64,000 nucleotides of DNA from Candidatus Poribacteria bacterium (GTDB lineage: Bacteria > Poribacteria > WGA-4E > WGA-3G): assembly GCA_022827885.1 (NCBI GenBank), contig JAJEIP010000007.1, positions 1 through 64,000 of the forward strand. The letters are read 5' to 3'. This document shows, one piece after another, positions 1 through 64,000 of this stretch. The position numbers and the translations under genes are program-made. Under the pieces are notes generated by a model. That model saw nothing but the letters and a program-made list of their open reading frames with translations. It made no database searches and had not been told where the DNA came from. Within the stretch, counting starts at the first letter, position 1; every line of letters begins with the position of its first letter.

Positions 1-253
1 TGATACCTTCAGCATCATCAACAGCAAAACCGAGATGGTTCACATAGGTCCCCTCACGGTCACCTGTGAAGGGGTGTTTGCGATCTGACAATGCAATGTA
101 AAAATCGTCAGTCCCGAGGTGACACCATTTCGTTCCGTTGGCATTATCACCACCACCTCTGACTCGAAATTCTGGGAAGGCAGTCGTTAGAAAATGGATC
201 GCTTTTTCAAGGTCATTCACGCTCATGTTGGCATGTTCAAGATAACGGCTCAT
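1..253 (-). CDS. VOC-superfamily (glyoxalase/dioxygenase fold) protein, N-terminal part
   Basis: The gene runs off the left edge, so only the first 84 residues are visible. Translation begins MSRYLEHANMSVNDLEKAI and continues with a pattern typical of the vicinal-oxygen-chelate fold: an early His in the first strand (EHANMSV), a Trp-Cys-His-Leu strand followed by FYIALSD, and a YVNHLGFAVDD segment that starts the second repeat with its own His. VOC proteins bind a divalent metal and include glyoxalase I, extradiol dioxygenases and bleomycin-resistance proteins; the exact reaction cannot be told from this part. The start is fixed by an AGGAGG ribosome binding site just upstream. A consensus sigma54 promoter lies about 145 bases upstream, so the gene is probably controlled by the divergent activator at 777-2939. 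Confidence 0.8.
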   Translation of the reverse strand, partial: MSRYLEHANMSVNDLEKAIHFLTTAFPEFRVRGGGDNANGTKWCHLGTDDFYIALSDRKHPFTGDREGTYVNHLGFAVDDAEGI

Positions 254-314
254 TTTTAGATCCTCCTGAAATTTAGGGTTATAGTAAAGCCTCAAAATAT
301 ATTGACATTTGTCG

Positions 315-366
315 CACAAACTGCCAGTTTGTGTAGGTAGGGTTGGGACGCAAACTAACAGTTTGC
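315..366. repeat. Two short hairpin repeats in the VOC leader
   Basis: CACAAACT-gcc-AGTTTGTG at 315-333 and GCAAACT-aac-AGTTTGC at 350-366. They are two variants of one short palindromic repeat (shared core CAAACT/AGTTTG). Both fall inside the predicted leader of the VOC transcript, so they would also form RNA hairpins. Confidence 0.6.
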
Positions 367-397
367 TCTACAAATACGGAACTCACGTTCATAGGTT

Positions 398-413
398 TGC
401 AAGTTTCGTGCCA
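398..413 (-). promoter_or_regulatory. Sigma54 (-24/-12) promoter of the VOC gene
   Basis: Read on the minus strand this is TTGGCACGAAACTTGCA (including one flanking base), a full match to the YTGGCACG-N4-TTGCW consensus of RpoN promoters. The -24 box is at 413-408 and the -12 box at 402-398. The predicted start is near 387, giving a leader of about 135 bases before the VOC start codon. A palindromic activator-site candidate is centred about 110 bases upstream, a normal distance for an enhancer-binding protein. Confidence 0.75.
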
Positions 414-488
414 AATCCTCAGGTTCCTATACAATTGAGATAGTTCAAGGTTTTATGGATGAAAATGAAATTTCAGGTTTTTCGGATA

Positions 489-506
489 TGTTTCACATCT
501 GAAACA
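489..506. promoter_or_regulatory. Palindromic activator site 1 (TGTTTCA-N4-TGAAACA)
   Basis: A perfect 7+7 palindrome, TGTTTCACATCTGAAACA. Near-identical half sites recur at 668-701 beside the activator's own promoter. Its position, about 110 bases upstream of the predicted sigma54 start of the VOC gene, fits an upstream activating sequence. Binding by the 777-2939 protein is an inference from shared motifs and position. Confidence 0.55.
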
Positions 507-540
507 AAACTTGAATTCAGTGCTTTGAAGTTTTAGAAAC

Positions 541-652
541 AGGACTCACGCGAAATTGCGCTGAAACGCCTATCTTCGGACAGCACAAAGGGTTACTATC
601 ACGAGCCCGGTGCGGTTAGAAACCGCACCTACCAGTGGCGTGCGTAAGTGTT
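541..652. repeat. Degenerate MITE-like element (AGGACTyACGC ends)
   Basis: The left end AGGACTCACGCGAAATTGC and right end TGCGTAAGTGTT resemble the ends of the better-preserved 120-base element at 10713-10832 (AGGACTTACGCAAAATTG and TGCGTAAGTCCT). Inside it a 9-base hairpin (GGTGCGGTT-aga-AACCGCACC, 609-629) is a copy of another repeat that recurs at 47214. The element separates activator site 1 from sites 2 and 3. No open reading frame is present. Confidence 0.5.
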
Positions 653-667
653 AAAAAACAGAGGTTA

Positions 668-701
668 TTTCATAAATGAAACAATTTTCATTTATGAAAC
701 A
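668..701. promoter_or_regulatory. Paired palindromic sites 2 and 3 (TTTCA-N4-TGAAACA)
   Basis: Two copies of TTTCA-N4-TGAAACA lie at 668-683 and 686-701, centred 18 bases apart. Both right halves are perfect (TGAAACA) and the left halves keep TTTCA. The second ends seven bases before the -35 box at 708-713, a position suited to autorepression or tight control of the activator gene. The two cores are also inverted repeats of one another, so the 34-base block could form a stem in DNA. Confidence 0.5.
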
Positions 702-707
702 AAATTC

Positions 708-736
708 TTGACATCCACTTCACCGTGTGCTACTCT
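708..736 (+). promoter_or_regulatory. Sigma70 promoter of the Rieske-sigma54 activator gene
   Basis: TTGACA at 708-713, a 17-base spacer, and TACTCT at 731-736. The start codon of the activator is 41 bases beyond the -10 box. Confidence 0.6.
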
Positions 737-776
737 GTAACCTATAGGTAACTCTGTTCACGCGTGGGGGAAAACG

Positions 777-2939
777 ATGAAGTGGATTAACATTGCTAAA
801 ACATCTGAAATTGAACCGGGACAGAATATCGTCATCGAATTGGACGCTGAAGACATTGCAATCTTCAATACAGGGACAGAATTTTATGCGATCAATAACA
901 CCTGTCCACATCAGGGGGGACCGCTGAACGCAGGAACACTGGCGGGTGAAGTCGTTACCTGCCCGTGGCACGGTTGGCAATACAATCTGAAAAGTGGATG
1001 TCCTATTACCACGCCGAACCTCCGAACCTATCCGCTCCGGATTCATGGGGACACACTTCAGGTTGCAATCACCCCTGAAGCAGGCGCAAACAACAGTCTC
1101 GAAGATACTGTTTTTAAGGAAGCAATTGAAACCGATCAGGTCTATGAAATCCTTGAGCAGATTCAGCTTGGAAAGACACTCGATGAAGTCTTTGAGAATA
1201 TCTATACTGGACTTCAGAACATCGTGCCGCATAATCGGTTAGGTATCGCACTTATTGACGAATCCTCCGGCAATTTAGTGCAGTGCAAAACGAAATCCAA
1301 CAGAAAAATTCTGCTGGACAACGGGTTTTCAGCAAAAATTAAGGGATCAAGCCTTGCGCCTATCCTCAATTCAGGTGAAGCGCGGATTATTGACGATTTT
1401 AAGGAAATTCTCGCAAAAAGACCGACAAATTGGACCCGGTTAATGGTCGAAGAGGGGATGCGCTCCAATCTGACCCTTCCGCTCAAAGTGCAGGGTAAGC
1501 CCATTGGGGTCGTCTTTTTCACCAGTGAAAAACCCCGATCATTTTCCGAGGTGCATATCAGGAGATTAAAGCCGATTGCTGGACAACTCTCAATTCTGAT
1601 TGAAAAAGGGGATTGGACAGACAAACTCGCCGAAAACAACAAACGATACCGCACACTTTTTGAGATGTCGAACGACGCAATCTTCATTTGTCCATCCCTG
1701 ACAGAAGCGTTTGTTACCGTAAACGAAAATTTCTGTGCATGGCTGGGTTACACACACCAAGAACTCGTCAATCTGTCACTGCGTGACCTAATGCCTCCCG
1801 CTGAATTTCAAAGAGCCAGCGAAACGCTCAAAGACCTCGACCCACAGAATCCTATTACTTTCCAAACGGAACTGTCGCGTAAAAACAGAAACCGTTTACC
1901 CTTAGAAATCCGTGCCATCCGAATTGCGCATGGCGAGAGAGAATTCATCCAAGGGTTTGCCCGTGATCTCTCGGAGGTCAAAGCACTCAGTGCCCAATTG
2001 AAGGAGCACCATTCGTTTGGGAATCTCATCGGAAAAAACCGGAAAATGCAGGAGATTTTCGAGTTAATTCGACTCGTCGCTCCCATGAAAACCACCGTCC
2101 TGATTCAAGGCGAGAGCGGGACCGGCAAAGAACCGATTGCTCATGCAATCCACGACAATAGCGAGAGGGCAAAAAAACCCTTCATTCGCGTCAATTGCGC
2201 TGGCTTGGTTGATAATTTGTTAGAGAGTGAACTCTTTGGACATGTCAAAGGTGCGTTTACCGATGCTATCGCAACGCGGGAAGGACGATTCGCGGCTGCG
2301 GATGGGGGCACCCTTTTTCTTGATGAAATCGGTGAGTTAAGTCTCGGAACACAAGCAAAGTTGCTCCGCGTCTTGCAAGAGGGGGAATACGAAATGGTCG
2401 GTTCAACAGAGACAAAGAAAGTAGATGTCCGCGTCATTGCAGCGACAAATCGAATCCTGAAGACAGAGATCGATGCCGGACGTTTCCGAGAGGATTTATA
2501 CTACAGGCTCAACGTCGTCCCGATTACCCCGCCGCCACTCCGTGAACGACGAGATGACATTCCACTCCTTATTGAACACTTCATCGAAAAATTCAACCGA
2601 CAAACACAAAAATCTATTCATCGCACCTCACCCGATGCCCTTGAAATCTTGGTGGATTATACCTACCCCGGTAATGTGCGAGAGTTAGAGAATATTATAG
2701 AGCACGCCTTCGTCAAATGTCAGGGGGGCAGCATTGAAAAGCAACATCTACCGCCCGATCTTATTTCCTCGAGAGATGATATTGTTGCGCAGGCACTCAG
2801 GGAAAGCAATCCGCTTGCTGCATTGGAACGTGAATTGGTTCAACGCGTTTTGGAGGAATCCGATGGAAAGCCACAACTCGCTGCGCAACGTTTAGGGATC
2901 AGTCGGACAACCCTGTGGCGGAAACTCAAGGCGGTATAG
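777..2939 (+). CDS. Rieske-GAF-PAS sigma54-dependent activator
   Basis: A 720-residue transcription activator with an unusual sensor end. Residues 1-100 form a Rieske [2Fe-2S] ferredoxin domain with both ligand motifs (CPHQGG near 43 and CPWHGW near 62). A GAF domain follows (about 140-285), then a PAS domain (about 290-405). The AAA+ sigma54-interaction domain (about 415-650) has Walker A GESGTGKE, Walker B GGTLFLDEIG, and the sigma54 loop written GAFTDA rather than the usual GAFTGA. A Fis-type helix-turn-helix ends the protein (RLGISRTTLWRKLK). Family knowledge says such proteins hydrolyse ATP to open RpoN promoters when their sensor is triggered; here an iron-sulphur cluster suggests redox or oxygen sensing (inference). 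It is divergent from a VOC gene that has a consensus sigma54 promoter, its likely target. Confidence 0.92.
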   Translation: MKWINIAKTSEIEPGQNIVIELDAEDIAIFNTGTEFYAINNTCPHQGGPLNAGTLAGEVVTCPWHGWQYNLKSGCPITTPNLRTYPLRIHGDTLQVAITPEAGANNSLEDTVFKEAIETDQVYEILEQIQLGKTLDEVFENIYTGLQNIVPHNRLGIALIDESSGNLVQCKTKSNRKILLDNGFSAKIKGSSLAPILNSGEARIIDDFKEILAKRPTNWTRLMVEEGMRSNLTLPLKVQGKPIGVVFFTSEKPRSFSEVHIRRLKPIAGQLSILIEKGDWTDKLAENNKRYRTLFEMSNDAIFICPSLTEAFVTVNENFCAWLGYTHQELVNLSLRDLMPPAEFQRASETLKDLDPQNPITFQTELSRKNRNRLPLEIRAIRIAHGEREFIQGFARDLSEVKALSAQLKEHHSFGNLIGKNRKMQEIFELIRLVAPMKTTVLIQGESGTGKEPIAHAIHDNSERAKKPFIRVNCAGLVDNLLESELFGHVKGAFTDAIATREGRFAAADGGTLFLDEIGELSLGTQAKLLRVLQEGEYEMVGSTETKKVDVRVIAATNRILKTEIDAGRFREDLYYRLNVVPITPPPLRERRDDIPLLIEHFIEKFNRQTQKSIHRTSPDALEILVDYTYPGNVRELENIIEHAFVKCQGGSIEKQHLPPDLISSRDDIVAQALRESNPLAALERELVQRVLEESDGKPQLAAQRLGISRTTLWRKLKAV

Positions 2940-3097
2940 TTGACGTATCGGGTAATCGCTTCGTGGTGGACCTTAGCGGAAATCCCAGTGTTTGAAATCC
3001 AGTTCGGACACAATTTTTATTGACAACTGCGCTGCGGTTAACATATCATATCGGATAAGCACTGACCTGTTGTTATTGTTTGAAAGGAGTCCTGAAA

Positions 3098-3901
3098 ATG
3101 GCGAAAGCCCTCTCACTTGTGGCATACAATGACTTGGAAAGCCGAGTTGAGGCATTGGAAAGGGACGGTTATGTCTATTTCCCCAATGTGCTTAGGACGG
3201 ATGAAATCGCTGAATTGCGTGCCACTATGGATCGATTAGAGGCGATCCCAGCGTCTCACGATCGGGACGAAACGCCTCAAAACGGCGATGCATTCCTTCA
3301 CAAACTCATCAGCAACTCGTTTAATCGAGACCCATTGTATCTCCAATTCCTTGACAGATCGCCCGTCTTTGAAGTTGCCGAGGCGGCGCACGGTGAGGAT
3401 TTTCACTGCATCGGTATGCATTCGTGGCTGACAGGACCGGGACGTCCGGATCAAGGGTTACATACGGATTGGCTGCCGATCTCTCTACCTGCAGACATTC
3501 GTTCCGATCCACGCGTCAAAATCCCGATCTTCATCACCACCGCCCACTACTATCTCAACGATATGTATGAGGAATTGGGACCGACGAAGTTCGTTCCGGG
3601 CAGTCATTTCTCTGGATGCTCTCCAAACGCGGCAACGGCGTGGAATAATCGGGGTGAAGAGAGTATCTTGTGCAATGCGGGGGACGTGGTGCTTTTTCGC
3701 AGTGAAGTCTGGCATCGGGGTTCTGCCAATACGAGTGACGAAGTCCGTTATCTCATGCAGGTCCACTATGCGCAGCGGATGATTACGCAGAAATATCCAC
3801 CCTATCTGAATAAATTTCAGTTCGATGCATCGATTCTCGCACAAGCGACTGCTCGACAGAGGCGGCTCATGGGCGATCATCGACCGAGCAATTACGATTA
3901 A
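3098..3901 (+). CDS. PhyH-family Fe(II)/2-oxoglutarate dioxygenase (copy 1)
   Basis: A 267-residue cytoplasmic oxygenase of the phytanoyl-CoA dioxygenase family. The iron-binding facial triad is visible: H122-x-D124 in QGLHTDWLP and distal H206 in SEVWHRGSA, with R217 placed to hold 2-oxoglutarate. Family members hydroxylate lipids, secondary metabolites or nucleotides; the substrate here is unknown. The start was set at the ATG preceded by AAAGGAG rather than six codons earlier. A paralogue at 6814-7617 is nearly identical along its whole length, including the ribosome binding site and the C-terminus DHRPSNYD, so this is a recent local duplication. The two copies flank the SOD and WD40 genes. 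Confidence 0.9.
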   Translation: MAKALSLVAYNDLESRVEALERDGYVYFPNVLRTDEIAELRATMDRLEAIPASHDRDETPQNGDAFLHKLISNSFNRDPLYLQFLDRSPVFEVAEAAHGEDFHCIGMHSWLTGPGRPDQGLHTDWLPISLPADIRSDPRVKIPIFITTAHYYLNDMYEELGPTKFVPGSHFSGCSPNAATAWNNRGEESILCNAGDVVLFRSEVWHRGSANTSDEVRYLMQVHYAQRMITQKYPPYLNKFQFDASILAQATARQRRLMGDHRPSNYD

Positions 3902-4034
3902 ATTTCAGAGGCAACAACGCTTGCTTCGCAATGAGAATGTCCATTCAGAACCATTATTTTTCACGAAAGGTGGTTCATTATCCGTTTATTATCTAACTCA
4001 CGTTAGATTACAAACTTTAACAAAGGAATTAACA

Positions 4035-4610
4035 ATGAAAACACGTTTAATGTCTATCGGTATAAAGCCTGTATTCTTTCTACTGCTCGGTATCTCTATT
4101 ATATTGATGGGTTGCGAGAGAGCCCGTCAACACGTAGACGTTCTTTCAACTGCGCCCGTAGCACAAGCACACGCCATGATCGACGCATCGAGCGACAGTA
4201 GCGTAACCGGCGTAGCAGTCTTCACACAAAACGGCGATCAGATCGCGCTCACGATTGAAATTCAGGGGGCATCCCCCGGTCTTCACGCCGTTCATATCCA
4301 CGCAAATGGGGATTGCAGTGCGCCCGACGGTACATCCGCTGGCGGTCACTGGAATCCGACGGGTGTTGCGCACGGAAAATGGGGAGAAGGTGAGTTTCAT
4401 CTCGGAGACATCGGCAATATCAACGTCGGAGAAGATGGCACAGGCAGTATTACATTGACGACGGATCTCTGGGAGATCGGCACGGGTTCCGACGTAGATG
4501 TTGTCGGCAAAGGTATCATTGTCCATGCGGGCGCGGACGATTTCGTCTCACAACCTTCGGGTGCTGCAGGGGCGCGTATCGGGTGCGGTGTCATTGTATT
4601 AGCGGAATAA
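4035..4610 (+). CDS. sodC: Cu/Zn superoxide dismutase, lipoprotein
   Basis: A 191-residue exported enzyme that dismutates superoxide outside the cytoplasm. The N-terminus is a lipoprotein signal ending in LMGC, so Cys27 is the probable lipidated residue. All metal ligands of the Cu/Zn family are present: His87, His89 and His164 for copper, His105 as the bridge, His113, His122 and Asp125 for zinc. Cys94 and Cys184 match the conserved disulphide. The longer open frame upstream overlaps the preceding gene; the ATG after AAAGGAATT is the sensible start. It lies between two iron-dependent dioxygenase genes, though no common operon is proven. Confidence 0.9.
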   Translation: MKTRLMSIGIKPVFFLLLGISIILMGCERARQHVDVLSTAPVAQAHAMIDASSDSSVTGVAVFTQNGDQIALTIEIQGASPGLHAVHIHANGDCSAPDGTSAGGHWNPTGVAHGKWGEGEFHLGDIGNINVGEDGTGSITLTTDLWEIGTGSDVDVVGKGIIVHAGADDFVSQPSGAAGARIGCGVIVLAE

Positions 4611-4680
4611 TTGTAGTAATCCTACTGTCAATTCCCCTTATTTAACCGAAATCCTCTGTCTGAAAAGGAGATATGGGCGT

Positions 4681-6597
4681 ATGAAAGTCAAAAGAATGTT
4701 CTTTTGCACCTTAACGCTCCTAATAGCTTCGAGCGTCGGTATTCTCCCCGGCTTCGCGCAGTATGCGGCATATACCCAATTCAGTTTACCCGAGGGTGCC
4801 ATGGCGCGTCTCGGTAAAGGTAGTGTAGGAGCGGTAACATATTCTCCGGACGGTTCAACGCTTGCCGTAGCAAGTAGTATCGGTATATGGCTGTATGGTA
4901 CCAAAACATTCCAAGAACTTGCCCTGCTCACAGGGCAGCGGGGTTGGTTCTCAAGTATAGCGTTTAATCCAGATGGTTCAACGCTTGCTACTGGAGGCGG
5001 GGATCTGGATCGGACGGTTCGTTTGTGGGATATTTCGACAGGTTCGATCAAAGCAACACTCACCGGAGGGCATTGGGGTGGGATCTATCGTATATTGTTC
5101 AGTTCGGACGGTGCAACGCTTGCCAGTAGTGGGGGTAAGAGTATAGACGATAGGGACGGAACAGCGTGTTTGTGGGACGTTTCAACGGGCACCCTCAAAT
5201 TCACACTCACCGGACATACGTACGATGTCGACATAGCGTTCAGTCCAGACGGTTCAATGCTTGCCAGTGGGGATGGATATAGGGACGGAACGGTTCGTTT
5301 GTGGGACGTTTCAACGGGCACCCTTAAAGCGAAACTCACTGGGCATACGGAATATGTTTCAAGTGTATCGTTCAGTCCGGATGGCTCTACACTTGCCAGT
5401 GGGAGCGGGGATAATACAGTTCGTTTGTGGGATGTTTCAACGGGTGTACTCAAATCCACTTTCACTGAGCATGGATTCTTGGTCGGGCGTAGGTCCCAGG
5501 TCATAAGTGTATCGTTCAGTCCAGATGGCTCTACACTTGCCGGTGGGAATTGGGACGGTAGGATTCATTTATGGGACGTTGAGACGGGTGCTGTTAAATT
5601 TACACTCACCGCGGGCAGGGCCTATAGTGTATCGTTCAGTCCAGATGGCACAATGCTTGCCAGTGGGCGTCAGGTGTGGGACGTTGCGACAGGCACTCTC
5701 AAATCCAGACTCACCGGACATACGAGCGGTGTCAATCGTATATCGTTTAGTCCAGATGGGTCTACGCTTGTCAGCGGCCATGAAGGTAATAGGGTTCGAT
5801 TGTGGGATGTTGCGACAGGCACTCTCAAATCCAGACTCATCGGACATACGGGTAGTGTATCGTTCAGTCCAGATGGGTCTACGCTTGCGAGTAGATATGA
5901 GGGGAACCAGGTTCGTTTGTGGGACGTTGCGACCGGTGCTGTCAAGGTGACGCTCACTGGACATACGGACACAATCGATAGTGTATTGTTCAGTCCAGAT
6001 GGGTCTACGCTTGCCAGTTGGAGTCCAGATGATAGGTTTCGTTTATGGGACGCTTCAACGGGCGTGCTCAAAGCGATACTCGACGGATATGGGGATTGGG
6101 TTGGATGGATATCGTTCAGTCCAGATGGGTCTACATTTGTCACTGTGAGTCGTAGTTGGGACGGTCCGGTGCGTTTATGGGATGTTGAGACCGGTGCGGT
6201 CAAAGCGACACTTGACGGGCATAGGGACCAAGTCATGAGTGTGTCCTTCAGTCCGGATGCGTCTATAATTGCCACTGGGAATGCTAATTCGTATGGCGGA
6301 ACGGTTCATTTGTGGGACGCTTCAACGGGTGCGGTCAAATCCATACTCACCGGGCATACTGGCATAATCCGGAGTGTATTATTCAGTCCGGATGGGTCTA
6401 CTCTCGTCAGTGGGAGTTCGGATAATACGATTCGTTTGTGGGATGTTGCAACAAGCACCCTCAAATCCACACTCACCGGACATACAGATGGAGTCAGGAG
6501 TATATTATTCAGTCCGGATGGGTCTACTCTCGTCAGTGGGAGTTCGGACGGAACAGTACTGTTGTGGGACATCACGCCGAAAACCCCAGAACCGTAA
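4681..6597 (+). CDS. Secreted WD40 protein with 14 repeats
   Basis: A 638-residue protein with a signal peptide (cleavage probably after GFA near residue 26) followed by about 14 WD40 units, most carrying SFSPDGSTLAS, RLWDVSTG and a closing LTGH. Fourteen blades fit two seven-bladed propellers. Such propellers are protein-interaction scaffolds with no catalysis of their own, and bacterial secreted versions are common in Planctomycetes- and Poribacteria-like genomes. The repeats are nearly identical at DNA level, so unequal recombination is likely and spurious open frames appear on the other strand. Unit 7 lacks part of its middle strand. Immediately after the stop, another frame resembles the start of a dockerin module, hinting at a lost C-terminus. 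Confidence 0.88.
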   Translation: MKVKRMFFCTLTLLIASSVGILPGFAQYAAYTQFSLPEGAMARLGKGSVGAVTYSPDGSTLAVASSIGIWLYGTKTFQELALLTGQRGWFSSIAFNPDGSTLATGGGDLDRTVRLWDISTGSIKATLTGGHWGGIYRILFSSDGATLASSGGKSIDDRDGTACLWDVSTGTLKFTLTGHTYDVDIAFSPDGSMLASGDGYRDGTVRLWDVSTGTLKAKLTGHTEYVSSVSFSPDGSTLASGSGDNTVRLWDVSTGVLKSTFTEHGFLVGRRSQVISVSFSPDGSTLAGGNWDGRIHLWDVETGAVKFTLTAGRAYSVSFSPDGTMLASGRQVWDVATGTLKSRLTGHTSGVNRISFSPDGSTLVSGHEGNRVRLWDVATGTLKSRLIGHTGSVSFSPDGSTLASRYEGNQVRLWDVATGAVKVTLTGHTDTIDSVLFSPDGSTLASWSPDDRFRLWDASTGVLKAILDGYGDWVGWISFSPDGSTFVTVSRSWDGPVRLWDVETGAVKATLDGHRDQVMSVSFSPDASIIATGNANSYGGTVHLWDASTGAVKSILTGHTGIIRSVLFSPDGSTLVSGSSDNTIRLWDVATSTLKSTLTGHTDGVRSILFSPDGSTLVSGSSDGTVLLWDITPKTPEP

Positions 6598-6813
6598 GCC
6601 TCACAGTGGATGTTAATGACGATAGAGAGTCACTGTCCATTACCTCGTTTGTGTGGATGCGGCATTCGGCAGGTCTGATCGTTGAGATCCCTGCCTGAAC
6701 AAAAGCACTCTGTCCAACATTTTTCATTAGATACTAAGATAACTCGCTACGACCTGGACCAGATTGGAGCAACTCGCCAATTGGTTGTCAGTCGTCCGAA
6801 AGGAGTACTAAAA

Positions 6814-7617
6814 ATGGCGAAAGCTCTCTCCCTCGTGGCACATAACGATTTAGAAAGTCAAGTGGAAGCATTGGAAAGGGATGGTTATGTCTATTTCCCC
6901 AATGTGCTTGATGCTGAGGAAGTCGCCGAATTACGAGCCATGATGGATCAGTTGGAGACGATTCCTGAGTGTTTGGATCGGCACCAAACGCCTCAAAATG
7001 GCGATGGATTCCTGAATAAAATCATCAACAACTCATTTAATCGCGACCCGTTGTATCTCCAATTCCTTGACAAATCACCGATTATTGAGGTTGCCGAGGC
7101 GACGCACGGTGAGGATTGCCACTGCATCGGCATGCAATCGTGGATAACAGGACCGGGACGGCCGGATCAGGGGTTACATACAGATTGGCTGCCGATCTCT
7201 TTACCCGCAGACGTTCGTTCCGATCCGCGCGTCAAAGTCCCAATCTTTATCACCACCGCGCATTACTATCTCAACGATATGTATGAGGAATTGGGACCGA
7301 CAAAATTCGTTCCGGGCAGCCATTTCTCCGGATGTTCCCCAAACGGGGCAACAGAATGGAATAACCGCGGAGAAGAGAGTATCTTGTGCAATGCAGGGGA
7401 TGTGGTGCTTTTCCGTAGTGAAGTCTGGCATCGTGGCTCTGCTAATACGAGTACCGAGACCCGTTATCTCTTGCAAGTCCACTATGCGATGCGGATGATT
7501 ACGCAGAAATACCCACCCTATCTGAATAAATTTCAGTTCGATGCAGCGATTCTCGCCCAGGTGAACTCTCGACAAAGACGACTCCTCGGCGACCATCGAC
7601 CGAGTAATTATGATTGA
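6814..7617 (+). CDS. PhyH-family Fe(II)/2-oxoglutarate dioxygenase (copy 2)
   Basis: A 267-residue paralogue of the gene at 3098-3901, with the same length, the same H-x-D (GLHTDWLP) and distal His (EVWHRGSA) iron ligands and the same C-terminal DHRPSNYD. Differences are scattered conservative changes such as TTEW for TAAW regions and MRMITQ for QRMITQ. The ATG is set by the AAAGGAG ribosome binding site shared with copy 1; the open frame extends 44 codons upstream without a better signal. Substrate unknown. Retention of two intact copies suggests dosage or slightly different substrates (inference). Confidence 0.9.
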   Translation: MAKALSLVAHNDLESQVEALERDGYVYFPNVLDAEEVAELRAMMDQLETIPECLDRHQTPQNGDGFLNKIINNSFNRDPLYLQFLDKSPIIEVAEATHGEDCHCIGMQSWITGPGRPDQGLHTDWLPISLPADVRSDPRVKVPIFITTAHYYLNDMYEELGPTKFVPGSHFSGCSPNGATEWNNRGEESILCNAGDVVLFRSEVWHRGSANTSTETRYLLQVHYAMRMITQKYPPYLNKFQFDAAILAQVNSRQRRLLGDHRPSNYD

Positions 7618-7671
7618 TGAGAGTAGTACATAATTTGAGAGATGTCCTCATATTTGAATATTTAAAGAATA

Positions 7672-7869
7672 ATGGGATTCTTGGGTAACTTTTTTCTCAT
7701 GTTGGTTGCATTTCTAATAGCCGGGTCAGTTTTTTATTTTTCCTCTTTTTTGATTGCTGTTTTATCAGCAACCAAACATGACGGGGTTTTCAAAATATTC
7801 TGGAGATATATCAAGTGGTGGCTCGTTCTGGCGATTCTCACATCACTATTTGTTGCCGCTTTAGGTTGA
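7672..7869 (+). CDS. Small two-helix membrane protein, hypothetical
   Basis: A 65-residue open frame made of two hydrophobic stretches (about 4-32 and 47-64) separated by a short basic, charged loop (TKHDGVFKIFWRYIK). The hydrophobic layout with a positive loop is what a small inner-membrane protein would show. There is no clear Shine-Dalgarno sequence, and no family is recognised, so it may be a chance frame. Confidence 0.4.
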   Translation: MGFLGNFFLMLVAFLIAGSVFYFSSFLIAVLSATKHDGVFKIFWRYIKWWLVLAILTSLFVAALG

Positions 7870-8121
7870 AGCGATAGTTTGTTCATCTATAGTGAATTAG
7901 GTTCTGTTGACATTGAATATCAGGCGATTGTCGCAGATCGGATAAGTCCTCACAGGACTACCGAAGTTTTACCAAGACCGGATCCAGAACCAAAAGGTAA
8001 ACACAACCTAATTAATAAATGTGGTACCCATCGATCCCCGCATGATGAGGCAAAAGAGATCACGATCAAGAACGTAAAATCGATGAGCTCACACGAGAAA
8101 TAGAAACCCTAAAGGAGAATT

Positions 8122-8730
8122 ATGGCAAGAGACACCGACCGCCGAATTGAAATTAATCGCAGGAATCCAGCGTTTAAAAAACGGCTTGAAGAAGCAAGAG
8201 GCATGGTCCAGCAAGGTAAAAACGGGCAGGCGGCGTACCATATTCTGGAAAACATGAATTTGGAAAAGCATGAAAACAATCCTGACCTGTTTGAGCATAT
8301 CCCTGATAGGCAACTGGCAGAGATGTTAGGTATGCCTCATCCCGAAGGCAGTGGGAAGTCCATCGTCTGGAGGGAGCGCAAGCGTCTGAAAGAAGGGAGG
8401 TTTAAAACAAAGAAAAATAACCAAAGAAATTGTGTATATATCTTAACCAACCCATCTATGCAGGGTTTGATAAAGATAGGGAAGACAGAAAAAACAGTTC
8501 ATGAACGGGTAGAGGAGCTTTATACAACAGGAGTTCCAACGCCATTTGAGGTTGCCTACTCGATTCCGTCTGAATACCCTGAAATTCTTGAAGATATATT
8601 ACATAAACGGTTTAAACAATACCGAATCAATAAACATAGGGAATTCTTCAGGTATTCCGCGGATAAAGTCATTGAATGGCTTAAAAATAGACCGTCTTCG
8701 ATTGGATTGTATGACATAGAGGCACTTTAA
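8122..8730 (+). CDS. GIY-YIG superfamily protein (T5orf172/Mug113-like)
   Basis: A 202-residue protein whose second half (about 105-190) matches the T5orf172/Mug113 branch of the GIY-YIG nuclease fold: CVYILTNPSMQGLIKIGKT corresponds to the GIY...YIG strands, followed by VHERVEELYTTGVPTPFEV and an RxxxHREFF segment. The first 100 residues are a helical, basic region without a family I recognise. Proteins of this branch are often found in phages and defence regions and are presumed DNA-binding or DNA-cutting; activity here is not certain. The start follows AAAGGAG. It stands alone, upstream of a broken PhyH gene and an insertion sequence. Confidence 0.7.
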   Translation: MARDTDRRIEINRRNPAFKKRLEEARGMVQQGKNGQAAYHILENMNLEKHENNPDLFEHIPDRQLAEMLGMPHPEGSGKSIVWRERKRLKEGRFKTKKNNQRNCVYILTNPSMQGLIKIGKTEKTVHERVEELYTTGVPTPFEVAYSIPSEYPEILEDILHKRFKQYRINKHREFFRYSADKVIEWLKNRPSSIGLYDIEAL

Positions 8731-8824
8731 CCAAAGATCAGGTCAGTAATAGCTACTGAAAAAATTCCCTATATCCCAACTTAACTTTGAAAAATCCTTT
8801 AATCTTCCAATCACCTAAAATGCC

Positions 8825-9127
8825 ATGAACACACAAGTTACAAGCGATCAGATTGAATTTTATCGTAAAAATGGATTTCTGGTTATCGACGACTTTTTGA
8901 CGGGTGCCGAGTTGTCAGTGTGGCGGGATGCCGTTGACGAGGCTGTCGCAGCACATGTGAGTCGTCCTGATGCTTTCCACAATCAAAAGGGAGAAGACGG
9001 TTACTACAAGAATGTGTTCATTCAATGCGTCAATTTGTGGAAGACGAGTGAGAAGATTAAAGTATTGATTCTCAACCCGGAGTTCGGTAGACTGGCGGCA
9101 AATCTCGCTGGCGCTTCGGGGGTGTGA
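8825..9127 (+). pseudogene. Truncated PhyH-family dioxygenase (N-terminal fragment)
   Basis: The 100-residue frame starts like a complete PhyH enzyme (SDQIEFYRKNGFLVIDDFL, then a region typical of the first helical third ending AANLAGASGV) but stops before any iron-binding motif. The sequence beyond the stop is the left part of an IS200/IS605-type element. The missing C-terminal two thirds is not found on the far side of the element, so the gene was deleted as well as interrupted. It has no credible activity. Confidence 0.75.
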
Positions 9128-9223
9128 TTGTATCACCAAAAACTACGGATTGGAGGTTTCCCTCTGCTTTAGCGGGGGAGGAAAATCCGCCCTCTTAGAA
9201 AGGACCAAAACATTCATTTTCCC

Positions 9224-9253
9224 TTGATGTATGGTCCGAAAGTGTGGTATAAT
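9224..9253 (+). promoter_or_regulatory. Promoter of tnpB
   Basis: TTGATG at 9224-9229, an 18-base spacer and a perfect TATAAT at 9248-9253, about 100 bases before the tnpB start. Confidence 0.55.
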
Positions 9254-9350
9254 AGGTGTATCGTGTTGGCAGACAGTGTTTAGCATTACCGCTTGGTAAT
9301 GGGTCTACCTCCCACTATACAGGGGACAAATACCTGATACCTGATATACC

Positions 9351-10643
9351 ATGAAATTGACTTTCAAATATCCTGTGTATCCAACAAAGACACAGGAAAC
9401 AACACTGTTTGAGTGGCTTGACCACCTGTGTGAACTTCAGAACGCTGCGCGCCATGATCGCAAGGTTGCTTGGGAGACTGAAGGCGAACGCGTTTCTTGC
9501 AACGACCAACAAAAGAAGTTGAAGGTTGCTCGTGAAAAATACGCCGACTTTCGCCAAGTGCCACAAGATATGCAAATCTGTACTTTGGAACGCACCGACA
9601 AAGCCTTTGACGGTTTTTATAGACGCTGCGAGAAAGGTGCTGCGAAAAAAGGTTATCCAAGACATCGCAAACGGATAAAGTCTGTGACGTGGAAACTTCG
9701 CAAATATACGAAAGTCGTTCGTAAAAAGACGCAAGACGCTGAACAACAAACACTCCGTGTCCGTCAAAACCCGATCCGAGCAACCGCATGGAAACACGAC
9801 CGCTTGAAAGTGCCGAAACTCGGTGAAATCAAAATCTACATGCACCGCCCGCTTGAAGGTGACCCGAAAGCAGTCACGCTCGTGAAAAAAGCAAGTGGCT
9901 GGTATGCTCATATCACCTGTGAACTCCCGGATACCCCGAAAGTGGGTCCGACGGATGCGATCGCTGTTGACGTTGGCACAACGCACTATCTGACGACTTC
10001 CGAAGGCGAAAAGGAAGAGAACCCGCGTTGGTATCGCCAAGCAGAAGGACTCCTGCATAAACATAACCAGACGCTGGCCCGCCGTAAAAAAGGGAGTAAA
10101 CGTTGGTATAAAGCCGTGGATGCGACTGCCCTGCACCATGAGCGAACCGCGAACAAACGCAAAGATTTCATTGGCAAACTCGTCTACAAACTTTTTCATC
10201 ATTGCGAAAAGAACGTCCTTATCGCTGAAGACCTCAGCGTATCTAACATGGTTCAGAATAAGCACCTCAGCAAGAGCATTTCGGATGCGTCTTGGGGTAT
10301 CTTCTTTACGTGGTGTGCGGACATAGCCGAAAGAGACGGTTTGCACTTCCACCAAGTTGACCCAAAGAACACTTCGCAAACCTGCGCTGCTTGTGGTAAG
10401 AAATCGCCAAAGAAACTCTCTTTAGCGATACGCACCTTTGATTGTAGTTTTTGTGGCATGTCGTTAGACCGAGACCACAACGCTGCGATAAACATCCTTT
10501 TGCGGGCGGCTTGCGCCCATCGTGGAGAGCGTTGGGTTGCCAACCTCGATGAAACGAGAAACAAAAACGAAGCACGAGACACGGGCTTAGAGACTCCTGA
10601 ACAACTATTTTTCAGTGACCTCTTCACAAGCCCAAGTCTTTAG
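9351..10643 (+). CDS. tnpB: TnpB, RNA-guided RuvC-like nuclease of IS200/IS605
   Basis: A 430-residue TnpB. The RuvC acidic residues are all present: Asp in AIAVDVGTTHYLTT, Glu in VLIAEDLSVSN, and Asp in MSLDRDHNAAINIL. A zinc ribbon (CAACGKKS and CSFCG) lies between the last two, as usual. Family knowledge: TnpB is guided by an RNA from the right end of its element to cut the donor site and favour element retention, and is the ancestor of Cas12. The protein looks full length and intact. The right-end hairpin overlaps the region just after the stop, where the guide scaffold normally lies. Confidence 0.9.
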   Translation: MKLTFKYPVYPTKTQETTLFEWLDHLCELQNAARHDRKVAWETEGERVSCNDQQKKLKVAREKYADFRQVPQDMQICTLERTDKAFDGFYRRCEKGAAKKGYPRHRKRIKSVTWKLRKYTKVVRKKTQDAEQQTLRVRQNPIRATAWKHDRLKVPKLGEIKIYMHRPLEGDPKAVTLVKKASGWYAHITCELPDTPKVGPTDAIAVDVGTTHYLTTSEGEKEENPRWYRQAEGLLHKHNQTLARRKKGSKRWYKAVDATALHHERTANKRKDFIGKLVYKLFHHCEKNVLIAEDLSVSNMVQNKHLSKSISDASWGIFFTWCADIAERDGLHFHQVDPKNTSQTCAACGKKSPKKLSLAIRTFDCSFCGMSLDRDHNAAINILLRAACAHRGERWVANLDETRNKNEARDTGLETPEQLFFSDLFTSPSL

Positions 10644-10650
10644 GCTTGGG
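10631..10650 (+). ncRNA. Right-end hairpin, candidate 3' part of the TnpB guide RNA
   Basis: CCCAAGTC-TTTA-GGCTTGGG forms an eight-pair stem overlapping the end of tnpB. In IS200/IS605 elements this position holds the terminal hairpin of the right end and the scaffold of the omega RNA, with the guide lying immediately beyond the element. The RNA itself is inferred. Confidence 0.45.
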
Positions 10651-10712
10651 TACATTGACATTTTTTGATTGACACCCGGAGACATATATGATTTACTAAT
10701 TCTAAAAGGGAC

Positions 10713-10832
10713 AGGACTTACGCAAAATTGACTTCCGTGCCAAAATTGACGAGATATTCCCAAAGAAAGCGTAATAAATTGCGCGACTACGAACCAAAGA
10801 CCGCGCGAAAACAGGGAAACTGCGTAAGTCCT
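10713..10832. repeat. 120-base MITE with 12-base inverted ends
   Basis: Perfect terminal inverted repeats AGGACTTACGCA (10713-10724) and TGCGTAAGTCCT (10821-10832). The six-base sequence AAGGGA occurs close to both ends (10706-10711 and 10833-10838) and may be a target duplication. No coding potential. A decayed relative lies at 541-652. The element ends only 14 bases before the next start codon, and supplies part of its upstream region. Confidence 0.65.
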
Positions 10833-10846
10833 AAGGGAGTTACGTC

Positions 10847-11272
10847 ATGAAAACCATTTTGCTTTTATTGATACTGTTCTGTGCAATCGCGATGCCGGCG
10901 ATGTCTACGCTAACAGATGCTGACCTTGACAAGATTCGCTTGATTGTCAAAGAGGAAGTTAAGAAAGAGGTAATGTCTTTAAAGGCAGATATTGATACGC
11001 TAAAAACAGATGGCGCTATTCGGCAGACCGAAATTACGAACTTAAAAGAAAACGTCAATAAGGGCTTTGACAATGTTCAGAAGAATTTTGACAGACAAAA
11101 TAACATCATTGCCTGCATCGGTATCCCTTTGGCACTTATCGCGATAGGGGCAACTGTATGGGGTATCTTAGCACACAGGCGAAACACAAAAGACCACGCA
11201 CTCGAAAAGCAGATTGAAGTCCTTACACAAGAAATCGAGGTGCTGAAACAGCAGCAGACTGTAAACTCCTGA
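10847..11272 (+). CDS. Exported or membrane-anchored coiled-coil protein, hypothetical
   Basis: 141 residues: a signal peptide (about 1-20, ending MPAMS), a charged helical stretch of coiled-coil character (20-85), one strong transmembrane segment (about 88-110, GIPLALIAIGATVWGIL) and a second charged coil to the end. The layout places two coiled coils on opposite sides of a membrane. No family recognised. The start has a GGGAG ribosome binding site partly derived from sequence flanking the MITE. The next gene follows after 10 bases, so the two are probably cotranscribed. Confidence 0.65.
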   Translation: MKTILLLLILFCAIAMPAMSTLTDADLDKIRLIVKEEVKKEVMSLKADIDTLKTDGAIRQTEITNLKENVNKGFDNVQKNFDRQNNIIACIGIPLALIAIGATVWGILAHRRNTKDHALEKQIEVLTQEIEVLKQQQTVNS

Positions 11273-11282
11273 GGAGCACAAT

Positions 11283-12689
11283 ATGAACCACCAAGCACTC
11301 CAACTCACCGATAAAGAGATGCGGGATTTCATTATCAACGGGTACGTCAAGGTAAAGGTCGATGTGCCGTCAAGTTTTCACGAGAACATTTACCAGCAAC
11401 TCGACGCCATGTTTGAAGGCACCGGCAATTTGGGCAACAATGTCCTACCCCTTATTCCTGAAATTCAAGAGGTCTTCGATCAGCCCATAGTCCATGGCGC
11501 GATGCAAAGCGTGCTCGGTGAAAATTACGCGATGCACTCGCACCGATACTGCCATTTTAACCAACAAGGGAGTGAAGGCCAGAATTTCCATAAGGATAGC
11601 TACGAAGGGGACCAGCAGATCCGTCGCCACCGATGTCGCTGGACGATGGCGTTCTACTACCCGCAGGACGTCACGGAGGATATGGGACCCACCGCAGTGC
11701 TACCGGGTTCGCAGTATTACGAGACGGGTGAGAGTGCGCATGAACAGCCTGACCTCGCACTCACTGGCGAAGCAGGCACTGTGACAATTGTCCACTACGA
11801 CTTATGGCACCGCGCGATGCCGAATCGGAGTGACAAGAAGCGATATATGTTGAAGTTCCTCTTTATCCGACTCGATGAACCGCAAACCCCGATATGGCAG
11901 CATACTACAGACGACTGGCATGCCCTCGGCAACGGGGAAAAACCCGAGCATCCGGAATTATGGGAATCGCTGTGGGACTGGTATAACGGAAAACAGAACG
12001 GGACGAGCAACGGTGTCTCGCAGAATGAGGTGGATACCCTTATAGGTGCTTTGAACAGCACGCATGAGAGAGAACGACTCAACGCGACGTATCGCTTAGG
12101 GCGGGTGGGTGTGCCTGCCGTGCCTATCTTGAAGCAAGCGTTGTATAGTCGCTCTGATACGATTCGTGAATATGCAGGCTATGCTTTAAGCCTCACGGGT
12201 GCCCCCGCGGTTCCGACGCTCATTGACGCATTGCAAGCGACAGATGCTTCCGTGCGGTCAAGCGCGGCGTTTGCCTTGGCGGATATGGGAAAAGTCGCAC
12301 AGGATGCACTACCCGCATTGACGCATGCCGCACAGGATGAAAGCGAATGGGTCCGACGACACGCCACGGAAGGGTTGGGACTCATCGGACAACAGGTTTC
12401 AGAAGAGATGGATGTGTCCGAGGTGGTAGAGGTATTGACGACTCGATTACAGGACAACTATCATTGGGTTCGGGATAACGCTGCCCGTTCCTTGGCGAAA
12501 TTAGGCACACTCGCTGCACCCGCGATTCCCACGCTTGTCGCGCAATTGGAAGATGAGAACCGATATGTCCGTTTCCACGCGGCTTTGGCGTTGAAGGAGA
12601 TTAAAACCCCCGAAGCACAGGATGCCCTCTTCAATCACCTGTTCGCTTCGCGTTGGTGTGCTCTGACAACCAACGACACCCCTTATTAG
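11283..12689 (+). CDS. PhyH-like dioxygenase fused to HEAT repeats
   Basis: 468 residues. The first 235 form a PhyH-type dioxygenase: GQNFHKDSYEG gives the H-x-D pair, DLWHRAMPNRS the distal His, and KKRYMLKF the 2-oxoglutarate-binding basic residue. From about 245 to 460 there are five to six HEAT/PBS-lyase type repeats (for example VGVPAVPILKQAL, TGAPAVPTLIDAL, LGTLAAPAIPTLV). HEAT solenoids bind partner proteins, so the fusion suggests that the oxygenase is docked to a protein or carrier (inference). Start is set by GAGGAG. Followed by a strong stem-loop at 12761-12792. Confidence 0.87.
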   Translation: MNHQALQLTDKEMRDFIINGYVKVKVDVPSSFHENIYQQLDAMFEGTGNLGNNVLPLIPEIQEVFDQPIVHGAMQSVLGENYAMHSHRYCHFNQQGSEGQNFHKDSYEGDQQIRRHRCRWTMAFYYPQDVTEDMGPTAVLPGSQYYETGESAHEQPDLALTGEAGTVTIVHYDLWHRAMPNRSDKKRYMLKFLFIRLDEPQTPIWQHTTDDWHALGNGEKPEHPELWESLWDWYNGKQNGTSNGVSQNEVDTLIGALNSTHERERLNATYRLGRVGVPAVPILKQALYSRSDTIREYAGYALSLTGAPAVPTLIDALQATDASVRSSAAFALADMGKVAQDALPALTHAAQDESEWVRRHATEGLGLIGQQVSEEMDVSEVVEVLTTRLQDNYHWVRDNAARSLAKLGTLAAPAIPTLVAQLEDENRYVRFHAALALKEIKTPEAQDALFNHLFASRWCALTTNDTPY

Positions 12690-12760
12690 TGGAAACATGG
12701 ATTTATAATAGTTGCAGAAAAAAGTGAAATATGATATACTTAAGTTTGTACTGGCAATCC

Positions 12761-12792
12761 AAGGGGTCGGGAGTTAACACTCCCGACCCCTT
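12761..12792. terminator. Stem-loop between convergent genes
   Basis: AAGGGGTCGGGAGT-taac-ACTCCCGACCCCTT, a perfect 14-pair stem. There is only a weak U-rich tail (TTCCTTGATT), but its place between a plus-strand gene ending at 12689 and a minus-strand gene ending at 12878 suits a bidirectional terminator. Confidence 0.65.
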
Positions 12793-12877
12793 CCTTGATT
12801 ATTATAGCAAAATCCCAAATTTGTTCAGGATTCATATCCAACGTTACATTTAGAAAAAGTTTCCGAGCGATTTGGAC

Positions 12878-13411
12878 CTACATCATAAACCACATCCCCA
12901 TCCGTCCCGCGAATATCCCAATGAGTGCACCAGCAAGCACATCTGTCGGATAATGAACACCAAGATACACACGTGCCAGACCAACTGTAGTCCCCCAGCA
13001 AAGCGTCGGAATTTGTAAAGTTGGGAGCGTGCTCGATAACAGCGTCATCATCACGAACGCAGAGGCGGTGTGTCCTGATGGGAAACTAAAACGATCCGGG
13101 GGACGCACCCGAAATTGAACCTCGACAATCCGCTCATAAGGTCGGTCGCGTTTCATTGCCTGTTTGAGGAAGTGATAGAGAAGTCTTTCAAGCGGGAATG
13201 CGAGTATCGCGGATAGAAGGAGTGGCTTGCTGGTCGCTGCACCTAACGTCAAGTGCACGTATAATACCAGAAATGGATATAGACACCCGTTCGCACTCCA
13301 AGAGATGACGCGAAATGAGCGATTCAGGATTCTTTTATCGCCCCACCCAAAGATACGGTTAAACAGTAACGTATCCCATCGGGTCAGACTGTTTGTAAAT
13401 TCCCTAAGCAT
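12878..13411 (-). CDS. PAP2-family membrane phosphatase
   Basis: 177 residues with several membrane helices and the full acid-phosphatase signature: K83-x6-RP (to P91), PSGH at 111-114, and R147-x5-H153-x3-D157. Enzymes of this family dephosphorylate lipid phosphates such as undecaprenyl pyrophosphate, phosphatidic acid or phosphatidylglycerophosphate at the membrane. Substrate cannot be assigned from sequence. The downstream neighbour on the same strand order is a polysaccharide deacetylase 100 bases upstream of it, so both may serve the cell envelope. Confidence 0.85.
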   Translation of the reverse strand: MLREFTNSLTRWDTLLFNRIFGWGDKRILNRSFRVISWSANGCLYPFLVLYVHLTLGAATSKPLLLSAILAFPLERLLYHFLKQAMKRDRPYERIVEVQFRVRPPDRFSFPSGHTASAFVMMTLLSSTLPTLQIPTLCWGTTVGLARVYLGVHYPTDVLAGALIGIFAGRMGMWFMM

Positions 13412-13511
13412 ATTTTATTAAGTGAGCAGGCACGCTTACAACACACCCACTGTATCTTTTATCTCCATCTGTGTGATTTTAAATATATTTACCGATCAAT
13501 CGCGCGCCTTC

Positions 13512-14255
13512 TCACAGCGCGTGTGGGTTTACATAATGGGCAAGGTCTCGGAGTGCAATAACCTTGTAATCGTTTTCGTAGAGATACGCCATATACGCTT
13601 CAAATTGCGCGGGTTCTGTATGGACCCATGGATGCTCAATATCCGGAACCCCATGAAACGTCAGGATCGTTATATTTCCGTCTGTTGCTTGGGTGAGTGC
13701 CCACGTGAAGTCATCAAAACTCCAATTGGGACCAGAGGCACCTGTCGTTGGAATTAAGAGGGGATGATGCAGGGTTGGATTGTAAGCAGGTCCGCGGTCG
13801 CCTTCTCCGCTATAAGGGAATTCTGGATCAACGCCACGTCGGGCAAAGTGAAAACCGTGTTCAGCGAGCACATGGACGGCTGCTTCACTGTGGCTATACC
13901 CTGGGTAACAAAACGTTGTGGGTTTCGAAATACCGTAAGCCTCACAGCGGGCGTCAATATGCACCAAATCCGCACTGAGTTCCGCAGCGGGTTGCTGTGT
14001 GGCGTTTCGGTGATGGCGCGTGTGATTCCCGATCTCGAAACCGTCGTCATGTAGACTTTTGACCTCTTCCCACGTCATATAGGCATCTTTATTCGTGAGG
14101 AAGTTGAGTCCTTCGGTGATATAGAAGGTTGCCCCGAAGCCGTATCCTTTGAGGATCGGGGCAGCGACAGTCGCCTGTGATTTGCACCCATCGTCGAAGG
14201 TTAGCACAACAAGTTTATCGGGGATTGTCTTCTGCAAAATGTTCTCATGCCTCAA
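13512..14255 (-). CDS. Polysaccharide deacetylase (NodB fold, carbohydrate esterase 4)
   Basis: 247 residues. Motif 1 LTFDDG supplies the catalytic base and metal Asp (D21, D22). Motif 2 GNHTRHH supplies H78 and H82 for the metal. CYPGYS and ITILTFHGVPD correspond to motifs 3 and 5. CE4 enzymes remove N-acetyl groups from peptidoglycan, chitin or similar polymers using a divalent metal. There is no signal peptide, which is unusual for a wall-acting enzyme; either it acts on a cytoplasmic substrate or an upstream start is missed. The start ATG has a weak GAGG close to it. Confidence 0.85.
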   Translation of the reverse strand: MRHENILQKTIPDKLVVLTFDDGCKSQATVAAPILKGYGFGATFYITEGLNFLTNKDAYMTWEEVKSLHDDGFEIGNHTRHHRNATQQPAAELSADLVHIDARCEAYGISKPTTFCYPGYSHSEAAVHVLAEHGFHFARRGVDPEFPYSGEGDRGPAYNPTLHHPLLIPTTGASGPNWSFDDFTWALTQATDGNITILTFHGVPDIEHPWVHTEPAQFEAYMAYLYENDYKVIALRDLAHYVNPHAL

Positions 14256-14373
14256 ATTTTGTATCCGTATAGAACATAAAAAAATTCATACTGCGCTGGA
14301 CTCTTAATTATAGATGCACACTGCTATTTAAATCAAGGAAAAAATTTCGCATTCGTTGCCAATTGAAAAATGA

Positions 14374-14402
14374 TTGACAAAAATCCATGAATGATTTAGA
14401 AT
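14374..14402 (+). promoter_or_regulatory. Sigma70 promoter of the aldo/keto reductase operon
   Basis: TTGACA at 14374-14379, a 17-base spacer, TAGAAT at 14397-14402, 31 bases before the start codon. Confidence 0.65.
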
Positions 14403-14433
14403 GTTCATAGGAAACCAATGGGAGGTAAGAACC

Positions 14434-15426
14434 ATGATTGACCGACGTGCATTTCTAAAATCGATGGCAAGTTTGACAACAGGCGTTCTCTTGTCATCTG
14501 CGTGTGCGGAGGGTGATGAAGCAGGTATTGTGAGGGATCGCTTAGGTACCCTCTTGCCGACACGGAAGTTTGGACGCACTGGTGAAGCTGTAACGATGCT
14601 GGGTGTAGGTGGCTGGCATATCGGAGAAATGAGCGAAGTAGAGGCTCAGAAAACGATCGAGACCTCGCTTGAAGGGGGTGTGCGCTTCTTCGATAGTGCT
14701 GAATCCTATCAAGCGGGTGGAAGCGAGCGGCGACTTGGTAAACTGCTGGTCCCAAAATACCGCGATGATGTATTTCTGATGACGAAGACAACAGCACCCA
14801 ACGCCGCGAAAGCCCGGGAACACCTTGAAGGTTCATTGACACGCTTGAATACCGATCAACTTGACCTCTGGCAGATGCACTCTGTAAAAAATCCTGTAGA
14901 CGTCGATGATCGGATTGATAACGGTATCCTCGACGTTATGTTGGAAGCGAAAGCGAGTGGCAAAACCCGCTATATTGGATTCACTGGACACACGAGTCCA
15001 GCGGCGCATGAACGCGTCCTCGAACGGACCGATATTTTTGACACCTGTCAATTAGCAGTGAATCTCGTCGATGTCAGTTACGAGAGTTTCATTGAGAGAG
15101 TCGTGCCGACGCTCATTGAGCGGAATATTGGCGTGATCGGAATGAAAGCGTTAGCGAACGGCGGTTTCTTTGGGGGTTCGCAGCACGGCAGACACGGTCT
15201 GAATCCGAAAGTTGTCCCAAATCGCGTCAGTGTCTCCGAAGCCGTTCGTTTCGTTTGGTCGTTGCCCATAAGTACACTCGTTACGGGTCCAGACGATGCA
15301 GAACAGATGCAAGAGAAGATTGACATTGCGAAGACCTTTACAGGCATGGAGGATGACGAACGCCAGGCGTTGATAGAAAAAGTGGAAGATATGGCAGGAA
15401 CAACGGTTGAGTTTTACAAAACCTGA
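14434..15426 (+). CDS. Tat-exported aldo/keto reductase
   Basis: 330 residues. The N-terminus DRRAFLKSMASLTTG is a twin-arginine signal, so the folded, cofactor-loaded enzyme is probably exported. The aldo/keto reductase tetrad is complete: D87 and Y92 in FFDSAESY, K118 in MTKTT, H149 in WQMHSV. These enzymes reduce carbonyls or oxidise alcohols with NADP(H). The start ATG follows GGGAGGT. The end overlaps the next gene by 20 bases, and an ATGA overlap links that one to the third gene, making a three-gene operon with an UnbV-type protein and a TPR lipoprotein. Confidence 0.87.
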   Translation: MIDRRAFLKSMASLTTGVLLSSACAEGDEAGIVRDRLGTLLPTRKFGRTGEAVTMLGVGGWHIGEMSEVEAQKTIETSLEGGVRFFDSAESYQAGGSERRLGKLLVPKYRDDVFLMTKTTAPNAAKAREHLEGSLTRLNTDQLDLWQMHSVKNPVDVDDRIDNGILDVMLEAKASGKTRYIGFTGHTSPAAHERVLERTDIFDTCQLAVNLVDVSYESFIERVVPTLIERNIGVIGMKALANGGFFGGSQHGRHGLNPKVVPNRVSVSEAVRFVWSLPISTLVTGPDDAEQMQEKIDIAKTFTGMEDDERQALIEKVEDMAGTTVEFYKT

Positions 15427-17095
15427 TGTCCACCTGTGGACCTTTATTTTCTTCGCTGTCCTCGTTTCTCTATGTATTGCTGCGGCGGCAGATGTAAAAT
15501 TTACGGATGTCACTGATGCCGCCGGCATTGAATTCCGACATTTCACTGGGGCAACCGGTGAACGTTATATGCCTGAGACGATGGGGGCAGGCTGCGCTTT
15601 TTTAGACTACGATGCGGATGGGTATTTGGACATTCTGCTCGCAAATGGGACGCGTTTGACACCTACAGGTCCCGTGGATACCCCGAAACTCTACCGAAAC
15701 GTCGGGAACGGGCAGTTCGTTGATATTACTGAGGCAGCAGGACTCAACGTGCCGATGTATGGTATGGGCATAACCGCTGCCGATTATGATAACGATGCCG
15801 ACCTCGATATCTACTTTACCAACGTCGGTAAAAACCGACTCTTTCGCAATAATGGTGACAACACTTTCACGGATGTCACCGAATTCGCCAAGGTAGGCGA
15901 TACGGGTTGGTCAACAAGCGCAGCCTTCTTCGATGCCGACAAAGACGGTTGGGTGGATCTGTTTGTTTGTAACTATGTTGAATGGACCCCTGCAACCGAT
16001 GTTCCGTGCGTGGTAAATCCGTCTGGCACGAAACAATACAGGACCTATTGCACGCCCACCGTCTATCCGGGTCAATCCTGTCGTTTCTATCGCAACCAAG
16101 GCAGTGGCACGTTCACCGATATGACATCAGCGGCAGGATTGTATAATCCCATAGGGAAATCACTCGGTGTAACCCTTTTGGATTACAATCATGACGGATG
16201 GATTGACCTCGCGGTGGCGAACGATACTGCACCCAATTTTTTGTATCGCAATAACGGTGACGGCACATTTACCGACGAAGCCGTGGTGATGGGAGTCGCT
16301 TTCAGTGAGACAGGGAAAGCGCGGGGCAGTATGGGGATTGACGCAGCGGATGTCTATAACACTGGCGGCACTGCAATCGTTATCGGTAATTTTAGCAACG
16401 AGAAGACGGGATTTTACTATGCAGCATCGGGCGCGGCCTACTTTACCGATAGAACGGATAGCGTCGGAATTGGGAAGCCAAGTTACCGGTCTTTGACGTT
16501 TGGGATCCTATTTTTCGATTGCGATTTGGATGGCGCACTCGACCTGTTTTGCGTTAATGGACATATTGAGCCGGAGGTGCTGCACTATCAACAGCATATC
16601 CCTTATGCCCAGCCTCCTTCACTCTTCCGAAACCGGAAAGATGGCACGTTTCGAGATATCGGCAAGGCTGCTGGGCTTGATCGTGTAGGCGTTGGGCGCG
16701 GCTGTGCTTATGGCGATTACGATAACGATGGGGATGTGGATCTCCTTGTCAGTAATAACGGGGTTACCCAAGATTACGGCACTGTATGGCTCCTGCGTAA
16801 CGATAGTGAACCTTCATCCAATTATCTCCGAGTGAAGGTTATGGGAACCCGAAGTAATCGCGACGGCATCGGGACGCGTGTCCGGTTAACGCTGGGAGAT
16901 AGCATCCAGCAGCAAATCGTCCGGACCGGCGGTAGTTACTGTTCCCAAAGTGAAATGACCGTGACCTTCGGATTGGAGAAAAACGAAACGGTTACGCATC
17001 TTGAAATCCGATGGCCCTCTGGTGAGATAGACCAGTACGCAGAACTTGAAGCGAATCAACTCATAGAGGTCGTCGAAAACGGATCGAAAAAATGA
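15407..17095 (+). CDS. CRTAC1/UnbV-type FG-GAP repeat protein
   Basis: 562 residues with a signal peptide (about 1-28) and FG-GAP/VCBS units rich in calcium-binding loops such as DYDADGYLDILL, DYDNDADLDIYF, DADKDGWVDLF and DYDNDGDVDLLV, forming a beta-propeller. The C-terminal 80 residues are an ASPIC/UnbV domain (SNRDGIGTRVRL and HLEIRWPSGEIDQ). Such proteins are extracellular and of unproven function, often found with TPR proteins as here. It starts with TTG inside the end of the aldo/keto reductase gene, 9 bases after AGGAA; no in-frame ATG exists before the signal peptide, which supports that start. Confidence 0.82.
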   Translation: MSFTKPDVHLWTFIFFAVLVSLCIAAAADVKFTDVTDAAGIEFRHFTGATGERYMPETMGAGCAFLDYDADGYLDILLANGTRLTPTGPVDTPKLYRNVGNGQFVDITEAAGLNVPMYGMGITAADYDNDADLDIYFTNVGKNRLFRNNGDNTFTDVTEFAKVGDTGWSTSAAFFDADKDGWVDLFVCNYVEWTPATDVPCVVNPSGTKQYRTYCTPTVYPGQSCRFYRNQGSGTFTDMTSAAGLYNPIGKSLGVTLLDYNHDGWIDLAVANDTAPNFLYRNNGDGTFTDEAVVMGVAFSETGKARGSMGIDAADVYNTGGTAIVIGNFSNEKTGFYYAASGAAYFTDRTDSVGIGKPSYRSLTFGILFFDCDLDGALDLFCVNGHIEPEVLHYQQHIPYAQPPSLFRNRKDGTFRDIGKAAGLDRVGVGRGCAYGDYDNDGDVDLLVSNNGVTQDYGTVWLLRNDSEPSSNYLRVKVMGTRSNRDGIGTRVRLTLGDSIQQQIVRTGGSYCSQSEMTVTFGLEKNETVTHLEIRWPSGEIDQYAELEANQLIEVVENGSKK

Positions 17096-17895
17096 AACGA
17101 TTGATGTACGGATGTCTCTTTCTGGCAATCTTCGGGTTAACGATCGGATGTCAAGACAACGACCAAATCTCGGCTGAAAAAAAGGCTGCATCCGCGACAT
17201 CCAAAAAATCATCGGTTTCACTGTCTGCGCAGGACTACAATAACAGAGGGACGGCTTACCAACGTGCAGGGAGACTGCAAGCGGCAGCGGCGGCTTACCG
17301 CCAGGCTATTAAAATAAAACCGACGCTCATTGAGGCACACCATAACCTTGGCACGGTGTACGTAATGCAGGGGAAACTTGATGAGGCGATTGCTGCGTAT
17401 CAGCGCGTTCTTCAGTTACGACCCGACCTGGCGGCGGCTTATGTTGATTTGGGCAGAGCCTATGGACTTGCAGGACGGCTGGACGAGGCGATTGCTGAGT
17501 ACGAGAAAGCCCTCACGCGTGATGCTACGCTCGTCTATGCGCATTATGGGATCGGTCTCGCTTACAGATATAAAGGCATGTTCCCTGAAGCCATTTTCGC
17601 CTTTGAAAAGGCGATAACCCGGCAGCCTGACTTCGTCGAGGCACTCATGCAACTGGGTGCCGTCTATCGAGAAACAGAACAATTCAGCCGTGCAGTGGAA
17701 GCATTCACCACGGTTATCCACATCCATCCGACAAACGCTAAAGCGTATCATGAACTCGGTGTCTGCCATACAAAAGCGGACGCGTATCCAGAAGCCATTC
17801 AGGCTTTTGAAAGAGCTTTACAATTGAATCCAGATGCTGTTGAAACACAAAATCTTTTGCGGGTTGCCCAGGCGCGTGTGGCGCGTCAAAGGTAG
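17092..17895 (+). CDS. TPR-repeat lipoprotein
   Basis: 267 residues. A lipoprotein signal (LTIGC, lipidated Cys near 20) precedes six tetratricopeptide repeats from about residue 43 to the end (for example NNRGTAYQRAGRLQAAAAAY, HHNLGTVYVMQGKLDEAIAA, YHELGVCHTKADAYPEAIQA). It overlaps the upstream stop as ATGA, so translation is coupled to the UnbV-type protein. TPR proteins are scaffolds; the tight pairing with a secreted beta-propeller suggests that they work as a complex outside the cytoplasm (inference). Confidence 0.88.
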   Translation: MKRLMYGCLFLAIFGLTIGCQDNDQISAEKKAASATSKKSSVSLSAQDYNNRGTAYQRAGRLQAAAAAYRQAIKIKPTLIEAHHNLGTVYVMQGKLDEAIAAYQRVLQLRPDLAAAYVDLGRAYGLAGRLDEAIAEYEKALTRDATLVYAHYGIGLAYRYKGMFPEAIFAFEKAITRQPDFVEALMQLGAVYRETEQFSRAVEAFTTVIHIHPTNAKAYHELGVCHTKADAYPEAIQAFERALQLNPDAVETQNLLRVAQARVARQR

Positions 17896-17944
17896 TTCAC
17901 AAACGATTTTGTAAGAGAATCTATGAATTCCAAAGGAGGAAAAA

Positions 17945-18772
17945 ATGCGTCAAGTTATACTTTTTACGATGTTGATAGCACTGCTTGCTGTGCCAACTTT
18001 TCTTGTGAATGCCCTCGATATTGAAGATGGACTTTGGATGTATCTACCGCTGAACGAAGGTACAGGTGAAACGGTCGCCGACCATGGACCCCACGCCTTC
18101 GATACAGAACTGAGTAAGAGCGCACCAAAATCGGTCGATGCAAAACACGAAGATATCGGAAAAGCGTTGGAATTTGATGGCAAGTCAAGTTACGTTAAGA
18201 TTGACATGGCAGGTCAGAACAAGGACATCGACTCACATTTTGATGATAAGCAAGGTATTACTATCTGTGCCTGGGTGAAGCCGCTAAAGGTTGGGACAGA
18301 TGCCCACGGACAGACCCGTCAACCTATCGTGATGAAAGGCAACGCCAATCAGTGGGAATTCGCACTCTACATCTACGACAACTTCGGTGCGGGGATGTCT
18401 GTTTGGACATGCCCAGGTTCAGGAGTTTCGGAGCCAAGCACGGGTGGTACTGCGCCCCAAGGCAAGTGGATCCACCAATGCGGCACATTTTTGTTGAAGG
18501 AGGGTGTGCGCGTTTACGTGAATGGGGAAAAAGGTCCAGTCGCGGAAGCGGGTGATAATGGCAACGGTCCGTGTGAAGCCGGTGATCGTCCGGTATTCAT
18601 TGCGCATCGTGAAGATGGGCAGTGGTTAAATGCGGTTATCGCTGAAGTCTTTATATGGGATCGCGTGATTAGCGTTGAGGAGATGAATCTTGCTATGAAC
18701 ACGATTGGGGGATTGGCGGTTCAACCGGGAGGTAAGCTGTCAACCACCTGGGGCAACATAAAACGTCGTTAA
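17945..18772 (+). CDS. Secreted LamG-domain protein
   Basis: 275 residues: a signal peptide (about 1-23) then a concanavalin-like LamG domain covering most of the protein (LWMYLPLNEGTGETVADHG, ALEFDGKSSYVKI, ITICAWVKP, WIHQCGTF, VRVYVNGEK, IAEVFIWDRVISVEEM). These domains bind carbohydrate or protein and are common in marine bacteria that handle polysaccharides. No catalytic domain is attached. A strong AAAGGAGG sets the start, and a classic terminator follows directly. Confidence 0.85.
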   Translation: MRQVILFTMLIALLAVPTFLVNALDIEDGLWMYLPLNEGTGETVADHGPHAFDTELSKSAPKSVDAKHEDIGKALEFDGKSSYVKIDMAGQNKDIDSHFDDKQGITICAWVKPLKVGTDAHGQTRQPIVMKGNANQWEFALYIYDNFGAGMSVWTCPGSGVSEPSTGGTAPQGKWIHQCGTFLLKEGVRVYVNGEKGPVAEAGDNGNGPCEAGDRPVFIAHREDGQWLNAVIAEVFIWDRVISVEEMNLAMNTIGGLAVQPGGKLSTTWGNIKRR

Positions 18773-18781
18773 CGGTTTTGA

Positions 18782-18817
18782 AAGGGGCGGTTTTCCAACC
18801 GCCCCTTCTTTTTTTTT
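18782..18817 (+). terminator. Intrinsic terminator of the LamG gene
   Basis: AAGGGGCGGTT-ttcc-AACCGCCCCTT, an 11-pair stem followed by C and nine T. The T run overlaps the stop codon of the convergent PhyH gene. Confidence 0.9.
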
Positions 18818-19598
18818 AAGCCATTATTTCCTCGGAAGTTGGATTCGCTTTGAACCCGCCCGCCATAATGTTGTTGTAAGGTTCTTCTGGATCGCGTCCG
18901 ACGGGTCGCATCTCCGGCTTGTGGTATCCGAATCGGACGGCTTTCCGCCACTGCTCTGTCCGATTGACCTCAGACCAGTGGATTAGGCAATAACTGAAGA
19001 AAATGACATCCCCAGCCTTCGCCGGAATCGGGATCGAGTCAATGAAATCTGGGTGGAATTTATCAGTCGGCAGATGCGGTGCTGTGCCTTCACCTGTGAT
19101 GTGTTCCCGGGGTCCTTCCTTATGGCTGCCGGGGACAACCCGCAGGGCACCACTCTCAAAGGGTGCATCATCGAGATGGACGAGGCAATCCACGAAGTCG
19201 AGTCCATCGTGTGGATAGAACGGATAGTCTTGGTGCATCGGGAAGGGAGTTCCTTTTTCCGGCGGTTTCGCGTGTAGCACGGTATGGTGCCATTGAATGG
19301 TATCACCGATGAGGGATTGCACGGCGCCCGTCAAGCGTTCGTGGAAGATCACCCGTCCCCATGCGGAGGAGTAGAAATGGGGGTTGTGCATAAAGACGGC
19401 TTTCGTCGTCTGCTGGTCCTCGTCCTTGAGGTAGCGTGTGCGCCACGGTCCGGGCCACCCGATTGTCTCTTGTCCCCAATTGTTGATAATCCGCACCATC
19501 TCAGATGCCAATTCCTTCGTCTCGGCGGGTGCGAAGAGTTGGTCTACCTTGAGATACCCGTTCTCATGGTAAAATTCGACCTGTTCTTGCGTTAGCAT
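18816..19598 (-). CDS. PhyH-family dioxygenase
   Basis: 260 residues, divergent from the other copies in the window. The iron ligands are H-x-D in FPMHQDYPFYP and His in YCLIHWSEVNRT, with RKAVRFGY supplying the 2-oxoglutarate Arg. RVVPGSHKEGP is the typical turn before the C-terminal strands. The N-terminus (MLTQEQVEFYHENGYLKVD) is characteristic of the family. Start follows AAGGAG. A sigma70 promoter lies about 70 bases upstream. Substrate unknown. Confidence 0.88.
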   Translation of the reverse strand: MLTQEQVEFYHENGYLKVDQLFAPAETKELASEMVRIINNWGQETIGWPGPWRTRYLKDEDQQTTKAVFMHNPHFYSSAWGRVIFHERLTGAVQSLIGDTIQWHHTVLHAKPPEKGTPFPMHQDYPFYPHDGLDFVDCLVHLDDAPFESGALRVVPGSHKEGPREHITGEGTAPHLPTDKFHPDFIDSIPIPAKAGDVIFFSYCLIHWSEVNRTEQWRKAVRFGYHKPEMRPVGRDPEEPYNNIMAGGFKANPTSEEIMA

Positions 19599-19665
19599 TT
19601 TTAGACTCCTTATCTATCGCTCTTAGATGTTTCGCGTGCGTGTCAGAAACTGTGAGTTGCCCTCA

Positions 19666-19695
19666 ATTTTACTCGAAAACCGCATATTTTGTCAA
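19666..19695 (-). promoter_or_regulatory. Sigma70 promoter of the PhyH gene at 18816-19598
   Basis: On the minus strand TTGACA (19695-19690), an 18-base spacer and TAAAAT (19671-19666), giving a leader of roughly 60 bases. Confidence 0.6.
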
Positions 19696-19701
19696 TTTGC
19701 T

Positions 19702-19881
19702 TTATACTTCTGCTTGCCATGGCGGTTTCGCGGCAAAAATTGTCAACCGCAATTCCTCGTCAAACACTTCATATACAGGTGTCTTACCACTCAGTGCTTC
19801 GCTTTCGCTCAAGATGATACCGAAGAATTTGAACACCCCGTCTGCAGCGGTTCTTTTAACACCATGTTCTGGGCATCGCGC
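19702..19881 (-). other. In-frame open extension downstream of the ADP-ribosylglycohydrolase
   Basis: Directly after the TGA of the gene at 19882-20655 the same frame stays open for 59 codons to a TAA. It reads like protein (for example GVFKFFGIILSESEALSGK and YEVFDEELRLTIFAAKPPW). There is no ATG in this frame and no clear ribosome binding site, so it is either a decayed separate gene, a lost C-terminal fusion or a read-through tail. Confidence 0.35.
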
Positions 19882-20655
19882 TCAAACAAACGAATACAGC
19901 TCCTGCATAATTTCAAGCATGTCCGACGCATCAGTGAAGTAACGGGTTTCCACCTGTTCTTGGAGCGTCTCCGGGATACCGTGCCTCGCCTCGGCAATAG
20001 CACCCGCAATCGCACCCAACGTATCCGCATCGCCACCCAGCGAGATCGCGTTCCGCACAGCATCCTCAAAACTGTCTGACTCCAAAGCACAGATGATTGC
20101 CTCCGGCACCGTGCGTTGACATGACTCATCAAAACCGTAATCGGGACGGATAGCGTCCACTGTCAGTGACAAGTCATAGTCATACTGAGCGGCAATCGTC
20201 TGACGGATGGATACTGGGCCTTCACCTTGAAACGCGAGCCAGATGGCGTGGGTTGTCGCCCGCGCGCCTTTTATACCTTCAGGGTGGTTGTGTGTGATCT
20301 CGGTGACGGTATCCGCAGCAGAAAGTGCAGCGTCCAGATTGTCTCGATTCAGGAAGGCTGCTGGGGACACCCGCATCGCTGCACCGTTGCCGTAACTGTG
20401 GTAGGGTTCGGGCGGGTCAGCATAGATCCAGTATCCAAAGTTGCCACCGTAGCTGCAGTCCGGATACCGGCGACACCATTTCTGCATCGTTTCCGCGGGC
20501 GGAAGACCGTGCAGCAGTATATCCGCGACCGCAACGGTGCACACGGTATCATCTGTGAAAAAACAGTCATCCGTGAGGAACGGAAATTCCTTGGTTTTAA
20601 TCCGATCCCACTCGTAGATGGAACCGACAATATCGCCTATAATCGCACCAAACAT
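19882..20655 (-). CDS. ADP-ribosylglycohydrolase family protein
   Basis: 257 residues of the DraG-like fold. GAIIGDIVGSIYE opens the family pattern; FFTDDTVCTVAVAD and GGDADTLGAIAGAIAEA carry the acidic residues that hold the two magnesium ions. These enzymes remove ADP-ribose from proteins or nucleic acids. The start was chosen at MFGAIIGD, preceded by AAAGG; the open frame extends 29 codons upstream, but those residues come from an insertion-sequence remnant that ends there (20675-20822). Confidence 0.85.
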   Translation of the reverse strand: MFGAIIGDIVGSIYEWDRIKTKEFPFLTDDCFFTDDTVCTVAVADILLHGLPPAETMQKWCRRYPDCSYGGNFGYWIYADPPEPYHSYGNGAAMRVSPAAFLNRDNLDAALSAADTVTEITHNHPEGIKGARATTHAIWLAFQGEGPVSIRQTIAAQYDYDLSLTVDAIRPDYGFDESCQRTVPEAIICALESDSFEDAVRNAISLGGDADTLGAIAGAIAEARHGIPETLQEQVETRYFTDASDMLEIMQELYSFV

Positions 20656-20674
20656 GTTTTGCCTTTCAATATCG

Positions 20675-20822
20675 TGAAATGCCATCGCTAATCGAGATCC
20701 GACACCGGTAAAATTCAGATAAGTCTTGTTGCTGAAATTCAACAGACATCAAATTCCCGAACCCTGTGTAGGGCCTCACACGCTCAGGTGAGATAAGCGT
20801 CTAAATTTCCGATGGCAGTACA
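20675..20822. repeat. IS remnant C, both ends of the local IS3-like family
   Basis: The left end TGAAATGCCATCGCTAAT and following bases align with the left part of the IS at 28132 (shared AGATAAG, TTGTTGCT and CATCAAAT blocks). The right end, read on the minus strand, is TGTACTGCCATCGGAAATTT. The transposase genes are entirely missing, leaving about 148 bases. The right end overlaps the last codons of the small frame at 20801-21130. Confidence 0.6.
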
Positions 20823-21130
20823 TCTAAGTCTTGGTTGTTTTTTAGCATGTGTTCAGCCTGGCTGGGCACAGGGCGCGTCTCAGTTTTGAGATCAAGACAT
20901 TCACCCGGAAGTGGAAGCATATCTGTGGGGACTTGATTTGCCCCAATGGATTCAATCTGGGGAGAGGTCGGAACGTCATAGGAAAACCGCATTTGCAGTA
21001 AACACCCACCTTCAGAATCCGCGAATGCGTCGTGCAGGTCGATCACACCAGATCGGATGAGGGTGAAACGTTCAGGGGAGACTCCTGCATAAAGCCAAAT
21101 TTCATATTGATCGTTTCCATCTGCAGCCAC
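20801..21130 (-). pseudogene. Probable gene fragment cut by an IS end
   Basis: A 109-residue frame (starting AADGNDQYEIWLYAGVSPER) with no recognised family and no ribosome binding site. Its last residues (VLPSEI) are encoded by the tip of IS remnant C, so the original C-terminus was lost. Upstream the frame stays open only nine codons to a stop and has no ATG, so the N-terminus may be missing too. Best read as a fragment. Confidence 0.4.
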
Positions 21131-21296
21131 AACAAAGTAAATATTTATGCAGATTTACTCTGTATGGAATTCCCCGTTCTTTCGACTCCGCCGGAGTCAT
21201 GAGATGATGATACGGTGTTATAGAGTACCTGCAATTTTAAAACATTTTAGGGCACTTTGTCAAGAGCATTATCGCCGTCCAAGGATTAAAAAAGAT

Positions 21297-21325
21297 TTGA
21301 CCTTTCTCTCAAGACGTGGTATACT
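21297..21325 (+). promoter_or_regulatory. Sigma70 promoter of rmuC
   Basis: TTGACC at 21297-21302, a 17-base spacer, TATACT at 21320-21325, 45 bases before the TTG start. Confidence 0.6.
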
Positions 21326-21369
21326 GAGCAGCCTGCTTTTACAAAAATGGATAAGAAAAGGAGATAAAA

Positions 21370-22596
21370 TTGATTCTAAACACAATATTGTGTCTCTTAT
21401 TATTAGGAAATCTCGTACTACTCATTCTCGTATACAAGGCTGTAAAATCGCAGCCGAAACATATAGGGCAAGATGACTTAGATACACTACAAGAGGAAGT
21501 CTCTAAGTCGGGACAGGAGATTCGATCTGAAATTAGAGCGACGCAAGATTCTACAACTAAGACGCTTGTGGTAAATATCAGTGAATTAAGCAAAACCCTA
21601 ACTACCCAACTTGAAGGGGCGCGAACGGCATTTAGTGAAAGCTTTCAAGGGTTGCAACAGAGTAATGAAAATAAACTGGACCAAATACGCCAAACAGTTG
21701 ATGAACAACTCCAAACAACATTGGAAAAACGACTCACAGAGTCTTTCAACATCGTCAGCGAGCGTCTTGAGGCCGTTCAACATGGACTTGGAACGATGCA
21801 AAATCTTGCTTCGGAAGTGGGTAGTCTTCAACGTGTCCTAACAAATGTCAGCACCCGCGGGGCATGGGGGGAAGTTCAACTGGGGGCGATCCTTGAACAA
21901 ATCTTGACGTCAGATCAGTATAACCTGAATGTCCAACCGCATACAGGCTCTGAGAGAGTTGAGTATGCCGTTCGCCTTCCAGGCAATGATGATAATCCAA
22001 ATACACATATCTGGCTGCCAATTGATTCTAAGTTTCCTACGGCTGACTATCAAAGACTCATTGAGGCTACTGAAATAGCCGATAAAGAGGGAGAAAAATC
22101 GGCAACCCAATCACTCATACGAAGGGTTCGATCTGAAGCGCGGGATATTAGCGAAAAGTATGTTTCCCCACCACAGACCACAGATTTTGCTATTATGTTT
22201 TTGCCAACAGAAGGACTCAATGCAGAAGTCCTTCGACAGCCCGGCTTGGTAGAAGACCTATTACAAACCCATCGAATTGTAGTTGCGGGACCAACGACTC
22301 TCACCGCCATTTTACTTGGACTTCGTGTAGGTTTCCGAACGTTAGCGATTCAGAAACATTCTGGTAAAATCCAGGAAATGCTCGCTGCCATCAAGACAGA
22401 ATTTCGTGAGTATAGTCGTTTGTTAGGTCTCACGCAGCGGCACCTCCGAAACGCGTCCAACGCTCTTGAAAAGACAGAGGGTCGTTCACAGGCAGTCGTG
22501 GGTAAATTACAGGAAGTTGAGGAACTGCCGGTAGAGGAAGCAGCGAAAACGCTTGGACTTCCAAATACCGAATTAGGAAAGGAATTATCAGGGTGA
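21370..22596 (+). CDS. rmuC: RmuC-family DNA recombination protein
   Basis: 408 residues. An N-terminal membrane anchor (about 3-24) is followed by a long coiled coil (30-150) and the RmuC domain with its marks STRGAWGEVQLGAILEQIL, LPIDSKFPTADY and TTDFAIMFLPTEGLNAEVL. RmuC limits DNA inversions and is thought to carry a restriction-endonuclease-like fold acting at stalled or inverted DNA structures. The TTG start is set by AAAAGGAG and places the membrane helix at the very N-terminus. An IS left end begins eight bases after the stop codon. Confidence 0.92.
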   Translation: MILNTILCLLLLGNLVLLILVYKAVKSQPKHIGQDDLDTLQEEVSKSGQEIRSEIRATQDSTTKTLVVNISELSKTLTTQLEGARTAFSESFQGLQQSNENKLDQIRQTVDEQLQTTLEKRLTESFNIVSERLEAVQHGLGTMQNLASEVGSLQRVLTNVSTRGAWGEVQLGAILEQILTSDQYNLNVQPHTGSERVEYAVRLPGNDDNPNTHIWLPIDSKFPTADYQRLIEATEIADKEGEKSATQSLIRRVRSEARDISEKYVSPPQTTDFAIMFLPTEGLNAEVLRQPGLVEDLLQTHRIVVAGPTTLTAILLGLRVGFRTLAIQKHSGKIQEMLAAIKTEFREYSRLLGLTQRHLRNASNALEKTEGRSQAVVGKLQEVEELPVEEAAKTLGLPNTELGKELSG

Positions 22597-22603
22597 TGGA
22601 AAC

Positions 22604-24022
22604 TGTAGTGCATACGCGTATTTAGACCACAATTTCGCAAAGTTAAGATAAGGCTTGTTGTTAAACTTGGGGTGAATCTTCTTTGTTTCACCATTGGATA
22701 TGCCTTTCAAGGGAGTAATTTCTATGAAACGACAGATTAACAGGGCAGCACATACAGTACGGCAAGCCGCTAAGTCATCTGCGATAGGAAAATTTGGATC
22801 TGCTGTGCATGAAAGGATTGTGGATAGTTCGGACCAAGTAATCTCACAAGTGAGTAGGGTTAAAGAGGCATTGCCAAATCGGAATCCGAAACGGGTAGAA
22901 CGAATTATCTGGACAACCGTTGTAGGAAACTTGAATGCTGCAATACCTTGTATGTTAAAAGATCTTCCACAAGTCGCCAAATCCCTTGCCGGCAGAGCGG
23001 GCGGTATAGCACCAGACCAACTATTTAACCAGATACCTCTTGGCGTGAGATTGACGGAAAAGCACATTTCAGAGTTTCTCACAAATCACGATGTGAGTCA
23101 TCGTATTTCAATCAAGAATAACCCAACAAAAGCGGGCGATATTAACAACGTTATTTTCGAGGCTGCTTCGAAGAACCGCGCACGTGGATCGAAGAACATG
23201 TCTTGGAGAGAATTTCAGAGGACTCGGTTCGATAACACTGTCACGAGCATAAAGTGTGGCTTCAAAACCGCCGCAGGCAGTGCAGCCAAAGGTGCGCTCT
23301 TTGGTGCTTTATTAGAGTTGCCTATAACGACCATTGAGAACATTTTGCACGTCAAAAACAACCGAAAATCCGTTGAAAATGCCCGTATAGATGCAGCCAA
23401 AGACATTGGAATCAGTGCTGGATTCGCGGGAGCAACTGCAGCGGGTTTCACGGGATTGAGTTTACTTGGCGTGACACTCGGTCCTTTTGTTATACCGCTA
23501 ACTATTGTGGGGGGTGCCGTCTACACTTGGTCAGCGACAGACAGGATTTGGAAAGCGTTAGATGATACGACGCAGAAGAAATTGATGAATTCCAATCTGG
23601 TGTTGTTTCTAACATCGGTTGCCCACCAACTTCAGACGACCCGTTTGCATCGCGATTTAGACAAGATGAAGTCCGAACAGTCTGAGACAATCGCGGATCT
23701 GATGACGGCACGCGAGCAAGAGGAAATCGCCGACATGCTCTCCGGTATCATCATGGACGGCACTTCCGCCGAATTGGCCCGCATGCGCGAAATACGTGAG
23801 AAAGCCAAAGCGCGTTCAACGGTCGCACAGGAGTTGGTTGAGACCAACTCAAAAAGCGAAGAGGAAGAATTCCTCGCTGCAGCGCGTGTCTCTGCTACCA
23901 GTGACGAATTTGATACCTTAATCTTTCGGAGCACAGCAGACTGACCCAAAGACAGAGATGGAAACTCCCAAAAAGACAACAGATTCCGATAGGAAGTGGT
24001 CTAAAAAACCGTAGGCAGTACA
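22604..24022 (-). mobile_element. Non-autonomous IS-like unit carrying a cargo gene
   Basis: The left tip (22604, TGTAGTGCATACGCGTATTT and about 57 bases in all) is nearly identical to the left end of the complete IS at 28132. The right tip (minus strand from 24022, TGTACTGCCTACGG then TTAGACCACTTCC) matches the right end of the same family. The ends are oriented as in a complete element and 1419 bases apart, but instead of transposase the space holds the gene at 22724-23944 on the plus strand. No target duplication is visible. Confidence 0.6.
22724..23944 (+). CDS. Hypothetical 406-residue protein, IS-bounded cargo
   Basis: No family recognised. The N-terminal third is basic and helical. 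Residues about 185-215 and 225-275 are rich in Gly and Ala with hydrophobic stretches (GFAGATAAGFTGLSLLGV and GPFVIPLTIVGGAVYT) that could be glycine-zipper membrane helices. The C-terminal 110 residues are a charged helix or coiled coil (SEQSETIADLMTAREQEEIA). Start set at the ATG after AAGGGAG. It fills the space between two IS ends, starting 120 bases from one and ending 78 bases from the other. A membrane-inserting protein is plausible, but the function is unknown. Confidence 0.65.
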   Translation: MKRQINRAAHTVRQAAKSSAIGKFGSAVHERIVDSSDQVISQVSRVKEALPNRNPKRVERIIWTTVVGNLNAAIPCMLKDLPQVAKSLAGRAGGIAPDQLFNQIPLGVRLTEKHISEFLTNHDVSHRISIKNNPTKAGDINNVIFEAASKNRARGSKNMSWREFQRTRFDNTVTSIKCGFKTAAGSAAKGALFGALLELPITTIENILHVKNNRKSVENARIDAAKDIGISAGFAGATAAGFTGLSLLGVTLGPFVIPLTIVGGAVYTWSATDRIWKALDDTTQKKLMNSNLVLFLTSVAHQLQTTRLHRDLDKMKSEQSETIADLMTAREQEEIADMLSGIIMDGTSAELARMREIREKAKARSTVAQELVETNSKSEEEEFLAAARVSATSDEFDTLIFRSTAD

Positions 24023-24131
24023 TTTTCTCGCTTACGTTTATGATTAAATTAGGTTATCTTAACTCACTGGTTATTCGGATGCTTGGGGTAAGTCCAGAAA
24101 AGTAAAACCTAATTTTCGGGGAATGTGCGGA

Positions 24132-24572
24132 TTATGTCCGAAGCCCCAATGCTTTGAGAACGCCATCCCATCTCTTATAATCAAAAATTTCATCCAATAG
24201 TGTTTGGAATCCTACAGGTGGCTTTTGGTTCTCCAATTGCTGTGCCACGAAACCAGCAGGCTTGCCCCCTGCACGTGTCACCATATTCGCGATACGTGGA
24301 ATTTTTCCATGCTTCCATGTAAATTGTGCCTGTGGCAGTTGGTTCCGCTCTAAGAGGTATAGCGTGCCTGTAGTACATATCACTACAGACATGATTGGCA
24401 TTGCGAACGAAATATTAAAGTGATTCGCCAATTCACCGTATGTTATTGTTTTGCGCTGCCGGGCTCTGTCTATGAGCATAGGAAGCATGGTTTGTGCGCG
24501 TTCTTGCGAAATCCTTGGACCGAACATTGTCCAATCGCTAGGACTGTTGAAGAATAAATTGGTTGTTTCCAT
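24132..24572 (-). CDS. Hypothetical 146-residue protein
   Basis: No family recognised with confidence. It has a helical N-terminus containing RARQRKTITYGELANHF, reminiscent of winged-helix openings in small DNA-related proteins, and a central VVICTTGTLYLLERN strand. The start has AAGGAG. The gene sits inside an older, decayed copy of the gene at 26916-27473: pieces of that gene flank it on both sides (24102-24131 and 24690-24880). It therefore seems to have arrived by insertion or replacement. Confidence 0.6.
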   Translation of the reverse strand: METTNLFFNSPSDWTMFGPRISQERAQTMLPMLIDRARQRKTITYGELANHFNISFAMPIMSVVICTTGTLYLLERNQLPQAQFTWKHGKIPRIANMVTRAGGKPAGFVAQQLENQKPPVGFQTLLDEIFDYKRWDGVLKALGLRT

Positions 24573-24689
24573 TAGGATGCTCCTTGTTATTTACCTGTTA
24601 GTTTTGCCACCAACTGCGTTTCGCCTATGGACTGGCAACCTAAGAACCTCATTCTGTTTCTTTTAATGGGCGCGATTTCCCTGCAGATG

Positions 24690-24880
24690 TTAAGACATCT
24701 ACTAACCTCTGATTGTTTGCCTAAATCGAGGCATTCGCTTTTATGAAAACTAGGTCGTAAAAGTCCGACTCGATCAGCGTGAAGGTTTTATATTCCGCAC
24801 ACTCTATCTGCTGTCGGGTGGCTTTGTATCCAGAGAAATGCCGACAACTGATTTGCATCCCCTAACAGTAATTCCTTCAC
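24690..24880 (-). pseudogene. Decayed N-terminal part of a second copy of the 26916-27473 gene
   Basis: The DNA matches 27285-27473 with scattered substitutions and small indels. Shared blocks include CTGATTGTTTGCC, GCGTGAAGGTTTT and CTCTATCTGCTGTCGGGTGG. Several frame breaks make it non-coding. The rest of the 24573-24982 gap shows nothing else. Confidence 0.7.
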
Positions 24881-24982
24881 GTGTGTCTCCGATTGAAGGC
24901 GGATCCAGATAGATAAGATCTATCGTCTCAGAATGAAGCCTTCACAGGTTATCGCCTTCAAAGATAGTTCTGTTTTCTACAT

Positions 24983-25606
24983 TCATTGTAAACTCCGCAA
25001 GATTGTAATACTATGCTCGATTACATTTGCTTTAACAAACAAAACTACTATAAGTGAAAATGTCAGAATTGTTGGGAAAGCTAACGGAATGAGAATATGC
25101 TCGTTTTTATACCATTCCGGAGGAGAGGTTCCTTTATTTTTTGAGCGAATGTAAATATCTGGTTCTGTTTGATTGAATAACTCAACTTCAGATATTTCTT
25201 CGCTCATTTCAGCAGCTAAATTAATTGTAACCATTCTATTAGGGTGAGGAACAAAGTCTGAATCATGGGACTTCGACATATGATGAAGAATTCGTTCTGC
25301 TTTTTTAAGGTAGAAATCCCTTCTTCTTACATCGTTGTTTGATGCTATGTGGAAAATGTATTGCCACCGCCAGTAGATCACCAATACAACGGATAAACCT
25401 AACCCTCCCATTAGAATTATGTCCCAATATGCCTCAAAATTCATTGGAGAGGTCCTAGGTTTAATAACTTGGTAAAGTGCTAAAGCAAGTAGGGTGGTAT
25501 ACGCAATCATAATTCTGAACTCAAGTTGTCTTCTATTATGATGCCACTGCTCTGCTAAGTCAGCAATCTTTAACATACTATCAAAGTTGGTTTTGTTAGC
25601 ATTCAT
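24983..25606 (-). CDS. Three-helix membrane protein, hypothetical
   Basis: 207 residues. Two helices near the N-terminus (about 31-52 and 62-82), a soluble charged middle (85-165), and one helix near the C-terminus (170-195). The first 30 residues form a charged helix (LAEQWHHNRRQLEFR). The layout recalls small membrane proteins found beside defence and nuclease genes, but I cannot place it in a family. Confidence 0.6.
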   Translation of the reverse strand: MNANKTNFDSMLKIADLAEQWHHNRRQLEFRIMIAYTTLLALALYQVIKPRTSPMNFEAYWDIILMGGLGLSVVLVIYWRWQYIFHIASNNDVRRRDFYLKKAERILHHMSKSHDSDFVPHPNRMVTINLAAEMSEEISEVELFNQTEPDIYIRSKNKGTSPPEWYKNEHILIPLAFPTILTFSLIVVLFVKANVIEHSITILRSLQ

Positions 25607-25790
25607 ACATTCTTACTCCAATCTACTCCCTAATAATCTGTACTTCGCTTCATAGTCATATAGGACTTCCGACACCAGCTTCCTTCCATATCATTTATCC
25701 CCAAACTATTCTTCATAAATCCGCTTGATGACCATTTGAAACAGATCGTCTTCGTCGCCATACAGTGCTCGGATTCGATTAATAACCATG

Positions 25791-26063
25791 TTACTCTTTG
25801 CGAGACCTGATCTCTTTGAGTGCAGTGCTCCCAATTTTTATCAGTAACAGAATTAATACGATTTGGATTGCCATACCTATGAGAGCGTGGAGAATCTGGT
25901 GAATCCAATTTACAACGCAAACGCCCCAGTATGTTTCCGAGGAAGATGCCAGAAATTCCTTATGGACTTGCATAAATGCTCCGCTTGCCAAAAAGATAAT
26001 AAGACTTTCTATTCCAAACTTGGACTTTTTATTATCTTCCTTTTTACTGCCTTCCGTAATCAT
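25791..26063 (-). CDS. Two-helix small membrane protein, hypothetical
   Basis: 90 residues with two hydrophobic segments (about 17-37 and 56-78), charged ends and AAGGAG at the right distance from the ATG. No family recognised. It ends about 180 bases before the stop of the upstream-strand neighbour and follows the nuclease gene at 26084 in the same direction with a 20-base gap, so the two are probably cotranscribed. Confidence 0.6.
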   Translation of the reverse strand: MITEGSKKEDNKKSKFGIESLIIFLASGAFMQVHKEFLASSSETYWGVCVVNWIHQILHALIGMAIQIVLILLLIKIGSTALKEIRSRKE

Positions 26064-26083
26064 CCAGTACTCCTTATATACGC

Positions 26084-26878
26084 CTATCGCGGCGGATTAC
26101 ACCGACTACAAGGACCATAACGCCCCTTAGCCTCCACTAATGAGATCGGAATCTTGCTCCTGCTCAATAACCGACACCCCGCGCGATGATACTTCTTCCC
26201 AGTGCGTGTCACGTAGACTTCACCCTCCGATTCTACTGTAGTCGATTCCGCTGATTGTGAAGTAACACGCGCCTGCGGAACGCCGTATAGACCTTTCTCA
26301 GCAGTCCGCGCCCGATTCCCATAATACCGGAACAGTTTCATGTGTTTAAACGGAAACTGCGTATAGGCATACCCATACCCTTGACGCACAATCTCCAAAT
26401 TCACAAAAAGTCCATCCGGAGCTCGGTAAAGATACGCCAGCAGTCTGCCATATTTGTCTGTCCTGTTTATATCAAACCGCAGATAGACAGATTCACCCAG
26501 TAGCAGATTCTTTGTAAAATTGGACGCTTCTTTGCCATACGCCTCAACAGGCTTGCTCGGATGCCCTGTCTCCGGTGCATCCACACCAATCAGACGAACA
26601 TTCGTCGCTTTGCCGTTGTAGTCAATCTTGACCGTGTCGCCATCAATAACTCGCACGACCTTATAGGCAGTGTCCCCGGTAAAATCTTCAACCGGATAGG
26701 ACACCGACATCGCTCGGTTGGTTTGAGCGATAGCAGTCCCGAAGCTTTCCAACTGCGGTTTATTCAAGCGAACTTCAGGAGTCGGCATCTCGGATAGCAT
26801 CCCGAAAAATATAAATATGTAAGATAGCCCGATTAAACTGAATACCAAGAATGAACCTGTTGTCAAAACTTTTCTCAT
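26084..26878 (-). CDS. Membrane-anchored thermonuclease (SNase fold) with C-terminal zinc motif
   Basis: 264 residues. An N-terminal hydrophobic segment (about 5-28) anchors or exports the protein. The SNase domain (about 70-200) keeps the catalytic set: VIDGDTVKI with calcium-binding Asp, VRLIGVDAPET with Arg and Asp, YGKEASNF with the general-base Glu and DKYGRLLAYLY with the second Arg. The last 45 residues (YHRAGCRLL ... CSRC) form a His/Cys cluster like the small zinc-binding module seen in other SNase-tail proteins. Cuts DNA and RNA in a calcium-dependent way, likely outside the cytoplasm. ATG chosen after GGAGAGGG. Confidence 0.85.
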   Translation of the reverse strand: MRKVLTTGSFLVFSLIGLSYIFIFFGMLSEMPTPEVRLNKPQLESFGTAIAQTNRAMSVSYPVEDFTGDTAYKVVRVIDGDTVKIDYNGKATNVRLIGVDAPETGHPSKPVEAYGKEASNFTKNLLLGESVYLRFDINRTDKYGRLLAYLYRAPDGLFVNLEIVRQGYGYAYTQFPFKHMKLFRYYGNRARTAEKGLYGVPQARVTSQSAESTTVESEGEVYVTRTGKKYHRAGCRLLSRSKIPISLVEAKGRYGPCSRCNPPR

Positions 26879-26915
26879 GCAAAAACCCTCTCCTAATCCC
26901 ATGATGAAATCCAAG

Positions 26916-27473
26916 TCACGCAGTCAACTGCGCCCACGGATAGAGGTGCGTCCAGTCTTTGCTGAAAATGACCCGAACCGGTCGATACGCGTCCGCACAC
27001 AGCCGCAAGAAAACGGCATATACCAACGCCCGATGATTCCCATCTTCAAGGTAAAACTTGATTTTCGGGGAATGTGCGGGTTTCTCATAAGGGGTCAGTG
27101 GTCGAATCAACAATTCCCCGATCAAGCGCGGATCGAACCGTGCACTGATAAGAAAACATCCCTCAAACCATGGCTCGTCCTCGGAGAGCTGCTTAAAGAC
27201 TTGGATCGGACTCTCATGCGGATATACCGTCAGAATCCTGTCCACGACTTCCTTCAGCGTGCGCAACTTGCCTTTCGGCGTTAAGAGGTCTACCAACTTC
27301 TGATTGTTTGCCCAAACAGAATCATTCACTTCCATGAAAACGAGGTCGTCAAAGTCTGCCTCACGCAGCGTGAAGGTTTTGTACGCCGCACGCTCTATCT
27401 GCTGTCGGGTGGCTTCGTATTCAGAGAGTGATGCCGATAACTGATGTGCATCCGCTAACAGAAGTTCTTTCAC
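26916..27473 (-). CDS. ParB-like/sulfiredoxin-fold protein, hypothetical
   Basis: 185 residues. The motif FYLEDGNHRALVYAV near residue 145 resembles the (D)GNHR signature of ParB/sulfiredoxin-type domains, which bind nucleotides or act as nucleases or kinases. The rest has no clear match. GTG start with GGAG nine bases upstream. A decayed second copy lies at 24102-24880. The next gene upstream is a DUF4268 gene in the same direction. Confidence 0.6.
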   Translation of the reverse strand: MKELLLADAHQLSASLSEYEATRQQIERAAYKTFTLREADFDDLVFMEVNDSVWANNQKLVDLLTPKGKLRTLKEVVDRILTVYPHESPIQVFKQLSEDEPWFEGCFLISARFDPRLIGELLIRPLTPYEKPAHSPKIKFYLEDGNHRALVYAVFLRLCADAYRPVRVIFSKDWTHLYPWAQLTA

Positions 27474-27531
27474 GCTTGTCTCCGAGTGCTGTGTCCAGTG
27501 GTCTCACTTGTGATTGTACAAGGAACGGTTC

Positions 27532-27978
27532 TCAAAGATCAGCTTCGAGTCTCTCAATTCGCGGGCGGAATACCTCATTTAACTTTTCAAGTTTGGTAGC
27601 CAACCACTCATGTTGACGAGACCAGTCGTTCTCATCCCTTGGATCCGCCTCTTTTCTCAAGGCGACATGTTTTTCAGTCTTCCATTCTGCAAACCATTCA
27701 AGGGGTTTACCAAATTCCTCTTCAATTTCCCTCTGTTGCTCCTTCAACACATGAAAGTAAGTTCTCGCGCGCCCCGTCATGATAAACCCAACAGTGATAG
27801 CGGTAGGTCCGTACTTGGATTTAATAACCTGCCTTGTTCTCAAGAAGCACCCAATTCCTATCCTAAAATCTATAAAGTGCCGCTCTTTAGATGTTTGAGA
27901 TTGGAGTTGGCTACCTCGCTGACGCAAGTAGTCACAGAATTGGGTCCAGTATCTTATATTCTGTTCTTGCCTAGACAT
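27532..27978 (-). CDS. DUF4268 family protein
   Basis: 148 residues matching the DUF4268 pattern: NIRYWTQFCDYLRQRGS at the start, an internal FRIGIGCFLRTRQ strand, and REIEEEFGKPLEWF followed by a charged stretch. DUF4268 domains occur alone or after nuclease domains in restriction-associated genes; biochemical function unknown. AAGGAG precedes the ATG. An IS3-like element is inserted 150 bases upstream of it. Confidence 0.65.
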   Translation of the reverse strand: MSRQEQNIRYWTQFCDYLRQRGSQLQSQTSKERHFIDFRIGIGCFLRTRQVIKSKYGPTAITVGFIMTGRARTYFHVLKEQQREIEEEFGKPLEWFAEWKTEKHVALRKEADPRDENDWSRQHEWLATKLEKLNEVFRPRIERLEADL

Positions 27979-28169
27979 TATGGGCTCCTTTTTCCTTTAC
28001 GGAAATAGTTCTGCATATAGGGATATTCCGAGACACTCGGCAATTTGGTTAAGTTTGTTTCCTACACCATTTTCTCCTTCGTGTCTATCATCTCTTATCT
28101 CTAAAATTCCAAGATATGAGGTTGAAATACTGTAGTGCATACGCTAATTTAGACCACTTTTTCGCAAAG

Positions 28170-29018
28170 TTAAGATAAGGTTTGTTGCTCGAATTCCATA
28201 GGCATCAAATACCCCAACGCCGAGTGAGGGCGTTTCTGGTGATACACGTGTTCGATAAAATGTCCAATACGATTTCTCGCTTCATGGATGTTTTCATAGT
28301 CGTTGAGGTGAACTTCTTCCTCTTTGAGGGTGCGGATAAGTCTTTCAGCATAGCCGTTCTCCTAAGGACACCCCCGACGCGCCACCGAAATCTCAATCCC
28401 ATGATGCCTGAGCATCGAAACATAGGCATCTGAAAGATATTCAACGCCTTGATCCGAATGGTGGATCTCCGGGACACTTTGACGTAACGCCGCCTCTAAA
28501 GGTTTCAAAGTCAGCGGTTGCGTCAAGTGGCGACTCACCTGCCACCCTTTGATCATACGCGTGAAGACATCCATGAGCAAACAAACATAGACGAAGCATC
28601 TTTTCAGGCGGACGTAGGTAATATCACCGACCCAGACCTGATCGCATCGGGAGACTTCAAGGTCTTTGAGGCGATTGACCCACGGACGCACCCTGTCAAC
28701 GGAAGTCGTGGTTTGACAGACGCGTTTGACGGACACCGATAAGTTTGTTGCTTTCATCAATCGGGCAACACGTTTATACCCAACGGTGTATCCCTGACGC
28801 ACCAAGAGCTGTGTAATACGCCTGTATCCGTAGGTCGGATACCGCAACGCCAACGTCTCTATTTCATTCCGCAGGACGACTTCAGACGGGTCCTGTTTGG
28901 GGTGATAGTAGAGATTGCTCCGGGTGAAACCCAACGTCTCGCAGATCTGTCGAACGGAATAATCCGTCCGGAGTGCCTCAACGATTTCTCGCTGTTGCGT
29001 CAGTTTTGGTCTAACCAC
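28170..29018 (-). pseudogene. IS3-family transposase OrfB with an in-frame amber codon
   Basis: 283 codons. The DDE core has both Asp motifs (VWVGDITYV and IHHSDQGVEYL). After VARRGCP there is a TAG stop (28364-28362), then the same frame continues ENGYAERLIRTLKEEEVHL to RPHSALGYLMP and a normal stop. The catalytic Glu is in the part beyond the amber codon, so the truncated product is inactive unless the stop is suppressed. A Gln (CAG) to TAG change explains it. GTG start, or -1 frameshift from orfA. Confidence 0.85.
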
Positions 29019-29296
29019 GTCGCTGCTTTTTTTTGAATATCTAATGCCACCGTCAACCGCCCGACGAGCTGTTCAAGGTGGGCGATCCGCTCCGCTGCCT
29101 CGCTGGACTGCTGCTCTGTGGAGACGAACAGAGATCCTACGTTTTCAACGACTTGCTGCTTCCACTTCGAGAGTTGATCTTCACTGAGGTTGTGTCGACG
29201 ACACAGTTCTGCTTGTGAACTTTCACCGCTCAGCGCCTCAAGAACAACTTGGCCTTTAAACTCAGGGGTGAAGGTTCTTCGTTTTCGTTTCGCCAT
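29000..29296 (-). CDS. IS3-family OrfA (helix-turn-helix)
   Basis: 98 residues: KRRTFTPEFKGQVVLEALSG and AELCRRHNLSEDQLSKWK form the IS911/IS3-type helix-turn-helix, followed by a leucine-zipper-like region. It overlaps orfB by 19 bases with the A8G slippery run before the overlap. AAAGGAGG precedes the ATG. Near-identical to the orfA at 40448-40762. Confidence 0.88.
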   Translation of the reverse strand: MAKRKRRTFTPEFKGQVVLEALSGESSQAELCRRHNLSEDQLSKWKQQVVENVGSLFVSTEQQSSEAAERIAHLEQLVGRLTVALDIQKKAATWLDQN

Positions 29297-29375
29297 TGGG
29301 GCCTCCTTTCAAGTCGTGGAGATTATACCACAATCTTGGTTTAGGGAGTGGCCCGAATTTAGGGGGGCAGTACAC

Positions 29376-29699
29376 TCCAATCAGTTGCTGCATGCATTTT
29401 CATGATGTCCTCCATTTGTCGCATTGAAACGTCTTTAACCTGATAATAGGCATGTTGAGAACTCCTCCTTGATACTCCTTTCAACTGCCACTATCATCTC
29501 CTAATAAAACTTCGCTTTGCCGTATAAAAGACTGGCAAATGTAACCTTCCACCTCCTTCGTTAAATTTAGGCAAGAAGCAGGCTGTTTTGTCGTCCCCAT
29601 CATACTACCGTTCGTCTGAAACATCGGTAAGGTTGGTAAAATCTTCAACTCCTGTCATCTTTGTCAATCGAGGTTAGAGCTTTCTACTGATTACGTTTT
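29376..29699. other. Intergenic stretch with nothing recognisable
   Basis: 324 bases between the IS right end and the amidotransferase stop. AT-rich, no plausible coding frame on either strand, no strong stem-loop and no repeat matching elsewhere in the window. Confidence 0.5.
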
Positions 29700-30419
29700 T
29701 CATCGTGTTCTTCCTGATTGAGAAGCAGCGTGAATAAACGCCTCAAATAATTTGTGCCCATGCCCTCGGAGTTCTGGGCGTTGTAGCATCCGTTCCGGAT
29801 GGTATTGCACACCTATCGCAAATCGATGTGAAGGACTCTCTATCGCCTCAATGATACCATCTTCCGATTGGGCGGTGACGACAAATCCCGCACCAATGAC
29901 TTTCAATGCTTGATGATGTGCGGAATTGACTTCGGTGATGTAACTATCTGTCAGTCCGCTGAGGCAGCTATTCGGCTGAATCTTAATAGAATGCCGGGCA
30001 TCATATATACTTTCCTCATCCTTATGAAGCAAACAGTTTTTGAGTTGCGTGTGGATATCTTGGTAGAGACTTCCCCCCGTTGCAACGCTCATCACTTGAA
30101 TCCCGCGACAGATTCCGAAAACAGGTATATCGGCTGCAAGTGCCTTTTGGCAGAGATCCAACTCCAACGCATCGCGCGATTGGCTAACGCCCTTAATTTT
30201 GCTAATACCGTTAACATGATACCGAGGTTCATCATAATGGCGAGGGTCAAGGTCACCACCCCCTGGCAAGAGAAGCCCGTCAATCTTTGGGATACCCTTA
30301 GGTATACGATCTGGACGTGAGACCAGCACGCGCGGTTCACCACCAAATTCGACAATGGCATCCGTATAGTCTGTGATCGCTGTTTCTGTTTTGCATGTAA
30401 TTCCAATAACAGGGGACAT
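29700..30419 (-). CDS. Gamma-glutamyl-gamma-aminobutyrate hydrolase-like (peptidase C26)
   Basis: 239 residues of the class I glutamine amidotransferase fold. Catalytic Cys104 sits in VFGICRGIQVM and the His-x-Glu pair in GVQYHPERM; LLLPGGGDLDPRHY is the oxyanion-side loop. PuuD-type members hydrolyse gamma-glutamyl amides in putrescine breakdown or trim folate polyglutamates. No putrescine genes are nearby, so the substrate is open. Start at an ATG with AGAGGTGA upstream. Confidence 0.88.
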   Translation of the reverse strand: MSPVIGITCKTETAITDYTDAIVEFGGEPRVLVSRPDRIPKGIPKIDGLLLPGGGDLDPRHYDEPRYHVNGISKIKGVSQSRDALELDLCQKALAADIPVFGICRGIQVMSVATGGSLYQDIHTQLKNCLLHKDEESIYDARHSIKIQPNSCLSGLTDSYITEVNSAHHQALKVIGAGFVVTAQSEDGIIEAIESPSHRFAIGVQYHPERMLQRPELRGHGHKLFEAFIHAASQSGRTR

Positions 30420-30602
30420 ATGTGAAAATCACCTCTTGATCCGATGTACATGTGGTACTCGCTAATTTTTGGGTTAAATGCTTATGTAAAAACCCGTCTT
30501 TGCTCAGCTTATATGTCCACTCATCCTGTCCTTCTATCTCACCAATGACACAGAATAAGTCTAACATGCGCTGGGCTATTACCTTTCAGTGGTTAAAAGA
30601 AT

Positions 30603-32675
30603 CTAAACATCCCCGCCAAATGCCAGTTCAAATGCCTGCGCATCCTCAATAGAGAAATCGATTCTATTCTCAACCGCGGTGCAATCGATCCCTGTTTGTC
30701 TCTCAATCATCTCATACACGCGTCGCATGTTTGGATAGTCTCGCCTATCCGTCACCAAATAGAGTTCGCGCTCCGCACGCGAGAGAGCAACATACATGAC
30801 GCGCGCAGCCTCATAGACACTTTCCTCTGAAACGAATGCACCATCACCAGGAGCGAAAAAACTATAACCGTCTACAATTACGACGGGTGTCTCCATGCCT
30901 TTCGCTTGATGCACCGTCATCACCTGTGCCGAAGCATCGAACAACGTCTCGTAAGTTGGAATGCTTTCATAGTGTGCTAAGACGCGTCCGAGAAAAGACA
31001 CATCGGATCGGACGCTATCCGAGTGCCAATCGATGCTGGCACCTTTGAAAATACCCTCCTGACCCTCAGGCGATCTCCCTGAGTTATCGCACACCGCTTG
31101 GACCTGGGATTCCGCCGTCAGACCACAGACGTAATCTCGGAAACCGAACAACGCTTCCAGTTTCGGTTCACGGCTTAAGTCGCTAACCTGCACCAAACCC
31201 TCCAGCGTCTTCTCCCCTATCCCGGGGACATGCAGGGCAGCGGTTAAAATGTGTTCCCGTGTCGGTTCCTGCAAAAATGACATAACCTCAAGGACGCGGT
31301 CGACGATCTTCTTTCCCACGCAAAACACACGCTTTTCGCTATCCTCAGCAAACCGCACTGTCTTCACATACGGGATACCCATTGATTTTAAAGTCTGGCA
31401 ATTCTCTTGAACACAGCGATTCGTATACGATAGCACTAACACGTCCGCTGGATCCGATATTGGAACTTCTGTGAGTCGGCTTTTCATCTCGACAGCGGCA
31501 CCCCTGGACTTGACAGCAGTCGGAAAGACGTATCCCGTATCTTGATACCGTTCTACAACTGCACGGGACACCTCCACAATTTCGGGCGTGGACCTGTAGT
31601 TTCTATCCAATAAGACCTCATAGGGTTCTGGGAACACCTCACGAAACCTGCTGATATTCCGCGCGTCTGCGCCTCGAAATCCATAAATCGCTTGATTGTG
31701 ATCGCCGACGACAAACAGGTTTTTGTGTTCCGCGACCATCCGCTGGGCAATGTCAAACTGGACAGGGTCGGTATCTTGAAACTCATCAATCAGGAGAGCG
31801 TCATACTGGTTTTGCATACGCCGAAGGGCTTCCGGAGAAGAGAGGAGAATCTGATGTGCACACAACACCTGTGCCGTGAAATCGAGAAACGCATAACGCT
31901 TCACGAGTTGGCGATACGCCTTTCTAAAAAACGTTTCCAACTGCGGATCGTTCCTTGAAAAAGCAGACACCATTTCCTGATAATCGGGATGCAATTCGTC
32001 TGCTATTTGTAACTCGTAACCAAACAGTGCTCGCACATAGTCACGAAACCGACACAATCCGTCAAAATTACCGAGCAATATCAGTTCCGGCATCCCTGCC
32101 TTGACAAAACCATGCACCGGACGCAGTCTGGGCTTAACACGCGCAAACACCTTAGCGACGCGTTGGTAACCTGCTTCGGTGAAATCCAGCTGCGGCGGCA
32201 CTTTCTGCGAGAATGCGACACAGGCATATTGGAAAGCGACCCACAGTGCTACTTCCGGGGTGAGTCTCCCATCCTCCTCATACCATTCCAGATGCGGTCG
32301 TTTCGCTTTCGGTTGGAACGAATGCCAGCAGAAAGGCATTCCAACCCCTGCGGCTTTGCAGAGATCCACAAGTTGCGGATTCCGTTGGAAATGTCTGTCT
32401 ATGATACTACGACATAGCGAATGAAACGTGGAGATACGCACGTCCTTCAGGCCATCGCCGTCTAACCGATCGCGCATCGTCTGCGTCCCGTTCTGTGTAA
32501 ACGTCACTGCGCGTATCCGAGAGGGTGCAAGATTATGAGTATAAAATAGGTGTTGGATCCGGGCAGTTAAGACGCGCGTCTTACCGGAACCGGGTCCCGC
32601 GAGGATACTTACAGGTCCTAAGGGTGCCGTAACCGCCTTTTGTTGGGATGGATTTAGATTTTCTAAGTATTTCAT
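30603..32675 (-). CDS. UvrD/PcrA-like superfamily 1 DNA helicase
   Basis: 690 residues with the SF1A motif series: Q-motif LNPSQQKAV, Walker A AGPGSGKTR, Ia TFTQNGT, II LLIDEFQDTDPVQ, III VVGDHNQAIYGFRGA, IV LLDRNYRST, V VMTVHQAKGMETPVV, VI MYVALSRAERELYLV. It should unwind DNA 3' to 5'. It is shorter than housekeeping UvrD and stands at the edge of a defence island, so a defence or repair accessory role is possible. The ATG at MKYLENLNPS was chosen because it immediately precedes the Q-motif; the open frame extends 26 codons further. Confidence 0.88.
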   Translation of the reverse strand: MKYLENLNPSQQKAVTAPLGPVSILAGPGSGKTRVLTARIQHLFYTHNLAPSRIRAVTFTQNGTQTMRDRLDGDGLKDVRISTFHSLCRSIIDRHFQRNPQLVDLCKAAGVGMPFCWHSFQPKAKRPHLEWYEEDGRLTPEVALWVAFQYACVAFSQKVPPQLDFTEAGYQRVAKVFARVKPRLRPVHGFVKAGMPELILLGNFDGLCRFRDYVRALFGYELQIADELHPDYQEMVSAFSRNDPQLETFFRKAYRQLVKRYAFLDFTAQVLCAHQILLSSPEALRRMQNQYDALLIDEFQDTDPVQFDIAQRMVAEHKNLFVVGDHNQAIYGFRGADARNISRFREVFPEPYEVLLDRNYRSTPEIVEVSRAVVERYQDTGYVFPTAVKSRGAAVEMKSRLTEVPISDPADVLVLSYTNRCVQENCQTLKSMGIPYVKTVRFAEDSEKRVFCVGKKIVDRVLEVMSFLQEPTREHILTAALHVPGIGEKTLEGLVQVSDLSREPKLEALFGFRDYVCGLTAESQVQAVCDNSGRSPEGQEGIFKGASIDWHSDSVRSDVSFLGRVLAHYESIPTYETLFDASAQVMTVHQAKGMETPVVIVDGYSFFAPGDGAFVSEESVYEAARVMYVALSRAERELYLVTDRRDYPNMRRVYEMIERQTGIDCTAVENRIDFSIEDAQAFELAFGGDV

Positions 32676-32854
32676 TTTTAGGTTGAGATGCAAGTGCCTC
32701 CTGAATGTTAGGGGTGTGCTGATGTACCTGAGGTCTTTGATGATGCTTACCAAAACGGTGTTCTTAAAAATTAAAGCACAAATGTATCTGAGAACGCCAC
32801 CGTCTTCCCTTACATGGCGTATATTTTGGTGGGTCTCTCATAATCACACGGGCG

Positions 32855-33408
32855 TTACTGATACTATCATTAAACGCCTTACGCATTAGGTCAGTCCGTA
32901 ATCCGTTTCTGCATAGCCTCCTACCTCGCGAACAGCGATTTCTACCTGCTTGAATGCTTCAAGAACGGCTGTTCCATAAGATCCTTGCAAAAAAACCGAT
33001 TGGTGTTTACGTAAAAGATCAGCCTTTGCGATACACCTCAAAGTCCTCAAGTGTTTCAATCTTTTTTCCACGTCTGGTCACGAAGTATGTAGTTGCTGAA
33101 GTTATGGAATGATCTCTTGGTAAATCAGCAGGTCTCGGCGCAACGAATCCTTCACATACCAAACACTGCCAAGCCTCCATAAGTGCAAAGAGGACATCCT
33201 CACGAACGCCGTGAGGATAATTTAGATTCGGAATATTGAGCGCATTTTGGTTAATTTCCCACGCCATCCTATTATATCCTATGATAACTTGTAGGTTTAT
33301 CCTCTCCCGATTTTCTAAAGAAACCAAAAGCGGTCCCGCAAGTTCCTCTGGTTCAAGGCTTAAGAGTTGTTCAGCATCAGGGAGTATCTCAAATAGTTTA
33401 GAGAACAT
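32855..33408 (-). pseudogene. Decayed TIGR02391-family (Ymh-like) gene
   Basis: The first 127 codons (FEILPDAEQLLSLEPEELAG ... TLEDFEVYRK) and the following segment in another frame (ADLLRKHQSVFLQGSYGTAV, LEAFKQVEIAVREVGGY) together match the TIGR02391 family. One extra base in the GG after CGCAAA near 33034 breaks the frame. A second shift near 32895 is needed to reach DLMRKAFND; beyond that the usual C-terminus (a conserved LFxGAIGLxKNPxSHR-like end) is absent. TIGR02391 genes are frequent in defence regions. Not functional as one protein. Confidence 0.7.
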
Positions 33409-33563
33409 TGGCCTGGTATGTTTCTCCTTTTCAGGCTTGAGACTGTCGCAGATGAGGTTCTGCGGTGTTTTTTTGTAGAATGTGATGTTTGATTTCGTAA
33501 AAGGAAATCGGGTGCCTTGAGATGTTTCAGTGCATTATACAGTAAAGCATTATTCCAAGAAAA

Positions 33564-33630
33564 TGAACTGCCATCGCTAATTGAGACCCGAAATCGGTAA
33601 AGTTCAGACACTCGTTGTCACTTAAATTCA
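33564..33630. repeat. Solo IS end (family of remnant C)
   Basis: TGAACTGCCATCGCTAATTG and the following bases are a close match to the left end of remnant C at 20675 (shared CCATCGCTAAT, GAGA, CCG, GGTAAA, TTCAGA). No matching right end is found nearby. The rest of the 33409-33727 gap holds nothing else I can recognise. Confidence 0.5.
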
Positions 33631-33727
33631 AGCGGTGTAGATCGCTGCGGCACGCCTTAGAGACTTCAGGTGTCTGATTCGATGAACACGATAGGTAACT
33701 TTGAAGCCTTTGCCACGAGTTTTGCGA

Positions 33728-34282
33728 TTACACAGAAGTCGGTGAATCCAGTGTATCTTTGATCTGATGTACCGGGGCAAGGGAAATCCTGCCTCGTTTT
33801 CGTGAATACACAAAAACGCCTATTTCATCCACGTTTGAAAGCGTATGTCCGATAATAATAAGAATGCATTCTGGACAGGCTGTGTTTGGGTCTTTTGCTA
33901 TCGCTAACTGGTGTCCGTCATCGGTTTGACTTGGAAAGGGAGCGGCATCTGGATGGCTATGCCATTCACCGACATAATGACGTTTACCGCTGAAACTCTG
34001 TCGGAGTTTCGTAAAGAACTTTTTCAAACCGGCAACACCTCTATAAAACGAAGTCCGCGAACCTTTCGAGTCGGGACTTAAAGGGGCTAGGTCAAGAACA
34101 GAAGCCTCAAAGCCGTTATTGGAATAACATCCAACCAAGGAGGTCCCGACTTCGTTAGGCGAATGTGCCTGCGCCATTTCCACCATCTTCAGAAGGCAGG
34201 CATTTGAAAGTCGTACGGTATATTTCTGGCAGTCCGACTGCCATCTGAGTGAAGTGTTATCTGTCAATATTCTTTTCCCCAT
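33728..34282 (-). CDS. cap3: CBASS Cap3, JAB/JAMM deconjugating metalloprotease
   Basis: 184 residues. The JAMM zinc signature is complete: Glu44 in SPNEVG, H108-S-H110-P in GEWHSHPD, S118 and D121 in SQTDD. In type II CBASS, Cap3 removes the cyclase from conjugates made by Cap2, acting as a brake. Its start overlaps the end of cap2 by 19 bases (GGTATGGGG), with AAAGG as ribosome binding site, so it is translated from the same mRNA. Last gene of the operon. Confidence 0.87.
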   Translation of the reverse strand: MGKRILTDNTSLRWQSDCQKYTVRLSNACLLKMVEMAQAHSPNEVGTSLVGCYSNNGFEASVLDLAPLSPDSKGSRTSFYRGVAGLKKFFTKLRQSFSGKRHYVGEWHSHPDAAPFPSQTDDGHQLAIAKDPNTACPECILIIIGHTLSNVDEIGVFVYSRKRGRISLAPVHQIKDTLDSPTSV

Positions 34283-36117
34283 ACCTTTTCAACAAGTACG
34301 CCCGGTTGGTCCCCGTTTTGTGCTATGAAGTTTTTCCTTTTGACAATCACTGCGCTTCCTGTTTCTTGTTTAGTGGCTATAGAATGACTGATAATATCTA
34401 CGGCGTGTGCAGCGAGAATTTGAACATGTGCGTTGAGCGCGGGGAAGCTCGGATGCCAACAACCTGCCCCTTCTATAATTTGCTCGTCTTTTGAGGGATG
34501 ATAGAAGTACACACCCGGGTCAAGCGGTGTATATTTCTGTCGAACGGCGCAATTTAGATCCTTAAATATCTCGCGGCATGACCTGGATTTACCGGACATA
34601 CATAAGGTAAGCAATTCTGCGTGGAAATTGAAGAACAAGGAAATCAACCGTTTTCCATTTTCAACTGCGTATTGATTCAACCACCGAAAAGCGGTTTCAC
34701 TCGTGGTACAATCGACAAATATCTCGGCATCCATAATTGCCTGATGGAGTGTCTGATCTGATCGTGAATCTAAGGGTACTCTGTCAGGATATCCCGTTAT
34801 CTTTGAAAGAGGATTGGCTCGTGACAAGCGTTCGGCGAGGGCTTGCGCTTTATTCACACCGACAGAAGAACCATCAAGGGTATGGCGACAGAGATTGCCA
34901 AATTTTATCGTATCTGAATCAACAAGGCTCATTTGGTGTACCCCGCCGCGTGCAAGTAATTCTGCGATGGAACTCCCCAGTGCCCCGCAGCCGAAAACGA
35001 CAATAGGTGTTGCCTGAACCTTTGATGGATACGCGCCTCTTGCATATAATCGATCTCGTGCGACGTTTTCAACGCTTCCCCATGGCAACTGTTGAGAGGG
35101 TGAAAAACATTCGCTACCTCTCAATTTCTGCCAGATTTGCTCCCGTTTATCAATTGTTGCTCTTGGGTTACGCTTTTTCGGTCGCGTCTTTACCGTATCG
35201 TAGGTCGGAAAGAGAAGAGGTTGCCAATGGAGTTCAGCAGGCGGCTGTCCGACGATTTTGGAAATTGGAAAGCCAACGAGGAGCATGCCAGTTTTACATG
35301 AGTTTTCAAGGCGCCAGGCCGATTTGAGAATGGAATAGAAATCTATACCATTCCTTGAACACAACGTATCCATCTCCTCATAGGTTTGAGGTGGGCGATG
35401 CCTTTCATAACGGATGTCGGGGACAAGAAGCCAGTTGCCCTTGATCTCGCCATCCTGTCTCAGGACGTTTGAAGTGAATTCTGATTCCCTTATCAACAAA
35501 CCGTTTTTGCTAGAAAATCGGACAGCGAATATTGCCGAAATTCCGTTCCCCCAACAGCATTCAACACCACCGTCCGTGCCCAATCGAGATTCCCATTTTC
35601 CATAGGAAGTTAGCGATTCCTCAAAGATAAAAGGAACATTTGTTGGCAACGGTGTCTTGAGAAGTTTTCGGCTAAAGTCTGGCAATTCATACGGTTCGCC
35701 GGGTTGTAGAAGTCTACCGTTTGCTGCGTCCTTGAGCCATTCGAGTGTCCACTTGACGTAGCAAACAAGCCGGGATGCATCGAGAGGTGCGAGTGCTTCT
35801 TCGGGTAAGCACAATTTCCCAGATTCAGCATCTTGGTGCGGGAAAGCATTGACATTTTCGGAATAGAATTCTACGGGTTCCATCGGGAATGTTTCAGGCA
35901 TCAAGACGCGTAAAGTGATGCTCCCCGGCACCTGCTCAGGATTCGGACAGGGTACCGTAGCAACACACTTAAACACCCACCCAGTTTTCCCTTCTGCTAT
36001 ATTCTCCTGAATCGGCAGGGTAATTTTAACGAGACGGTGTTGAAGCAAAAGGTTATAGGCTTCTATCACAATATCTGGCAATTCACACAACGGTCTATCC
36101 ATATCTGATCTATCCAT
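34264..36117 (-). CDS. cap2: CBASS Cap2, E2-E1 ubiquitin-like conjugation enzyme
   Basis: 617 residues. The N-terminal 150 form a prokaryotic E2 fold with the candidate catalytic Cys103 in ESGKLCLPEE. The C-terminal half is a ThiF/E1 adenylation domain: VVFGCGALGSSIAELLARGG (nucleotide loop), LVDSDTIKFGNLCRHTL and NKAQALAERL. In type II CBASS, Cap2 adenylates the C-terminal Gly of the CD-NTase and links it to targets, which primes second-messenger synthesis. It overlaps the CD-NTase stop by 8 bases. A second in-frame ATG five codons downstream could also start translation. Confidence 0.9.
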   Translation of the reverse strand: MDRSDMDRPLCELPDIVIEAYNLLLQHRLVKITLPIQENIAEGKTGWVFKCVATVPCPNPEQVPGSITLRVLMPETFPMEPVEFYSENVNAFPHQDAESGKLCLPEEALAPLDASRLVCYVKWTLEWLKDAANGRLLQPGEPYELPDFSRKLLKTPLPTNVPFIFEESLTSYGKWESRLGTDGGVECCWGNGISAIFAVRFSSKNGLLIRESEFTSNVLRQDGEIKGNWLLVPDIRYERHRPPQTYEEMDTLCSRNGIDFYSILKSAWRLENSCKTGMLLVGFPISKIVGQPPAELHWQPLLFPTYDTVKTRPKKRNPRATIDKREQIWQKLRGSECFSPSQQLPWGSVENVARDRLYARGAYPSKVQATPIVVFGCGALGSSIAELLARGGVHQMSLVDSDTIKFGNLCRHTLDGSSVGVNKAQALAERLSRANPLSKITGYPDRVPLDSRSDQTLHQAIMDAEIFVDCTTSETAFRWLNQYAVENGKRLISLFFNFHAELLTLCMSGKSRSCREIFKDLNCAVRQKYTPLDPGVYFYHPSKDEQIIEGAGCWHPSFPALNAHVQILAAHAVDIISHSIATKQETGSAVIVKRKNFIAQNGDQPGVLVEKVWGKEY

Positions 36118-37252
36118 ATCTGCGAGGTGTTAGATCACCTGTCTGTTGTCTGGGTGGCGCGACAAAGGGGCCTTTTGCCCTGTTTCCGCTATTCCGATTA
36201 TCATCAGAATCATCGGAATCCGGGAACTTACTACCGAACAATTCTTGCCACTTTTCAATAGACTCTTCTTTCGTCTCAGCATCAAGAGCCTCACGTGCTA
36301 TCTGAGCAGCTGCCTCAGTGTGCTCATAAAATTCTGCGAACTCGGCACCAGAAACCCTCTCTAAAACATTGTGTCCAGGTACACCGTGGTCTGGCAGGTA
36401 GGGAACGAGTTGGCATTCTGCATACGCACTATAATTCGCAACGATGTTTTCCAGCGTGAGGGTCACGCCCTCTGCGACGGACGTTATGCTATCAGGACAA
36501 CAGACTCCAACGAGATGTTCGAGTGGATAACCTTTAGGTCTGTCGTCAGGATGATGGACTCTCTGCCACCATTTTGTGGCTTTGACGACATTAACATAAT
36601 GCTTATTGCATCTGGCGTTCTTTCCCCATGTCCATTTGATTTGTTCTAACGGATGGGTCTGTTCCCAGGCACCAGCATCGCGATTAGGTATCCATAACGG
36701 TTCGGTTTTCCATTCCTGCTCTTGACGGATAGCTTCAAAAAAAGCGGTCTGACTGCTCCTTTCCTCCGGCGGTATCCAAGATTTCACCAAAAACCAATCG
36801 TCAATATCTTCCGGGGTTAAGAATGTTTGGACAGCTTGGCTTTTATAAACTTCTTCTGCTTCAGACGGTGCCGAGGTGATGACGAGATCGAGATTGACAT
36901 ACGACAGTTCAATTCCAAATGAACGTCCCTGGCGTTGATATTTGCCTTTGTAGTATTTTCTCAAAAAAGGCACAAATTTATCCATGGCTTTGTCTGGGTT
37001 TGGGTAGTCATGTCGATTTAGTCGGGTTACGGCGATGATGTCAACATCTAACTTTGCCTCACCTTTTGGACGAACAGGGGTTGCGCGTCGGTAACTTCCT
37101 TGCAGGAAAGTACTGACAAGAATCTGTTTTAAATCCTCGTAACTCTCAAGACGGTTGCGTAGCGTTTGATGCCCTGTTTTGCAATCATCTCTTTGATTCT
37201 CTGTGGGCCGGATGGCTTGGAGAAATTTTGTAAAATAGGTTGTTAATTTCAT
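36110..37252 (-). CDS. CBASS CD-NTase (cyclic oligonucleotide synthase)
   Basis: 380 residues. The nucleotidyltransferase core shows G52-S53 in FLQGSYRR and the metal Asp residues D69 and D71 in KLDVDIIAVT, with D122 in YVNLDLVI as the third. On phage infection such enzymes make a cyclic di- or trinucleotide that activates the effector. The chain ends in ...TPRRYG; a C-terminal Gly is what Cap2 needs for conjugation, and the last 40 residues before it are a flexible, polar tail. Start has GGAGG. Spaced 25 bases after cap4 in a single operon. Confidence 0.92.
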   Translation of the reverse strand: MKLTTYFTKFLQAIRPTENQRDDCKTGHQTLRNRLESYEDLKQILVSTFLQGSYRRATPVRPKGEAKLDVDIIAVTRLNRHDYPNPDKAMDKFVPFLRKYYKGKYQRQGRSFGIELSYVNLDLVITSAPSEAEEVYKSQAVQTFLTPEDIDDWFLVKSWIPPEERSSQTAFFEAIRQEQEWKTEPLWIPNRDAGAWEQTHPLEQIKWTWGKNARCNKHYVNVVKATKWWQRVHHPDDRPKGYPLEHLVGVCCPDSITSVAEGVTLTLENIVANYSAYAECQLVPYLPDHGVPGHNVLERVSGAEFAEFYEHTEAAAQIAREALDAETKEESIEKWQELFGSKFPDSDDSDDNRNSGNRAKGPFVAPPRQQTGDLTPRRYG

Positions 37253-37277
37253 GGAATCGTCCTCCTACTTGTTAAGG

Positions 37278-38786
37278 TTAATAGGCAATACATAGACTCG
37301 GATAATATTTCCGTTCGCCACGCTGCCCTTCAAAATCGTATTCATAAAGCTGAATGTGTTGAGTGATATGACGCATCGTATGTCCAAGGATATAGGCTAA
37401 TGCGACAGGACCTGCAAAAAAGAGGTGTACCGTCCGGCACGTCTCGGGGAGTATCTCGCGAAGCTGTTCTGCTAGCTGATATCCGAGCTGCCACGCATGG
37501 GTGCCTCCAGCTACCGCAGTGGGTCCGATACCGCCTATAGGGGCAACCCGAATCTGCGGTAATTCGTTGTATCCCTGAGTTGATAGATAGGATTGCAACT
37601 GTTTCTGGATGTGATGCGTCACGGAAATTTCCAAGATGACTTCCTCATCAATTCTTCCAAAGGTTTGGAACTCCCACAGGTCTGCGTTGGTATCGGGGGC
37701 ACTCTGTTCCCAAAGCGTGTAGTGGCTCCCATTTTTTTGTGTCGGTATGGTTTGAATCCGATGTTTAGGACTCACCAGATGTCCAGCAAAGAACGCGATA
37801 CTAAGATGACAATCAAAGAAGATATGGATGGGTTGCGGAACATCCATCAATTTTTCGTCCAACATGAATGCCGAAATTTCTTCAGGTATCTCCTTTTTCC
37901 AATATGCGTCTCTGATAGGAAAACGTTCATCAAACAATGGGAGTAAATCAAGACGTACGACTTGAAGATCGGTAGGGCGCCGTGCGAATTGTGCGAAGCT
38001 TTGGATGGAAATTTCGCTATGTTTTGTAGCGGGTGGAGTGATCAACTTTTCTTCGCGGATCATCTGGTCAAACCCCGCTTTGTCAAACGAATTGCGTTCC
38101 TGTGCAAAAAGTTCCCAAGCGAGGCTGTCGTAAGGAATGTGAGTTACTGTTGGGTCGATGGGTTGTAGTCCTGCTAACTTCAGGCGGGGTTCCATCTCAC
38201 TTGCGAGGTCTGCAAGATTCTTTCCAAGCGTAAACCGAACCGTGTCTAAAAAAGCACGCAGCTCCTCTTGCGTTACGGCGAGATGACTTGCCAGTTTTAA
38301 GCGCACTTGCCCCACTTTGGATCTGGGGCCATTCTCATAAAAGGTTGAACGAATCGTCTCCTCATGTAAATGCTTAGAGAGTGCGTCTTGATCCGCCCAA
38401 TGCCAGTTGGAGAAAATGTACAACCGGAACGCGTTGGGTGGGAGTTCTTTTGAAAGTTTCACATACGCGTCGTGCAAGCGTTTCAGCATTGAATTCTGGT
38501 TGTTGATAAACTTTGGATCTATGAGATTTTCATGGGTGAATGCGCCGTGCTGCGTCACGTGGTACTTACACTGAAACAAATCACAAACAATCTCTCGTTT
38601 CCCTGTTGTCCGATCTTTTATGGGTTCACTATAGGAGACGACGACATCATCAACAAAGGCAGCGAAATCGCTTTCCAAGGTGACAGATTTGACATAATCA
38701 TTGGTTCTGAGATCAAGCAACTTCAGCCAGAAGACTCTGGCTTGGTATGCATCCCCGTTTCTTCGCGCTGCAATCGCTTTTGCCAT
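37278..38786 (-). CDS. cap4: CBASS effector, DUF4297 nuclease-SAVED (Cap4-like)
   Basis: 502 residues. The N-terminal 200 match the DUF4297/PD-(D/E)xK type DNA endonuclease of Cap4 (ESDFAAFVDDVVV, then IVCDLFQCKYHV with the Q-x-K strand). The C-terminal half is a SAVED domain (QPIHIFFDCHLSIAFFAGHL and TVHLFFAGPVALAYILGH, ending YEYDFEGQRGERKYYPS) that binds the cyclic nucleotide. On binding, Cap4 oligomerises and degrades DNA, killing the infected cell. First gene of the operon; the start was moved 18 codons inward to MAKAIAARRNGDAY, preceded by AAGGGG. Confidence 0.88.
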   Translation of the reverse strand: MAKAIAARRNGDAYQARVFWLKLLDLRTNDYVKSVTLESDFAAFVDDVVVSYSEPIKDRTTGKREIVCDLFQCKYHVTQHGAFTHENLIDPKFINNQNSMLKRLHDAYVKLSKELPPNAFRLYIFSNWHWADQDALSKHLHEETIRSTFYENGPRSKVGQVRLKLASHLAVTQEELRAFLDTVRFTLGKNLADLASEMEPRLKLAGLQPIDPTVTHIPYDSLAWELFAQERNSFDKAGFDQMIREEKLITPPATKHSEISIQSFAQFARRPTDLQVVRLDLLPLFDERFPIRDAYWKKEIPEEISAFMLDEKLMDVPQPIHIFFDCHLSIAFFAGHLVSPKHRIQTIPTQKNGSHYTLWEQSAPDTNADLWEFQTFGRIDEEVILEISVTHHIQKQLQSYLSTQGYNELPQIRVAPIGGIGPTAVAGGTHAWQLGYQLAEQLREILPETCRTVHLFFAGPVALAYILGHTMRHITQHIQLYEYDFEGQRGERKYYPSLCIAY

Positions 38787-38866
38787 TATGAAAGTACCCC
38801 TTGTGTTGCTTAAGATTTCATAGAATACCTTTTGTCCCATTCGTGTTGTTTATCTTGACGAACAAT

Positions 38867-38896
38867 ATTATACTCTATAGCGAACCATTTTGTCAA
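38867..38896 (-). promoter_or_regulatory. Strong sigma70 promoter of the CBASS operon
   Basis: On the minus strand TTGACA (38896-38891), an 18-base spacer and TATAAT (38872-38867), both perfect, about 80 bases before the cap4 start. Confidence 0.75.
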
Positions 38897-38902
38897 GAAA
38901 AA

Positions 38903-38918
38903 GTTTGTAATAACAAAC
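38903..38918. promoter_or_regulatory. Operator candidate 1 for CapH
   Basis: Palindrome GTTTGT-aata-ACAAAC. It overlaps the -35 box of the capH promoter and starts seven bases upstream of the CBASS -35 box, so one bound dimer could control both directions. Confidence 0.55.
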
Positions 38919-38933
38919 AAATTCGTGTAAAAT
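38905..38933 (+). promoter_or_regulatory. Sigma70 promoter of capH-capP
   Basis: TTGTAA at 38905-38910, a 17-base spacer and TAAAAT at 38928-38933, 36 bases before the capH start. The -35 box lies inside the palindrome at 38903-38918. Confidence 0.55.
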
Positions 38934-38949
38934 GGTAAGGTAATTACCA
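38933..38949. promoter_or_regulatory. Operator candidate 2 for CapH
   Basis: Palindrome TGGTAA-ggtaa-TTACCA, between the capH -10 box and its ribosome binding site, a position for autorepression. Its sequence differs from candidate 1, so only one of them may be the true CapH site. Confidence 0.4.
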
Positions 38950-38968
38950 AAATCAGGAGGCATTTCAC

Positions 38969-39373
38969 ATGAAACTGGGGCAAAAAATTAGGCAACTCCG
39001 GGAAGAAAAGGGGCTTTCACTTAACGGGCTGGCTGAAGAAGCAGGTATCTCTAAAGCTTATTTATCACAGCTTGAAAACGATGTGAGTAAGCAACCTTCG
39101 GCTGAGATATTGCTCAAAATTGCTTCAGCACTTGGTATAACTATTGCAGATCTCCTTGACCAGCCTGTACGCGTTTATGCGGAGGACTTTGAAGATGAAG
39201 ATATTCCGTATGTATTACGTGAATTTGTTGATAAACGAGGAGAAGCGCTTGATATTCAAAAAGAAGATGTCCGAATGCTGATGAATATTCGGTATAGAGG
39301 TAATCAACCGAAGGCTATTGAAGAATGGGAGCATATTCTGCAAACTATCCGGTATGTGATGAAGAAACGATGA
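38969..39373 (+). CDS. capH: CapH-like XRE-family repressor of CBASS
   Basis: 134 residues. Residues 1-65 are a classic XRE helix-turn-helix (GQKIRQLREEKGLSLNGLAE, GISKAYLSQLENDVSKQPS, ASALGITIADLLDQ). The C-terminal part is acidic and helical. The gene is divergent from the CBASS operon and followed directly by a metallopeptidase gene (ATGA overlap), which is the arrangement of the known CapH-CapP pair: CapH represses CBASS until CapP cleaves it. Start preceded by AGGAGG. Confidence 0.88.
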   Translation: MKLGQKIRQLREEKGLSLNGLAEEAGISKAYLSQLENDVSKQPSAEILLKIASALGITIADLLDQPVRVYAEDFEDEDIPYVLREFVDKRGEALDIQKEDVRMLMNIRYRGNQPKAIEEWEHILQTIRYVMKKR

Positions 39374-40338
39374 AACAAAGATATCTTAAAATTGGCAACA
39401 AGTATTATTCTCATAAATCAGTTATACGGCTCATAGATCATCATTCAGGAATATCTCAAGATCCAGAGGAAATTATCCGAAGTTTAGTCCAAGATAAACT
39501 CAATATAGCGAGAGAATCCAGACATTTCCGATGGAATTGTCCACCTTTCAATCCCGAGGTTCTCGCATCTATATTGGGGATCCGGTGTGAGGAATCTGTT
39601 GAATTAACACATAGCGAGGACGCTGAACTCCATCCCACAGGAAATGGGCGGATGGTAATCAGATACAACCCTGATAAACCGAAAGCACGGCAAAATTTCT
39701 CAATAGCGCATGAAATTGTTCATACTTTTTTTCCTGGATATCAGGACAAGTACCATGCGCGCCACCAAAGTGGTAAATTCGATTCTGAAAATGAAGTAGA
39801 GTTTTTGTGTGATCTCGGAGCAAGTGAGATTGTCATGCCTACACCTGAATTTGATTTGGATGTTAAGAGTATGGGGGTTTCACTAAAATCCCTGCAGAAA
39901 CTTTCCAAGTTGTATGAGGTTTCTTTAGAAGCGACCGCGATTCGTATGATTACAACGGATTCCTATCCATGTGCTCTAATAGTGTTGGATTATAGCCACA
40001 AGCCTGCTGAAAAAAAAGAAATTGAAGCCTCAAAGTATCAACCAAGTTTATTCCGTGATGATCCTTGGGAGCCTCCTCCAATAAGTTTACGGGTGCAATA
40101 TTTCGTTCGGGGAGCGCATTTTTCTCCTTACATACCGAAGCATAAATCAATTGAGGAATCTTCTCCTCTTTATGAAGTGTCGGTAACTGGAAAGCCATTT
40201 CAAGGGGATGCTGTCCTTAATTTAACAAAAAGCCCCCTTAATACTTATGTGGAAGCAATGGCTTTACCTAAAACCCATAATACTAATCTTAATTCTCGGG
40301 TCATAGCCATTTTATTTAACACTCGTAAGAACTCATAA
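39370..40338 (+). CDS. capP: CapP-like ImmA/IrrE-family metallopeptidase
   Basis: 322 residues. The zinc motif is H114-E-I-V-H118 in NFSIAHEIVHTFF, followed by ENEVEFLCDLGASEIVMP, the usual third-ligand helix of ImmA/IrrE peptidases. The C-terminal 120 residues are a separate domain without a clear match, probably the sensor part. Known CapP proteins cleave CapH after DNA damage or stress and so induce CBASS. Start at the ATG overlapping the capH stop; the longer open frame upstream lies inside capH. Confidence 0.87.
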   Translation: MKQRYLKIGNKYYSHKSVIRLIDHHSGISQDPEEIIRSLVQDKLNIARESRHFRWNCPPFNPEVLASILGIRCEESVELTHSEDAELHPTGNGRMVIRYNPDKPKARQNFSIAHEIVHTFFPGYQDKYHARHQSGKFDSENEVEFLCDLGASEIVMPTPEFDLDVKSMGVSLKSLQKLSKLYEVSLEATAIRMITTDSYPCALIVLDYSHKPAEKKEIEASKYQPSLFRDDPWEPPPISLRVQYFVRGAHFSPYIPKHKSIEESSPLYEVSVTGKPFQGDAVLNLTKSPLNTYVEAMALPKTHNTNLNSRVIAILFNTRKNS

Positions 40339-40368
40339 ATTATAGAGGAAGTAAAGGGTTGTACTGCC

Positions 40369-40880
40369 TGTACTGCCATCGGAAATTTGGACCACTCTCT
40401 AAGACAAGATTGTGGTATAATATCCACCTACTTGAAAGGAGTCTCCGATGGCGAAACGAAAACAAAGAAACCTCACTCCCGAGTTTAAAGCGCAAGTTGT
40501 TCTTGAGGCACTTAGCGGTGAAAGTTCACAAGTGGAACTGTGTCGGCGACATAACATCAGCGAAGAACAACTTTCAAAATGGAAACGTCAACTCCTTGAA
40601 AATGCCGCCTCCCTTTTTGAATCAAGCGGTAAGCCATCCAAGGAGGCTACGGAGCGGATCGCTCAACTGGAACAACATGTTGGGAGATTGGCCGTAGCAC
40701 TTGACATCCAAAAGAAAGCTTTGACATGGTTAAGTGAAACGGGTCGGAAAAACGAAAAATAGTTGAGGTGTTAATGCCCTCATTCGGCGTTAGGGTATTT
40801 GATGCCTATGGAATTTCAACGAAAACAAATCTTATCTTAACTTTTCGAAATTCAAGTCCAAGACTATTGATTTTCGCTAT
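40369..40880 (+). mobile_element. IS remnant B: internally deleted IS3-like element with intact orfA
   Basis: Left tip TGTACTGCCATCGGAAATTT at 40369, preceded by a second copy of the nine bases TGTACTGCC (40360-40368). orfA is intact, but orfB is reduced to its last 25 codons or so (CCCTCATTCGGCGTT to the stop region near 40840). The right end then resembles the other elements (CTTATCTTAACTTT, GAAATT), although its tip is degraded and placed by alignment. About 730 bases have been lost relative to the complete element. Confidence 0.7.
40448..40762 (+). CDS. IS3-family OrfA, solitary
   Basis: 104 residues, almost the same as the OrfA at 29000-29296 over residues 1-90 (KRKQRNLTPEFKAQVVLEAL, VELCRRHNISEEQLSKWKRQ, VGRLAVALDIQKKALTWL), with a short tail SETGRKNEK from the deletion joint. 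AAAGGAG upstream. Alone it cannot transpose, but IS3 OrfA proteins bind the element's ends and can repress transposition of relatives. Confidence 0.8.
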   Translation: MAKRKQRNLTPEFKAQVVLEALSGESSQVELCRRHNISEEQLSKWKRQLLENAASLFESSGKPSKEATERIAQLEQHVGRLAVALDIQKKALTWLSETGRKNEK

Positions 40881-41044
40881 TAGTAGTTTTGGGATTAGTT
40901 AAATTGGGTTTCACAGAATTTCACCTAATTTAAGGTAGGTATGGATAGATTAAAGAAAGGAAGTAAGAGAAGGATGTTCTCCCCTTACTTCTGTTGAAAG
41001 CCCTATGAAACCCTTAGCGGTATAGAGAATACAAGGGTTTATGA

Positions 41045-41218
41045 CTACTTTTTCCCTTTGCCTTTAGGGTTTCTGACGACTCGTCTCTGCCCTTTCTTTT
41101 GATCAGAATCAGCCGGTTTTATTACCCTGACTCTTTGTTGCCCGGAATCCATACTGTCTTTTGTTTCCCTGCTTGTATTAACTCTACCTTTCTGATCTTT
41201 CGTTTTGTTAACAGACAT
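41045..41218 (-). CDS. 57-residue basic protein, third gene of a small operon
   Basis: A short frame, MSVNKTKDQKGRVNTSRETK to ...NPKGKGKK, very rich in Lys, Arg, Gln and Ser and ending in a run of basic residues. It has an excellent ribosome binding site (AAAGGAGG nine bases before the ATG) and overlaps the end of the membrane protein gene at 41208-41588 by 11 bases, so it is likely real and coupled to it. Probably disordered and able to bind nucleic acid or acidic surfaces (inference). Confidence 0.6.
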   Translation of the reverse strand: MSVNKTKDQKGRVNTSRETKDSMDSGQQRVRVIKPADSDQKKGQRRVVRNPKGKGKK

Positions 41219-41588
41219 TAAAAATGCCTCCTTTCCAAAGAAGTATTGCTGCCAATACTATACTTGAATAGAACGTTATTGAATATAACCATGTTAAAGC
41301 GTTGGTTATTTTTTCGTAAAAATCTGCCTTATCGGATTCCCCTATCTCATCAGCACTATTCATTTCTGAACTTACTTTGAAGCTAAGCATAGTGAATCCT
41401 ATGGATGATACCCATAGCCCCCATAAAACAAATAACAACACACTTGGCGATAAATTTCCACTTAATGCTCCATTCAGAGTGACAAACAGAAAACCGCCAG
41501 ATATGTAGATTATTTTGTTGTCGTAGTTAGAATCGTCTATGGATATTCGCCTACGACGTTCAGCTCTATCGCTTTCCTTTTTGCTCAT
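41208..41588 (-). CDS. Membrane protein of an unrecognised three-gene operon
   Basis: 126 residues: a charged basic N-terminus (SKKESDRAERRRRISIDD), two or three hydrophobic segments (about 27-40, 48-68, then 95-120), and an acidic loop between them (SSEMNSADEIGESDKADF). The ribosome binding site is poor (AAGGTT), but the gene starts 16 bases after the upstream gene's stop. No family recognised. Lies between CBASS and the restriction system. Confidence 0.6.
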   Translation of the reverse strand: MSKKESDRAERRRRISIDDSNYDNKIIYISGGFLFVTLNGALSGNLSPSVLLFVLWGLWVSSIGFTMLSFKVSSEMNSADEIGESDKADFYEKITNALTWLYSITFYSSIVLAAILLWKGGIFNVC

Positions 41589-41603
41589 ACATAACCTTCA
41601 AAC

Positions 41604-41915
41604 TTATCGGTATCCTGACATACGAATAACACCTTGTATTATCTCAAGCATTCCCTTATAGCCTTCGCTACTTCCGATAAAATCAGCCTCATTCTCACTT
41701 TTAAGCAGATGTTTATATTTATCATCGGCAGAGTAAACTAATTCCTCTATGGTGCGATCAACCGGCTTTTTTCGTATATCGTTACAATCTATATATTCTA
41801 ACTCTTTGCCAACGTCAATGAGGCATTCAACTACTCCCTTAAGTCTACTCATTTCTGTGTCGGCGAGATACTTATTCATACGTGCCTTACGTTCTTCGAT
41901 AGTCTCATTTTCCAT
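41604..41915 (-). CDS. 103-residue acidic helical protein, first gene of the operon
   Basis: A charged, mostly helical protein (TIEERKARMNKYLADTEMSR, LKGVVECLIDVGKELEYID, ADFIGSSEGYKGMLEIIQG). No family recognised. AAAGGA lies 12 bases before the ATG. With the membrane protein and the basic 57-residue protein it forms a compact operon on the minus strand. Confidence 0.6.
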   Translation of the reverse strand: MENETIEERKARMNKYLADTEMSRLKGVVECLIDVGKELEYIDCNDIRKKPVDRTIEELVYSADDKYKHLLKSENEADFIGSSEGYKGMLEIIQGVIRMSGYR

Positions 41916-42126
41916 TTTATCACCAAATCCTTTGTATTAATAATGTTGAACCGGATTGTTGCTCGCAAGTTCGCTTATACTCTGTTAGAAGTACAGGTGG
42001 GGTGCAACACAGGTGTATTGCACTAATAGCCCCACCAACGAACTGCCAACAATTATACAAAATCCGATAACGAATTTCAAAAATTCTTGACTATTGCCTA
42101 TCCTGATGTTATCATGTAGTATCAAC

Positions 42127-42157
42127 TGTACTGCCATCGGAAATTCGGGCCACTCTC
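42127..42157 (+). repeat. Solo IS tip
   Basis: TGTACTGCCATCGGAAATTC then GGGCCACTCTC, the right-end sequence of the local IS3-like family, with no partner end recognisable in the next 5 kb. It lies between the three-gene operon and the restriction gene. Confidence 0.6.
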
Positions 42158-42205
42158 GGTTAATTAAACCATATTTTTAGCGATCTTGCAAAGAAAACAG
42201 TGAAC

Positions 42206-45200
42206 TTATCCGATCTCCGTAACCACCTCAGATGGCAATCCTTCAATAATCCGTGCAGATTCCACACTCACATAAACAATCCGCTCAATGGCTGTGATGA
42301 GATCGCGAGAGTTCTCGAACCAACCGTTGGGGTCGTTGATGATGCCGCTGTCTTTGTCTTGTGTGATTTTGTAGCGGTCGATGAACCATTCTAACGGGGT
42401 TCTGCCGTTGACGACATACTGATGTGCTTTTTCTGGAATGCCGGATAAGCGGATATGTTCGTTGAGGATGAGGGTTGTTTTGGCTTTTTTATCGGTGTAT
42501 CGCATGGCGCGTTTGCTGAGTTGGAAGTGTTTCGGTTGGGGTTCGCTTTGGTGGGAGAAGATGAGTTCCAAAGGGTATTGTTCGCAGGTCTCGTAATTGA
42601 GGTGGAGGGAGGCGAGCATTTCGCCGGCTTGGGCGAAGGCGTGAAAGTCGGGTGCGAAGGGGATGCGGGGTATCATCTTGGATAAGTCGTTTGCGAATTC
42701 TTCTCGATAACTGGGGGCGTGCAGGATACCGTAAACGTAGTCGAAGATGTCGTCTTTCGTGATGGTGTCGTCGCGATAGTGGTCTTGGAAGGCGCGGAGT
42801 GCTGTATCTGAAATGTTGTCTATGCGACCCGGTGTTTCGTCAATACCCTGAAATGTATTCGTTGTGTCTGATGTATCGGTAGGTTTCGGATATTGGTAGC
42901 GCGGGAAACACTGTGAGGCTGCATTGAAACCCATATCTGGCATCGTATCTGTTACAAGGGTAGAAAATGGCTTTTTGCTCCCGATGCCCGGGGCACATAT
43001 CACACGGTTTTCGCTTGAACTGTTTGGAAAAATTCGATCCATCTGATGCTTTCTCTGTATAAAGATGTAATTAGCATAGCAATTTGTAGCGATGAAGGGC
43101 CGGTACATAACCTTCCGGATATAGTTATCGTCGAATTTAGTCGTTTTTCTCCGTCTGAGGCTGTCCATAAGCTCTCCTACCCACGTAACATTTTCAGTGT
43201 GGCGGCGTGCTACTTCATTTACTGCAAGGCCAGGGTTTTCCCTAAATTCAGAAAGAGCGTCAAGATAGTCCTGTGTCATTCGTCTCGCGTTCTCGGCACA
43301 GGCACTGTAAGCGAAATTGTAGATATATGCATCTCTGTTTGTTTTTACTCCTTGGGAATATAACCCAAATATTGCATTATCTGCTTTGCCTGCCTTCGCT
43401 TCTTTTGTACCGAGTGGATAGAACTGTTGAAAGGCTTCGCTGCGTTGTCCGATCCAATCATGGTACTTATTGGGTGTGATTGTTTGCCAGTCACTGAATC
43501 CTTTTATAGATTTCGCCTCGGTGAGTGCATCCAATTTTTCCTCGCGTGTGAGATAATCCCCAATGTCGCGGTATTGAATTTTACACTCTTCGTGTGGGGC
43601 GTTCGGGTTCTTGACGAAAATTGTAATAGCGACGGGTGCCCGTGAACCGCTCCCAAACACCTTTCCGCCTTCACGACGCGATATTTCACCTTGTGTTCGC
43701 TGATTCCCGCGTAGGTTTAGCACGTGAATTGAACTGAACTCCTCTGCTAAGCAGGCGCGGACCCCTGCATCAACGTTCCCATCAAGCCACGATCCATTGG
43801 TGACGAACGCAACAATCCCTTGTTCATCAATCCTGTCGGATGCCCAGCGGATTGCCATTTTATACGTATCATAGAGACTCCTTTTATTCGTTGTTGTTGT
43901 ATACACAAAATAGGTCTCTCCGATGCGTTCTTCAAGTTCAGAATACTCCACATTGGGGTTGTCATCTGTTCCTTTCCTCTGTCCTGCGGACCATGGCGGA
44001 TTGCCGATAATAACCTGGATGGGGAGTTCTTGTTGCCGCTCGGCGCGCTCATTGTTGTCGAGGAGCCACTCTTTGGGGAAAAGCGATCTTTTCTTGTTCA
44101 GGTTGAAGGTATCCGTCAAGACGATGCCGTTGAAGGGTTCATAACCGCTGTCCTCTCCGCGTCGCCCACGGAAAGCCTCCTCAATGTTAACGGCGGCGAT
44201 GTAGTAGGCGAGGAGAACGATCTCGTTGGCGTGGAGTTCGGCGCGGTATTTACGGGCAAGATCATCGGGACGGATAAGATCGGATTGGAGTAGGCGCGCC
44301 AGAAATATGCCAGCACCCGTGAACGGATCCAAGATATGCACGCCTTCGTCGCTGAGACTGCGTCCGAACTCGTCCTGTAGCACTTCATTGGCACTCTGTA
44401 AGATGAAGTCCACGACCTCCACGGGTGTATAGACGATACCGAGACGTTCGGCATCCTTTTTCAAGGCAGCGGCGAAGAATTTCTCGTAGAGTTCCAGCAG
44501 CACGCGTTGTCGCCCTTCGCTGTTGTCTATGCCGCGGGCACGCATCCGAACGCTCTCGTAGAATTTCTCTAAATCTCGCGTCTCGTCCTCAAGCCCGAAT
44601 TCCGCAAAATCGTTGCGGAGTTTGTCGAGCGCGATGGCGACAGGGTTGCCAGAGGCAAAGTCGTAATTCTCAAAGAGTGCCTCAAAGACCGGACGGGTCA
44701 AGATGTGCTGTGCCATCATATCAATGGCGTTGCTCCGAGTAATAGCGTCGTTTATAGAACTTTTCAGTTCCTCGTGGAAATCGCCGAACCATTCGCGAAG
44801 GGCATCGTTTTCGGGGGTATCCAATAGGCTTTCAATCCGCCCGACGATCCGTAAGAAAATATCAGCGACATCCTTTGCCCAGCTTTCCCAATACTTTCTG
44901 TCGCCGCACCGTTCTACGATCTTCGCGAATATCGCATCGGGTGGAAGATCCACGGGTAGAAAGAGTTGTTGGTCTCCCAAACCTGAGGATGCGCCGTTAC
45001 CATCGCTGTCAAACCCATCTCCGCTGAAGATAATCCGATCGGGTGCTGTGGTGTTGAGGTCGATTCTGTTGATTTCGGCGTTGAGTCTGTCGTCGTGTGA
45101 ACGGAGGGCGCGGAGGACATTCCAGACTGCAGCGAATCGTTCATTGTTGTTGAGGATGTCGGCAGGATCCTCACCGGCAGGGATCGCAACGGGCAGCACG

Positions 45201-47017
45201 ATGTAACCGTAGGTCTTGCCGGGTGCTTTGCGCATGACGCGTCCGACTGCTTGAACGATGTCAACGTGCGAGTTCTTTGGACTCATAAAAAGCACGGCAT
45301 CGAGCGCGGGAACATCAATACCCTCAGAGAGGCATCGGGCATTAGAGAGGATACGACAGGTGTCTTTGGCATCGCCTTTCAACCATTCGATTCGGTTTTT
45401 CCGCTTGAGTGCGTTGTCCTTTCCGTCGATATGTTCGGTTTCGATGCTGAAGTCCTGCGGACGTTGGTCTTCAGGCATCCGTTCCATGGCACTTTCAATC
45501 ACCCCGTCCCAATGGTTCACAAGGCTCTTTGAGTTCGCGATGGTGTTCGTGAAGGCGATGGCGCGGGTTAAGGGTTTAATCTCTGGGTCGTCCGCGGACC
45601 TTCTTTCTGGGTTCTGGAGGGCACGCCAGCAGCCGACTATTTTTGTGGCATCGTTGATGTTGATCTCTTTTCCACCAGCAATGCGATAGGTTTGCAGTGC
45701 TGCGTCTGCATCTTGCTCGGACATCGCAAGCACGACGACCTTGTAATCGGAGAGGAGGTCCTGCTCGACGGCTCTGGAGAACGGGAGGCGGTGGAATTCG
45801 GGTCCGTATGTCTCTGGATCGTCCATAGAGTAGACTTCTCTATCATGGCGCGCCGCTTTTACTTTCGCGCCTTCGGTGTAAAGTCGGGAGGTGGCTGTCA
45901 TATAAAGCCGTTTGTTGGCGCGGATCCGATCGGCATTGTGGACGAGAACGAACGGCGATGTTGTGTCGTCGGGATGTTCAACGCCGGTGGTTCTGTGTGC
46001 TTCATCGCAGAGAACCATATCAAAGGGTGGCGCGCCGGCATCCTGTGCGGCTTCGACGATAGGGAGTGAGTGGTAGGTGCTGAAAACGACCTTCATAGTG
46101 CCTTCGTCGGTCTTCTGAAGTGCTTCAGAGATCGCAGTGGGATTCGTAGTGACGGGAATTTCGAGTTCCAGAATGGAGGCATCTTCAGAGGTTTTTCCAG
46201 CACGTGTGTCGGAGCAGATACCGATGTAGGAATGTGGAACGCTTTGCTGTTCTGCCCATTCTCGCATCGCTTGTGAAAAGAGTCCAATAGAAGGCACGAG
46301 GTATAGCACCCTACCCCCGACCCCTGCGACTTCTTCGGCGATGCGGAGTGCGGTGAAAGTCTTGCCTGTGCCGCACGCCATGATGAGTTTGCCGCGGTCA
46401 ACATCTCTGAAGCCGTTGGTAACGTCGTCAAATGCTTCTCGTTGATGCTCTCTTAGGCTGAATGTCTCTTGTTGATAGTCGAGTTGCTCGGCTTGTTCAG
46501 TGCTAAGATCGGGCCATTTCACGGGTCGGCTGGCGAGATCGGCGGCACTGATGCGTTGGCACGGGGGTTGCAATCCGTCGAGGGTTCTCCGTAAATTGGC
46601 ACTCCAATCGCTGCCGGTATCCACGAACATTCGCGCAGTGAAGGGTTGGCGTGCTGAGGCTGAGATGAACGTGTCGAGATGTCCCTTTGCGATCCGTGTG
46701 TTTTCGGCATAGCATTTACACTGGATGGCGCAGTATCCGCCATCGCGTTCCTGTGCGACGAGGTCGATCCCTATGTCAACACCGTCGAATTCGGGGCGGA
46801 GGTCTGCCCATTCCGACCAGAGATAGACTTCGGAAAATCGCTTTTGGTAGAAGGGATCTTCAAGGAGGTATGATCTGATCAACCGTTCAAAGAGTCTGCC
46901 TTTTCCGTATTGGGTGTTGGCGTTTTCGCGGATGTAATTGAGTGCTGTGTAGAATCCGTTATGTGTTTCTTCGCTTTCGGTTCCAAGGGTGAGATAGGTT
47001 TGTGTTTCTTCTGTCAT
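42206..47017 (-). CDS. Type ISP restriction-modification enzyme (single chain)
   Basis: 1603 residues containing every function of a restriction system. An Mrr-like nuclease comes first (D85 in IGIDLVAQ and the Q-C-K strand at 99-101). An SF2 helicase/translocase follows (Walker A ACGTGKT at 214-220, DEAH at 338-341). The N6-adenine methyltransferase is near 890-1060 (ILDPFTGAGIFLARLL for the cofactor and IGNPPWSAG as catalytic motif IV). The C-terminal 500 residues are the target-recognition region. LlaBIII-type enzymes methylate one strand of their site and cut DNA when two translocating copies collide. Start moved to MTEETQTYLT after AAGGAAA. No frameshift or missing motif seen. Confidence 0.9.
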   Translation of the reverse strand: MTEETQTYLTLGTESEETHNGFYTALNYIRENANTQYGKGRLFERLIRSYLLEDPFYQKRFSEVYLWSEWADLRPEFDGVDIGIDLVAQERDGGYCAIQCKCYAENTRIAKGHLDTFISASARQPFTARMFVDTGSDWSANLRRTLDGLQPPCQRISAADLASRPVKWPDLSTEQAEQLDYQQETFSLREHQREAFDDVTNGFRDVDRGKLIMACGTGKTFTALRIAEEVAGVGGRVLYLVPSIGLFSQAMREWAEQQSVPHSYIGICSDTRAGKTSEDASILELEIPVTTNPTAISEALQKTDEGTMKVVFSTYHSLPIVEAAQDAGAPPFDMVLCDEAHRTTGVEHPDDTTSPFVLVHNADRIRANKRLYMTATSRLYTEGAKVKAARHDREVYSMDDPETYGPEFHRLPFSRAVEQDLLSDYKVVVLAMSEQDADAALQTYRIAGGKEININDATKIVGCWRALQNPERRSADDPEIKPLTRAIAFTNTIANSKSLVNHWDGVIESAMERMPEDQRPQDFSIETEHIDGKDNALKRKNRIEWLKGDAKDTCRILSNARCLSEGIDVPALDAVLFMSPKNSHVDIVQAVGRVMRKAPGKTYGYIVLPVAIPAGEDPADILNNNERFAAVWNVLRALRSHDDRLNAEINRIDLNTTAPDRIIFSGDGFDSDGNGASSGLGDQQLFLPVDLPPDAIFAKIVERCGDRKYWESWAKDVADIFLRIVGRIESLLDTPENDALREWFGDFHEELKSSINDAITRSNAIDMMAQHILTRPVFEALFENYDFASGNPVAIALDKLRNDFAEFGLEDETRDLEKFYESVRMRARGIDNSEGRQRVLLELYEKFFAAALKKDAERLGIVYTPVEVVDFILQSANEVLQDEFGRSLSDEGVHILDPFTGAGIFLARLLQSDLIRPDDLARKYRAELHANEIVLLAYYIAAVNIEEAFRGRRGEDSGYEPFNGIVLTDTFNLNKKRSLFPKEWLLDNNERAERQQELPIQVIIGNPPWSAGQRKGTDDNPNVEYSELEERIGETYFVYTTTTNKRSLYDTYKMAIRWASDRIDEQGIVAFVTNGSWLDGNVDAGVRACLAEEFSSIHVLNLRGNQRTQGEISRREGGKVFGSGSRAPVAITIFVKNPNAPHEECKIQYRDIGDYLTREEKLDALTEAKSIKGFSDWQTITPNKYHDWIGQRSEAFQQFYPLGTKEAKAGKADNAIFGLYSQGVKTNRDAYIYNFAYSACAENARRMTQDYLDALSEFRENPGLAVNEVARRHTENVTWVGELMDSLRRRKTTKFDDNYIRKVMYRPFIATNCYANYIFIQRKHQMDRIFPNSSSENRVICAPGIGSKKPFSTLVTDTMPDMGFNAASQCFPRYQYPKPTDTSDTTNTFQGIDETPGRIDNISDTALRAFQDHYRDDTITKDDIFDYVYGILHAPSYREEFANDLSKMIPRIPFAPDFHAFAQAGEMLASLHLNYETCEQYPLELIFSHQSEPQPKHFQLSKRAMRYTDKKAKTTLILNEHIRLSGIPEKAHQYVVNGRTPLEWFIDRYKITQDKDSGIINDPNGWFENSRDLITAIERIVYVSVESARIIEGLPSEVVTEIG

Positions 47018-47213
47018 ATCGGTTTCCTTACTAAAATGGAGCAGTAGACGCGGGGTTTGTTGAACTTTAGGATGGCTGTCTACTTGATGGACTATGGTAT
47101 CTGACAGTGCGGAAAAAGTCAAGTTTTTTGTTTTTCAACCCATCTATGGTAGATTTTAGAATTACTTAGACATTCAGAATCGGTGTCCCTTCCCAGTAAC
47201 GGGTGGGAACCCT

Positions 47214-47426
47214 GGTTAGAAACCGCACCTACCGGGCCGGGGTAAATGTCTATTTATTTTTCGGATTTACCATAAAACAAATCCTTGCATTAATCCGCAA
47301 CCTATGATATGATACTCACATCCGGTATTATAACTCAAGTTGCTTCCTATTATAGACATAGCACTCCGCTGGAGTGCGATCGCGTAAATGTGCCATTTTC
47401 TATAGACATACCACCCCTCTGGGGTG
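47214..47426. repeat. Cluster of palindromic repeats upstream of the xylulokinase gene
   Basis: GGTTAGAAACCGCACCTACC at 47214-47233 is a copy of the repeat at 614-633. GCACTCC-gct-GGAGTGC at 47361-47377 and CACCCC-tct-GGGGTG at 47412-47426 are two different hairpins, each preceded by the same ten bases TATAGACATA exactly 50 bases apart. The two latter hairpins lie downstream of the promoter at 47285-47313, so they are in the mRNA leader. No gene occupies 47018-47509. Confidence 0.55.
47285..47313 (+). promoter_or_regulatory. Promoter of the xylulokinase-like gene
   Basis: TTGCAT at 47285-47290, a 17-base spacer and TATGAT at 47308-47313. The leader would be about 190 bases and contain two hairpins. 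Confidence 0.5.
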
Positions 47427-47509
47427 TGGAGAGAGACAAAAAACCTTTCTGGCAAGTACAAAATCTGTTAGTGGCAACTTGGGTTATTATAAAGAAAAGG
47501 AAGAAAGCA

Positions 47510-49015
47510 ATGAGTCTTTTGGGCATAGATGTTGGAACAACGGGGTGTAAGGTCATCGCCTTTCGCGAGGATGGGACGACGCTCGCACAGGCGTATGGCG
47601 AGTATCCGTTGATCCACCCGCAACCCGGCTGGTCGGAACTGGACGCGAACGTGGTCTGGGAAAATATATCCGCTGGTATCCAACAGGTTGCAGCACAAAC
47701 ACAATCCGATCCTATTGAGGCAATCAGTGTCGCTTCACAGGGTGAAGCGGTAACACCGGTGTCCGCCGATGGACAGATTCTGGCGAACGCCATCACCACT
47801 TTCGATGCTCGGACAACCGGCATCTGCGATAGATTGAAACAACAGATAACGCCTTTAGAGGTGATGGAAATCACTGGGATGCCGATGAGTGATATTCATA
47901 CTTTGGCGAAACTCATCTGGATACAGGCGCGTCAACCCGACCTCTATCGACAGGTATGGAAATTCCTCGGCTTTGAGGATTTCGTCTATTTCAAACTGGG
48001 TGTTTCGCCTGTGGTGGACTACTCCCTCGCTGCACGCACGATGGCATTCGATATTATCAACAAGGGTTGGTCAGAAAAAATGCTCGGTTTGGCAGATGTA
48101 GATGCGACACTCTTTCCAGACGCTGCGCCATCAGGCACACCGATCGGTGAGGTTAGCGCGAAGGTAGCGGATGAACTCGGTTTGCCGCAAGGCGTGGTAT
48201 GCGTTACGGGTGGACATGACCAACCGTGCGGTGCTTTAGGGGCAGGGATCATTCGGAGCGGCGAGGTGATGGACGCAACTGGCACTGTGGAATGTATCGC
48301 ACCCGCTTTCACGGAACCCGTCATCAACCAAGATATGATAGATGGAAATTTCGCCTGTTATCCGCACGTTGTCGATGGCTTGTATGTCACACTCGGGTTT
48401 GTATCCAGTGGTGGCGTTGTGCTTCGGTGGTTTAGAGACACACTCGCGCAAGCAGAGGTCGCACAAGCAGAAGCAGAGGGACGCGATGTTTACGATTTAC
48501 TGATGGAGGCACTCCCTGACGCGCCTGGGACCGCCATGGTGCTGCCACATTTTACCGGTTCAGGCACGCCGCATCTCGATCTCGAATCGAAGGGCGCGAT
48601 TGTTGGGTTGACGCTTTCGACGACGAAAGGCGAGCTTATCAAAGGGATTCTGGAGGGTATTAGTTACGAGATTAAACAGAATCTTGCGATGCTTCAAGAC
48701 GCTGGGGTTGTGATAAACGAAGTGCGTGCCATCGGTGGTGGTGCGAAATCTGAAAAATGGCTCCAACTCAAAGCGGATATGTTTGGGAAAAAGGTGATTG
48801 CCCTGGATATATCGGAAGGTGTCTGTCTCGGCACTGCTATCCTTTCCGGCACAGCCATAGGCAAGTATGATTCCGTTGAATCGGCGGTCGATGCGTTGGT
48901 CACGCCGCGCGATGTGTATTATCCACGCGACGAATACACGCAGCGTTACGATGAGAAGTTGAAAGCATACCAACAGATATATCCGGCACTACGCGCATTG
49001 AATTATGAATTGTAA
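47510..49015 (+). CDS. xylB: FGGY-family carbohydrate kinase, xylulokinase-like
   Basis: 501 residues. The N-terminal phosphate loop LLGIDVGTTGCKVIAF, the central GGHDQPCGALGAG and GTVECIAPAF, and the C-terminal ATP-binding RAIGGGAKSEKWLQLKADMF are the marks of FGGY kinases, and the overall pattern is closest to xylulokinases. Reaction: phosphorylation of a ketopentose by ATP. The start is the ATG after AAAAGGAAG; the open frame extends 67 codons upstream through the repeat-rich leader. Followed by a ROK kinase and a SIS isomerase on the same strand, which suggests a sugar-use cluster. Confidence 0.82.
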   Translation: MSLLGIDVGTTGCKVIAFREDGTTLAQAYGEYPLIHPQPGWSELDANVVWENISAGIQQVAAQTQSDPIEAISVASQGEAVTPVSADGQILANAITTFDARTTGICDRLKQQITPLEVMEITGMPMSDIHTLAKLIWIQARQPDLYRQVWKFLGFEDFVYFKLGVSPVVDYSLAARTMAFDIINKGWSEKMLGLADVDATLFPDAAPSGTPIGEVSAKVADELGLPQGVVCVTGGHDQPCGALGAGIIRSGEVMDATGTVECIAPAFTEPVINQDMIDGNFACYPHVVDGLYVTLGFVSSGGVVLRWFRDTLAQAEVAQAEAEGRDVYDLLMEALPDAPGTAMVLPHFTGSGTPHLDLESKGAIVGLTLSTTKGELIKGILEGISYEIKQNLAMLQDAGVVINEVRAIGGGAKSEKWLQLKADMFGKKVIALDISEGVCLGTAILSGTAIGKYDSVESAVDALVTPRDVYYPRDEYTQRYDEKLKAYQQIYPALRALNYEL

Positions 49016-49048
49016 TGTAGGTGTTAATGGTCTGACAATTTACGGAAC

Positions 49049-49111
49049 GTGCTATAAATAGCACTACTACAAGCAGTGCCCCTCGTTTGTAGTCGGGTGA
49101 TTTATCGCCCG
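49049..49111. repeat. Two hairpin repeats with ACTAC tails
   Basis: GTGCTAT-aa-ATAGCAC followed by TACTACAAGC (49049-49074), and, on the minus strand, CGGGCGAT-aa-ATCACCCG followed by ACTACAAACG (49111-49084). The two are in opposite orientation. Same design as the repeat at 59155-59180. Confidence 0.6.
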
Positions 49112-49152
49112 TCAATGACGCGATTTATCTTTTCCTTCAGAGAGACAGGCGT

Positions 49153-50121
49153 ATGAACAATCACGTTGTCGGTATAGACATCGGTGGAACGAAACTCGCG
49201 ACGGTTGTCGCTGATAAGACCGGACATATCCTCGGTAAGGTCCGTAAACCGACGCATTCAGAAAAGGGGCCGGAATATGCGATCGGTTTGCTGTTTGACA
49301 TGGTGCGTGAGGTTGTCAGTCAAGTCGGCTTGGAACAGACCTCTATTTCAGCGATAGGTGTGAGTTGCGGGGGTCCGTTGGATACGAAGACTGGGATTGT
49401 CTATTCGCCTCCGAACTTACCCGGCTGGGACGCGCTCCCGCTGAAAGCACTGTTGGCATCCGAATTTCAAGTGCCGGTGATCATTGAGAACGACGCGAAT
49501 GCGAGTGCGCTCGCAGAGTTCAGGTTCGGGGGTGGACGCGGCTACAGTGCCCTCCTCTATATGACGATGAGCACAGGCATCGGGGGTGGTATTGTTATCG
49601 ACGGACAGGTCTACCACGGCGCCAATGACAGTGCCGGTGAGGTAGGGCATCAGATACTTCTGCCAAATGGACCCCGGTGTGGCTGTGGAAAACGGGGGTG
49701 TCTCGAGGCACTCTGCTCCGGTCCTGCTATCGCACGCCGCGCACAGGCTGCACTACAAAAGCAACGGAAAGATGGAAAGTCGCCAACGGTACTGTTAGCA
49801 CTTGCCGATGGACGGATTGAAGCTATCAAGTCAGAGCATGTCCTGGCGGCGGCGCGCACGGGTGACGCTTTAGCGTTGGAACTCGTTCAGGAAACGGCAT
49901 ATTACATGGGGTGGGGTATTGCAAATTTGGTCAATATCTTGAACCCCGACATCGTTTTACTCGGCACTATCGCAGTTGCTGCTGGCGATCTCTTGCTCGA
50001 CCCGATTCGGGAGACGGTTTCAAAGTTCGCGATGACCCGTCCCGCAGAAGCGGTTCATATCGCGCCTGCCCAATTAGGTAATGCCTTGGGGGACCTCGCT
50101 GCCGTCGCATTAGTCGTCTGA
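49153..50121 (+). CDS. ROK-family sugar kinase
   Basis: 322 residues. ATP-binding VGIDIGGTKLA, catalytic Asp in IIENDANASALAE, substrate loop TMSTGIGGGIVIDGQ, and the zinc-binding signature GHQ...CGCGKRGCLEALCSG identify a ROK kinase of the glucokinase or N-acetylmannosamine kinase type. It phosphorylates a hexose. No DNA-binding domain is present, so it is an enzyme and not a ROK repressor. The SIS isomerase gene starts 30 bases downstream. Confidence 0.9.
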   Translation: MNNHVVGIDIGGTKLATVVADKTGHILGKVRKPTHSEKGPEYAIGLLFDMVREVVSQVGLEQTSISAIGVSCGGPLDTKTGIVYSPPNLPGWDALPLKALLASEFQVPVIIENDANASALAEFRFGGGRGYSALLYMTMSTGIGGGIVIDGQVYHGANDSAGEVGHQILLPNGPRCGCGKRGCLEALCSGPAIARRAQAALQKQRKDGKSPTVLLALADGRIEAIKSEHVLAAARTGDALALELVQETAYYMGWGIANLVNILNPDIVLLGTIAVAAGDLLLDPIRETVSKFAMTRPAEAVHIAPAQLGNALGDLAAVALVV

Positions 50122-50151
50122 AAATCATAGAAAGGGAATTGAAAAACCAAA

Positions 50152-50715
50152 ATGGAGAGAATTCAAAGTTATATTTCGCATTTACAAGGTGTTTTAGAGC
50201 GACTCACAGTGGCAGATGTGCGGCGCTCTATAGATGTTATCATGGAGGCATATTACGCCGAAAAGCAGATTTTTGTGATTGGTAACGGTGGCAGTGCTTC
50301 CACGGCATCACATATCGCCTGTGACTTAGGAAAAGGCACGAGTGTCCCCGGCAAACCCCGTTTTCGTGTTATGAGTTTAACGGATAACGTCGCAACAATG
50401 ACGGCGTGGTCAAACGACGTATCTTACGAAGATGTTTTCGTCGAACAACTCAAAAATCTTGTGAATCCGGGTGATGTCGTTATCGGTATCAGTGCGAGCG
50501 GCAATTCAGAGAATGTGCTTCGGGCACTGCGACACGCCAAAGAGATTGGGTGTCAAACAATCGGGTGGAGTGGCTTCGGTGGCGGGGCATTGGCAACGAT
50601 TTGCGATGTGAACGTCATTGTAGACAGTGACCGCTACGGTCCCGTTGAGGATGTGCATTTAATCCTGAACCATGTCCTCCATTCATGGATTCAAGAAGAG
50701 TTCACATCGGATTGA
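50152..50715 (+). CDS. SIS-domain sugar-phosphate isomerase, GmhA-like
   Basis: 187 residues with one SIS domain: FVIGNGGSASTASHIACDLGKG (first substrate loop, starting at residue 41), TDNVATMTAWSND and VVIGISASGNSENVLRALR. The length and the order of motifs fit sedoheptulose-7-phosphate isomerases (GmhA), which start heptose synthesis for lipopolysaccharide, but other SIS isomerases look alike. Overlaps functionally with the preceding kinase gene as part of a sugar cluster. Confidence 0.8.
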   Translation: MERIQSYISHLQGVLERLTVADVRRSIDVIMEAYYAEKQIFVIGNGGSASTASHIACDLGKGTSVPGKPRFRVMSLTDNVATMTAWSNDVSYEDVFVEQLKNLVNPGDVVIGISASGNSENVLRALRHAKEIGCQTIGWSGFGGGALATICDVNVIVDSDRYGPVEDVHLILNHVLHSWIQEEFTSD

Positions 50716-50728
50716 ATTGCAAATCGTC

Positions 50729-50758
50729 TTGACGTTTACCGTCGTCTTCAGGTATAAT
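50729..50758 (+). promoter_or_regulatory. Promoter of the NfeD-flotillin operon
   Basis: TTGACG at 50729-50734, an 18-base spacer and TATAAT at 50753-50758, about 100 bases before the first start codon. Confidence 0.6.
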
Positions 50759-50860
50759 TGAATGAGGTGTCAATTGTCTAAATTATTATGCAAAAAGCAT
50801 TTTAGCGTCGCAAGATACAACATCAGTACCCAACAAAAGTCAAAATAGGGAGTGGTTTTC

Positions 50861-52375
50861 ATGGGACGTAAAACACATCTTCCAATTTACATGCTTCTTT
50901 CTTTAATAGGATGCCTTTTCATGACTGGCGGTCTGTCCGCGCAGGACACAGCGCTGGTTTACGTGATTGACATTCGGAACGAGATCGGGAGCGGACTCGG
51001 GACCTATATCAGTGACGGCATCCAAACAGCAGAGACGGCTGGTGCCGATGCTATTGTTTTCGATGTGGATACACCGGGTGGCAGAGTAGATTCCGCTGTG
51101 AATATCATCCGATCTATCCAAGATACACAAGTTCCAACAATCGCTTTTGTCAATCGACAGGCTATATCCGCAGGCGCGATGATTTCTATTGCTTGTAATC
51201 AGATTGTTATGACTTCGGGGGGAACGATTGGGGACTCCGCGCCCGTTAATATTCAAGGACAAGAGGTCGGCGAAAAGGCAATCTCTTATATTCAGGGCAC
51301 CATTCGTGCGACGGCAGAACGCGAGAATCGAAACCCGGATATTGCTGAAGCGATGGTAGACAAAGAACTCGTCCTCGTAAAACTCGCAGACGGTCAGATT
51401 ATCAAACTCCTCCCTGAAGAATACATCGCGCGTGAAGAAGAAGGCGAGGAGATGGAAATCCTCTGTGCCCAAGGAAAACTGCTCACGTTATCAACGCAAC
51501 AGGCATTAGCATACGGGTTCGCAGACGCACAAGCCGAAACCCTCACAGACCTATTGGCACAATACGAGATTGTCGAGGTTGATGGGACCAAACTACCGCT
51601 CACAGAAGACGGCATTGCACAACGACAACTGGATACTGGTATTTCAGAAATCAACCGTCTCAAAACGTTAGCAGGCGCACGTATTACCGAGGTCGAGGCG
51701 ACACTTGCCGATAGGGTCGTTTTCTTTCTCACGAATCCGCTCATCAGTTCGCTGCTCCTTTCATTGGGAATCCTCGGTATCTTTATAGAGATTCGGACCC
51801 CCGGTTTCGGTATCCCCGGATTCCTCGGTTTATTGTGTGTCGGACTCTTCTTCGGTGGACACATGCTGACGAAAATCGGCGCAGAATGGGCATTTCTACT
51901 CTTTCTGATCGGTATTGGACTGATCGCCTTAGAGGTCTTCGTTATTCCTGGCTTCGGTGTTGCTGGTATTCTCGGCATTACATTGATGTTAGGGAGCGTC
52001 TTCTTCGTTTTCGACAAGGCTTATGAGTTCCGGACCGCGGTAATGTGGCTCTCAGTCTCTGTAATCTTGAGTGGCGGACTGGTGATTCTCGCGGCTTTTC
52101 TCCTTCCTGAGACGCAGCTATTTCGGAGGCTCGCTTTGTCAACAGTGATGGATACCCAGATGGGGTATCACTCGTCGAGTTCGGAGGATTTTCAGGCGTA
52201 TCTCGGACAATCTGGGACCGCTCTAACGCCCTTGCGTCCCTCTGGCACGGCTCGCATCGCTAATAATAGGGTGGATGTCGTCACCGTTGGCGATTTCATC
52301 GCACAAGATAGCACCGTCAAAGTCGTAAGTGTGGAAGGTCCTAAGGTGTTCGTAGAAGCCGTTGAGGATGATTAA
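50861..52375 (+). CDS. Long-form NfeD membrane serine protease
   Basis: 504 residues: signal peptide, ClpP-like protease domain (about 28-240) with VDTPGGRVDSAV and the nucleophile Ser in NRQAISAGAMISIAC, four to five membrane helices (about 290-410), and a C-terminal OB-fold NfeD domain (GTALTPLRPSGTARI, RVDVVTVGDFI). Such proteins form operons with flotillin-like proteins and are linked to membrane quality control. The ATG nine bases after a possible GTG start was chosen because the AGGGAG spacing fits it better. Confidence 0.87.
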   Translation: MGRKTHLPIYMLLSLIGCLFMTGGLSAQDTALVYVIDIRNEIGSGLGTYISDGIQTAETAGADAIVFDVDTPGGRVDSAVNIIRSIQDTQVPTIAFVNRQAISAGAMISIACNQIVMTSGGTIGDSAPVNIQGQEVGEKAISYIQGTIRATAERENRNPDIAEAMVDKELVLVKLADGQIIKLLPEEYIAREEEGEEMEILCAQGKLLTLSTQQALAYGFADAQAETLTDLLAQYEIVEVDGTKLPLTEDGIAQRQLDTGISEINRLKTLAGARITEVEATLADRVVFFLTNPLISSLLLSLGILGIFIEIRTPGFGIPGFLGLLCVGLFFGGHMLTKIGAEWAFLLFLIGIGLIALEVFVIPGFGVAGILGITLMLGSVFFVFDKAYEFRTAVMWLSVSVILSGGLVILAAFLLPETQLFRRLALSTVMDTQMGYHSSSSEDFQAYLGQSGTALTPLRPSGTARIANNRVDVVTVGDFIAQDSTVKVVSVEGPKVFVEAVEDD

Positions 52376-52422
52376 TTTTTGCTTGGTCGATTTGACCGAA
52401 CCGCAAGGAAAAATTAAAAGAT

Positions 52423-52908
52423 ATGATAGGGTTTCTCATCTTCCTGATAGGCATTGGAATCCTGTTAGTATTCATTGAGTTGCTCATCCTGCCTGGATTT
52501 GGAGCAGCAGGTGTGCCGGGGGTTCTGCTCATATTGATAGGTGTCGGGGTCGCTTGGTGGAAATTCGGATTCCAGACGGCTCTCACTTATACGGGTGCAA
52601 CGCTGATAGGCGTTATACCTCTGACGATTGTAGGGTTATCCGTCATGCGTGCAACGCCTGCCGGTAACATCCTTATCTTGCGAAAAACGCAAAATAAGGC
52701 AGAGGGTTTTCACGCACCCCCATCGGAATTAGAAAGTTTAGTTGGGAAGTCGGGTAAGGCATTGACGCCGTTGCGTCCCGCAGGGGCTGCGCTTATCAGT
52801 GGAAACCGTGTCGATATTGTTACACAAGGCGAATTTGTTCCGGCAGAGACCGAAATTGAAGTAATTTTTGTAGAAGGCAGTCGTGTGGTCGTTCGTAGTT
52901 TACAGTAG
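52423..52908 (+). CDS. Short-form NfeD protein
   Basis: 161 residues: two or three hydrophobic helices in the first 75 residues and an NfeD OB-fold domain at the C-terminus (KALTPLRPAGAALISGNRVDIV), closely similar to the end of the preceding protein. It lacks the protease domain. Its ribosome binding site is supplied by a repeated 20-base leader module (52399-52418). Ten bases separate it from the first flotillin gene. Confidence 0.85.
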   Translation: MIGFLIFLIGIGILLVFIELLILPGFGAAGVPGVLLILIGVGVAWWKFGFQTALTYTGATLIGVIPLTIVGLSVMRATPAGNILILRKTQNKAEGFHAPPSELESLVGKSGKALTPLRPAGAALISGNRVDIVTQGEFVPAETEIEVIFVEGSRVVVRSLQ

Positions 52909-52917
52909 GAGGCAGAT

Positions 52918-53823
52918 ATGGTGGATCTATTTACAGGGGGAATTGCCCTTGTTGTCCTAATTTTTATTATCGCGTTCTTTTGGTTCGTCCCGATTGGATT
53001 GTGGATTGCCGCTGTTGCAGCGGGCGTTCCGCTCCGAATTTTTGACTTGATCGGGATGCGCCTCAGACGCGTGAACCCCAATGTTATTGTGAAGGGATTA
53101 ATCAGTGCACACAAGGCTGGATTGAAAGTAGGGACCGCTGAATTAGAAGCGCATTACCTTGCGGGTGGTAACGTCCTCAATGTTGTTAGCGCGCTCATCG
53201 CCGCAGATAAAGCGAGAATAGAGTTAAATTTTCAACGTTCCGCTGCGATAGACTTGGCGGGACGGGATGTCTTTGAGGCAGTCCAGGTCAGCGTCAACCC
53301 ACGCGTAATCACGACCCCGAAAATCAGTGCGCTCGCGTTAGATGGCGTTGAACTGATAGCGACCGTCCGTATTACGGTACGCACGAACATCAATCGGCTG
53401 GTTGGTGGCGCGGGCGAAGAAACGATTATCGCGCGTGTCGGCGAAGGAATCATCAGCGCAATCGGTGCCTCTGAAACCTACGAAGATGTGCTTGAAAATC
53501 CAGACATCATCTCGAAAACGGTACTTGATCGCGGACTTGATGCCGGAACGGCTTTTGAAATCCTTTCCATTGATATTGCTGACGTCAACGTTGGGAAAAA
53601 TATCGGTGCGGAACTCCAAGCCGAGCAAGCCGAGGCGGACTTAGTCGTCGCCCAGGCGAAGGCAGAAGAGCGGCGTGCTATGGCGGTTGCCCAGAAGCAG
53701 GAGATGACCGCAAATGTCCAAGAGATGCGTGCGAAAGTCGTTGAAGCGGAAGCCCAAGTCCCGCGTTCCTTGGCAAATGCGTTCCGTGCAGGAAACTTGA
53801 ACGTTAATACGGAGGAATCGTAA
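52918..53823 (+). CDS. floA: FloA-like flotillin (copy 1)
   Basis: 301 residues of the FloA/YqfA family: N-terminal membrane segment (about 7-37), [17 protein letters not shown], an SPFH-like core with [20 protein letters not shown] and [14 protein letters not shown], and a charged Glu/Ala-rich coil ([20 protein letters not shown]) at the end. Forms oligomeric membrane microdomains that organise signalling and protease partners such as NfeD. Start preceded by AGGAGG. Same operon as both NfeD genes and the second flotillin. Confidence 0.9.
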
Positions 53824-53825
53824 AC

Positions 53826-54857
53826 ATGGCACCAACAATGGTTGCAATTATTGCTGTCCTGCTTATCCTGTTTATCATTATTATTAGTTGGCTCGTTCCG
53901 ATCGGTCTCTGGATTACTGCCATTGCAGCAGGTGTGAAGGTTGGGATCTTTGATCTCGTTGCGATGCGTTTGCGGCGTGTTCCCCCCGCGGCGATCGTAG
54001 AGCCTCAGATCAACGCAACGAAAGCAGGCTTAAATCTATCGCTTGACGATCTGGAGGCACACTTCCTTGCTGGCGGACGCGTGGCGAGTGTCGTATCGGC
54101 ACTGATTGCCGCGGATAAAGCCAACATCGATCTCGGTTTCGCGCAGGCTGCCGCAATTGATCTTGCGGGTCGAGATGTCTTGCAAGCCGTTCAAGTTAGC
54201 GTTACGCCTGAGATTATAGACATTCCCAGTAGAGATGACCCGAGTACCGGTATTACGGCTGTCGCCCGTGACGGTATCCAGTTAATCGTGAAAGCGCGTG
54301 TTACGGTGAGAGCCGATATTGACCGGCTCGTCGGGGGTGCGACTGAAGATACGATCCGTGCGCGGGTCGGCGAAGGGATTATCACGACGATCGGTTCATC
54401 AGGAAGCCACAAGCAAGTCTTGGAAAACCCGGTTCTCATCTCAGAGACGGTGCTCGCAAAGGGGTTAGCTGCGGGAACTGCTTTTGAAATTTTGTCTATC
54501 GACATCGCCGATATAAACGTTGGTGAGAATGTCGGTGCGAAATTACAGACCGACCAAGCACAGGCTGAACTTAAGATCGCACGTGCGAAAGCCGAAGAAC
54601 GTCGGGCACGCGCACAAGCGGAAGAGGAAGAGAATAAAGCGTTGGTCGAAGAGATGACCGTCAAGCTGATCGAGGCAGAAGCAGAAGTGCCACTTGCGAT
54701 CTCGGACACCTTTGATTCCCAGCGGATGAGCGTGATGACGTATTACGAACTCCGTAATATCCTTGCGGATACAGAGATGCGTCAATCCATCGCTTCACCG
54801 GGTGGCACGCAAGAGATAGACACAACGCGGTCTGCACACTCACTCGGATTTTCGTAA
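53826..54857 (+). CDS. FloA-like flotillin (copy 2)
   Basis: 343 residues, paralogous to the preceding gene over its whole core ([49 protein letters not shown]). It has a short insert ([16 protein letters not shown]) and a 35-residue C-terminal extension ([15 protein letters not shown]). Starts two bases after the previous stop. Two flotillins in tandem could form mixed oligomers (inference). Confidence 0.88.
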
Positions 54858-55059
54858 AAGGGTTGTCAATTGTCAGTCATCGGGAAGTTTTAAAGTCTCT
54901 GTAGAGTTGCGAAGTGTTCTAAAGTTGTCAATACCTTTACGGATTTTAGCACACTTTTTAGAAAAAGCGCGTAGCTTGAAACGAAGTGGAAAGCGGGTAT
55001 ACGGAAAGCAACATAAAAACCCTATGCCCGCTAACCGAACCGCAAGGAAAAATTAAAAA

Positions 55060-55518
55060 ATGGAAAGTATCATTCAGATGCTGGCACCGCTGATTATCGT
55101 GCTACTGATCTCTATCTTGAGCAATGCGCGTCGACGGAAAGCACAACAACGGGATGCGGAGAGAAAAGGGGACGAGCGTGCGATGTCTGAGAGCGAGGAT
55201 ACACCCCCGCCTTTCATGGAAGATTTTCCGTTTGAGACGCAACTGGAGCAGATGATTCTGCAGCAGGACGAAAAAGAGGAGACCCCGCCCGTGGTTGCCG
55301 AAGCACCAGCGCGTCCTGAACCGGAACAGGTCGAAACACCGCAACCACAACCGCCGCCAGTGCCTGTGGAATCCCCGACCGGAATTCGGTCTGTCCCTGG
55401 GACCTCCCTGCTGAACTTATCGCCGCAAACTTTTCGTCAAGGCATTATTCTTTCAGAGATCCTGGGTCGTCCGAAATCACGCCGAACAAGCCAACGGTCA
55501 GTGACAAGGAACAATTAA
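55060..55518 (+). CDS. Membrane-anchored Pro/Glu-rich protein with conserved C-terminal motif
   Basis: 152 residues: one membrane helix (about 4-21), a basic stop-transfer stretch (NARRRKAQQRD), a long acidic and Pro-rich linker (about 45-108) and a C-terminal motif FRQGIILSEILGRPKS. Short proteins ending in this kind of QGIILSEILGxP motif occur in several bacterial phyla and have no assigned function as far as I know. The gene uses the repeated leader module as its ribosome binding site. It precedes the amidase gene by 60 bases. Confidence 0.75.
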   Translation: MESIIQMLAPLIIVLLISILSNARRRKAQQRDAERKGDERAMSESEDTPPPFMEDFPFETQLEQMILQQDEKEETPPVVAEAPARPEPEQVETPQPQPPPVPVESPTGIRSVPGTSLLNLSPQTFRQGIILSEILGRPKSRRTSQRSVTRNN

Positions 55519-55578
55519 AAAACCAGAACCCGCAACTCGTAATGAAATGGAGCGTGGATATACGGAAAGGCAGCCCAA

Positions 55579-57774
55579 ATGCCAAAATCCCCCGCATTGA
55601 ACCGCAAGGAAAAATTAAAATTCTTTTTGGTTTTTCTGTTGTTTGTGGGTTGTTCTCAACACCGGACACCTGTGGAACAGCAGGCTTCATTTCACTTTGA
55701 ACCTCCCCCTTATACCCGGCATCTTAAAGGTTTCAAAATTTGCTTGGACCCCGGACACGGCGGACAAGCACACGTCCCCGATTACAAACGGGGTCCCACA
55801 GGCGTTCGCGAAGCCGAGGCGAATCTACGGGTCGCACTTTATCTACGCGAGATGTTACAGAAAGTCGGGGTTACCGTCATTATGACGCGCGTTGACGATT
55901 CCTATGTGAGTCTGTCGAGGCGCAGTGAAATAGCCAACGAAAATGGTGCCGACTTCTTTATCTCGCTGCACCATAACGGGATCGATAATCCGAAAGTTAA
56001 CTACACCTCTACTTGGTATCATGGCGATGCGGATGACTCACGCCAGAGTCTTGACCTTGCTCGGTATGTCCAGCAGGGTGTCTCAGACGCACTCCAATTG
56101 CCCACTTCTCCTGCATCGGGACTTTACTCGGATAAATTAATAACGACTTCCGGTTTTGGGGTCCTGCGATTGACAGAATGTCCAGCGGTGTTATGTGAGG
56201 CATCTTTTCTCTCGAACCCAGAAGAAGAAGCAAGATTGCAGGAGGACGACTACCTGAGAAGGGAAGCCTACGGCTACTTTCTTGGGATTGCCCGTTATGT
56301 TGAAGGCGGGTTTCCGAAAGGTGTGCTGGTCGAGCCGCAACATGCCGCCGTCATCCAAGCGAAAACGCCGCGCCTCCAGATCCAGGTTATGGACGGACTC
56401 CACGAGCGGGGGGCGTGGATGCTCAAACGTCAACAGGTCTTCACGGACTCCATCCGCGTCAAGATTGATAATGTGGATGTTCCGTATCACTACGACCGCG
56501 GGACAGATCTGATTACTGTCTGTCTTGATAAACCCTTATCGAACGGTGTGCATCTTGTCCAGACGGACTTAGTGAACTATTATGGGAATCACAGTCTCCC
56601 CGCGCCGCAATGGTTTAAGGTGGCACCGCCTGCTGCGGTATTGGACCTCACGGCGTGGACAGATACCCTCCCTGCTGATGGAAAAAGTTACGTCGGTATC
56701 TCTGTAACTGCACGGGACAGTGAAGGGATGCCAATTGCTGACGACGAGCCGATCTACGCACAAACATCAAACGGGACGCTCGCAGCGGATCGTCGACTCT
56801 CAAAGAACGGTTCAGCACAGTTTTATCTATATGCGCCTGATGCGCCGGGCACAGCCACGGTGGAGGTCTCATATCAACAGACCCGTCAGTCGTTGACGAT
56901 TCACTTCGCGAACATTGATGGCGCGATTGTGCAAGGTCAAGTTTCTCACAACCTTCCGAACAGCCATCCCATCGAACCGCAAGGGAAAAATAAAAAACCG
57001 CTCCAAGACGTGCGATTAGAAACCGATTCAGGATTGACAGCAATTACGGATACCGAAGGACACTTTTTCATCACAACAGGCTCTGAATTTAAGGATTTCG
57101 GCGAAACAACGCTCCACATCTCTAAGGCAGGTTATTACCCGGACCAACGCAGGATTCACATTCAACCGAATCAAGCAACAGTTACCGATGTCGAACTTCA
57201 TCCGATTGCAGACGGTGCGTTTGCCGCTACTGTCATCGTTCTCGATTCAAAAACGGATACGCCTGAGACCCAAGAACTTCTCACAACGTTGGAAAAGATG
57301 TTGAAACTTGCTGGGGCAAAGGTTTATAATATTTATACTGCGGGGTCAAAAATGTCTGTGGAAAAACGGATAGAGAGGGTTAACGCCATCAAGGATAGCG
57401 GATACTATTTGCAAATCAATCACGGAGAATGGCGTAAAGCACATCCTGCTGTGGTTGCGGCACACTACCGAGGCAATCAGGGGACAGAGACCTTTCTCAA
57501 GCGGATACTTGAACAGTTCAATGGGAGTCTCTATGAGACCCCGATTGTTACCCTTCAAGACAGAACGACCCCTGAAATTCAGCAGACGAATAAGATGGCG
57601 ATGACCCTTGAAATCAAATCTTTGGATCATCCGAAGGCTTCCGTCGTTTCGGAAGGGCATGCGATTTTTTTCGGGGCATGGACTTTCCTGAAGGGCGCTG
57701 GCGAAATTCCGATAGAAAGCCAAAAGCGGTTTATGGTGTACTTAAAAGAGAGGCAAGCGAATTCTTCTCATTAG
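55579..57774 (+). CDS. N-acetylmuramoyl-L-alanine amidase lipoprotein (Amidase_3) with degenerate second amidase-like domain
   Basis: 731 residues. Lipoprotein signal ending LLFVGC25. The Amidase_3 domain (about 50-255) has zinc ligands H60 (DPGHGG), E78 (GVREAEA) and H131 (ISLHHNG) and the catalytic E207 (VLCEASFLSN). It cleaves the bond between muramic acid and the stem peptide. Beta-rich linkers follow (about 275-470, Ig-like) and a carboxypeptidase-regulatory-type module (475-550). The last 170 residues repeat the amidase order without its zinc ligands (YYLQINHGEW and TLEIKSLDHPK). Start by GGAAAGG. The dipeptide epimerase is the next gene. Confidence 0.87.
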   Translation: MPKSPALNRKEKLKFFLVFLLFVGCSQHRTPVEQQASFHFEPPPYTRHLKGFKICLDPGHGGQAHVPDYKRGPTGVREAEANLRVALYLREMLQKVGVTVIMTRVDDSYVSLSRRSEIANENGADFFISLHHNGIDNPKVNYTSTWYHGDADDSRQSLDLARYVQQGVSDALQLPTSPASGLYSDKLITTSGFGVLRLTECPAVLCEASFLSNPEEEARLQEDDYLRREAYGYFLGIARYVEGGFPKGVLVEPQHAAVIQAKTPRLQIQVMDGLHERGAWMLKRQQVFTDSIRVKIDNVDVPYHYDRGTDLITVCLDKPLSNGVHLVQTDLVNYYGNHSLPAPQWFKVAPPAAVLDLTAWTDTLPADGKSYVGISVTARDSEGMPIADDEPIYAQTSNGTLAADRRLSKNGSAQFYLYAPDAPGTATVEVSYQQTRQSLTIHFANIDGAIVQGQVSHNLPNSHPIEPQGKNKKPLQDVRLETDSGLTAITDTEGHFFITTGSEFKDFGETTLHISKAGYYPDQRRIHIQPNQATVTDVELHPIADGAFAATVIVLDSKTDTPETQELLTTLEKMLKLAGAKVYNIYTAGSKMSVEKRIERVNAIKDSGYYLQINHGEWRKAHPAVVAAHYRGNQGTETFLKRILEQFNGSLYETPIVTLQDRTTPEIQQTNKMAMTLEIKSLDHPKASVVSEGHAIFFGAWTFLKGAGEIPIESQKRFMVYLKERQANSSH

Positions 57775-57779
57775 ACAAA

Positions 57780-58054
57780 GACCGAATCGGGGTTACAAAC
57801 CCCTCCCACCCTAACGGAAATTAGAAACATGAACGACCGAAAGAATCGGGGTTACAAACCCCTCCCACCCTAACGGAAAGTAAAAAATGAACGATAGAAA
57901 GAATCGGGGTTACAAACCCCTCCCACTCTAACGGAAATTAGAAACATGAACGACCGAAAGAATCGGGGTTACAAACCCCTCCCACTATAACATTAGACAA
58001 AGACCGAAAGAATCGGGGTTACAAACCCCTCCCACTATAACAGAAATTAGAAAC
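57780..58054 (+). repeat. Tandem array of five hairpin-leader units with micro-ORFs
   Basis: Five copies of a unit containing the hairpin core GGGGTTACAAACCCC then TCCCAC, starting at 57785, 57844, 57902, 57961 and 58011 (spacing 59, 58, 59, 50). Between them, the leader GGAAATTAGAAAC is followed by ATGAAC, exactly as at the real start of the epimerase gene. Three units thus encode 14-residue frames: 57829-57873 and 57887-57931 and 57946-57990, reading MNDRKNRGYKPLPP or ending LPL. The hairpins could also act on transcription or mRNA stability. Confidence 0.85.
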
Positions 58055-59053
58055 ATGAACATTGTCTCTCAGATCACAGATTTACAACTCCAGCATCCCT
58101 TCAAGATTGCGCGTCGTGCGACAGACGCGTTCCGACAGGTGATTTCTGTAGAGATTGATGGTGGCATCGGTGAAGCGGCGCCCGCTCGGTTGTATGGTGA
58201 AACCGTTCAGACGGTGCGTGTCGCGTTAGAAATTATCGCGCCGGCACTGCCCAAAGACCTCGATGCAATCCACGATGTAATGGAAACAGTTGACGCGACG
58301 CTCGGCGGCAATTACGCAGCGAAGTCCGCCATTGATATGGCACTCCATGATCGACTCGGTAAAAAACTCGGTGTTCCGCTCTATCAACTCTGGGGGCTCA
58401 ATCCGAAGAAGACCCCTTGCACATCGTTTACGATCGGACTGGATGCACCGGAGGTAATGGCAGAGAAGACGCGACATGCTGAAGCGTATCCGATCCTGAA
58501 AGTCAAACTCGGCACGCCGCAGGATATTGAGATAATTCAGAAACTCCGCGAGGTCACGGATAAACCTATCTATGTGGATGCGAATACAGCGTGGACCCCG
58601 AAGGAGGCTGTTCGTAAGATCCGTGAGCTTGCCGGTTATGGTGTTGAATTGATAGAACAACCGACGAAACCGAATGATCTGGCAGGACTCAAGTTTATCC
58701 GCGAACACTCTGAACTGCCGATTATCGCCGATGAAAGCGTCAAGCGCGCAAGTGATATTCCGATTCTCGCTGCGTGTGTTGATGGTATCAATATCAAACT
58801 CGTCAAATGCGGTGGACTGCTTGAGGCACACCGAATGATAAGTGTTGCGCGCGCCCACGGTTTGCTGGTCATGATTGGTTGCATGATAGAGAGTTCGCTC
58901 GGCATCACCGCCGCTGCACACTTGACCCCCCTCGTAGACTATGCCGATCTGGACGGTCATCTGCTCATTGCAAACGATCCCTACACGGGTGTAAGTCTTG
59001 ATAAGAGTAAATTGATACTACCAAACCGCCCTGGCATCGGGGTTACTTACTAA
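58055..59053 (+). CDS. Dipeptide epimerase (enolase superfamily)
   Basis: 332 residues of the muconate-lactonising-enzyme subgroup. The acid/base lysines are in ILKVKLG (K-x-K) and NIKLVKCGG. The metal ligands are in YVDANTAW, LIEQPT and IIADESV, and CMIESSLG is the capping segment typical of L-Ala-D/L-Glu and related epimerases. These invert the second residue of dipeptides released from peptidoglycan, which fits the amidase gene immediately upstream. ATGAAC start follows the leader shared with the micro-ORF array. Confidence 0.85.
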   Translation: MNIVSQITDLQLQHPFKIARRATDAFRQVISVEIDGGIGEAAPARLYGETVQTVRVALEIIAPALPKDLDAIHDVMETVDATLGGNYAAKSAIDMALHDRLGKKLGVPLYQLWGLNPKKTPCTSFTIGLDAPEVMAEKTRHAEAYPILKVKLGTPQDIEIIQKLREVTDKPIYVDANTAWTPKEAVRKIRELAGYGVELIEQPTKPNDLAGLKFIREHSELPIIADESVKRASDIPILAACVDGINIKLVKCGGLLEAHRMISVARAHGLLVMIGCMIESSLGITAAAHLTPLVDYADLDGHLLIANDPYTGVSLDKSKLILPNRPGIGVTY

Positions 59054-59154
59054 ACAGAGAAGCAGCTTATAGTTAAAAAATTCCAATTCAAATTTGGTGT
59101 CCGCTCTTCTTTTATAGTGAAGCCCGAAAATATCTGGGCACGCCTTAGCAGGAC

Positions 59155-59180
59155 GTGCGATGAATCGCACTACTACGAAC
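59155..59180 (+). repeat. Hairpin repeat with ACTAC tail
   Basis: GTGCGAT-ga-ATCGCAC followed by TACTACGAAC. It shares its layout and tail with the repeats at 49049 and 49084, although the stem sequence differs. Confidence 0.6.
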
Positions 59181-59320
59181 CGGTGTTCGTTTAAGGAAGC
59201 AATGTCCACTTAATTGTTAGCTTTACTATAACCCGTTACAAATTTCCAAAAACGCTGCGATTCACCAAAAACCTGCCTGAAACGAAGTGGAAGGCAGCCC
59301 AGGAGGCCACAGTTAAAAAG

Positions 59321-60034
59321 ATGACAAAACAGAACCGCAATGTCCTCATCACCGGCGGCACGGGTATATTAGGGAGTGCCGTCACCAAAGCCTATCTCAC
59401 CCAAGGTGACAGTGTTGCTGTCACATATCTGTTTGAAGATGAAGTTGACCGCTTTAAACAGTACAATCCCGAAATCAGCGAAGACGTTACTTTCTTATTC
59501 GCGAACGTTACCGAGGAAGCCGAGGTCCAGAAAACCGTTCAGGAATTCTTATCCAAATTCGGTTCGCTGGATGTATTGGTGAACATCGTTGGTGGGTTTG
59601 TCGGTGGCATTCCAGCTGCGGAACTTGAAGAGAGCAGGTGGGACTTCATGATGAACCTCAACCTCAAATCGGTGTTCCTGTGTTGCAAGACAGTCATACC
59701 ACACATGACCGAACGCGGTTATGGCAAGATTATCAACGTTTCCGCACGCGCTGGCTTGAAAGGTGAGGCGGGACTCAGTGCCTATTGTGTCTCTAAAGGC
59801 GGTGTTCGCACCTTGACCGAATCCTTGGCGGCTGAGGTGATGGATTCGGGGGTAAATGTCAATGCGATTATGCCGAGCGTTATGGACACACCGATGAATC
59901 GTGAATCCATGCCTGATGAGGAGCACGACCGGTGGGTAGCCCCTGCCGATGTCGCCAAGGTAATATGTTTCCTGACTTCCGACGATGCAGCGGTCATCAA
60001 CGGCGCTGCGATCCCAGTTTACGGCAGAGCATAA
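59321..60034 (+). CDS. Short-chain dehydrogenase/reductase
   Basis: 237 residues. Cofactor loop LITGGTGILGSAV, the NxxG-like VNIVGGFVGG, catalytic Ser in INVSARAG, Y-x3-K in SAYCVSKGG and the C-terminal DDAAVINGAAIPVYGRA are all in classical SDR positions. NAD(P)-dependent oxidoreductase of unknown substrate. The start ATG lies 13 bases after AGGAGG. The preceding bases share the GAAACGAAGTGGAA module found before the 55060 gene. Confidence 0.88.
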   Translation: MTKQNRNVLITGGTGILGSAVTKAYLTQGDSVAVTYLFEDEVDRFKQYNPEISEDVTFLFANVTEEAEVQKTVQEFLSKFGSLDVLVNIVGGFVGGIPAAELEESRWDFMMNLNLKSVFLCCKTVIPHMTERGYGKIINVSARAGLKGEAGLSAYCVSKGGVRTLTESLAAEVMDSGVNVNAIMPSVMDTPMNRESMPDEEHDRWVAPADVAKVICFLTSDDAAVINGAAIPVYGRA

Positions 60035-60078
60035 TCTACTGACTCCTTTTTTCAACAAAGAGGTGTCAAGGTAAAACA

Positions 60079-60108
60079 AAAGGCAGCAGGAACGGATCTG
60101 CTGCCTTT
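60079..60108 (+). terminator. Intrinsic terminator of the SDR gene
   Basis: AAAGGCAGCAG-aacggat(c)-CTGCTGCCTTT, an 11-pair stem followed by a short AT tail. The rest of the gap to 60488 contains no feature I can support except GGAGGT just before the next start. Confidence 0.65.
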
Positions 60109-60488
60109 ATCAGATTAACTGTCAAAAAATGTTTGATGGTCAATCTTCAATTGCGTTTTTTATAAAGCCGAAGAAAGAAAACGCCCCAATTCGCTGTTGC
60201 CTCACCTGCGCAACTATATTCCTTTTCCACCTACAATACAGAAAACATTTTGAAAGCGGGTTCGCGCATATTTATCTATCCCTCGCGATCCTGTCCCATT
60301 CTGTGCAGAGTAGGAATCCGTTTGCACAATTTCGGGCAGTATCTCAATACATGATTTGAGAATTTGCCGATATTCGGCGTTTCCGAGAATGGCACACAAA
60401 TTGCGTATATTGCGTATAGAACTTACAAAATTTGTAAAATGCTGTGGAACTTTTCAATCTACTATAGAGATTTTGGAGGTATAAGGCA

Positions 60489-62258
60489 ATGCGTATTAAA
60501 AGACTTTCAAGCGCACTTCTCATTTCAGTGGCACTTCACTTCATTTTTATGTTTATCATAGAAAGTCCATTTAGTGTGTCAACCCACTATTCTGATGATG
60601 TCCCAGAGTTAGCGTTATTATCTGAACTGGTCCCGTTACGCCCTGGCACCCGTAAAGTGCTCAAAAATGCTCCCGTTAGTCGTGGTGTCACAAGCAGTGT
60701 CAGTCAGGTGAAAGTCGCTTTTGAACGTCCACCTGGACTGGCAATGGTTGAAAACGTCGGTGGGTCGCATAGCGCGTCCAAAAGGGCACGGCAAAATATG
60801 ATCCTCGGTAATGTAAAAGCCTCGCAATGGCATCCGTCATTGAACCCACCAAATGGTGCCGCCTATGGTGATGTCTTCTTTAAGGGGTCTGACACCAATC
60901 CGTTCATTGATACAGAAGATGATGCGCTTTCAACGTTTGGTATGGATGTAGATACCGCTTCATATACTGTCATGCGGCGTTTCCTTCGAGATGAACTCCT
61001 TCCTCCATCAGAAGCAATACGCGTCGAAGAATTCGTCAACACATTTGCGTATAATTACACGCCGCCATCCGACGATGCCTTTGCTATCCATCTTGAAGGC
61101 GCGCCTTCAAAGTTTGGCGAAGGGAAGCGGTTTCAATTGCTGCGAATCGGCATCCAAGGTCGCGTTATTCCTGACCCCGATCGAAAGAATGCGATACTTA
61201 CCTTTGTCATTGATGTCTCCGGCTCAATGGATATGGAAAATCGGTTGGGATTGGTAAAACGAGCCCTAACGCTGCTCGTAGGACAACTCCGTCCTGAGGA
61301 CAAAGTGGGTATTGTCGTTTACGGTTCCAATGCTCGAGTCGTTCTGCCGCATACCAGCATTGTGAATAGGAAACACATTTTAACGGCAATTCGTGCGCTT
61401 GCAACAGAAGGGGCAACGAATGCAGAAGAAGGACTTCAGATGGGATATAAACTCGCCTTTCAGAATTCAGAGCCCAATTCCATCAACCGCGTAATCTTGT
61501 GCTCTGATGGTGTTGCGAATGTTGGGCAAACCTGTTCCAATGCAATTCTCAAAGAAATTCGCACTTACGTTAAGGAAGGCGTAACACTAACAACGGTCGG
61601 TTTCGGGATGGAGAATTACAACGATATCCTTATGGAGCGGCTTGCAAACGACGGCAATGGTAGTTATGCCTATGTTGATACGCTGAACGAGGCGAAGCGT
61701 ATCTTTGTAGAGAATCTGACTGGCACACTACAAGTTATTGCGAAAGATGCTAAAATTCAGGTCGAGTTTAACCCGGAAACCGTCAGTCGGTTTCGACTGC
61801 TGGGGTATGAGAACCGGCGACTCGCCCATGAAGATTTTCGTAATGACACTGTAGATGCTGGCGAAATCGGTGCGGGGCATAGTGTCACTGCACTTTACGA
61901 AATTAAGCTCCACGAAGCTGCTGACGGCAAACTCGCGACGGTCTCTATTCGTCACGAAGATCCCGACACACGGAACATCACAGAGGTAAACACGTCAATT
62001 TCTACAGATGCCCTAAAGGGTTCATTTGAAGAGACAACACCTGCGTTCCAACTGGCTGCTGCTGTTGCTGAGTTCGCCGAAATTTTACGCGGCAGCTTCT
62101 GGGCACAAGAAGGAAGTTTAGAAATTGTCCGTGAGACCCTTGAAGGGGTCTTACCGCATATCGATGTGAAGACTCCGGAACATAGCATGAGGAACGAAGA
62201 ATTGCTCAGCCTTGTCCGTAAAGTACATCGTCTTAAGGAGCAACAAAAGGAAGGATAA
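60489..62258 (+). CDS. VWA-domain protein, YfbK-like
   Basis: 589 residues. A short membrane or signal segment (about 8-26), a spacer, then the von Willebrand N-terminal region (TFGMDVDTASYTVMRRFL), a VWA domain with the metal-ion site FVIDVSGSM (near 235) and DGVANVG, and the C-terminal DUF3520-type domain (about 400-580). Homologues such as E. coli YfbK are lipoproteins or exported proteins of unknown role. Its GGAGGT start signal is strong. Ends in a long-looped stem (62273-62313) that may terminate transcription. Confidence 0.85.
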   Translation: MRIKRLSSALLISVALHFIFMFIIESPFSVSTHYSDDVPELALLSELVPLRPGTRKVLKNAPVSRGVTSSVSQVKVAFERPPGLAMVENVGGSHSASKRARQNMILGNVKASQWHPSLNPPNGAAYGDVFFKGSDTNPFIDTEDDALSTFGMDVDTASYTVMRRFLRDELLPPSEAIRVEEFVNTFAYNYTPPSDDAFAIHLEGAPSKFGEGKRFQLLRIGIQGRVIPDPDRKNAILTFVIDVSGSMDMENRLGLVKRALTLLVGQLRPEDKVGIVVYGSNARVVLPHTSIVNRKHILTAIRALATEGATNAEEGLQMGYKLAFQNSEPNSINRVILCSDGVANVGQTCSNAILKEIRTYVKEGVTLTTVGFGMENYNDILMERLANDGNGSYAYVDTLNEAKRIFVENLTGTLQVIAKDAKIQVEFNPETVSRFRLLGYENRRLAHEDFRNDTVDAGEIGAGHSVTALYEIKLHEAADGKLATVSIRHEDPDTRNITEVNTSISTDALKGSFEETTPAFQLAAAVAEFAEILRGSFWAQEGSLEIVRETLEGVLPHIDVKTPEHSMRNEELLSLVRKVHRLKEQQKEG

Positions 62259-62337
62259 TCTGTTTTTTGGCAGGGCGATTTCCGCTCCGTTTTCCGTAAG
62301 TCAAATCGCCCTATACTACAGATCCATTTAATTCTTC

Positions 62338-63738
62338 TCATTGGCGAAACGGTTTTCCCAGTTGCGTCTGCATGAGTCTTTCTAAAATTTGCAGGCGCAA
62401 CGCCGTTTCAACGTCCGCAACTTCAGGTCTACCAGCGAGGTTCTGTATCTCATTCGGGTCGTTTTGGACATTAAATAAGAGGTAAACTTCGCCATCTGCG
62501 TTGAGAGCCGCCTTCCACTCCCGATTTAGGAGCATAATCTCACCCTCTATTTCCGAAATTGCGAAGTCGCGATGTGTCGCTTCAGGTTGCGTCAACACTG
62601 GACACAACGATTTCCCGAATTGACGATGTTCCAATTGACCGCCCACCAATTCAACAAGCGTTGGACCGATGTCGAGCCATTCCACTGGACTCTCACAAAT
62701 TGTTCCTGTGGGAGGGGTTTGTAACCCCGATGTATCAGGCGTTCGGACGAGTAGCGGGATCCGAACGGCACCGTTGAGGAAGTTGCTCTTATAGATGAGT
62801 CCATAGTCTCCGTTCATTTCACCGTGGTCGGAGGTGTGGACAATGATTGTGTTTTCGAGTTCACCGCGTGCCGCGATTGTGTCGAGAATCTCTCCGATCT
62901 GATCATCAATGAGCGTTACGTTGCCGGCGTAATTCGCTCGGAGCCTTCCGATTTCACCGGCCTCAAACGTCGGGTTCACGCGCTGCATGAGCCCGTCCAA
63001 ATGTCCAGTGGGACGTTTTTCCGTAAATGGACGCGGGATCGCTGGTGGCATGTTGGCAGGGTCGTACATACTGGCATAAGGTTCAGGCGTATCCCAGGGT
63101 TCATGCGGTCCCCCGAAACTCACCCAACAGCACCACGGTTCCTCCCGTTCATAGTTCTGGAGGTATTGCTTCGCTTGTTGTCCGACGTAGACATCGGCGT
63201 AGTCTTCAAACCCAAGCGTCGAAGAACGGACGAGATGCGGTTTCGTGCTGAACCGTTCGCGATAATCGGCGCGGTAGCCCTCCCATACCCCCTTTTCTTC
63301 CCACATAGCCGTCATGTGGGACAGCACTTTCGCGCTTGCCCGCGGTCCACCGATTTCGTTCACATCGTCCAATCCATAAGCGTTCATTAAGCCTTCGCGT
63401 TCGCGCAGATCGCCGCTGTGCGGATGGAGGTGCGTTTTACCGAAGAGGCTCGTCCGATACCCAGCATCGCGCACGGCTTGCATCCATGTCGGTGTTTCAG
63501 CAGGCATCTGGTGATTCATATTGTTCCAGACGTGGGTGTTATGCGGATATAAACCTGTCGCCAGACTGAGTCGCGTCGGGATACAGACGGGTGATGTGGT
63601 GACACAGTTCGTGAATCGGACACCTTCACTGGCAATCCGATCCAAATGTGGGGTCTGGACCCAATCACCACTGCAACTCATCGCGTCCCAACGCTGTTGG
63701 TCTGTCATGAGCAAAAGGATGTTCGGGGTGGTTTCCAT
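62338..63738 (-). CDS. Type I sulfatase (alkaline-phosphatase superfamily)
   Basis: 466 residues. The N-terminal NILLLMTDQQRWDAM supplies the calcium-binding Asp, and C52-I-P-T-R56 is the sulfatase signature in which Cys becomes formylglycine. FGKTHLHPH and VHTSDHGEMNG are the further active-site strands. No signal peptide, so it may act in the cytoplasm, on imported sulfated sugars. Around residues 336-344 the chain TSGLQTPPT is encoded by a copy of the 24-base palindromic repeat of the 57.8-kb array, inserted in frame. It begins two bases after the stop of the upstream gene. Confidence 0.9.
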   Translation of the reverse strand: METTPNILLLMTDQQRWDAMSCSGDWVQTPHLDRIASEGVRFTNCVTTSPVCIPTRLSLATGLYPHNTHVWNNMNHQMPAETPTWMQAVRDAGYRTSLFGKTHLHPHSGDLREREGLMNAYGLDDVNEIGGPRASAKVLSHMTAMWEEKGVWEGYRADYRERFSTKPHLVRSSTLGFEDYADVYVGQQAKQYLQNYEREEPWCCWVSFGGPHEPWDTPEPYASMYDPANMPPAIPRPFTEKRPTGHLDGLMQRVNPTFEAGEIGRLRANYAGNVTLIDDQIGEILDTIAARGELENTIIVHTSDHGEMNGDYGLIYKSNFLNGAVRIPLLVRTPDTSGLQTPPTGTICESPVEWLDIGPTLVELVGGQLEHRQFGKSLCPVLTQPEATHRDFAISEIEGEIMLLNREWKAALNADGEVYLLFNVQNDPNEIQNLAGRPEVADVETALRLQILERLMQTQLGKPFRQ

Positions 63739-63740
63739 CG

Positions 63741-64000
63741 TTATCCTCGTTGGATTCCGGCTTCTTCAAAAGCGTTCGCCAATGTTTCGTAAGAGAGTGT
63801 CGCGGCGGCGAGCGGATCGTAGTCTTCGCGTGCTTGCACCATGAAACTCACTTCGGCAGTAATGAATCCGTCATAACCGTGCGCCTGCATCCGCTTGAGA
63901 TAATCCACATAATCGAAGGGACCTTCCCCGGGGATGAGGAATTCGTGGTCGGGTGCAGTGCCGCGCTGGTCCTTGACGTGTGTATGCGCTGATACGGGTG
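63741..64000 (-). CDS. Sugar-phosphate isomerase/epimerase-like (xylose-isomerase-type TIM barrel), C-terminal part
   Basis: The visible 85 residues run off the right edge. AHTHVKDQRG, LIPGEGPFDYVDYLKRMQAH and GYDGFITAEVS are the last strands of an AP-endonuclease-2/xylose-isomerase-like barrel, with His and Glu metal ligands. Reaction unknown. The sulfatase start lies two bases downstream of its stop, so the two genes are translated from one mRNA and may act on the same sulfated sugar. Confidence 0.75.
   Translation of the reverse strand, partial: PVSAHTHVKDQRGTAPDHEFLIPGEGPFDYVDYLKRMQAHGYDGFITAEVSFMVQAREDYDPLAAATLSYETLANAFEEAGIQRG

Follow-up and report, generated by a model that had tools for sequence, protein, structure and literature searches.

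A five-hairpin array separates two cell-wall genes, an amidase gene and a dipeptide-epimerase-like gene, in the 64,000-nucleotide stretch of Candidatus Poribacteria DNA analysed here (the window). It is very probably the product of a GTAG-type repetitive extragenic palindrome (REP), spread by a REP-associated tyrosine transposase (RAYT), that inserted at this site and expanded in tandem together with its flanks. The three short open reading frames (micro-ORFs) within it would then be incidental, and the array itself fast-changing and probably near-neutral.

The sequence CGGGGTTACAAACCCC is present between the two genes (table 1) in five exact copies, at 57788, 57847, 57905, 57964 and 58014, with identical 15-nt hairpins (spanning 57789–58029), against a mean of 0.01 matches in window shuffles with two mismatches allowed. 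Steps from hairpin to hairpin are 59, 58, 59 and 50 nt, TRF describes 57784–58060 as a repeat of period 59 with 4.9 copies, and the units are distinguished by substitutions and small indels. The hairpin array of the original prediction is thus borne out, as are its three micro-ORFs, each of exactly 14 codons with an ATG start. The hairpins had also been described as alternating with copies of the epimerase leader and ATGAAC, each spare start opening a frame through the next hairpin. The alternation holds for spacers 1–3, but spacer 4 repeats the amidase 3′ end CATTAGACAAAGACCGAA, whose other copy is at 57769–57786; the read-through holds for hairpins 2–4, but hairpins 1 and 5 lie in no micro-ORF. 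The gene names given earlier stand, that of the amidase by Amidase_3 and that of the epimerase by the closest solved structures, which belong to the enolase superfamily: 3iji (muconate cycloisomerase), 3jva and 1jpm (dipeptide/L-Ala-D/L-Glu epimerase). Elsewhere in the window, at 5675–6569, tandem repeats of 117–126 nt resemble WD40-type coding repeats.

Table 1. Features of the array, its flanking genes and related REP and RAYT sequences. Positions are those of the window unless a locus is named.
Feature	Position	Strand	Description
N-acetylmuramoyl-L-alanine amidase gene (Amidase_3)	55579..57774	+	3′ end is the source of the units' 5′ part
REP copy 1	57787..57809	+	TCGGGGTTACAAACCCCTCCCAC; GTGG-tagged reading on minus strand; 13 nt past amidase stop codon
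Spacer 1	57810..57845	+	epimerase leader + ATGAAC copy, fused to amidase 3′ flank copy (GACCGAAAGAA)
Micro-ORF 1	57829-57873	+	ATG start, 14 codons, MNDRKNRGYKPLPP then stop
REP copy 2	57846..57868	+	within micro-ORF 1
Spacer 2	57869..57903	+	leader copy, variant (GGAAAGTAAAAAATGAAC), fused to amidase 3′ flank copy
Micro-ORF 2	57887-57931	+	ATG start, 14 codons, MNDRKNRGYKPLPL then stop
REP copy 3	57904..57926	+	within micro-ORF 2
Spacer 3	57927..57962	+	leader + ATGAAC copy, fused to amidase 3′ flank copy
Micro-ORF 3	57946-57990	+	ATG start, 14 codons, MNDRKNRGYKPLPL then stop; peptide identical to micro-ORF 2
REP copy 4	57963..57985	+	within micro-ORF 3
Spacer 4	57986..58012	+	no leader; amidase gene end copied (CATTAGACAAAGACCGAAAGAA); sole spacer type common to sister species G008
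REP copy 5	58013..58035	+	19 nt upstream of epimerase start codon
Dipeptide-epimerase-like gene (MR_MLE family)	58055..59053	+	leader + ATGAAC is the source of the units' 3′ part
Sixth REP copy in window	62708..62730	-	outside array; inside sulfatase gene 62338-63738 (-), in-frame reading SGLQTPPT
RAYT gene	L088 1683-2213, L092 1333-1863	+	NF047646 match; REP at 3′ end

The hairpin is dispersed well beyond this locus. A 22-mer with one mismatch allowed has 79 copies in the window's genome and 130 in that of the sister species, and a wider hairpin pattern is present in 38 of 38 genomes of the genus; the 22-mer had no match in eight genomes from other families of the order. Over independent loci a core of approximately 25 bp, (A)TCGGGGTTACAAACCCCTCCCACA, is conserved, and the flanks are unrelated and fall to background information content. 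Read on the opposite strand (TGTGGGAGGGGTTTGTAACCCCGAT), the core consists of the tag GTGG, the extra bases GA, a 6-bp stem, a 3-nt loop and a 3-nt tail. The tag is GTGG in the window's genome and GTAG in many relatives. On both strands the stem of 6 bp and loop of 3 nt are within the ranges for GTAG-type REPs (5–13 bp and 2–20 nt, respectively; PMC3733652). Given this unpaired tag, these palindrome dimensions, the many dispersed copies with unrelated flanks and a REP-flanked RAYT gene, the hairpin is best explained as a GTAG-type REP, tagged GTGG here, of a Candidatus Poribacteria genus. A known structured RNA family was rejected, as Rfam covariance models gave no match at gathering threshold within the window. 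The sulfatase gene that holds the sixth copy has a parallel in relative G003 (L007), where a sulfatase-like context also flanks a REP.

The RAYT of the window's genome is a 177-codon open frame that matches NF047646 with 133 bits (cut-off 80). Its C-terminal codons, SGLETPPT, are the REP hairpin itself, so transposase and element share sequence, and four further REPs lie downstream of the RAYT gene in G008. This RAYT probably mobilises the REP. A strict link between REP copy number and RAYT was nevertheless rejected: it is broken by genome G045, which has 143 REP copies, yet no close relative of the window-genome RAYT was found there, and copy number is therefore not explained by this RAYT alone. 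On the complete chromosome of G045, REP orientation falls into long runs (8 among 41 clusters; as few in 0 of 100,000 shuffles), and 31 of the 41 clusters point the way expected if replication from dnaA at 4.98 Mb sets their orientation (p 0.0015). Such a pattern would be in keeping with insertion at forks into single-stranded DNA. GC skew over 20 samples of G045 was too noisy for placing replichores.

How the units form can be read from arrays at other loci. In a survey of 40 stretches of genomes G000 and G008, the majority with arrays, many spacers join a stretch of the local 3′ flank to one of the local 5′ flank, the pattern left by tandem duplication of flank, REP and flank. Spacers resemble each other within an array (mean score 0.51) far more than between loci (0.16), although only about half of them match their own flanks above the 99% control level. 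Neighbouring REPs within 300 bp are direct in 58 cases and inverted in none. Inside open frames, 27 of 34 steps have a length divisible by three, versus 12 of 45 outside (Fisher p 4e-6, steps in one array being non-independent), which suggests that unit length is constrained by the reading frame within genes and by little outside them. The hairpins are invariant and the spacers variable, for which selection could be an alternative cause. At L120 (G000:C131) a REP array of two copies contains a duplicate of a long ORF's start region (MEWKMKTFGTYG...), so that at least one further gene start has been duplicated by a REP array.

The amidase is the upstream neighbour in 45 of 56 epimerase loci and abuts or overlaps the epimerase gene in 21 of these 45, for which reason the gap between the two genes looks like a derived state. 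Epimerase leaders in the outgroup read CGCAAGGAAAAGTAAAAAAATG, and the REP would occupy the place of their AAGG part. From this we infer that a REP copy inserted between the two genes, adjoining the ribosome-binding site of the epimerase. Tandem duplications, whether by recombination, slippage or RAYT strand transfer, would then have copied the REP along with neighbouring parts of the amidase 3′ flank and of the epimerase leader with ATGAAC, and the micro-ORFs would have arisen because the unit being duplicated included the epimerase start. Other short hairpin repeats (e.g. GTAGGAGCGCAATTTATTGCGC) are found in the same intergenic region upstream of the epimerase in other relatives (L177, L190, L199 and others), and several REP-like families seem to have landed there repeatedly.

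In the sister species, whose epimerase DNA is 95% identical, the locus has four hairpins with steps of 55, 50 and 55 nt and lacks the spare ATGAAC copies. Its spacers differ from those of the window except for the amidase-flank type, whose duplication is therefore probably older than the split, the others being lineage-specific. Among 12 orthologous array loci, not one keeps both unit number and unit length, and the array is absent from more distant orthologous regions: 53 of approximately 54 further regions that precede epimerase genes in Poribacteria lack a related hairpin, and L199 has a single one. The micro-ORFs are likewise absent from G008 and the other orthologous regions. They are neither conserved nor mutually independent, being copies of one event. 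Neutral tandem expansion, which the original prediction had offered as its second option, gains support from the dispersed REP, from the copying of flanks elsewhere and from the variation in units between two close species. The comparison of unit number in relatives that it had proposed as a check found such variation, part of what it had listed as counting against a regulatory role, along with the absence of the spare ATGAAC from G008.

The first option was a cis-regulatory leader, in which ribosomes start at the spare ATGs and translate through the hairpins, tuning the epimerase relative to the amidase. We consider this unlikely. The micro-ORF ATGs do have an upstream CGGA, kept in the copied leaders and lost from the true epimerase leader, with a duplex of −3.5 kcal/mol versus −0.1 for the true start; the abutting or overlapping genes of relatives would also suit such a role, as would a 54-codon ORF in G008 that spans the greater part of the gap and stops 4 nt short of the epimerase ATG (a length rare in shuffles, 0.2–0.75%, assessed post hoc). 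Against it, the micro-ORFs are missing from the sister species, their peptides are not conserved and all three were copied from a single event; loci differ freely in unit number and length; and no micro-ORF covers hairpins 1 and 5. Nor is the array RNA more stable than shuffles (z −1.09), and a special fold of the whole array was rejected on this basis. Beyond the anatomy of the array, there is no positive support for the regulatory option. A related reading is similarly improbable: by capturing gene starts, REP arrays would fill the untranslated gap between two genes of coupled ancestry with successive short ORFs, and each species would build its own translational relay. The relay would consist of three 14-codon ORFs here and of an extended amidase plus the 54-codon bridging ORF in the sister, and expression would shift whenever an array gained or lost units. 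In that case, new translational coupling could originate from REP expansion.

We searched the coding strand of the array for terminators and promoters and found neither; terminator-like sites are on the minus strand only. This bears on a further reading, that the REPs act as 3′ hairpins on the amidase transcript (mRNA stabilisation, blocking of ribosomes or RNases) and that the array is kept for that purpose. REP 1 does sit 13 nt past the amidase stop, and most REPs are located 3′ of coding regions, where they may be transcribed (PMC3733652). We nonetheless regard this as very unlikely, given the lack of a terminator-like site on the coding strand, the many REP copies within open frames and the rarity of the hairpin upstream of other Poribacteria epimerase genes, where L199 alone has even one. 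The first G008 hairpin, moreover, lies in the amidase reading frame. There (L229, approximately 1283–1342) the codon matching the amidase stop TAG is CAG, so the frame runs 16 codons further into hairpin 1.

Tandem units can be miscounted by short-read assemblies, and the window's genome is a draft of 148 contigs, in which a repeat might have been collapsed or expanded. An assembly artefact is nevertheless extremely improbable: the units carry distinct substitutions and small indels, the sister genome, a separate assembly, has an array at this site too, and the single-contig G045 also has closely spaced head-to-tail copies. A RAYT-spread REP that expanded together with its flanks remains our preferred explanation, and it carries a caution. 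Repeats of a start codon beside hairpins can be REP by-products, and a test of conservation is needed before they are read as regulatory.

Several known systems resemble the array in part. Leader-peptide or uORF attenuators also combine short ORFs and hairpins upstream of an enzyme gene, but this array has no conserved peptide and is not conserved in the sister; an attenuator was rejected because the relatives have no conserved short ORF and the coding strand has no intrinsic terminator. Literature searches on REPs and translation returned nothing useful, and those for REPs in Poribacteria nothing on point. REPINs and BIMEs (PMC3116915, PMC8266576) share the REP units, the RAYT link and tandem clusters that include flanking sequence, and REPINs are reiterated together with flanking DNA (PMC3116915). 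Their units, however, comprise two inverted REPs, whereas those of Poribacteria are single and in one orientation (58 to 0), and identity with them was rejected for want of inverted neighbours within 300 bp. The NF047646 match, a gene for a tyrosine HUH transposase that has REPs at the 3′ end, recalls the RAYT/TnpA-REP REPtron (PMC2817692, PMC8266576), with the difference that here the REP itself supplies the final codons of the RAYT gene; RAYT action on the REP is putative here. The closest counterpart is the GTAG-tagged REP, in particular the GTAG-1 layout of GTGG/GTAG tag, GA, 6-bp stem, 3-nt loop and 3-nt tail (Di Nocera et al. 2013, PMC3733652). Those elements, too, have tens to hundreds of dispersed copies, reiterated clusters that include flanks, some copies in genes and a link to RAYTs. 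Poribacteria is not among the phyla named there, its tag is mostly GTGG in the two richest close relatives, and its REP neighbours are only head-to-tail, whereas head–tail dimers are absent or rare in most genomes of that survey, by which an exclusive head-to-tail layout is unusual. The reiteration of REPs with flanking DNA is thus already published, while the literature searched seems to contain no description of the Poribacteria family or of its purely head-to-tail layout. Candidatus Poribacteria joins the organisms with a RAYT–REP system, as one in which REP singlets expand only head-to-tail, carrying gene starts and pieces of coding sequence with them.
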